From IMG/VR virus record IMGVR_UViG_3300021962_000636, positions 1 to 24,209 of that record: a DNA stretch of 24,209 bases; one strand, 5' to 3'. The notes beneath the pieces were generated by a model. The model ran no database searches. It was given only the letters and a program-made list of their open reading frames with translations, and was not told where the DNA came from. The DNA comes from a virus. A program made the position numbers and the translations under genes. Shown here piece by piece: positions 1 through 24,209 of the stretch. Every line of letters starts with the position of its first letter. The first letter of the stretch is position 1.

Positions 1-221
1 TCTGCGCGGCCGGCCTCGGCGGCCTGCTCGCTCGCGGCTGCGGCTGTGGCGCTGGCGTCGGCGTCGATGGCGCGTTGATCCACAAAGGCGACCGAGGCGT
101 TCGTCTCGGTCACGAGTCCCGGCAGGGACGCGGCGAAGTTGTCAGCCTTAACCGCGAAGTCAGCCGGCGCGTCCGAACGAATCGGCGGCGTCGGGAGGGG
201 TGTAATGATTGGCGCTGCCAT
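1..221 (-). CDS. Tail fibre or tail-tip protein, N-terminal fragment (partial)
   Basis: An open frame starts at the ATG at 221-219 and runs off the left edge without a stop, so only the first 73 or so residues are visible. The start overlaps the stop of the upstream tail gene by one base (TAATG), which suggests translational coupling. The visible part opens with a Pro/Thr-rich segment (MAAPIITPLPTPP) and then becomes Ala-, Ser- and Asp-rich (ATAAAASEQAAEAG), as in the helical or coiled linkers of phage fibre proteins. Its place directly after the tape measure and a minor tail protein fits a structural tail-tip or fibre gene. The fibre call is inferred from composition and position; no receptor-binding domain is in view. 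Confidence 0.6.
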   Translation of the reverse strand, partial: MAAPIITPLPTPPIRSDAPADFAVKADNFAASLPGLVTETNASVAFVDQRAIDADASATAAAASEQAAEAGRA

Positions 222-1111
222 TAGGTCAAGCCCTCAACAGTGATAGAGGCATCCGATACGGAAGGCCCGGATATGGATATCTGGAAGTCTCGGTAGTAGC
301 CGAACAGGAACGTGCTCTCGTAGCCCTCGGCACCGATCCAGACGACCGGCTGAGCGCGAAGGCTGGCGAGCAGCCGCTGAACTCGCCCGATCTGTGGCGT
401 CTCCACCACAACATCGAACTCAGCGCGCTTACTGAACGAGCGCTCAACCACAACCGAATTGCCGAAGGTGTCTGTTTCCTTACGGCTGTAGTCAGTGATG
501 CCGACTCCAGATCCGTAGACGGCCACGCCAAGCTCTGCCTGGCGCCCCATGACGAGGTGCCCGACTGCTGCGGTATCGCTGGCGTTGTCGATTGTTACGG
601 ACAGGGCGGCGGTGCCGTAGGCTGGAAGGTCCAGCAACACGAAATCCGTCTGCCTGCCGATGGGGTTGAAGAACCACTCGTACCAGTCCGAAACCCCAGC
701 ATCGACCAGAGAGACGGATCGCTGATAAACGATGCCGTCAACTGGATCGGTAAGCGTGACCGTTGCCGACCGACCGAGCAGATTGAACAGCGCCACGGAG
801 TTGATGACAGCACCCGGCTGCAGCTCTACCGCAATGCTGCCCGTTTGCTCCGTGAGCGAGCCCACCCGGTCATCGAACATCCGCCAGCGGTTGGTTGCGC
901 CTAGGTCCAGCCACTTCGGCGGGTCGCTGGTGTCGGTCTCCGGGTTGGCGCCGGTATGGGCTACCAGCGCCTCGTAGTTGCGGTGGTTGTAAGTCACCTT
1001 GTCGCCCACCACGTAGGCCGTTGCCGCGCTCCATGCGGCATAGTCCGTTTCGGGCACGTTGCTACTCGTCAGAATGGCCGGCGTTACTTCCACCGGCTTG
1101 ATTATCCTCAT
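221..1111 (-). CDS. Minor tail protein with a carbohydrate-binding-like segment
   Basis: This 296-residue protein starts at an ATG overlapping the tape measure stop (ATGA). Residues about 24-70 look like a CBM5/12 chitin-binding-type module: an aromatic-rich stretch with AWSAATAYVVGDKVTYN, then NYEALVAHTG and a closing PPKWLDLG. The remainder is beta-rich with many Val/Thr strands and no catalytic motif. Proteins of this size following the tape measure in related phages are tail-tip or baseplate components. A carbohydrate-binding insert there could help the tip touch cell-surface glycans, but that role is inferred from the sequence pattern alone. It is likely co-translated with the tape measure and the fibre-type gene that follows. 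Confidence 0.7.
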   Translation of the reverse strand: MRIIKPVEVTPAILTSSNVPETDYAAWSAATAYVVGDKVTYNHRNYEALVAHTGANPETDTSDPPKWLDLGATNRWRMFDDRVGSLTEQTGSIAVELQPGAVINSVALFNLLGRSATVTLTDPVDGIVYQRSVSLVDAGVSDWYEWFFNPIGRQTDFVLLDLPAYGTAALSVTIDNASDTAAVGHLVMGRQAELGVAVYGSGVGITDYSRKETDTFGNSVVVERSFSKRAEFDVVVETPQIGRVQRLLASLRAQPVVWIGAEGYESTFLFGYYRDFQISISGPSVSDASITVEGLT

Positions 1112-4100
1112 GCGGTTGCCCTCTCTTTAGGCAGGCCGTCGAAGTCCCAGCGCTCAAGGAACTCGACGCGCTTGGCCGTTTGCATCGTGTGTTTTGCGAT
1201 AGATCGGAGTGCCGCGCTCTGCCCTTCGACGGTGCGTTGCAGGCTGGTTATTGCTGCAGTGGAATCTCCCCCACCCAGCATTGCCGCCGTCTGACTTGCG
1301 TTGTAGATGCGCGACGGGCCTGTTACCTCCAGTTCAGGACCGTTCTCGCCAACCAGTCGCAAGCCGCCGCTGTGGAAGCCGCCAGCCGCAAACCCCGGAA
1401 TCTCGCCGTTGACCTTGGCGTCGCGCTCGATGGCTGCAATCAGATCGGCAACGCTCATGCCCGAACTGGCCTGACCCATCCAGTAGCTTTCGCCAGCCGC
1501 GTCAGCCGAGCGCCCAAGTGCCGCCCGATACGCCGCCTCAACCTGATCCTGTACGGACAGGCCGCCTTGGTTTTTCAGGTAGTCCGCAGCTGATCCTGCG
1601 CCGGGGTCATTGGCGTTTTTCGAGGCATCGTTAGCGATGGCTTTCGCCAGCTGGTCGTAGTCGAGATTCCCCGAGGCCAGTTGCTGCTGCCAGAACGCCT
1701 TGCCAGCGTCGTCCGTCTCGCGACCCAACACGCTCTTGTAAACCGAGTCGATCAACGCGGCGTTGTTGGCTGTGGTGTTCTTCGAGGCCAGGCCATCAGC
1801 CATACCGGACAAAGCCGCAACAACCGAAGCGTTCATAGCCGCAATGGCTGCCTCTACGGATTTCACGCTGTTGTCGATGCCGTTGAGCGCGTCGAGCTGC
1901 GCCTGGGCGAAGTCGAGTTCTGCATTAAGCTGCGCCGACTGCCTCTCAAGCTCCTTGAGCAACAACTGCTCAGCCGTCAGCTGCTTGCCGTTGACCTTCT
2001 CCAGTTCAGTAATCAGGTTGGCCGTGCGCCCCTGCTCCCGCTCGAATTGCTCGAGCGAGCCATACATGGCCGTGTCCATTTGCGAGGCGGTATCGAGCGC
2101 GTCCTGTAGCCCCTCGAACCCTGCCAGCGACTGACCCGACCGCGCCTGTACCAGCGCACTGTTGAGCGTCATGGTGGCCTGAGCGCGCAGCATCCGAACG
2201 GTCTCGTCCGATGTGCCGCGCAGCCGCTTGAGTGCCGCATCCAGCGAAGTGCTCACGCCGGTCAAGGCGCTGATATTCGACGCTGTAGCGCTCGCTGCCT
2301 GCTGGATCTCCTGTTGCTGGGCTGCGATTGACCGCTGAAGTGCGGCGTATGCAGTATCGACAGCGCCAAACAGTGCCGCATTTGCAGCCGCTGTTGCCTG
2401 CGCGGCCTGCTGTTCAACAATGCTGAAATACTGCGCGGCCTGACCAGACAGCGCCATCAGCGTGGCGAACATTTCCTGCCCGGCCTGGGTGGTCAGGTCG
2501 ATATCCTCGACCATCGCCCGGTAGGCCTCGCGGGAACCAACCAGCTCCACGTCAGCAGACTCGAAAGCCCGCTTGATGGAATCTACCGTGTCCTCGATCT
2601 TTTCGGCCTCTGTGAAGAAGGCCGCGTAGTAGGTCTGCGAGTTTGTAGCCAGCGCATCCAGGCCACCCGATGCAGCGGCCAGCGACTCAGCCAGCTTGCC
2701 ACCCGCTACAGTCATGTCGTACATCGACACGTCGAGATAGCGCAGAATCTCGTTGACGCCCTGGAGGTTGCCGACGAAAGCTTGCATCCCTGCTAGGTCG
2801 TAATCCAGGCCGGTGGCGAAGACACGATTCAGCTCAGCATTCATGGCCTCGGCAGTTTTGCCGAACCACTCGCTGATCGCCTCGCTGATCTCCTCCTCGG
2901 TTTTTCCGCTGGTACTGATCTTCTCGCGGGCGAGCTGTAGTCCGGCGAGCGATCCTTCCTCAACAGTCAGGCTCAACTGCTCGAAGACGGATGCAACGGT
3001 GTCTTCGGTCGCGTCAAATGCCGACTGGAACTGCGCGGCTGTCTCCTCATCCAGTGCCGAATACTTGTAACGACGCTTGGTTGAGCCGAACAGACCGCCA
3101 TCTTTCTTCTGGTACTCGTAAGACTGCCCGAGGAAATCGCCGCCCTCGACGCCAAGAGCAAGGCCCGCACTCTTGGTCTGCCAATCGCCGCCGAAAATTT
3201 TAGATCCGCCGATAGAGCCGAGAATCCCGCCCAGCACCGCGCCAACGGCTGTACCGATGGGGCCGAAATAGCTGCCCATCGCCGCGCCGGCCTTGGCACC
3301 ACCCCAGCCGCCAAGGCCGCCAGCAACGGCCCCCTTGGCGCCTGCGTTTTGGTAACCCATGTATGCGCCGGCAGCGGCACTGGCCCAGGGGGCGTAAGCG
3401 CCTGCGGTTGCCCCGGCATTCTGCTGGGCAACCCAGCTGGAATACTGAGCGCCGGTATAGCCGGCCTGAGACGCGCCGAGCGCTTGCGAGCCACCAGCCG
3501 CCCAGTTGGCGTAAGCCTGCCCGGTGTAGCCGGCGATGTTTGATCCGCTGCCGTATCCTAGCGCGCCGGATATTGAGTTGTAGGCTCCGGAGAACATATC
3601 CCCGTAGTAGCCGGTCACGCCGTTATAGGCGCCTGTCAGCCCCCCGTTCTGCCAGCCTGTGTAGGCAGCCTGCCCCCAGCCGGTAAGCGCGCTGTAGGCT
3701 GACTGGCCGTAGCTGGCAAGCTGGCCGTAGTTGATTCCGCCAGCCGAGCCGCCGCCCATCATGCTCACAGCCTGCCCTGCGCTGCCGCCAATCCCCATCG
3801 CCGCGCCGATCTGCATGATGATCGGCTTGGTAATGGCCATGTGAGCCAGCTCGGCCAACATCTGCTTGAAGGCGTCAGTGAGCGAGTCGCGGAACGAGCT
3901 GAACCCGTCCCCGATGTTGCGCCAGGCGTCAGCAAAGGCCGAATCAACGCGGTCTAGCGCGCCTTCGGTCCATTGCGCCCAGTCGGAAGTTGCGCGGGTG
4001 TTTTCTTCGTACTCATCTCCAAGCAACGCCAATGCGCGCCGGTACTCGTCCGCGCGCTCCGGGTATCGCTCCATGGCGTCGGTGAGCAGTTTCTGCTCGT

Positions 4101-5601
4101 CGGCATAGTCGCGGGTCGCCTTGCTGATCGGATCGAGGCGATCCATGACGGCCTGAACCTGATCATTGACGCGCTTGATGGCCTCGTCGGCCTTATTGGT
4201 ATCCTCGTTGAACTTGTCCCAGATGGGTTTATTCAGGTCGGTGTAGAGCCCTTGGACGACCTTCTGGTATTGCTCGGTGGTGTATTTGTTCTTGCGCAGC
4301 GCTTCATCAGCGAGTTCGATGCCCTTTTCGTACTCGGCCTGGGCCTTGGCGGCCGGGTCGTATTTGGCAACCAGAGCGTCAAGTGACTTCAGCTTCTCAT
4401 CGATCGCTTTCTTCTGGTCGTCTGCAGATTTCTTTGCAGCTGCACCGAGCTGGACGCTTGATTCTGAAACGGTACGATTTACCTCTACGGCCCGTTTGCC
4501 GGCATCGGCGTACTCGCCCGTCCAGAGCTTCTTGATTCGCTGCTCGGCCTGCGCGGTGGCGGCCTCGTTGTCTGCCGTAAACTGGTCGATGATCGAGCTG
4601 GCTTGCGAGAACTCCATGCTGGCCGCAGCAGAAGCCGCCGCTGCCAGGCCGCCAATGGCGCGCCCTAGGTTGGCAAAAGTCGTCGATAGGCCGATAGCCA
4701 CCGTCGCAACGCCTTTCAGCACGACGCCAAGCGCATCGCCAATGACCGATGCGGCTTCGGAATCCTGGGCAAAGTCGATAAGCAAGCCATTCAACTCGCT
4801 CAGCGCTGGCAAGGCCTCGGTAGCAATCTGCGTGCCGAACCCGCCCGCCGCCATTTTTGCGGTGTCCATCTGGGCGTTGAACTGATCGAACTGCTTGAGC
4901 GTTTTCTCGCTCATGACCAGCCCTAGGCGCTCCGCTTCGTCAGCCATGGCCGAAAAGCCTGCTCCACCATCTCGAAGCAGCGGAATCAAGGCGGTGGTCT
5001 CGTCCGCCATGGATTCCATGTAGAAGGTCATCTCAGCCTGAGAGAGATTTGCTTTCTCCAGGCTGTTGTAAAACAGTTGCAGCGACTGGGGGCCAGAGAG
5101 CTTGCGGAACTGTTCGGCGGTGACTCCGATACGAGGCGCGATGTTCTCGAAGAAGTCTTTCATTTCGCCGCCGCCAGTGGTGAGGAAGTCACCCACGCGG
5201 TCGTTTACGTCTTTCAGAATATCAGCGAGCTTTTCCTGCTCGACGCCAACTGTTTTGGCGCCGACTGCATAACGCTGAAACTCGGTCGTCGAGGCATTCG
5301 CAACCTGAGACAGGTTCTGGATTTCCCGCGCCGAGTTCGCCGTGCTTACAACGAGCGCACCAAGGCCCGCAACACCTCCTGCGGCAGCCGCAGTGATGCC
5401 AGCCATAGCAGAGCCGATAGCCTTGCGCGATTGCTCAGCATTCAGCCCCATACGGGCAAACGCCTTATCGACCAGCCCCAGCTCTTTGTCGATCTTACTG
5501 GATGACCCAGAGACGGCGCGGTCAGCCGCAGCTAGCTCTTTCCTCAGCTGCATGGTGGTCGCCTCGATGCGCACGAGCAGGGTTGCGGCGTCTTGGGCCA
5601 T
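1108..5601 (-). CDS. Tape measure protein
   Basis: This is a 1497-residue protein starting at the ATG at 5601-5599. The frame is open further upstream to 5751, but this start has a strong ribosome binding site (AGAGGA, 7 bases before ATG), and a longer form would run back through a terminator hairpin. Tape measure proteins set tail length and fill the tail tube. Visible features are a coiled-coil N-terminal region (MAQDAATLLVRIEATT), hydrophobic Ala/Gly helices around residues 75-95 and 320-360, and a long Gly/Ala/Tyr-rich stretch at about 612-800. Two similar repeats of DUF4214 type (YKSVLGRETDDAG and YRAALGRSADAAG) lie near residues 1287 and 1358, followed by the usual C-terminal GLRLVGENGPELEV motif. 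Length, position after the frameshifted chaperones and the C-terminal motif make the call firm. The repeat assignment is by eye. Confidence 0.95.
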   Translation of the reverse strand: MAQDAATLLVRIEATTMQLRKELAAADRAVSGSSSKIDKELGLVDKAFARMGLNAEQSRKAIGSAMAGITAAAAGGVAGLGALVVSTANSAREIQNLSQVANASTTEFQRYAVGAKTVGVEQEKLADILKDVNDRVGDFLTTGGGEMKDFFENIAPRIGVTAEQFRKLSGPQSLQLFYNSLEKANLSQAEMTFYMESMADETTALIPLLRDGGAGFSAMADEAERLGLVMSEKTLKQFDQFNAQMDTAKMAAGGFGTQIATEALPALSELNGLLIDFAQDSEAASVIGDALGVVLKGVATVAIGLSTTFANLGRAIGGLAAAASAAASMEFSQASSIIDQFTADNEAATAQAEQRIKKLWTGEYADAGKRAVEVNRTVSESSVQLGAAAKKSADDQKKAIDEKLKSLDALVAKYDPAAKAQAEYEKGIELADEALRKNKYTTEQYQKVVQGLYTDLNKPIWDKFNEDTNKADEAIKRVNDQVQAVMDRLDPISKATRDYADEQKLLTDAMERYPERADEYRRALALLGDEYEENTRATSDWAQWTEGALDRVDSAFADAWRNIGDGFSSFRDSLTDAFKQMLAELAHMAITKPIIMQIGAAMGIGGSAGQAVSMMGGGSAGGINYGQLASYGQSAYSALTGWGQAAYTGWQNGGLTGAYNGVTGYYGDMFSGAYNSISGALGYGSGSNIAGYTGQAYANWAAGGSQALGASQAGYTGAQYSSWVAQQNAGATAGAYAPWASAAAGAYMGYQNAGAKGAVAGGLGGWGGAKAGAAMGSYFGPIGTAVGAVLGGILGSIGGSKIFGGDWQTKSAGLALGVEGGDFLGQSYEYQKKDGGLFGSTKRRYKYSALDEETAAQFQSAFDATEDTVASVFEQLSLTVEEGSLAGLQLAREKISTSGKTEEEISEAISEWFGKTAEAMNAELNRVFATGLDYDLAGMQAFVGNLQGVNEILRYLDVSMYDMTVAGGKLAESLAAASGGLDALATNSQTYYAAFFTEAEKIEDTVDSIKRAFESADVELVGSREAYRAMVEDIDLTTQAGQEMFATLMALSGQAAQYFSIVEQQAAQATAAANAALFGAVDTAYAALQRSIAAQQQEIQQAASATASNISALTGVSTSLDAALKRLRGTSDETVRMLRAQATMTLNSALVQARSGQSLAGFEGLQDALDTASQMDTAMYGSLEQFEREQGRTANLITELEKVNGKQLTAEQLLLKELERQSAQLNAELDFAQAQLDALNGIDNSVKSVEAAIAAMNASVVAALSGMADGLASKNTTANNAALIDSVYKSVLGRETDDAGKAFWQQQLASGNLDYDQLAKAIANDASKNANDPGAGSAADYLKNQGGLSVQDQVEAAYRAALGRSADAAGESYWMGQASSGMSVADLIAAIERDAKVNGEIPGFAAGGFHSGGLRLVGENGPELEVTGPSRIYNASQTAAMLGGGDSTAAITSLQRTVEGQSAALRSIAKHTMQTAKRVEFLERWDFDGLPKERATA

Positions 5602-5620
5602 TTCACTTTCCTCTGGGTAT

Positions 5621-5644
5621 AAAAAAACCGCCCGGAGGCGGTTT
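5621..5644 (-). terminator. Intrinsic terminator before the tape measure gene
   Basis: On the minus strand an 8-bp perfect stem (AAACCGCC / GGCGGTTT, loop TCCG) is followed by four more T residues. It lies between the stop of the membrane coiled-coil gene at 5667 and the tape measure start at 5601. A terminator inside a late operon must be read through by antiterminated polymerase. It fits a separately transcribed moron unit upstream. Confidence 0.8.
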
Positions 5645-5666
5645 ATAGGTATTGGTTGATCTGTTG

Positions 5667-6626
5667 CTAAATAGCGTCGACGCAAGCTGACATGTGTTCT
5701 TTTGCTCCAGTTAAGCTCACCCGCATATACTCTGGCGCCCCTGACGGCCACTCAACTACCTTATATGTCAGGAACTTCCCTCCTGCGACAATTTGGCCAA
5801 ACAGCTCACTATAGCCAGCCCCGTAGACTCTCCCTTCGCCGCTAACTGGCGGATTCTGGTCGACCCGAAACACCACATCGCGCCCCGGGTACGTGTCGCC
5901 TACCACCCCAAGCATTCCCTGCATGGCAGATATGGTTGTCTGCATGGCTCCAAGGACATTCGCTTGGTTGGCGAAATAGGCGCCAACAAGGATCGCAACT
6001 ACAGCTAACAACTGAACCCCAACCGCAGCCCAGTAATTAGACTTAACAGTGGCGGCTTGCTTTGCAGCTTCCTCCGCCCCCTCAGCGGCCTTGGTCACTC
6101 GCTCCGCCAGCAGCTCATAGCGCTTGTCGCGCTCTGATTGTCCGGCAAGAAATCCGTCGATCTTCTCAGATACCAAAGCTATCCGGCCGTCCATCCGAGC
6201 TTCGATTGCCTCAAGCTTCGCGTCTAGCTCAGGGCGCGTTAGTGCATCACTCATTGGCGCCTCCTTTCCAGCGCGGGGTTTTGAATCAGTATGGGATTCG
6301 ACCGCAGAACCGTCCACTTGATCTTCCACGCGCACCCACCCGGGCGGTGGGCCGAACTCTTCCATCCATTTAAGCTGGGACGCCCGGGCCTCTTCTATAG
6401 CCCTGTCAAATATTCTCTGTGCTTCTTCGAGAGGAAGCGCGCCTTCAGTGCGCTCCCTTGTATTAGCTAAGGCCTGCTTAGCCTCCTCATTAAGCGCTTT
6501 GGCCCTTTCGAGAAGGGCCTCCTTGCTTTCATCACCCTGCGGGTTATGTGGCCTTGCTTTTATCGCCATGTCCGTAGCGCCGCTAAAGAGATGCTGCACT
6601 TTACCAAGCATGATGCCGAGGCGCAT
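5667..6626 (-). CDS. Membrane-anchored coiled-coil protein of unknown function (moron candidate)
   Basis: This frame encodes up to 319 residues. I do not recognise a family. Possible starts are ATG 6626 (weak GAGG 12 bases upstream) and ATG 6569 (no clear site). Residues about 35-90 are charged and helical. Residues 126-190 form a heptad-like coiled coil rich in Ala, Glu, Lys and Arg. Residues 198-219 are a single hydrophobic membrane segment (VQLLAVVAILVGAYFANQ). The last 100 residues look globular (VVEWPSGAPEYMRVSL). A second, much better start lies in frame at ATG 6254 (see the ribosome binding site entry), which would give a 195-residue form. Codon use looks less GC-rich than in the flanking tail genes. 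With a terminator just downstream and no structural role expected between chaperone and tape measure, it resembles a moron, perhaps acting on the host envelope. That role is inference. Confidence 0.65.
   Translation of the reverse strand: MRLGIMLGKVQHLFSGATDMAIKARPHNPQGDESKEALLERAKALNEEAKQALANTRERTEGALPLEEAQRIFDRAIEEARASQLKWMEEFGPPPGWVRVEDQVDGSAVESHTDSKPRAGKEAPMSDALTRPELDAKLEAIEARMDGRIALVSEKIDGFLAGQSERDKRYELLAERVTKAAEGAEEAAKQAATVKSNYWAAVGVQLLAVVAILVGAYFANQANVLGAMQTTISAMQGMLGVVGDTYPGRDVVFRVDQNPPVSGEGRVYGAGYSELFGQIVAGGKFLTYKVVEWPSGAPEYMRVSLTGAKEHMSACVDAI
6260..6266 (-). promoter_or_regulatory. Strong internal ribosome binding site
   Basis: On the minus strand AAGGAGG sits 5 bases before an in-frame ATG at 6254-6252, at codon 125 of the 319-residue frame. 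It is far stronger than the site of either upstream start. It would start a 195-residue protein (MSDALTRPEL...) that keeps the coiled coil, membrane segment and C-terminal domain. Either this is the real start of an older separate gene now fused to an upstream ORF, or two nested products are made. Confidence 0.65.
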
Positions 6627-6670
6627 TACTCATGCGCGCCTCACTTCGACCGCATCACCTCATTCACGGA

Positions 6671-7254
6671 CTACTTCCCAGCACCGCGCAGCAGCGCCTT
6701 CATCTGCTCGGGCTTGCGTGCGTTGCCGTCGTCTTCCTTCTTGCCTTGCCCGAACGGGTTGGTGGCTTGCAGGAACTGAATCTTTGACTCATACGCGAGC
6801 AGGATCTCGGGTATCGGCGTCGACCACGCCACAGCGGGCGCCCATCCGAGCCAGCCGGTAGCCAGCCCGTAGAGATGGTCGACGTAGCTGCCGTCCTTTA
6901 CTGCGCTGGTTTTGCCCGAGTCTTTTTTACGTTTCCCGACTCTTCCTCTGGCTTGGCGTCAGAGGGGTTGAGCAGCGCAACGACATAGGGCACGACCTGC
7001 GCCGTCACGTCAGCCACGCCAGCCGCGAAGACGGCTTCCGGCACTTCCTTTGCCTCTTTCGGGGAGAGGTTCGCACCTGCAACGATGATATGGCTCACCA
7101 CATCCACACTCAGCGAGCCGAGGCCGTCGAGCGCCGGACGAAGGCCGCCGAAGCGCTGCTCAATTTTGCGGACTGCGGAGAGAGTAGGCTCCAGTTCAAA
7201 CTCGAACTCGCCAACGGTTACAGTGGTCTTGCCGTACAGGGTCGTACTTGTCAT
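6671..7254 (-). CDS. Tail assembly chaperone, -1 frameshift fusion (lambda GT type)
   Basis: A -1 slip at 6928-6922 joins the first 111 residues of the upstream chaperone to 83 residues in the overlapping frame, giving a protein of about 194 residues that ends at a TAG at 6673-6671. I translated the second frame base by base and it is open throughout. It contains GWLGWAPAVAW, TPIPEILLAYE and QFLQATNPFG, then a charged tail (GKKEDDGNARKPEQMK). Trp/Pro-rich second domains of this kind are usual in GT-type proteins, which bring the tape measure and tail tube together before tail polymerisation. No independent start with a good ribosome site was seen for this domain, which fits production only by frameshift. 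The coordinates span both frames, so a plain translation of this interval fails. Confidence 0.88.
6898..7254 (-). CDS. Tail assembly chaperone, zero-frame product (lambda G type)
   Basis: This 118-residue product results when the ribosome does not slip. It starts TSTTLYGKTTVTVGEFEFEL, continues with a helical region (LSAVRKIEQRFGGLRPAL) and ends with a Lys-rich tail (KKTRAKPAQ). It lies between the tail tube and tape measure genes, the fixed position of G/GT genes in siphophages, and its size fits the family. It coats the tape measure during tail assembly and is absent from the finished virion. The slippery heptamer lies 8 codons before its stop. The family call rests on position and the frameshift rather than on a strong sequence motif. 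Confidence 0.88.
   Translation of the reverse strand: MTSTTLYGKTTVTVGEFEFELEPTLSAVRKIEQRFGGLRPALDGLGSLSVDVVSHIIVAGANLSPKEAKEVPEAVFAAGVADVTAQVVPYVVALLNPSDAKPEEESGNVKKTRAKPAQ
6922..6928 (-). other. Programmed -1 ribosomal frameshift site (A AAA AAG)
   Basis: On the minus strand the bases read GTA AAA AAG in the chaperone frame, so A AAA AAG is in the exact X XXY YYZ register for a -1 slip. This is one of the most efficient heptamers known in bacteria. After the slip reading continues at GAC and stays open for 83 codons. No strong stimulatory hairpin was worked out downstream. Confidence 0.88.
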
Positions 7255-7277
7255 GGGTCACTCCAGAATTCAGGGGT

Positions 7278-7299
7278 GCGCGGCCCGGTTGAGCCGCGC
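7278..7299 (-). other. GC-rich hairpin after the tail tube gene
   Basis: A 7-bp perfect stem (GCGCGGC / GCCGCGC) with an 8-base loop lies 8 bases after the tail tube stop and 24 bases before the chaperone start. It has no following T run on the minus strand, so it is unlikely to be a simple terminator. It could stabilise the 3' end of the tail tube message or reduce chaperone expression. That function is a guess. Confidence 0.5.
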
Positions 7300-7307
7300 T
7301 AATCGGC

Positions 7308-7757
7308 TTAAACGGCCGGGATTTCCAGCACTTCGGTTCCGATAGCGATAGAGATGTTGGCCTTGACGATCTCGTCTGCCGAGCCAGCGGAGATGCGGCG
7401 GGACATGACCTTGCCGCTGAAGTAGAAAACGTCGCCGTCCTCGAAGGTGATCTTGAAGTTGTAATCAGTCGAGCCTTCGTCCTTCAGGGCGGTGTTGAGC
7501 GCGGTCTGGCCGGCATCACCGGAATCGAAGCCCACGGTCAGCTGGATATCGCCAGCGTCATAGGTGCCTTTGAACTTCCGAACGCGCCGGTTGGCCAGGG
7601 CGGTAAACGTGGCGGCGGAAACTTCGTCGCCGAATTCGCCGATCGACTCGACTTCGCCAACAGGAACGTAGGTGTCGAGGGCATAACTTGCGGCGTCAGT
7701 GGCGACGACCTTGGTGCCGATGCTGAAAACGGCGCCGGCTGCGGTATTTACGGGCAT
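7308..7757 (-). CDS. Major tail tube protein
   Basis: This 149-residue protein is the structural subunit of the tail tube. I chose the ATG at 7757 (MPVNTAAGAVF) over an upstream in-frame start because GGAGG lies 7 bases before it. The protein is beta-rich with typical tube-protein phrases: a start with FSIGTKVV, then VGEVESIGEFG, RKFKGTYDAGDIQLTVGFD, and ITFEDGDVFYFSGKVM. Its length matches short tube proteins of HK97-like phages that lack an extra Ig-like domain. It sits just upstream of the frameshifted chaperones, the conserved order for this gene. Confidence 0.92.
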   Translation of the reverse strand: MPVNTAAGAVFSIGTKVVATDAASYALDTYVPVGEVESIGEFGDEVSAATFTALANRRVRKFKGTYDAGDIQLTVGFDSGDAGQTALNTALKDEGSTDYNFKITFEDGDVFYFSGKVMSRRISAGSADEIVKANISIAIGTEVLEIPAV

Positions 7758-7815
7758 GGGTAGTCCTCCAAAGGACATTGGATGTAGCCGCAGTGCGGCA
7801 GGGTTTGGGGTTGGG

Positions 7816-8202
7816 TTACTGCTGGGTGATGACTCGAACGGTCACGGAACCCTGAAAGGTCACGCCGTCAGCGTCTCGGTTGGTGCTCATGCGCTCGATG
7901 CGGACCGATACGGCCCGGCCATCGCCGAGAATCAATGGGCGCTCATCGAGTGAGGCTTCAATCTCGGCATTGATGCGCTTCACTTCGGCCTGCCCTCGGT
8001 AGTTGCTCCAGACGGACAGGTAGATGAATCGGTTAGCGCGCTTGCGGCCGCTGATGACACTGGTATTGGTGGCCTGCTCGCTGTCAATCGTGACGTAGGG
8101 CGGTGCGGTGTCCATCGGTACAGCGTCATAGACGGGCACGCTGAGTTCGTCGCTTAGCCGGGCGTATAGCGCGGCCTGGAGCGGTATCGCTGGATCGGTC
8201 AT
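7816..8202 (-). CDS. Tail completion protein, DUF3168 / HK97 gp11-like
   Basis: This 128-residue protein starts at the ATG at 8202-8200, which overlaps the stop of the preceding small gene (ATGA). The frame extends a few codons upstream but the coupled start is more likely. Phrases such as LQAALYARLSDEL, VYDAVPMDTAPPYVTID and FIYLSVWSNYRGQAEVKRI are typical of DUF3168 proteins, which cap the tail tube or form part of the tail terminator in HK97- and SPP1-like phages. Its position between the gp10-like and tail tube genes supports this. The assignment is by recognition of family phrases. Confidence 0.85.
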   Translation of the reverse strand: MTDPAIPLQAALYARLSDELSVPVYDAVPMDTAPPYVTIDSEQATNTSVISGRKRANRFIYLSVWSNYRGQAEVKRINAEIEASLDERPLILGDGRAVSVRIERMSTNRDADGVTFQGSVTVRVITQQ

Positions 8203-8396
8203 TTGCCTAGCCTCACCGCGCAAACGATGGTGGCGATGACTATCTGGTCAGCAGCAAGCGTTCCGCCGACTCCAAAGCTCACGCTTTCTACGCCCGTAAG
8301 CTCTCGATCCCCCACCATAAAGCGAAGATTTTGAGTGGTGCACACCTCGCCTGGCTTGCCATCGGTATGAATAGCCATGATCTGCTTGTTATCCAT
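8199..8396 (-). CDS. Small protein of unknown function in the head-tail cluster
   Basis: This 65-residue ORF starts at the ATG at 8396-8394 with a strong site (GAGGAG, 5 bases before ATG) and overlaps the end of the gp10-like gene by 8 bases. Its stop overlaps the start of the DUF3168 gene. The sequence is MDNKQIMAIHTDGKPGEV, then a central part with FMVGDRELTG, and a hydrophobic end (IVIATIVCAVRLG). I recognise no family. The tight overlaps on both sides and the good ribosome site argue that it is translated. A role in neck or tail assembly is suggested only by position. Confidence 0.65.
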   Translation of the reverse strand: MDNKQIMAIHTDGKPGEVCTTQNLRFMVGDRELTGVESVSFGVGGTLAADQIVIATIVCAVRLGK

Positions 8397-8871
8397 CTGC
8401 ACTCCTCGCCGCCTTGTCCAGAGTCGAAGCAATCGCCTCGCTCAATAACTTGCGGATCTCGTCTTTGTTCAGGTCGTAGCTGGGCCGAATGAACGGGTGC
8501 GCCGGCCTGGCTGGAATATCCGGCGCGTAGCCGAAGAAGTTCTCGCCGTCCGATTTGTTCTCGGGGTTCTTTCCGGCCTTGCCTTGCGTGCCCTTGGTGC
8601 CGTATTCGATGAAGCGCAGGAAGAAGAAACGGCGCGACTTCTTTTTGCCCCTGATACCAATCTGCGCGTCGAGGCCACTTTTCGAGACAAATGCCTCAAG
8701 TGCTGCCGCCGACTCGCCGGTATCTTTCGGGATCAGTTGCCGCTGTGTCTCTAGCACCAGATCAGCCGCTTTCTGCATCGCTGGGCGCAGATCCGACTCC
8801 ATCTGGTTGCCGATGCGCCGAAGAACGCCGCGCAAGCGGAAATCCCCGCGAATAGATGATCGCCTAGCCAT
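8389..8871 (-). CDS. HK97 gp10-family neck/tail protein
   Basis: This 160-residue protein starts at the ATG at 8871-8869, with AGGAG 5 bases upstream; a GTG two codons earlier would lie on that site and is rejected. It has the hallmarks of the HK97 gp10 family: an N-terminal helix (AMQKAADLVLETQRQLIPKD), DTGESAAALEA, the FFLRFIEYGTKGTQGKAG core, and PARPAHPFIRPSYD near the end. These proteins sit at the head-tail joint and help finish or attach the tail. The neighbours are a head closure gene upstream and a small unknown gene overlapping downstream. Confidence 0.88.
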   Translation of the reverse strand: MARRSSIRGDFRLRGVLRRIGNQMESDLRPAMQKAADLVLETQRQLIPKDTGESAAALEAFVSKSGLDAQIGIRGKKKSRRFFFLRFIEYGTKGTQGKAGKNPENKSDGENFFGYAPDIPARPAHPFIRPSYDLNKDEIRKLLSEAIASTLDKAARSADG

Positions 8872-8879
8872 GCGCACTC

Positions 8880-9200
8880 CTACGGATTTGCCACGCTAGA
8901 ACACAGCAACTGCATCATGTCGCGCTCGTTGCTCGGCAGGACCGCTTCTATCCGGTAAGTGATAGCGCCATTCACCAGCCGGCGCCCCGCCACGAAGTCA
9001 GCAGACGGACGCACTCGGATCTCCGCAGACACCACGGCAGTTAACTGCTGCGCCACATTCGAGACGCGACCCGTTGGCGTGGTGATCTCCGCCCATACCT
9101 GGCGAATCTCTGCCCAGCCTTCGATGCGGCCACCCATGCCATCTGGAATGCTTTGCTCCGATTGCAGGCTGCAGCGGTGCCTCAGCTTGCCGGCTCTCAT
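8880..9200 (-). CDS. Head closure / head-tail adaptor protein
   Basis: This 106-residue protein starts at the ATG at 9200-9198, coupled to the upstream connector stop (ATGA); a longer frame to 9227 is open but lacks support. The pattern MRAGKLRHRCSLQ, QSIPDGMGGRIEGWAEIRQVWAEI, then a beta-rich end (GAITYRIEAVLPSNERDMM) is that of phage head closure proteins of the SPP1 gp16 / HK97 type, which close the DNA exit channel below the connector. Its TAG stop overlaps the ribosome binding site of the next gene, consistent with coupled translation. Confidence 0.85.
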   Translation of the reverse strand: MRAGKLRHRCSLQSEQSIPDGMGGRIEGWAEIRQVWAEITTPTGRVSNVAQQLTAVVSAEIRVRPSADFVAGRRLVNGAITYRIEAVLPSNERDMMQLLCSSVANP

Positions 9201-9505
9201 ACGCAGGCCCACCGATGCGGCAACCACAGGGATTTGGTGGCCAGGGGCATCTCCGAGACGGAGACACCTACAGCGACCGATTCACGGTTGGCGTACCAGT
9301 GACCGATCAGCAGGAGCGCGCCTTGCTCGATGGATTTGGTGATGAGCAGGTGGTTTTCCACCGTTTCGGGCAAGGTGGCTACCAGCTTTCGGTTGGTCCA
9401 GGCCTCGAACGCGCTGATCGCGGCGTCTGTGTACGCCTGGATCAGCGCATCTTCATCTACGCCATCAACGCGCAGATGGCTTTTTACTAACGCGAGGTCG
9501 ATCAT
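9197..9505 (-). CDS. Head-tail connector protein, gp6-like
   Basis: This 102-residue protein starts with MIDLALVKSHLRVD, followed by DEDALIQAYTDAAISAFEAWTNR, the standard opening of gp6-like connectors (HK97 gp6, SPP1 gp15), which form a ring under the portal. A good ribosome site (GGAGG about 10 bases upstream) supports this start. The last third includes a hydrophobic helix (QGALLLIGHWYANRESV), also usual in the family. It overlaps the upstream 65-residue gene by 41 bases and the downstream closure gene by 4. Confidence 0.9.
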   Translation of the reverse strand: MIDLALVKSHLRVDGVDEDALIQAYTDAAISAFEAWTNRKLVATLPETVENHLLITKSIEQGALLLIGHWYANRESVAVGVSVSEMPLATKSLWLPHRWACV

Positions 9506-9662
9506 TTTTCGGTGCCTCCCCCGCCAATGTGGCTACTTTCAGGTGATCCACTGCGACGATTGCGCAGCGGTCGGAAACTTCTTGCTCCCCGGTTTCGATG
9601 CGCACGACACGATTGCCGTCTGGCGCGAACGGGAAGGCTTGGTGTACGAGTATCTTGGGCAT
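9465..9662 (-). CDS. Small conserved-type protein between capsid and connector genes
   Basis: This 65-residue ORF starts with MPKILVHQAFPFAPDGNRVV at the ATG at 9662-9660, with GGAGG 6 bases upstream. Small proteins with an AFPFAPDG-type opening are common between capsid and connector genes in HK97-like phages; their role is not clearly established. The middle part (IETGEQEVSDRCAIVAVDH) reads as a compact fold and the end is basic (PRVSKKPSAR). The 41-base overlap with the connector is long, so the C-terminal extension may be variable. The reading frame, ribosome site and position make translation likely. Confidence 0.7.
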   Translation of the reverse strand: MPKILVHQAFPFAPDGNRVVRIETGEQEVSDRCAIVAVDHLKVATLAGEAPKNDRPRVSKKPSAR

Positions 9663-9678
9663 TGCCTACCTCCGAGAA

Positions 9679-9698
9679 GGAGCGCCCGAAGGCGCCCC
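9679..9698 (-). other. UUCG tetraloop hairpin after the capsid gene
   Basis: On the minus strand an 8-pair stem with one G-U wobble (GGGGCGCC / GGCGCTCC) closes a cUUCGg tetraloop, an exceptionally stable RNA loop. It begins 7 bases after the capsid stop. Only a short, interrupted T run follows, so termination would be partial at most. A message-stabilising or leaky terminator role after the most strongly expressed gene is plausible. Confidence 0.65.
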
Positions 9699-9705
9699 TG
9701 TCCGG

Positions 9706-10905
9706 TTACACGCTGAGCGTTAGCACCTTGACCGCCTGCGAGTCGGTCAACATGCCGCCGACGCGCTTGGTGGTGTAGAAGCCGACGTTCGGCTTGTTGG
9801 TGTAGGGATCGCGCAGCACGCGGGTGCCGATGCGGTCCACGATGGTGTAGGCCCGGCGGAAATCACCGAACGCGATGGCGTTCGCGTCTGCCGCTACTTC
9901 CGGCATGTCCTCGTTCTCGGTGATGCCGTAGCCGAGAATCTGCGACGGCTGGCCCGCTTCCAGGCCCGGACGCCAGAGGTAGTTGCCCTCGGAGTCCTTC
10001 ATCAGGCGGATCTTGAACACGGTGGTGCCCGGCATCATCCAGCTTGCACCGTTGCGGAAGCCGCGACGCAGGGTGTAGACCATCTTGATCAGATCGTCAG
10101 CGGTGAAGTCACCCGCTACGCCGGAGTGAACCTTCTGCAGAGTGCCGAAGGCGCGTGCGGCGTCGCTTTCGGTGCTCATGGCGTAAGCCAGCAGACCCTT
10201 TGGCTTGTTCACGCCGTCGCCGGTCAGGAATGCCAGGCCTTCCTGCTCTGCGAACTCGCGGGCGACCTCTGCCGACAGCCAGCCTTCAGCGTCGAAGAAC
10301 ATATCGTCCAGGCTGGTCTGGGTGGCTTGCGGGTTGGCGTAGATCTCGCCCATGAAGGCGGAAATCTGCGCCAGGGTCGGCGTGCCAGTGGCCGGGCGCG
10401 CAGCGGTCTCGCCTACCCAGCCGGAACCAGCGCCGCCGAGGTTGACCAGGCGCTTGTAGTCAGGCGTGCTGACGGTGATCTGGTTGCAGATCGAACGCAT
10501 GGGCGACTCGTCGCGCAGCAGTTCGATGATGGAGCGGTCCAGCTCTTCCGGCACCGCGTAACCGCCGTCGGCTTCGACAGTGGTTTGCAGGGCTTTCTGT
10601 TGGAGTTCGGCCAGGTTGTCGTCCTTGCCCTTGCGCACGAACTGCATGAAGGCATTCTTGTGCTCGGAAACGGACTTGCTGCCAGCAGCGCCAGGACGCT
10701 TGGCGTCGGCCAGCTCCTTTTCCAGGGCGGATTTCAGCTCGTCCAGCTCGGACAGCTTGCCGTTCAGGGTTTCGACCTGACCAGCCAGCTTGCCCTTCTC
10801 CGACTCCAGCGCCTCGACGCGCTTGTCGTTGGTGCTTTTGAATTCGTCAAACTTCTTGCCGAGGGCTTCGGCGACTTCTTGTACGTCTTTGATTTCAACG
10901 GCCAT
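9706..10905 (-). CDS. Major capsid protein, HK97 fold
   Basis: This 399-residue protein starts after a perfect ribosome site (AAGGAGG, 4 bases before ATG). Residues 1-75 are a long charged coiled coil (EALESEKGKLAGQVETLNGK), the delta domain that acts as a built-in scaffold and is removed by the prohead protease. The mature part begins around residues 105-115 (near TTVEADGGYAVPEELDRSI). Further HK97-fold phrases are GWVGETAARPATG (E-loop), GDGVNKPKGLLAY, SWMMPGTTVFKIRLMKDSEGNYLW and a terminal FGDFRRAYTIVDRIG. The residue aligned with the HK97 crosslinking Lys169 appears to be Arg, so covalent chainmail by that chemistry is unlikely. It is flanked by protease and connector genes. Confidence 0.96.
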   Translation of the reverse strand: MAVEIKDVQEVAEALGKKFDEFKSTNDKRVEALESEKGKLAGQVETLNGKLSELDELKSALEKELADAKRPGAAGSKSVSEHKNAFMQFVRKGKDDNLAELQQKALQTTVEADGGYAVPEELDRSIIELLRDESPMRSICNQITVSTPDYKRLVNLGGAGSGWVGETAARPATGTPTLAQISAFMGEIYANPQATQTSLDDMFFDAEGWLSAEVAREFAEQEGLAFLTGDGVNKPKGLLAYAMSTESDAARAFGTLQKVHSGVAGDFTADDLIKMVYTLRRGFRNGASWMMPGTTVFKIRLMKDSEGNYLWRPGLEAGQPSQILGYGITENEDMPEVAADANAIAFGDFRRAYTIVDRIGTRVLRDPYTNKPNVGFYTTKRVGGMLTDSQAVKVLTLSV

Positions 10906-10914
10906 GTGGCCTCC

Positions 10915-11568
10915 TTAAATGCGAGAAATGAGGGTTTTCAGGGATTCAAGCGCGTCATCTGCCGCCGCCTCTCGCGGGGTGATTGCGCTATAGCCTTTAG
11001 CCATAAAGGCCTTGGCCTGTGAGCCGGAAAACCCAACCTCTCGAAGGGCCTTCTCGACCTTGCTCGGCGGCGGCGTTTCGCCACGTTCGAGCAGGGATTT
11101 CACGTTGGAAATGCGCGCTTCATCGTTCGCCGGAAAGGTGACTAGGGAGACTTCCCACAGGTCAATGTCCTTGAGGACGAAGGCGTCTTTCGCTTTGTCG
11201 TATTCGTAGTCGTTGAGGACGTAGCCGATGGACAGGCCGGATAGGCTGCCGGCCTTCATGTGCGCGTGGGCACGCTTGGCGAGCGGGTCATCGTCGATCA
11301 GCAGTCGGCCTTTGAGGTACAGGCCGGTTTCGTCTTCGCGCATCTCGGTATAGATGCCGATCGGCTCGCTCATGTTGTGCTGCCAGAGCAGCGCAGGCAT
11401 GCGGCCCTTCTCTTTCCAGCCGGCCAGCGACTTCTGGAAGGCGCCGGGCACGATAATGTCCGAGTAAGAATCCTTGACTCCGAACACGGAGCCATAGCCT
11501 TCAAACTCGCCGGTATCGCTGACCGATTTGATGGTCAGCGGCATATCAAGGCGTTGCTTGGTCAGCAT
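10915..11568 (-). CDS. HK97-family prohead protease
   Basis: This 217-residue protein starts at ATG 11568 with GGAGG 6 bases upstream, overlapping the portal gene end by 23 bases. It is the S78-type serine protease that removes the capsid delta domain during maturation. Visible family signs are FEGYGSVFGVKDSYSDIIVPGAF, the catalytic His in LLWQHNMSEPIG (residue 64), GLYLKGRLL, and the Ser region AGSLSGLSIGY (106-116), followed by LWEVSLVTFPANDEA. The C-terminal 60 residues are helical and likely target the protease into the prohead. Its TAA stop overlaps the ribosome site of the capsid gene. Confidence 0.95.
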   Translation of the reverse strand: MLTKQRLDMPLTIKSVSDTGEFEGYGSVFGVKDSYSDIIVPGAFQKSLAGWKEKGRMPALLWQHNMSEPIGIYTEMREDETGLYLKGRLLIDDDPLAKRAHAHMKAGSLSGLSIGYVLNDYEYDKAKDAFVLKDIDLWEVSLVTFPANDEARISNVKSLLERGETPPPSKVEKALREVGFSGSQAKAFMAKGYSAITPREAAADDALESLKTLISRI

Positions 11569-12772
11569 TTGCTGCCTCCGGGTCTGTCGTCATGTTCATT
11601 GGGGTCAGGTACACGTCGCCGCCGTCTCGCGGGTTTAGGTCTTCCAGCTCGCGGCAGTCGTTGGGGCTGAGGATCCCCCACTGAATACCCTTGCCGTAGC
11701 TCTCGTAGCGGCCTTTTAGGTCGCCGCGCAGCAGTGCGCCGGCATTGAATTTGGCGTAATGGTTGGCCCGGTCCTTGTCGTTCAGCAGTCCGACGCGAAT
11801 GCGGTTCTCGATGCGCGTCAGATACGGCACCAGGGCGTAGTTCACGAAGGACAAGCCGAGGTTTTCCACGTTGTTGAACGTGGCTTTTTCCAGGCTTGCG
11901 ACCAAATGCGGCGGGACGCGGAAAATCGCGCAGATCTCGTCACGCTGCATCTTGCGGGTTTCGAGGAACTGGCTGTCTTCGGCGTTGAGGCTGATCGGCT
12001 TCCAGTTCAGGCCCATTTCCAGAATCATCGGCTTGTAAGCGTTGGCAACACCCATGTGCTCGCCGTGGAACTGGGTTTTCAGCCGGTTGAACGCTTCATC
12101 TGTCAGCGCTTGATCTGTCGCCAGCACGCCAGATGTGACGGCGCCGTTGGTGAACAGCCGGCTGCCGTGTTCTTCGGTGCTCAACCCAAGCGCGATAGCC
12201 TGGCGGGCGTAAGCGATGGGGTTCAAGCCGTTGAGCCCGTCCAGCGTAAACAGGCGCACATGCCAGATTTCGTCCTGGCTGAGGGTTCGCTGCTCGCCGT
12301 TTCGGAACGTGACCTTGTAGGAAACCGTCCAGTCGTCATTCAGCTTCGGCGTAACCGAGCCGGGGTCGATGGGCAGCAGCTCGACAACCTGTCCCAAGGC
12401 GTAAACCTTGTAGGCGAAGAAGTTGCCGCGCAGGCACAAGCATGCAATCAGCAGTTCCCAGAACTCCTGACTGGTCATGTAGCCGTTGGGTGCCACGCTC
12501 AGCAGGTAGTTGAGTCGATGAGAGGATGCTGTCTCGATTGATCGCCCGCTCTGCTTGACCAGCCGGCACGGCAGCATCCCGACCGACTCAGCAAGCACGC
12601 GGACGCAGCCGAAAACGGTTGTCATCTGCATGGCCCGACTGGTCGTGACAGTTTGTCCGGTGACCGTTTCATAACCAGAGCCAAGCGCGGCCGCCAGTTT
12701 CTCGCTGGTGTCAATCACGACCGGATCGCCCTTGACGCCGAACAGGCCGCGTAGCTTGTTAATCATGCCCAT
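11546..12772 (-). CDS. Portal protein, HK97 family
   Basis: This 408-residue protein forms the dodecameric DNA entry ring at one capsid vertex. It starts at an ATG that shares a base with the terminase stop (TAATG). Family phrases include VTTSRAMQMTTVFGCVRVLAESVGMLP, LNYLLSVAPNGYMTSQEFWE, NFFAYKV, DEIWHVRLFTLDGLNGLNPI, RKMQRDEICAIFRVPPHLVA and TFNNVENLGLSFVNYALVPYLTRIE, in the order seen in HK97-type portals. The length is normal for the family. It lies between large terminase and prohead protease, the conserved order. Confidence 0.96.
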   Translation of the reverse strand: MGMINKLRGLFGVKGDPVVIDTSEKLAAALGSGYETVTGQTVTTSRAMQMTTVFGCVRVLAESVGMLPCRLVKQSGRSIETASSHRLNYLLSVAPNGYMTSQEFWELLIACLCLRGNFFAYKVYALGQVVELLPIDPGSVTPKLNDDWTVSYKVTFRNGEQRTLSQDEIWHVRLFTLDGLNGLNPIAYARQAIALGLSTEEHGSRLFTNGAVTSGVLATDQALTDEAFNRLKTQFHGEHMGVANAYKPMILEMGLNWKPISLNAEDSQFLETRKMQRDEICAIFRVPPHLVASLEKATFNNVENLGLSFVNYALVPYLTRIENRIRVGLLNDKDRANHYAKFNAGALLRGDLKGRYESYGKGIQWGILSPNDCRELEDLNPRDGGDVYLTPMNMTTDPEAANADQATP

Positions 12773-14484
12773 TAGAGCGTCCTGATTCCGTTTTTGGTGA
12801 TGTGGTCGGAGAGGTTCGGTTCGTTGTCGCTGCCGGCAATGGCACGGCTAAGCGCCATGATCAGCCCGACCACGCCATCGATCTTGTTCTCCGGGCGTTC
12901 TTTGTTCGGATAGATGTTGTCCTTTACATCGAGCTTGGCGACGACGTTGGAAACCATCCACGTCAGCACTGGGCAATCGCCGTGCGCGAGCTTGCGTTGC
13001 AGGACCAGCGCCTCGACCTCCTTCATCGGCTCGCTGATGTTCTGCACCGTCTGGCGCACCTCGACCATCGGCAGGCCTTCCAGCTCCATTTCCTGAGCAA
13101 GTTGGGTGGCCTGCCACGGGTCATAGGCCACTGCCTGCACATCAAAGCGGCCGGCGAACTCGCGCAGATCCTCTTTGATGACTTCGAATTCAATGACCTC
13201 ACCGTCAGTGAGCGTCAGCAGGCCAAGCGCATCGAACTCGCGGTAACGGGCGGTGTTGCTGTCCAGCTCTTCGATAACGCGCGCTTCCGGCAGGTAGTAC
13301 CGGCCGTGGACGTGCCAGAGCGGGTCACCCTCGACCGGCGGGAATAGCAGGACGTTGCCGGCAATGTCGATCTTGCTGGCGAGGTCGAGGCCGATGAAGC
13401 AAGGGCGCCCGTCCAGTTCGGCGAGACTCTTGCGGGCCGGGGCTTCCTTCCAGCGCAGCATGTTCAGCCAGGCGTTTTTGGCGCCGACCCATTCGTTCAG
13501 GTGCTTGGTGCGGAACGTGGCCTGCTTCGTGGCCGACTGCATGGCGTCACGCTGGCGAGCCAGCAAGAAGTCCTCGCTGATGGATATGCCGAAGTTCGGG
13601 TTCGCCTTGCGCAGCGCCTCCTCGCTCGTCCATTCATCGCCCGGATCAATCGTGAACAGCGCCGGCCAGAGGTCGGGGCGCTCGATCACGCCTTCGAGCA
13701 TGCGTTCGGAGTCGCGGACTAGCTGATGGCAAGGACCGCCGATGCTCGAGCCGGCCGTCGTGATGACCAGCATCACAGGCTGCTCACGCGCGCCCATGCC
13801 GGTTTCCATCGTGTCGAACAGGGTCGAGTCTTGGTGTTCGTGGTACTCGTCGACAATCGCGCAGGATGGGGACGAGCCGTCGCCGGGCTTGCCGATTACA
13901 GGCTCGAAGCGGCTGCCGTCTTCCAGGCGAACCATGTTCGAGGCGTTGACCTCGACGCCGAAGTGCTCGCGCAACTCCGGGGTCCGCTCGATCATCTGTT
14001 TGGCAGGGCGGAACACTTCCCACGCCTGCTTCTCAGTGGTCGCGCCGCTGTACACCTCGGCGCCGAACTCGCTGTCAGCGGTGAACATGTAGACGCCCAG
14101 GCCGCCGCCGATGATGCTCTTGCCGTTCTTGCGCGGGACGAAGACCAGCAGCGTGCGGTAACGGCGGGTGCCGTCCTTCTTGCGCAGCCAGCCGAACGGG
14201 ACGCAGACGGAGAACAACTGCCAGGGTTCAAGCTTGATCAGCTCGCGCTTACCGGCCCACTTGCCCTTCGTATGCGGCAGCAGTTGCAGGAACTTGGCGA
14301 CCTTCTCGCCCTTGGCCGGGTCGAATTTGTATGGATAGCCGTCCGCGCTCTGCTGCTTTAGGTCGTCCAGATGCTTCTGACACAGCAGAACAATCCAGCG
14401 ACAGGCGACTATCTTGCCGGCGACGACCGCGCGCGCGTAGTCCTCCGCCAGCTTCATCAGCGGATATTTCGTTTTCGATGCCAT
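12772..14484 (-). CDS. terL: Terminase large subunit
   Basis: This 570-residue packaging motor has an N-terminal ATPase and C-terminal nuclease. The Walker A-like loop is PRKNGKS (117-123) and Walker B is CAIVDEYHEH (208-217), both typical of the Terminase_1 / HK97 large subunit family; ITTAGSS (241-247) fits the coupling motif. In the nuclease, CFIGLDLAS (Asp367), VAYDPWQATQLAQ and the late KIDGVVGLIMAL supply the acidic residues expected of the RNase H-like fold. It starts sharing a base with the small subunit stop (TAATG) and ends the same way with the portal, so the three are probably co-translated. Confidence 0.97.
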   Translation of the reverse strand: MASKTKYPLMKLAEDYARAVVAGKIVACRWIVLLCQKHLDDLKQQSADGYPYKFDPAKGEKVAKFLQLLPHTKGKWAGKRELIKLEPWQLFSVCVPFGWLRKKDGTRRYRTLLVFVPRKNGKSIIGGGLGVYMFTADSEFGAEVYSGATTEKQAWEVFRPAKQMIERTPELREHFGVEVNASNMVRLEDGSRFEPVIGKPGDGSSPSCAIVDEYHEHQDSTLFDTMETGMGAREQPVMLVITTAGSSIGGPCHQLVRDSERMLEGVIERPDLWPALFTIDPGDEWTSEEALRKANPNFGISISEDFLLARQRDAMQSATKQATFRTKHLNEWVGAKNAWLNMLRWKEAPARKSLAELDGRPCFIGLDLASKIDIAGNVLLFPPVEGDPLWHVHGRYYLPEARVIEELDSNTARYREFDALGLLTLTDGEVIEFEVIKEDLREFAGRFDVQAVAYDPWQATQLAQEMELEGLPMVEVRQTVQNISEPMKEVEALVLQRKLAHGDCPVLTWMVSNVVAKLDVKDNIYPNKERPENKIDGVVGLIMALSRAIAGSDNEPNLSDHITKNGIRTL

Positions 14485-14864
14485 TAGAGATCCGCGAAGG
14501 GGTTGCCCTTGGGCGCCTCTTTCTTGCCGCCGACCTTGGAACGGTCAGCCGGGGTCATGCCGAATTTGCCGAGCAGCGCTTCGAGGCGTACCAGCTTGGC
14601 ACCAGGGAACTCGGTCGGGTCTGCGCGGAACTGAGCCAGCAGGTTCGCGGCGATCTCCAGACTGATGCGGTCGGAGTCAGTTAGCACATCACGCGGGGCG
14701 TATTGAGCTATCTCGTTCCAGGCGTGAAGCACGGCGCCGTTGATATGAGGTGGCGGCGCAGTTAGCTCGCCAGCCGATTCGGCGTCCTGTCGTCTACGCT
14801 GAGGGTCTTTTTTGAACGCGCCGGTCAGCTCAAGCACGTTCGTTGGCTTGCGCGGTCGGGCCAT
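14484..14864 (-). CDS. terS: Terminase small subunit, P27 family
   Basis: This 126-residue protein starts MARPRKPTNVLELTGAFKKD, the signature opening of P27-family small terminases, and ends with Lys-rich residues and GNPFADL. The small subunit recognises the packaging start site on phage DNA and loads the large subunit. The start ATG at 14864 has no strong ribosome site in the preceding bases, but the opening motif fixes it. It lies 64 bases after the HNH gene and overlaps terL by one base. Confidence 0.93.
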   Translation of the reverse strand: MARPRKPTNVLELTGAFKKDPQRRRQDAESAGELTAPPPHINGAVLHAWNEIAQYAPRDVLTDSDRISLEIAANLLAQFRADPTEFPGAKLVRLEALLGKFGMTPADRSKVGGKKEAPKGNPFADL

Positions 14865-14928
14865 TTTGGGAACTCGTATTTTGCGGAGATGGAAAAAGAG
14901 GGGCCGAAACGGTGTCCGTAACGGAAGG

Positions 14929-15330
14929 TCAGTTCTCTCGACCTCCCCCCTCCCCTGTTGCTGTGACCGCCTGCCGTGCCGTCTGCGCCTCTTTCTGAGT
15001 CTTGGCCCGGTGGCAGTCGCGGTTGATCGCTCTCAGGTTGCCAGCAGCGTCTGTGCCGCCCTGAGAGAGGGGCACGATATGGTCAACTTCGTGTGCATCC
15101 TTCAGCGTGCCGGTACGCCTGCATTCATCACACCGGCAGATGTAGCCGTCTCGCTTCATGATCTGGTCACGCAGTCGGCGCCACGCTCTGCCAGTCAGCC
15201 CGGCCTTCTCGCTTCGCTTGCTGGTAGCCCACGCGTCGGCTAGGTGCTTGTGCGCCTCACAGTAGCGGGCGCCTCTTACCAGTGCGCGGCATTGAGGTGC
15301 GGCGCATGGCTTCATTGGTCGGAGCGGCAT
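14929..15330 (-). CDS. Packaging-associated HNH endonuclease
   Basis: This 133-residue HNH protein has an N-terminal Cys/His cluster (C9, C14, C24, H27), Cys pairs around 65-70, and the core AHEVDHIVPLSQGGTDAAGNLRAINRDCH, with D83-H84, N98 and H107 as the HNH residues. Small HNH proteins encoded next to terminase are an established part of DNA packaging in many cos-type HK97-like phages, where they stimulate terminase cutting. Its place directly before terS fits that role. The start at 15330 has only a weak ribosome site; an ATG five codons later (15315) is an alternative. Confidence 0.9.
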   Translation of the reverse strand: MPLRPMKPCAAPQCRALVRGARYCEAHKHLADAWATSKRSEKAGLTGRAWRRLRDQIMKRDGYICRCDECRRTGTLKDAHEVDHIVPLSQGGTDAAGNLRAINRDCHRAKTQKEAQTARQAVTATGEGGGREN

Positions 15331-15337
15331 GGCTGGC

Positions 15338-16114
15338 CTATATCAGGTGCGTGATCCGATTACCCTTCGCGATATTGTCCTTTGCCCACATCGGGCGCAG
15401 GTTCGTGAAGTGGTTGAGCCGGATCACATCTTCTTCTGTCTTGGCGCTGGAGATAGGGACTATGTGGTCGATGTGCCACTCGCTGCGGTTATCCCAGGTC
15501 ATGCCCTTGAGGAACTGGCGCTCTATGTGAGCCTTGAAACATAACCAGTCGCAGCCGAGTATTTCTTGTGTCTTGGACTGCTTTGTGTAGCCCATGACCC
15601 TGATCCGCCCAGAGATATTGGCCGCAATTCTTTTCCGCATCGCGTAAGCGGGATCATCCTTCTGGCGCGCATGATGATAAGCGCCCTTCATTTTGTTGAT
15701 TCGCTCTCTATTCGAGCGACGATATTCTCGATGGTAGGCGAGTATCGACTCTTTGTTTGCCTGATAGTATTCGCGGCACGCCTCCCTATGGCGATCCGCG
15801 ACCAAATCAACTTCTCTCCGCTGCCTTTGCTGTTGGCCTATCGATGCTCTGTTTTCTTCCCAGTATCGGGCATTGCATTCCTTCACGTATTCCTTGTTCG
15901 CCTCATACCAGGCGCGCCTCTTCGCGCGACGCATCTCTGCCTGCTCATCGCCTGCGCCTGCCCACTGCTGTCGCTTATAAGCGCGGGTGCACGCCCGGCA
16001 CTGCGCATGCAGCCCGTCCGAGCTTCTGGCGAGCCGATTAAAGCTGCTGGCGGGCTTCGTCTCGCCGCACTTTGTGCACTGCTTCGTGACTACGGTATGA
16101 TCCGCATCAGTCAT
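15338..16114 (-). CDS. Free-standing HNH endonuclease, probably homing type
   Basis: This protein has about 258 residues from the ATG at 16114, preceded by GAGG at 9 bases; a start five codons earlier at 16129 is possible but has no ribosome site. The N-terminus has a zinc finger (CTKCGETK then CRAC), the middle has repeated Tyr/Asn-Lys-Glu segments (WYEANKEY, YYQANKES, RRSNRERI) usual for DNA-contacting linkers of homing HNH enzymes, and the C-terminus carries WHIDHIVPIS, NLRPMW and DNIAKGN, an H-N-N version of the motif. It lies between lysis and packaging genes and 7 bases before a second HNH gene. The architecture resembles mobile HNH genes rather than packaging HNH proteins, so it may be a selfish insertion. 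Confidence 0.85.
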   Translation of the reverse strand: MTDADHTVVTKQCTKCGETKPASSFNRLARSSDGLHAQCRACTRAYKRQQWAGAGDEQAEMRRAKRRAWYEANKEYVKECNARYWEENRASIGQQQRQRREVDLVADRHREACREYYQANKESILAYHREYRRSNRERINKMKGAYHHARQKDDPAYAMRKRIAANISGRIRVMGYTKQSKTQEILGCDWLCFKAHIERQFLKGMTWDNRSEWHIDHIVPISSAKTEEDVIRLNHFTNLRPMWAKDNIAKGNRITHLI

Positions 16115-16147
16115 TGCCGTGATCCTCATCCGATCAGGTAGTGATTA

Positions 16148-16180
16148 GAAGCCCGGCAGTGTTAGCGCACTCCGGGCTTC
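16148..16180 (-). other. Long perfect hairpin after the holin cassette
   Basis: A 9-bp arm pair (GAAGCCCGG / CCGGGCTTC) continues, after one unpaired base, into a 4-bp inner stem (AGTG / CACT) with a 6-base loop. It starts 4 bases after the stop of the 35-residue ORF. No T run follows on either strand, so it is not a standard terminator. An RNA processing, protection or attenuation element is possible. Confidence 0.6.
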
Positions 16181-16184
16181 GTCA

Positions 16185-16292
16185 TTATAGCACTTTGCCT
16201 TGCCTCCAGTATCTCCACACCTCTTTCCCGATCATCACAGCGACACAGGCTGCGAGGTATAGGAACAGGAGGATGGCGTGGAGGCGTTTCAT
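16185..16292 (-). CDS. Small membrane protein or lipoprotein after the holin (35 residues)
   Basis: The ATG at 16292-16290 overlaps the holin TGA (ATGA), and AAGG lies 7 bases upstream. The frame runs 35 codons to a TAA. The peptide starts MKRLHAILLFLYLAACVAV: two basic residues, a hydrophobic helix (5-22), then a charged, Trp-rich end (KEVWRYWRQGKVL). LAAC at residues 13-16 matches a lipobox, so it could be a tiny lipoprotein with a 20-residue mature part. The hydrophobic run continues past the Cys, which favours a simple membrane anchor. Coupling to the holin suggests a lysis role such as antiholin, pinholin-like partner or very short spanin part. None of these is proven by the sequence. 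Confidence 0.65.
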   Translation of the reverse strand: MKRLHAILLFLYLAACVAVMIGKEVWRYWRQGKVL

Positions 16293-16600
16293 TGCGAGAC
16301 CTTTCGCTCCGCCCACTTGCCGGCCAGCGCCCGCACCTGATCCACGCCAAGCAAGCCGATCAGCCCGCCAGCGAACAATGTCCAGGCCAGGTTAGCGCCC
16401 ATGGCGTTCACCCCTAAGCCGACGAGCATGATCAGCAGCGCACCGAATGTTGATTCGAGCAGTCTGGCCAATGGGCTCTTCTTGTCGCCGTAGAGGTGGA
16501 TTCGGATGTAGGACAGAACGAAGGTCAGCATCATGGCCAGGCCGTGTTCGCGCAGGGCCGCAGCTAGTGCCACCCAGAAGTCAGGGCTTTTCTCTGGCAT
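16289..16600 (-). CDS. Holin, lambda S type (class I)
   Basis: This 103-residue protein starts MPEKSPDFWVALAAALREHG, close to the opening of lambda S (MPEKHDLLAAILAAKEQG as I recall it). Three hydrophobic segments are visible at about 21-37, 51-68 and 71-87, with a charged C-terminus (KWAERKVSQ), the class I holin layout. Holins form lesions in the inner membrane at a set time and release endolysin. Lambda S has a second start two codons upstream that makes an inhibitor; here a TGA lies two codons upstream of the ATG, so that dual start cannot occur. No endolysin gene follows within the window. Confidence 0.9.
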   Translation of the reverse strand: MPEKSPDFWVALAAALREHGLAMMLTFVLSYIRIHLYGDKKSPLARLLESTFGALLIMLVGLGVNAMGANLAWTLFAGGLIGLLGVDQVRALAGKWAERKVSQ

Positions 16601-17057
16601 GGGTCATCTCAGCTATGCGGCAGAGTGAATAGGTCCGGCCTCACATGCGCGTGCGATCCGCCTATGAGCAAGGAGGCAGGCATGGGGCCGGAAATTGGTT
16701 GAAGCTGGAATAGAGCCCGATTCCCCGCACGTCTACGGGTCGATACCTGTTATCAGGTCGCGCAGTGTGCTGCGTGTTGGTGCTAGACCGATTCGCAAGC
16801 AGGCCGGGGATAGGGATGGGCTGTAGCTGGGCAGGCTTCCCGTTACGTTTGGTATTGCGGTCGCCTTCCGCAGTTGCGCCTTGATTCAGCCCGTAAACGA
16901 AAAAGCCCCGACCAGATTGCTCTGAGCCGGGGCTTCATTTGTTTGGTGTCATTCCTTAACGCGTAAATCGGTCAGGATGGGTGGATATTGGCTCAGCGGA
17001 TTACTAAATGCAATAGGAGATTGCAAATATCTTCGCGCTCGTGAGGATTCCTACCAA
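16601..17057. other. Intergenic region between the Q-position gene and the holin
   Basis: These 457 bases hold no ORF that I accept. They contain a minus-strand terminator (16900-16935) and a 14-base inverted repeat ACCTGTTATCAGGT at 16745-16758 that could be a protein-binding site. The AT-richer stretch at about 16985-17035 is where a late promoter would be expected, but I find no -35/-10 pair that I trust. No tRNA fold was seen. Confidence 0.6.
16900..16935 (-). terminator. Intrinsic terminator at the late-region entry
   Basis: On the minus strand AAGCCCCG pairs with CGGGGCTT across a 17-base loop that has minor extra pairing, and the stem runs into TTTTT. It stands between the gene in the usual Q position and the holin, just where lambda tR' stops late transcripts until the antiterminator acts. 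The structure is clear; the tR' role is inferred. Confidence 0.75.
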
Positions 17058-17603
17058 TCAAGCAGCCTGATCAGCAAGAATCCCCTCGGCCGCGAGGATT
17101 TCATGGGCCTCAACCAACGCCAGATCAACCTGCCTCTCAAGAGCCTTTTTGATATCCCGGCGCCACCGCTCTTGCGTCTTAACGTGCACTGGATCATCAC
17201 TCCAGTTATCCATGTTGTACCAAGACGCCGGAAGCACGCTTGTGCTGCGCTTGCCGTCAACACCAGGAACTTTCGGGAAGGCCCAGGCCGCTGTTGCGCA
17301 CTCAACGAATCTTTCGGGCGCTGGAGATTCGATAGAACCGGCCAGCGCTTGCATCGCGTCATGCTTGCGATCCAAGTGGGTGCTGTACTTGGCAACGAGT
17401 GCCAGCCACAGACCGACCGGCAATGCCTTATGCAGACGGCCATGGACCCAACAGTCCGTTAAGAAAGCCTCTTCCTTGCCGCAGATAGCGCCAGGCACAC
17501 GAGCGGCCTGCACCTTCGGCTGGAAGTCGCAGCCACCAGCCGAGTTGATCACTTCGCTCGCAAGGGCGCGCACTACTGCGGAAACCACGTTCTGGTACAT
17601 CAT
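17058..17603 (-). CDS. Unknown protein in the Q antiterminator position
   Basis: This 181-residue protein starts MMYQNVVSAVVRALASEVIN at an ATG overlapping the metallophosphoesterase stop (ATGA). I recall close relatives in Pseudomonas phages but no experimentally defined function. It has a few Cys residues (C25, C41, C51) without a clear zinc-finger spacing, a central aromatic region (WVHGRLHKALPVGLWLALVAKY), ASWYNMDNWSDD, and a basic helical end (KTQERWRRDIKKALERQVDLA). It is the last gene of the nin-like cluster and is followed by a terminator and then the lysis genes, the place of Q in lambdoid phages. An antitermination role is therefore a reasonable guess, but no Q family motif was recognised. 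Confidence 0.75.
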   Translation of the reverse strand: MMYQNVVSAVVRALASEVINSAGGCDFQPKVQAARVPGAICGKEEAFLTDCWVHGRLHKALPVGLWLALVAKYSTHLDRKHDAMQALAGSIESPAPERFVECATAAWAFPKVPGVDGKRSTSVLPASWYNMDNWSDDPVHVKTQERWRRDIKKALERQVDLALVEAHEILAAEGILADQAA

Positions 17604-18736
17604 GCTGCTTCTCCCCTCAACATATCCGCCGATACCGTGATGCGCCCAACTTCGCCGTGCTCGCTGTGGTAGGTGATGACCTGAGCGTCACGGCCCGACA
17701 TCCATCCGCCTCGGCTTGCGTGGCTATCTGGTGCGGCCATCGTGCGGTGCTGCTCAAGGCACATAGTGTTGGTCTCGCGTACTACCCGGTGATGGAGATG
17801 TCCGGTGTGCGCGTAGCTGTGCTTGGTGCGGCCGTAGACTTCGCGGAACTTGGCGATGAACACGGTTTCGAGGCCGTCCATGCGTTTTTTATGGCCATGA
17901 TGGAAGAACAGCGAGGTCTGACCGTGCTCGATGCAGTAGTAGGGATCGGGGCGCGTGATGACCTCGATGCGCGGCTCCTCGGCATACAGGGCGGCGAACA
18001 ACTCACGCAGCCACATGCTCGATGCGAGGTCATGGTTTCCCTCAGCCATCAGCAGAATGACCTTCTCGTGCTTCTGCAGGAGCATTCCGGTCACACGGCG
18101 GATAACACTGATCGCGACCCGTACCAACTTTTGAAACCGGGTGTCAGCGTCGACCACATGGCCGGAGGTCGGAGTGACCGCCTGAATGCCGTCCCAGTGC
18201 AGGAAGTCGCCAAGCTGGGCGAATACGCCTGTTCGGGCGTTCGGCGCCTGAGCGATGGCAGCGCCGAACCAAGCGACTAGCGTGTCCTCGGCAATCCGCA
18301 TATCCCAGTCAGCGCCCGTCTCCTCACCCCATGCATTCATCCCGAGGTGGTAATCGGTGATAACGAAGCAGTTCATCAGATGCGCGAGAGTGACTGGCGG
18401 GGCTGCCAGCGCCTTCTCTGGCTTCAGATCCCTTCGCATTGCCCTGACAGCGGCTTGCATCGCCTTCAGCTGCAGCTCCATATCCGGCGAGTACCGAGCC
18501 CAGGTATTCGTCACCTCGCCCTTTTCGTTGCGCTGGACTGTCACCTTACCCATGGCAAATGCCTCGGGAGCCTGGACGGTCAGGCCGTGCTCCGGCGCAA
18601 TGCCGACCTTAGCCAGCCTCGCCTTATGCGCAGCCACCCGCCGAGGATGCAGGCCAAGAATCTCAGCCGCCGCAGTAACGGTGCGCCCGGTGAGCGCCGC
18701 TATGATTGTTGCGTCGTCGTGCTTGCGTGCGGCCAT
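17600..18736 (-). CDS. Metallophosphoesterase with N-terminal HTH-like segment
   Basis: This 378-residue protein has the full calcineurin-type metal-binding set: VITDYHLG (D128, H130), LGDFLHWD (G176-D177, H180), EGNHD (233-236), FFHHGHKK (279-282) and HTGHLHH (310-316). Such enzymes cut phosphomono- or diesters using two metal ions. Residues 1-50 look like a helix-turn-helix (TIIAALTGRTVTAAAEILGL, then a basic helix), which suggests DNA binding. The enzyme may therefore act on DNA ends or nucleotides during recombination; SbcD/Mre11-type nucleases share this fold. The substrate cannot be told from sequence. It overlaps the VRR-NUC gene by one base (TAATG) and the next gene by 4, so it belongs to the same translated cluster. 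Confidence 0.88.
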   Translation of the reverse strand: MAARKHDDATIIAALTGRTVTAAAEILGLHPRRVAAHKARLAKVGIAPEHGLTVQAPEAFAMGKVTVQRNEKGEVTNTWARYSPDMELQLKAMQAAVRAMRRDLKPEKALAAPPVTLAHLMNCFVITDYHLGMNAWGEETGADWDMRIAEDTLVAWFGAAIAQAPNARTGVFAQLGDFLHWDGIQAVTPTSGHVVDADTRFQKLVRVAISVIRRVTGMLLQKHEKVILLMAEGNHDLASSMWLRELFAALYAEEPRIEVITRPDPYYCIEHGQTSLFFHHGHKKRMDGLETVFIAKFREVYGRTKHSYAHTGHLHHRVVRETNTMCLEQHRTMAAPDSHASRGGWMSGRDAQVITYHSEHGEVGRITVSADMLRGEAA

Positions 18737-19104
18737 TATGCGGCTCTCCCCAGATAGTCCTGAATGGTCTTGCGGGCCTCATCAGCCCCTTTACAAACTG
18801 CGGCCATAAAGCCTTGCTGGTTCAGCCAATGCAGCCAGTCGTTCTGCTCTGCCGATACGCTGCCGCCCTTGGTGCGCTTGAGTTCGATGAATAGGCCGAA
18901 GTAGCCGCCCGACGGCTTGAGAAGCATCATGTCGGGGAAGCCCTTGCGGACGCCCTCTGCCTTGAGCTTCTTTGCTACCGCAGGATGGCGTTGGCCTCCG
19001 TTCGGAACGGCTGCCAGACGCCCACGCAGCGCCGGGTACTGCATGTCAAACCACTCGACGACTGATTTCTGCTCTTGGTGCTCGGTCGGGACGGCCAATT
19101 TCAT
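18736..19104 (-). CDS. VRR-NUC domain nuclease
   Basis: This 122-residue stand-alone VRR-NUC protein has an early Glu (E11 in EHQEQKSVVEWF), AAVPNGGQRH, then GVRKGFPDMMLL (D58) and FIELKRTKGG (E74, K76), which together give the PD-(D/E)XK active site. C-terminal QNDWLHWLNQQGFMAAVCKG is also typical. Phage VRR-NUC proteins can act as structure-specific nucleases, including Holliday junction resolution, and often replace RusA or NinG in nin-like regions. The start overlaps the upstream gene stop (ATGA). The length is normal for phage members of the family. Confidence 0.92.
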   Translation of the reverse strand: MKLAVPTEHQEQKSVVEWFDMQYPALRGRLAAVPNGGQRHPAVAKKLKAEGVRKGFPDMMLLKPSGGYFGLFIELKRTKGGSVSAEQNDWLHWLNQQGFMAAVCKGADEARKTIQDYLGRAA

Positions 19105-19274
19105 CTACTCCCCCTCGCCTTCAGAGCCGCCACAACGGCAGGTCGCGCACTCTCCGGAACAGCTGCCAGCAGCACGTTGCCCTGCCTCTGCCTCTCCGGT
19201 CCCTTGAGGTCGCGCACCTTCCACCGGATCAGGCAGGCCGTTTTGTCCGCTTCGATCAGCTGCCGCTCCGTCAT
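19101..19274 (-). CDS. Small ORF of unknown function (frame B)
   Basis: This frame encodes 57 residues from the ATG at 19274 (MTERQLIEADKTACLIRW), with an open extension to a TTG at 19352. Third codon positions are strongly G/C, as in accepted neighbours, and the peptide reads like a helical protein (GPERQRQGNVLLAAVPESAR). Its TGA overlaps the start of the VRR-NUC gene (ATGA), the usual junction in this cluster. It shares its DNA with frame A (19105-19377). I recognise no family. The ribosome site before 19274 is weak, so it may depend on coupling to frame A. Confidence 0.55.
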   Translation of the reverse strand: MTERQLIEADKTACLIRWKVRDLKGPERQRQGNVLLAAVPESARPAVVAALKARGSR

Positions 19275-19377
19275 CGTCAAGCAGGCCAGATTTAGCGAGC
19301 CATTCCGCACCGAACCCGTCATAGGCCGCCCCATCGTTTCCGTTCTGTCCAATCACATCGATTCGGCTGATCTTCAT
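19105..19377 (-). CDS. Small ORF of unknown function (frame A, overlaps frame B)
   Basis: This frame encodes 90 residues from an ATG coupled to the DUF3310 stop (ATGA). The first 34 codons look like a normal protein start (MKISRIDVIGQNGNDGAAYD). After the point where frame B begins, the sequence turns into Gly/Ala/Glu-rich residues with a Cys cluster (CSGECATCRC) and third positions lose their G/C bias, suggesting that the 3' half is constrained mainly by frame B. Its TAG lies immediately before the VRR-NUC start. The true product may be short, may overlap frame B as a separate gene, or the two may be halves of one gene split by a frameshift. Confidence 0.4.
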   Translation of the reverse strand: MKISRIDVIGQNGNDGAAYDGFGAEWLAKSGLLDDDGAAADRSGQNGLPDPVEGARPQGTGEAEAGQRAAGSCSGECATCRCGGSEGEGE

Positions 19378-19649
19378 GCCAGTTCCGCCTTCTCGGCATC
19401 GGTGCGGCAGTCGATGGTGTTCTGCTGGCCGAACTCGGCTTTCTCCAGCCCTTCCAGCTCGATCAACAGGTCGATGTAATGGCGAGCCTTGAGCAGATCC
19501 TGCAGGCCGTTCTTCTCGCGCCACCGGGAGACGTACTTGATGACGTTCCCCTCGCAGTAGCCGATGCCGTTGGCGTGGATGTACTGGACCGGCTGAATGG
19601 CCTTGTCCTTGTAGTGATTGCCGCCTGGCTGTTCGTTGAGTGCGCTCAT
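19374..19649 (-). CDS. DUF3310 protein
   Basis: This 91-residue protein carries the DUF3310 pattern: NHYKDKAIQPVQYIHANGIGYCEGNVIKYVSRWREKNGLQDLLKARHYID spans residues 11-60, read here as GGNHYKDKAIQPVQYI, YCEGNVIKYVSRW and DLLKARHYIDLLIE in sequence order. Such proteins are common in phage early and nin-like regions; some are called nucleotide kinase-like, but the biochemical role is not settled. The start overlaps the Ref-like HNH gene end by 4 bases, and its stop overlaps frame A. Confidence 0.9.
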   Translation of the reverse strand: MSALNEQPGGNHYKDKAIQPVQYIHANGIGYCEGNVIKYVSRWREKNGLQDLLKARHYIDLLIELEGLEKAEFGQQNTIDCRTDAEKAELA

Positions 19650-19948
19650 GCCGCCTGCTCCTGTCCTGTGAGTTGCTGCACCAACTGCAACAACTTCTCC
19701 TCTGTTCCGAATCGCTCGATGAATGCCAGCTTTGCCAGGTGGATGCTCGGCACGGCTGGGTGATGGGTGCCACGGTGATGCGGCGGGCAGAGCGGTATGC
19801 CGTCCATGTGGCTTGCGCGCTGACCCTTGCCGCGACCGGCGCGCGGGTGATGGATCTCTGCAGGCGTGCCTGGCGTTCCTTGCAGGTAGCAGGCAATGCA
19901 GCCCAGTGCGGCGACGCGGTTAAGGTGCTGCTTCTCGGCTTTGGTCAT
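19646..19948 (-). CDS. Ref-like HNH protein
   Basis: This 100-residue protein starts at the ATG at 19948, coupled to the ninB stop (ATGA); a longer open frame to 20032 lies inside ninB and is rejected. It begins MTKAEKQHLNRVAALGCIAC, then EIHHPRAGRGKGQRASHMDGIPLCPPHHRGTH across residues 31-62 with H33-H34, C54 and H57-H58. This resembles the C-terminal HNH region of P1 Ref, a RecA-dependent nuclease, and similar short phage proteins next to ninB. A recombination role alongside NinB fits the location. RecA dependence is not visible in the sequence. Confidence 0.8.
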   Translation of the reverse strand: MTKAEKQHLNRVAALGCIACYLQGTPGTPAEIHHPRAGRGKGQRASHMDGIPLCPPHHRGTHHPAVPSIHLAKLAFIERFGTEEKLLQLVQQLTGQEQAA

Positions 19949-20403
19949 GCGGCCTCCCCAAAGTCGCGCTGCATCCGCATGTACTCGCTGTCCTCGGGAT
20001 GCGAGAGGTAGATGCCGTGCTCCATTGCCCACTTGTCGACGCAGGTCATGAAGGCGTGCATCTCGCCCTTGTCGAGGTCGCTGGTGTGGCGCAGCTCTGA
20101 GCGCTTAGTGATCTCGCCGGTACGGAGGTCGATATCCTCAATCTCTTCCTCGCCAAGGAAGGTCTGCTTCAGGTTCCGCTTCATGTTCACTTCATTCATG
20201 GCGGCGCCTGTGGCAAAGGTCGTCTTCCCCATCGAGACGAAGAACGCCGCGATCTCTGCGCACCACTTATGGAACAGGGAGTTCTGAGGCAGGCTGCGGC
20301 CCGCCCCGGTGATGCTGACGTTGCAGGGGAAGCCCTTGGCGCGAATGGCGGCTGTCACAGCGGATAGCTCGCCAAGGCCGTTGACGCGGATCTTCTCAGC
20401 CAT
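19945..20403 (-). CDS. ninB: NinB-like recombination mediator
   Basis: This 152-residue protein is typical in size for the NinB/Orf family, which binds single-stranded DNA and helps load recombinase in the lambda Red pathway. Family-type phrases are RSLPQNSLFHKWCAEIAAFF, then MNEVNMKRNLKQTFLGEEE, RHTSDLDKGEMHAFMTCVDKWAMEHGI, read here with the conserved order Q-N-x-L-x-H-x-W, R-x-L-K, and L-x-x-G-E-M. The start ATG 20403 has GGAGG upstream and overlaps the phosphatase-like gene end by 8 bases. The downstream partner is a Ref-like HNH protein. Confidence 0.9.
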   Translation of the reverse strand: MAEKIRVNGLGELSAVTAAIRAKGFPCNVSITGAGRSLPQNSLFHKWCAEIAAFFVSMGKTTFATGAAMNEVNMKRNLKQTFLGEEEIEDIDLRTGEITKRSELRHTSDLDKGEMHAFMTCVDKWAMEHGIYLSHPEDSEYMRMQRDFGEAA

Positions 20404-20863
20404 GGAGCGGCCCTCCGCGCAGTCGGTCGGCCAACTCCATCTCGGCGTAGTAGCTGGACAAGCTGTCCGCGCGCGTAAGGTTCAGCGTTCCGTAGACGTG
20501 CCGGTTGTAGTACGCAACGGTGCCAATGCATGGCTTGCTCAGGTCAAGCTGATAGCCCATGTGATCAGCGGCAAACTTGGCTACTGCCGCACTGCGGCTC
20601 ATCCCGGCCTGGCAGTGCACAACCAAGTCAGCGCCATTCAAGCCCTGGATGAACGCGACGATACGCTTTGCTTGCCGATGGTCGAACACGGAAAACCCGT
20701 CCGAACCGACATAACCCTCAACATCATCAAACTCGAGCGCAAGCAGGTTGTGCACAGCGAAGAATGCAGGAGCCGGATCATGCGGGCCACGAATGCTGAT
20801 TACGTTAGCCGCGGCCAGTAGGCGCTCTGCGTCAGCCTGCGAAAGGAAGGTCACATTAGCCAC
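20396..20863 (-). CDS. Cysteine phosphatase-like protein (dual-specificity type)
   Basis: This 155-residue protein starts at a GTG (20863-20861) with GGAGG 9 bases upstream. Residues 81-91 read VVHCQAGMSRS, an exact match to the HCxxGxxRS loop of protein tyrosine and dual-specificity phosphatases, with Cys84 and Arg90 as the expected catalytic pair. Asp46, Asp47 or Asp61 upstream could be the general acid. The rest is compact (FDHRQAKRIVAFIQGLNGAD before the loop, helices after). The substrate is unknown: it could dephosphorylate host proteins, nucleotides or tRNA-like targets. It sits between the TraR/DksA-like gene and ninB in the early operon. The loop is clear; activity is inferred. Confidence 0.85.
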   Translation of the reverse strand: MANVTFLSQADAERLLAAANVISIRGPHDPAPAFFAVHNLLALEFDDVEGYVGSDGFSVFDHRQAKRIVAFIQGLNGADLVVHCQAGMSRSAAVAKFAADHMGYQLDLSKPCIGTVAYYNRHVYGTLNLTRADSLSSYYAEMELADRLRGGPLHG

Positions 20864-21122
20864 GGCGGCGCGCCTCCATCTGGTCGACGATTTCCTGGCA
20901 CGGCACGCAGCGGATTGCCCACGGCGCGTGCTTGCGACGATCCGCGCTCAGCTCTTCGCCGCACTCCTCGCACCAGTCCTGCCCCGGGCCTTGCATCTTC
21001 GCCAGAACCTGAGCCACGCCCCCTATCCGATCTGCCTCCTCTAGCCCGGTTGCGCGATCTGTTACATCGGGAGCTGTGCGGGCCTGCTCGAAGGCTTCGG
21101 CCATTTCTGCAAAATCACTCAT
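20856..21122 (-). CDS. TraR/DksA-family zinc finger protein
   Basis: This 88-residue protein starts at an ATG coupled to the preceding stop (ATGA at 21122-21119); a longer frame to 21203 is open but unsupported. The C-terminus has CEECGEELSADRRKHAPWAIRCVPCQEI, spread over residues 51-78, with Cys51, Cys54, Cys72 and Cys75 forming the C4 zinc finger of TraR/DksA proteins. The N-terminal half is helical and acidic. Phage TraR-like proteins can bind RNA polymerase through the secondary channel and mimic DksA with ppGpp. That activity is possible here but cannot be judged from sequence. Confidence 0.9.
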   Translation of the reverse strand: MSDFAEMAEAFEQARTAPDVTDRATGLEEADRIGGVAQVLAKMQGPGQDWCEECGEELSADRRKHAPWAIRCVPCQEIVDQMEARRRG

Positions 21123-21805
21123 CGTCCTGCTCCCTGTGCAAGCTGCTGCTCGCCGATCATTTGTGCTGGCGGTGTTGGTTTCGGGTGGTATCTGTTGCGC
21201 CACCAGCTGAGGCCCAGCTCAGCCAATGAGGGCTCGCGCTGTGTCGATGCGCGCTGGTCGTTTACGCGCTTGTGGGTGAGCCGCAGATGACTTTCCATCG
21301 AGTTGCGGCCGGACATTTCAAGCAGGACCTCATCAACCAATTCGCCGATGCGCCTAACCCAATCGTGGTCATCCTCTCGGACCGATATCAGCGCCTTGAC
21401 CCAGGCAGTTTCGCCGGCCACTTCGCGATAAATCTGGTCAAGGTCATGCAGGGAGATGTCAATCCAGCCCTGCTTGCCCGGTGCCTGAATGCAGCAATTC
21501 ATGAAGCCGTTTTTGTCACTCTCAGGGCGGGACACAAGGAACACGACCGGACGGCCTGTCGCCTGATGCGCCTGCTCGGCTTTTGCGATCTCTTCCGGCG
21601 TCGGGTAAGTGCCCTTCACCTCAAGATAGAAATCGGCCGCAGGAACGTAGAAGTCCGGCAGGTACTTGCAGCCGTTGACCTGAATCAGATCCGGCTCGTA
21701 GAGGTAGAAAATGTCGGCGGCATCCATCAGGCGCGCCCACATCAGCTCGGTGTAAGAACGCAGCTTGTAGCCCTTGTGTTCGAAGATCGTCCGGCGCTTT
21801 CTCAT
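21119..21805 (-). CDS. PD-(D/E)XK nuclease-like protein
   Basis: This 228-residue protein has, in the first third, the active-site pattern of a restriction-endonuclease fold: Glu20 (SYTELMWARLMD), Asp51 (CKYLPDFYVP) and Glu62-x-Lys64 (FYLEVKGTYPT). This resembles TnsA-like and phage endonuclease I-like proteins. The second half (from about residue 115) is helical and unassigned, with DDHDWVRRIGELVDEVLLEM and a basic C-terminus. It shares a base with the helicase stop (TGATG), linking it to replication. A role in resolving branched DNA or degrading DNA is inferred. Confidence 0.8.
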   Translation of the reverse strand: MRKRRTIFEHKGYKLRSYTELMWARLMDAADIFYLYEPDLIQVNGCKYLPDFYVPAADFYLEVKGTYPTPEEIAKAEQAHQATGRPVVFLVSRPESDKNGFMNCCIQAPGKQGWIDISLHDLDQIYREVAGETAWVKALISVREDDHDWVRRIGELVDEVLLEMSGRNSMESHLRLTHKRVNDQRASTQREPSLAELGLSWWRNRYHPKPTPPAQMIGEQQLAQGAGR

Positions 21806-23145
21806 CAGAAATTCACCTCGTAGACGTTGCTCGACTTGCTGTGGCTGGCGAGCGGAACGAAACGCGACTTGTCACCCTGGAAGGCAGTCGGAACCATGCC
21901 GATTTCGCCGTCACGGTTCTTGCGAATGAGGATTTCGCCGATGCCCTTGTCCTGCGTGTTGGGGTGATAAACCTCGTCCCGGTACACGAACATCACGATG
22001 TCGGCGTCCTGCTCGATGGCGCCTGACTCGCGCAGATCGGAGAGCACTGGACGCTTGTCCGGGCGGGATTCGCAGCCACGGTTGAGCTGGGACAGGATGA
22101 TTACGGGGCAACCCATTTCGCGGGCGAGCAGCTTGATCTGGCGGGACATGACAGTGACGTCTTCAGTCCGGCCCGCGCCCTCGCCTTCAACCAGTCCGAG
22201 GTAATCGATGACCACGAGGCCCATGCCGCCCATGCGATGTTTCTGGCGGCGGACGATGGAGCGGATGCGCGCCATAGTCATGACCGGAACGTCCGAAACG
22301 ACGATTGGCGACTGGCTAAGCTTCAGGCCTGCCAGCGCCAATTCCGTGCTGTAGTCGTTGCTGCATACGCCAGTCTTGAGCGATGGCAGCGGGATTCCAC
22401 CGACCGCAGCAAGAAGGCGATCCATCAGCTGGGTTTTGCTCATCTCCAGGCTGATGACGGCTACCGGCTTGCGCTGGTTGATTCCGACGTCAGCAGCGAT
22501 GTTCATTGCCAGTGTGGTTTTCCCCATCGCAGGGCGGCCTGCAACAACGATCATCTGGCCGGGCTTCATGCCTTGGGTGTACTTGTCGAGGTCGGGAATG
22601 CCCGAGCCCAGCCCATCCATCACGTCGCCCCTGGCGTAACGGTCAAGGCGCTCTTGGAGGACTTCGATGTGCTCTGCCCACATATCCGCCATCGTCTGGC
22701 ATTCAGCGTCACCGCCGTCAGTACCGAGAGACAGGATGGTTGACTGGACTTGAGCAATCTTGTCTTCGACAGCCGCTTGGTCGTGGGCGATTTCGTGGAT
22801 GCGCTCTGCGGCTGCAACGATCTGACGGGCCACGGCGCGGTCACGAATGATTTTTGCGTAGGTCTTGGCGTTGGCCGCGCTTGGGGTGTTCTTTTGGATC
22901 TCGCCGGCGTAAGCCATAGTCCGAGTGCCGCTTGGCAGCTCGGCGCGAAGCTCGCCAAGGGTGATGGCGTCAACGGGCTCGCCGTCGTTGTGCAGGGACA
23001 GAATCAGGCGGTACAGGTCAGCGTTGTCGGCGTAGGCGAATGCTTCTGCCGACAGGTCATCGCTGAGGACGTCGATCAGGTGCGGCTGCTTGAGCATGGA
23101 GCCCAGCACGCCGTGCTCGGCTTCGAGGCTGTGAAGTTCGATCAT
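21805..23145 (-). CDS. dnaB: Replicative DNA helicase, DnaB family
   Basis: This 446-residue phage-encoded DnaB-type helicase has an N-terminal domain opening IELHSLEAEHGVLGSMLKQP, a linker, and a RecA-like C-terminal domain with Walker A GRPAMGKT (203-210), Walker B GLVVIDYLGLV (309-319), then ILSQLNRGCESR and LRESGAIEQDADIVMFVYRDE, all standard DnaB motifs. The length is close to bacterial DnaB. It overlaps the O-like initiator gene by 4 bases (ATGA), so initiator and helicase are made together. This resembles P22-type replication, where the phage brings its own helicase, rather than lambda, where P recruits the host helicase. Confidence 0.97.
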   Translation of the reverse strand: MIELHSLEAEHGVLGSMLKQPHLIDVLSDDLSAEAFAYADNADLYRLILSLHNDGEPVDAITLGELRAELPSGTRTMAYAGEIQKNTPSAANAKTYAKIIRDRAVARQIVAAAERIHEIAHDQAAVEDKIAQVQSTILSLGTDGGDAECQTMADMWAEHIEVLQERLDRYARGDVMDGLGSGIPDLDKYTQGMKPGQMIVVAGRPAMGKTTLAMNIAADVGINQRKPVAVISLEMSKTQLMDRLLAAVGGIPLPSLKTGVCSNDYSTELALAGLKLSQSPIVVSDVPVMTMARIRSIVRRQKHRMGGMGLVVIDYLGLVEGEGAGRTEDVTVMSRQIKLLAREMGCPVIILSQLNRGCESRPDKRPVLSDLRESGAIEQDADIVMFVYRDEVYHPNTQDKGIGEILIRKNRDGEIGMVPTAFQGDKSRFVPLASHSKSSNVYEVNF

Positions 23146-24125
23146 TGCTGCGCCTCCGAGATTTCACGGAAGACGGCGCGGCTTACCAGAGCCTCCAGGC
23201 GAGGAACGACGTTCTGCCCACGGTAGAAAACTTGGCTGCGGCTGTTGGCCTTCTCGAAGAACGGGAGCCAGAAGCCCTTGCCGCTCTGGTGGGCCTCAGA
23301 TTCGTTCCAGCGCTCAACGATCATGCTGCGAAGGGCCTTGTCGGTCTTCACGGTGACGGCAGCGAGGTTCGGGCAAACGCGGTGGTACAGGTCAATGATC
23401 TGGTCTACCGGGACGCCAGCCTCGGAAACTCCGTTGGCCGACTTGCGGTGAGCCTTGGCAAGCCAGTTGACCAGGAAGCGGCGGTAGTCTTTCTTCGCCT
23501 TGGCGCCGGCAGCCCAGGCAGCGGCCCGAGTGATCTCGGTTTCGACGTCAACCGGTGCGTAGGCTTTCGCCCATTTGGTAATCAGGTCGGAGCTGACTTC
23601 GAAGTCTTCGCCGTTGAACGAAACCCCAGTGGTTTTTTCGATCTGGGTGACGTCGCCCCCTTGGGGGGCAGTAATCTGTTCCGTAGGAACAGTTACTAGG
23701 GGTTCTTTCTTAGAATAAAGAAGGGAGTCGTCGGTTTTGGTCTGACTCGCAATCGACACAACCTTGTCAGATTGGTCCGAATCGGCTCTGTTGGTCTGAT
23801 TCGGACATTCTACGAATACCCATTCTTTCGGGTCGCAAAGGCCGATATCGCCACGCGCACCACCCTCGCGGAAGATCACCCGACGCTTCAGGAGGCGGCT
23901 GATTGCCTTGGAAGCAACGTCCGGGTGGATATGGGTTGCCTTGGACACAGCGGCTGCTGTGATGCGTGCTGGACCGGCCTGGAAGTTGATGGTGGTCTTG
24001 GCAACGAACAGGGCTACCTTCAGCTCACGCGCTGGCAGATCGATCGCCATCAAGGCATCCATGATGCTGTTGTCCATCCGGGTAAACCCCCGTTGGGTGT
24101 TGCTTATGTGAATCACGTTGTCCAT
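23142..24125 (-). CDS. Replication initiator, lambda O-like
   Basis: This 327-residue protein starts with AGGGA 6 bases before the ATG. Residues about 10-105 match the phage replication protein O N-terminal winged helix: GFTRMDNSIMDALMAIDLPARELKVALF, then a run including TKVSKATHIHPDVASKAISRLLKRRVIF by phrase (AAVSKATHIHPDVAS is exact), ending RGDIGLCDPKEWVF. This domain binds origin iterons. A polar linker follows (residues 106-160), and its DNA holds repeats and hairpins that look like the origin itself, as in lambda. The C-terminal half (WAKAYAPVDVETEITRAAAW and onward) probably contacts the helicase encoded next. The family call is strong for the N-terminus. Confidence 0.9.
   Translation of the reverse strand: MDNVIHISNTQRGFTRMDNSIMDALMAIDLPARELKVALFVAKTTINFQAGPARITAAAVSKATHIHPDVASKAISRLLKRRVIFREGGARGDIGLCDPKEWVFVECPNQTNRADSDQSDKVVSIASQTKTDDSLLYSKKEPLVTVPTEQITAPQGGDVTQIEKTTGVSFNGEDFEVSSDLITKWAKAYAPVDVETEITRAAAWAAGAKAKKDYRRFLVNWLAKAHRKSANGVSEAGVPVDQIIDLYHRVCPNLAAVTVKTDKALRSMIVERWNESEAHQSGKGFWLPFFEKANSRSQVFYRGQNVVPRLEALVSRAVFREISEAQQ
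23655..23806. other. Candidate replication origin inside the initiator gene
   Basis: Three direct repeats of TTGGTCTGACTCG type start at 23737, 23772 and 23791. The second and third contain a perfect 9-bp inverted repeat, GTCCGAATC (23775-23783) and GATTCGGAC (23798-23806). To the left lie an AT-richer stretch (23698-23722), a hairpin AGTAATCTGTTCC / GGAACAGTTACT (23670-23697, one bulged T), and GCCCCC TT GGGGGGC (23655-23669). Lambda ori has iterons plus an AT-rich element in the middle of O, so the layout matches. Function is inferred. Confidence 0.55.
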
Positions 24126-24128
24126 AAT
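24100..24128 (+). promoter_or_regulatory. Candidate plus-strand sigma-70 promoter (OOP type)
   Basis: TTGCTT (24100-24105) and CATAAT (24123-24128) are separated by exactly 17 bases on the plus strand. The -10 matches consensus at 5 of 6 positions, the -35 at 3 of 6. The -10 overlaps the initiator start codon on the other strand. It points to a strong terminator 30 bases away. Confidence 0.45.
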
Positions 24129-24134
24129 CTTTCC

Positions 24135-24190
24135 CTGTTCACGTTGTGCCGCTGTACCGAAGCCACCCTCGTCCGGTGGCTTTTTTTTTT
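24135..24190 (+). ncRNA. Candidate OOP-like antisense RNA
   Basis: Transcription from the plus-strand promoter would begin near 24135 and stop in the T run ending about 24190, giving an RNA of about 56 bases that consists mostly of the terminator hairpin. It is antisense to the leader of the initiator gene and to whatever gene lies upstream. In lambda, OOP RNA starts just before O, runs opposite to it and down-regulates cII. The position and orientation here match. Existence of the RNA is inferred. Confidence 0.4.
24160..24190 (+). terminator. Strong intrinsic terminator, plus strand
   Basis: AAGCCACC pairs with GGTGGCTT around a 7-base loop (CTCGTCC), followed by an unbroken run of T to 24190. 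The T run fixes the direction as plus strand, opposite to every protein-coding gene in the window, so it most likely ends an antisense transcript. Confidence 0.85.
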
Positions 24191-24209
24191 CCTGCGATAC
24201 TCGGTCTCA

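What the first reader, a model, noticed from the sequence alone, without database searches (positions are those of the whole stretch)
5621..6626. Moron-like unit between tail chaperone and tape measure
A membrane coiled-coil gene with less GC-rich codon use and its own terminator interrupts a position where chaperone and tape measure are normally adjacent. Independently terminated extra genes in late operons often alter the lysogen surface or block superinfection. No promoter was convincingly seen in front of it.
Basis: partly seen in the sequence, partly recalled or inferred. Interest (0 to 1): 0.6.

Follow-up and report, generated by a model that had tools for sequence, protein, structure and literature searches.

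The report
Membrane moron in tail-operon cargo slot
A Pseudomonas-type phage carries an extra membrane-protein gene, with its own probable start and stop signals for transcription, in a swappable slot between two tail genes; relatives of the gene sit beside the phage repressor gene, so it probably protects the dormant phage's host from other phages.

Summary
A 319-codon minus-strand ORF (5667-6626) lies between the frameshifted tail chaperone (G 6898-7254, T end 6671) and the tape-measure gene (ATG 5601). GC3 is 0.57 (neighbours mostly 0.67-0.83) and a strong terminator follows (5644-5625). It is a moron: phages with 91-97% identical chaperones carry other cargo in this slot, never this gene; more distant ones have it empty or filled, mostly with small membrane proteins or lipoproteins. 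HK97 has its exclusion moron gp15 at the same place.

New here: the ORF is modular (variable N-terminus, invariant internal Met, conserved coiled-coil/TM core). In 26 of 28 viral relatives the gene lies downstream of a CI-like repressor, and most of those carry a sigma70-type promoter inside the ORF, placed so that transcription starts on the internal AUG (leaderless). Expression from the prophage and superinfection exclusion are inferred, not shown.

The parts
6898..7254 (-). Tail chaperone G; slippery A-AAA-AAG at 6922-6928; T extension in the -1 frame ends at 6671
   Evidence: phrog_6454 3e-35; translation and relatives
5667..6626 (-). Moron ORF, long form, 319 aa (ATG 6626, weak and distant SD)
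6318..6524 (-). N-terminal helical part (residues 35-103); part of it is shared with L004 and L011, otherwise variable in the family
6311..6316 (-). Candidate -35 box TGGACG (consensus of relatives xTGACA)
6288..6293 (-). Candidate -10 box CATACT, 17-bp spacer; expected start of RNA near 6281
6260..6269 (-). Shine-Dalgarno sequence GGAAAGGAGG, shared with tail-slot relatives L002/L003
   Evidence: duplex -11.6 kcal/mol
5667..6254 (-). Short form, 195 aa, from the internal Met (residue 125) that is invariant in the aligned family
6054..6236 (-). Long helix / coiled coil (residues 131-191)
5961..6035 (-). Single transmembrane helix (about residues 198-222)
5670..5915 (-). C-terminal extension (residues 238-319) found only in this copy; probably periplasmic
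   Evidence: no relatives; low-confidence model
5625..5644 (-). Intrinsic terminator
   Evidence: terminators at the same place in close relatives
1108..5601 (-). Tape-measure gene (right flank of the slot)
   Evidence: phrog_2854 1e-94

Best explanation
The unit is a moron: an accessory gene with its own probable promoter and terminator, in a recurrent cargo slot between the tail chaperone and the tape-measure gene of a Pseudomonas-type siphophage. The gene belongs to a membrane-protein family whose usual viral home is directly downstream of the CI-like repressor gene, where most copies carry an internal promoter placed to give a leaderless mRNA for the coiled-coil/TM part. The window copy keeps a weaker form of that promoter (6316-6288), now followed by about 27 nt of leader with a strong SD and ATG 6254, so the 195-aa short form (coiled coil in the cytoplasm, one TM helix, C-terminus in the periplasm) is probably made from the otherwise silent prophage, its RNA ending at 5644-5625. 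Most likely job: an inner-membrane superinfection-exclusion protein that interferes with genome entry of related long-tailed phages, as HK97 gp15 does from the same position. Shown by computation: slot, presence/absence, family, promoter conservation in relatives, terminator, SD. Inferred: promoter use in the window, expression in the lysogen, topology, exclusion and its mechanism.
For: Close relatives (91-97% identical chaperone) have other cargo and no copy of this gene; of 30 Pseudomonas prophage loci read, about 13 have an empty slot and 15 a predicted envelope protein; Imm_superinfect PF14373 at 2.5e-18 and 1.3e-17 in the same slot of relatives; HK97 gp15 with terminator at the same place. 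Family beside a CI-type repressor in 26 of 28 viral relatives. Internal promoter: best of 350 positions is the leaderless one in 15 of 24 copies, top five in 21; strict pattern 14 of 24 at this offset and once elsewhere; flanks at 25% median identity; Thr codon ACT 13 of 13 against 60 of 290; seen again in copies not used to define it. GC3 deviation.
Against: No expression or phenotype data. The window promoter matches only 8 of 12 consensus positions. No sequence similarity to gp15 or SieB and no hit in PADLOC. A chromosomal clade of the family lies between LysR and pirin genes outside phages, so the family may have another basic function. The N-in/C-out topology rests on a lysine before the TM helix only.
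Confidence: 0.5

Rival explanations
1. A moron, but a lysogenic-conversion or host-fitness gene (envelope change, stress) rather than an exclusion gene.
For: Chromosomal relatives outside phages; lipoproteins and other envelope proteins of unknown function in the same slot.
Against: Repressor-linked position of the phage relatives and Imm_superinfect/gp15 at the same slot favour exclusion.
Confidence: 0.25
2. A defence that acts later, by blocking tail assembly of invading phages through their tape measure, as the Pseudomonas moron protein Tab does.
For: Neighbouring tape-measure gene; Tab is a prophage-expressed late-operon moron of Pseudomonas (PMC10884400); long coiled coil on the cytoplasmic side.
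Against: Tab is a small protein not described as membrane-bound; this one has a TM helix and cI-linked relatives far from tail genes.
Confidence: 0.1
3. A late gene with a role in tail assembly or the virion, made only with the late operon.
For: Lies in the late operon in the same direction; the long ORF directly follows T.
Against: Missing from all close relatives and replaced by unrelated genes; slot empty in others; relatives sit beside the repressor gene.
Confidence: 0.07
4. A decaying passenger without function.
For: C-terminal extension without relatives; promoter partly eroded.
Against: Frame intact over 319 codons; core 77% identical to tail-slot copies L002/L003; strong SD and terminator.
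Confidence: 0.05

Closest known systems
HK97 gp15 moron (superinfection exclusion)
   Same: Same slot between the T frameshift product and the tape measure, own terminator, predicted inner-membrane protein (PMC10883804)
   Different: gp15 is 62 aa and shares no sequence; no nested form or repressor-linked relatives known to me
P22 SieB/Esc
   Same: Gene in the immunity region, with a shorter in-frame product from an internal start
   Different: No sequence similarity; here the short form has its own leaderless-type promoter in relatives and most of the variation is in the N-terminus
Lambda rexAB downstream of cI
   Same: Lysogen-expressed genes behind the repressor gene, including a membrane protein (established knowledge)
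   Different: Different proteins and topology; no homology test was made with RexA/RexB
Tab of Pseudomonas phage JBD26
   Same: Prophage-expressed moron in the late operon of a Pseudomonas phage, acting on the tape measure (PMC10884400)
   Different: 83 aa, other position in the late operon, blocks tail assembly; not compared by sequence

Membership tests
Phage moron (definition as in PMC4378225) | Inserted between two genes that are adjacent in related phages | tested here: met
   T and tape measure nearly adjacent in phages 5400 and CF183a and in about 13 of 30 prophage loci; other cargo in close relatives
Phage moron (definition as in PMC4378225) | Own terminator | tested here: met
   5644-5625, z -3.4
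Phage moron (definition as in PMC4378225) | Own promoter | tested here: inconclusive
   TGGACG-N17-CATACT at 6316-6288, 8 of 12; strongly conserved counterpart in relatives
Phage moron (definition as in PMC4378225) | Base composition differs from neighbours | tested here: met
   GC3 0.57 against mostly 0.67-0.83
HK97 gp15 family | Sequence similarity to gp15 | tested here: not met
   No alignment
P22 SieB/Esc | Sequence similarity to SieB | tested here: not met
   E = 20
Imm_superinfect PF14373 | Profile match | tested here: not met
   Not among Pfam hits of the ORF; found in other cargo of the slot
Superinfection-exclusion protein (functional class) | Expressed from the prophage and reduces infection by a second phage | not testable with these tools
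   Needs lysogen RNA and plating tests

The most novel reading that the evidence does not exclude
The family is an undescribed nested exclusion system: one reading frame gives a long form with an interchangeable N-terminal part (from the repressor operon) and a short membrane form from an internal promoter placed to give a leaderless mRNA, the long form acting as effector or sensor and the short form as anchor or antidote, like SieB/Esc but wired differently. On moving into the tail operon the leaderless start was exchanged for a Shine-Dalgarno start.
Probability: 0.25. Interest if true: 0.72.

Novelty: new variant of a known kind. Interest (0 to 1): 0.55.

Why it matters
It marks a cargo slot in Pseudomonas phages that can be mined for uncharacterised exclusion genes, and links that slot to the repressor operon through one gene family. 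The internal promoter, conserved at wobble positions while its flanks have diverged to chance identity, is a directly testable case of a leaderless gene nested in frame inside another coding sequence.

Tried and rejected
Internal initiation by a conserved SD in the whole family: rejected, SD strength before the internal Met is no better than at control codons; only the tail-slot copies (window, L002, L003) have a strong one. Homology to SieB or gp15: none. RNA hairpin over ATG 6626: not better than shuffles (z -0.8). Relatives of the C-terminal extension: none in viral contigs, plasmids or 398 Pseudomonas genomes. The direct search of the phage collection with the ORF gave no match. Literature on a leaderless internal promoter in a repressor operon: nothing found (one search returned two unrelated papers, one search failed), and the HK97 gp15 paper and Tsao 2018 are not held. 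The AF2 model has mean pLDDT 66 and pTM 0.27, so no fold search was made. One Pfam call failed on wrong strand coordinates and was replaced by a hydropathy/lipobox check.

Full report
What is there. On the minus strand the window reads, in order of transcription, major tail protein, chaperone G (6898-7254) with slippery A-AAA-AAG at 6928-6922 and a T extension ending at 6671, then the ORF 5667-6626, a terminator at 5644-5625 and the tape-measure gene from ATG 5601. The ORF has GC3 0.57 against mostly 0.67-0.83 for its neighbours. The terminator folds at -13.7 kcal/mol, z -3.4.

The slot. Fifteen loci from 14 contigs carry a chaperone 91-97% identical to G. None contains a match to the ORF, and wherever the T extension is covered it is followed by other cargo. 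Cargo includes Imm_superinfect proteins (L031-L035 type and L037; PF14373 2.5e-18 and 1.3e-17), a DUF4236 protein (L037), lipoprotein-like proteins (L036, L038, L040, L042), a TM protein with a zinc-ribbon-like tail (L030) and a 2.9-kb insert (L044). Every close relative whose tape-measure start was located has a terminator shortly before it, with differing stems. Chaperone homologues occur in 34 of 398 Pseudomonas genomes; of 30 loci read by eye, about 13 have T and tape measure nearly adjacent, 15 have a gene between them that is predicted as TM protein, lipoprotein or exported protein, and two are unclear (the hydropathy and lipobox check is crude). Phages 5400 and CF183a have no insert, VW-6S has a 307-aa lipoprotein-like gene. 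HK97 has gp15 and a terminator at this place.

The gene family. The ORF has no significant match in Pfam, PADLOC or NCBIfam and only a marginal one (0.0016) in PHROGs. Its coiled-coil/TM block (residues about 125-237) is found in 28 viral contigs at 37-81% identity. In 26 of them a gene homologous to the CI-type repressors of L005 and L010 (phrog_4) lies upstream on the same strand, usually with a small protein between, in most cases with two CxxC-like motifs. The two exceptions, L002 and L003, hold the gene in a 5.6-kb slot between a different tail chaperone (phrog_313) and a tape-measure gene, together with antirepressors and lipoprotein-like genes. So the gene has entered tail slots of two phage lineages.

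Two start sites. Aligned homologues share little upstream of residue 125, yet the frame is open there for about 30-125 codons, and Met 125 is invariant in the 26 aligned sequences. A conserved SD before this Met was tested and rejected. What is conserved is xTGACA at -35 to -30, 17 bp, and xATACT at -12 to -7 from the Met codon: a sigma70-type promoter whose start would fall on the A of the AUG. In a scan with general sigma70 weights the best of 350 positions is this one in 15 of 24 cI-linked copies, and it ranks in the top five in 21. A strict pattern occurs at this offset in 14 of 24 and once elsewhere in 600 nt of each. Flanking DNA (-100 to -37) has a median pairwise identity of 25%, so common descent of the flank does not explain it; the most conserved wobble positions are those within the two boxes. 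The Thr codon inside the -10 box is ACT in 13 of 13, against 60 of 290 elsewhere. Phage copies fetched later and not used to define the motif show it too (L051, L124, L126, L127, L128, L129, L131). L026 and L028 lack it, and the chromosomal clade has it with an altered -10 box.

The window copy. The corresponding segment is TGGACG-N17-CATACT at 6316-6288 (8 of 12 to consensus, hence below the threshold), followed by 33 nt to ATG 6254 with GGAAAGGAGG at 6269-6260. L002 and L003 share the SD but not the -10 box. A normal leader with SD seems to have replaced the leaderless start in tail-slot copies (inference). The 319-aa form would need ATG 6626, whose SD is weaker and distant. AF2 (mean pLDDT 66, pTM 0.27) gives N-terminal helices, a disordered stretch at 106-118, in and next to which the promoter codons lie, a long helix 131-191, a TM helix and an uncertain C-terminal beta-hairpin plus helix. 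The C-terminal 82 residues have no relatives in what was searched.

Mechanism (inferred). The short form is made from the prophage and inserted N-in/C-out, with the unique C-terminus in the periplasm, where tape-measure proteins of incoming siphophages are thought to act during genome entry. Support is by position and company: gp15 of HK97, escaped by hybrids with another tail tube and tape measure (PMC10883804), Imm_superinfect proteins in the same slot, and repressor-linked relatives. A chromosomal clade between LysR and pirin genes warns that the family may have another basic role. A tail-assembly block as by Tab (PMC10884400) remains possible.

Novelty. Moron and slot are of a known kind. 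The gene family, its move between repressor operon and tail slot, and the in-frame leaderless-type promoter were not found described in the libraries and papers searched, but the literature search was narrow and covers open papers only.

Noticed in passing
L030 5611-5805, L039 5622-5921: Small stand-alone ORFs in the slot resemble the C-terminal end of the tape-measure protein (39-47% identity over about 60 residues); possibly decoys or recombination remnants.
   Followed up: no
L031, L036, L037, L038, L040, L042 just after the T stop: A conserved leader (TGCTACATTGGCCCTTTCT..GGGAGG, with an extended -10-like TGCTACATT) stands in front of unrelated cargo genes; it may be a shared moron promoter or a recombination anchor.
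   Followed up: partly
L002 and L003, between chaperone and tape measure: A 5.6-kb slot holds antirepressor genes and lipoprotein-like genes along with the family member, so regulators of lysogeny also travel in this tail slot.
   Followed up: partly
L036, L040, L044, L096, L097, L111, L119: A recurrent small exported or lipoprotein cargo with a motif like V(N/S)(A/S)KNSxGGYxGF; no family named by Pfam or NCBIfam for those tested.
   Followed up: no
L121 7719-8183 and the other chromosomal loci among L065-L090: A chromosomal clade of the family sits between a LysR-type regulator and a pirin gene in many Pseudomonas genomes, outside phages.
   Followed up: partly
L010 5631-5924, L005 5433-5822 and others: A small protein with CxxC-like motifs lies between the repressor gene and the family gene and may be a partner.
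   Followed up: partly
window 221-1111 and 1108-5601: The gene after the tape measure has a carbohydrate-binding module (PF02839, 1.6e-9), and the tape measure carries DUF4214 near its C-terminus.
   Followed up: no
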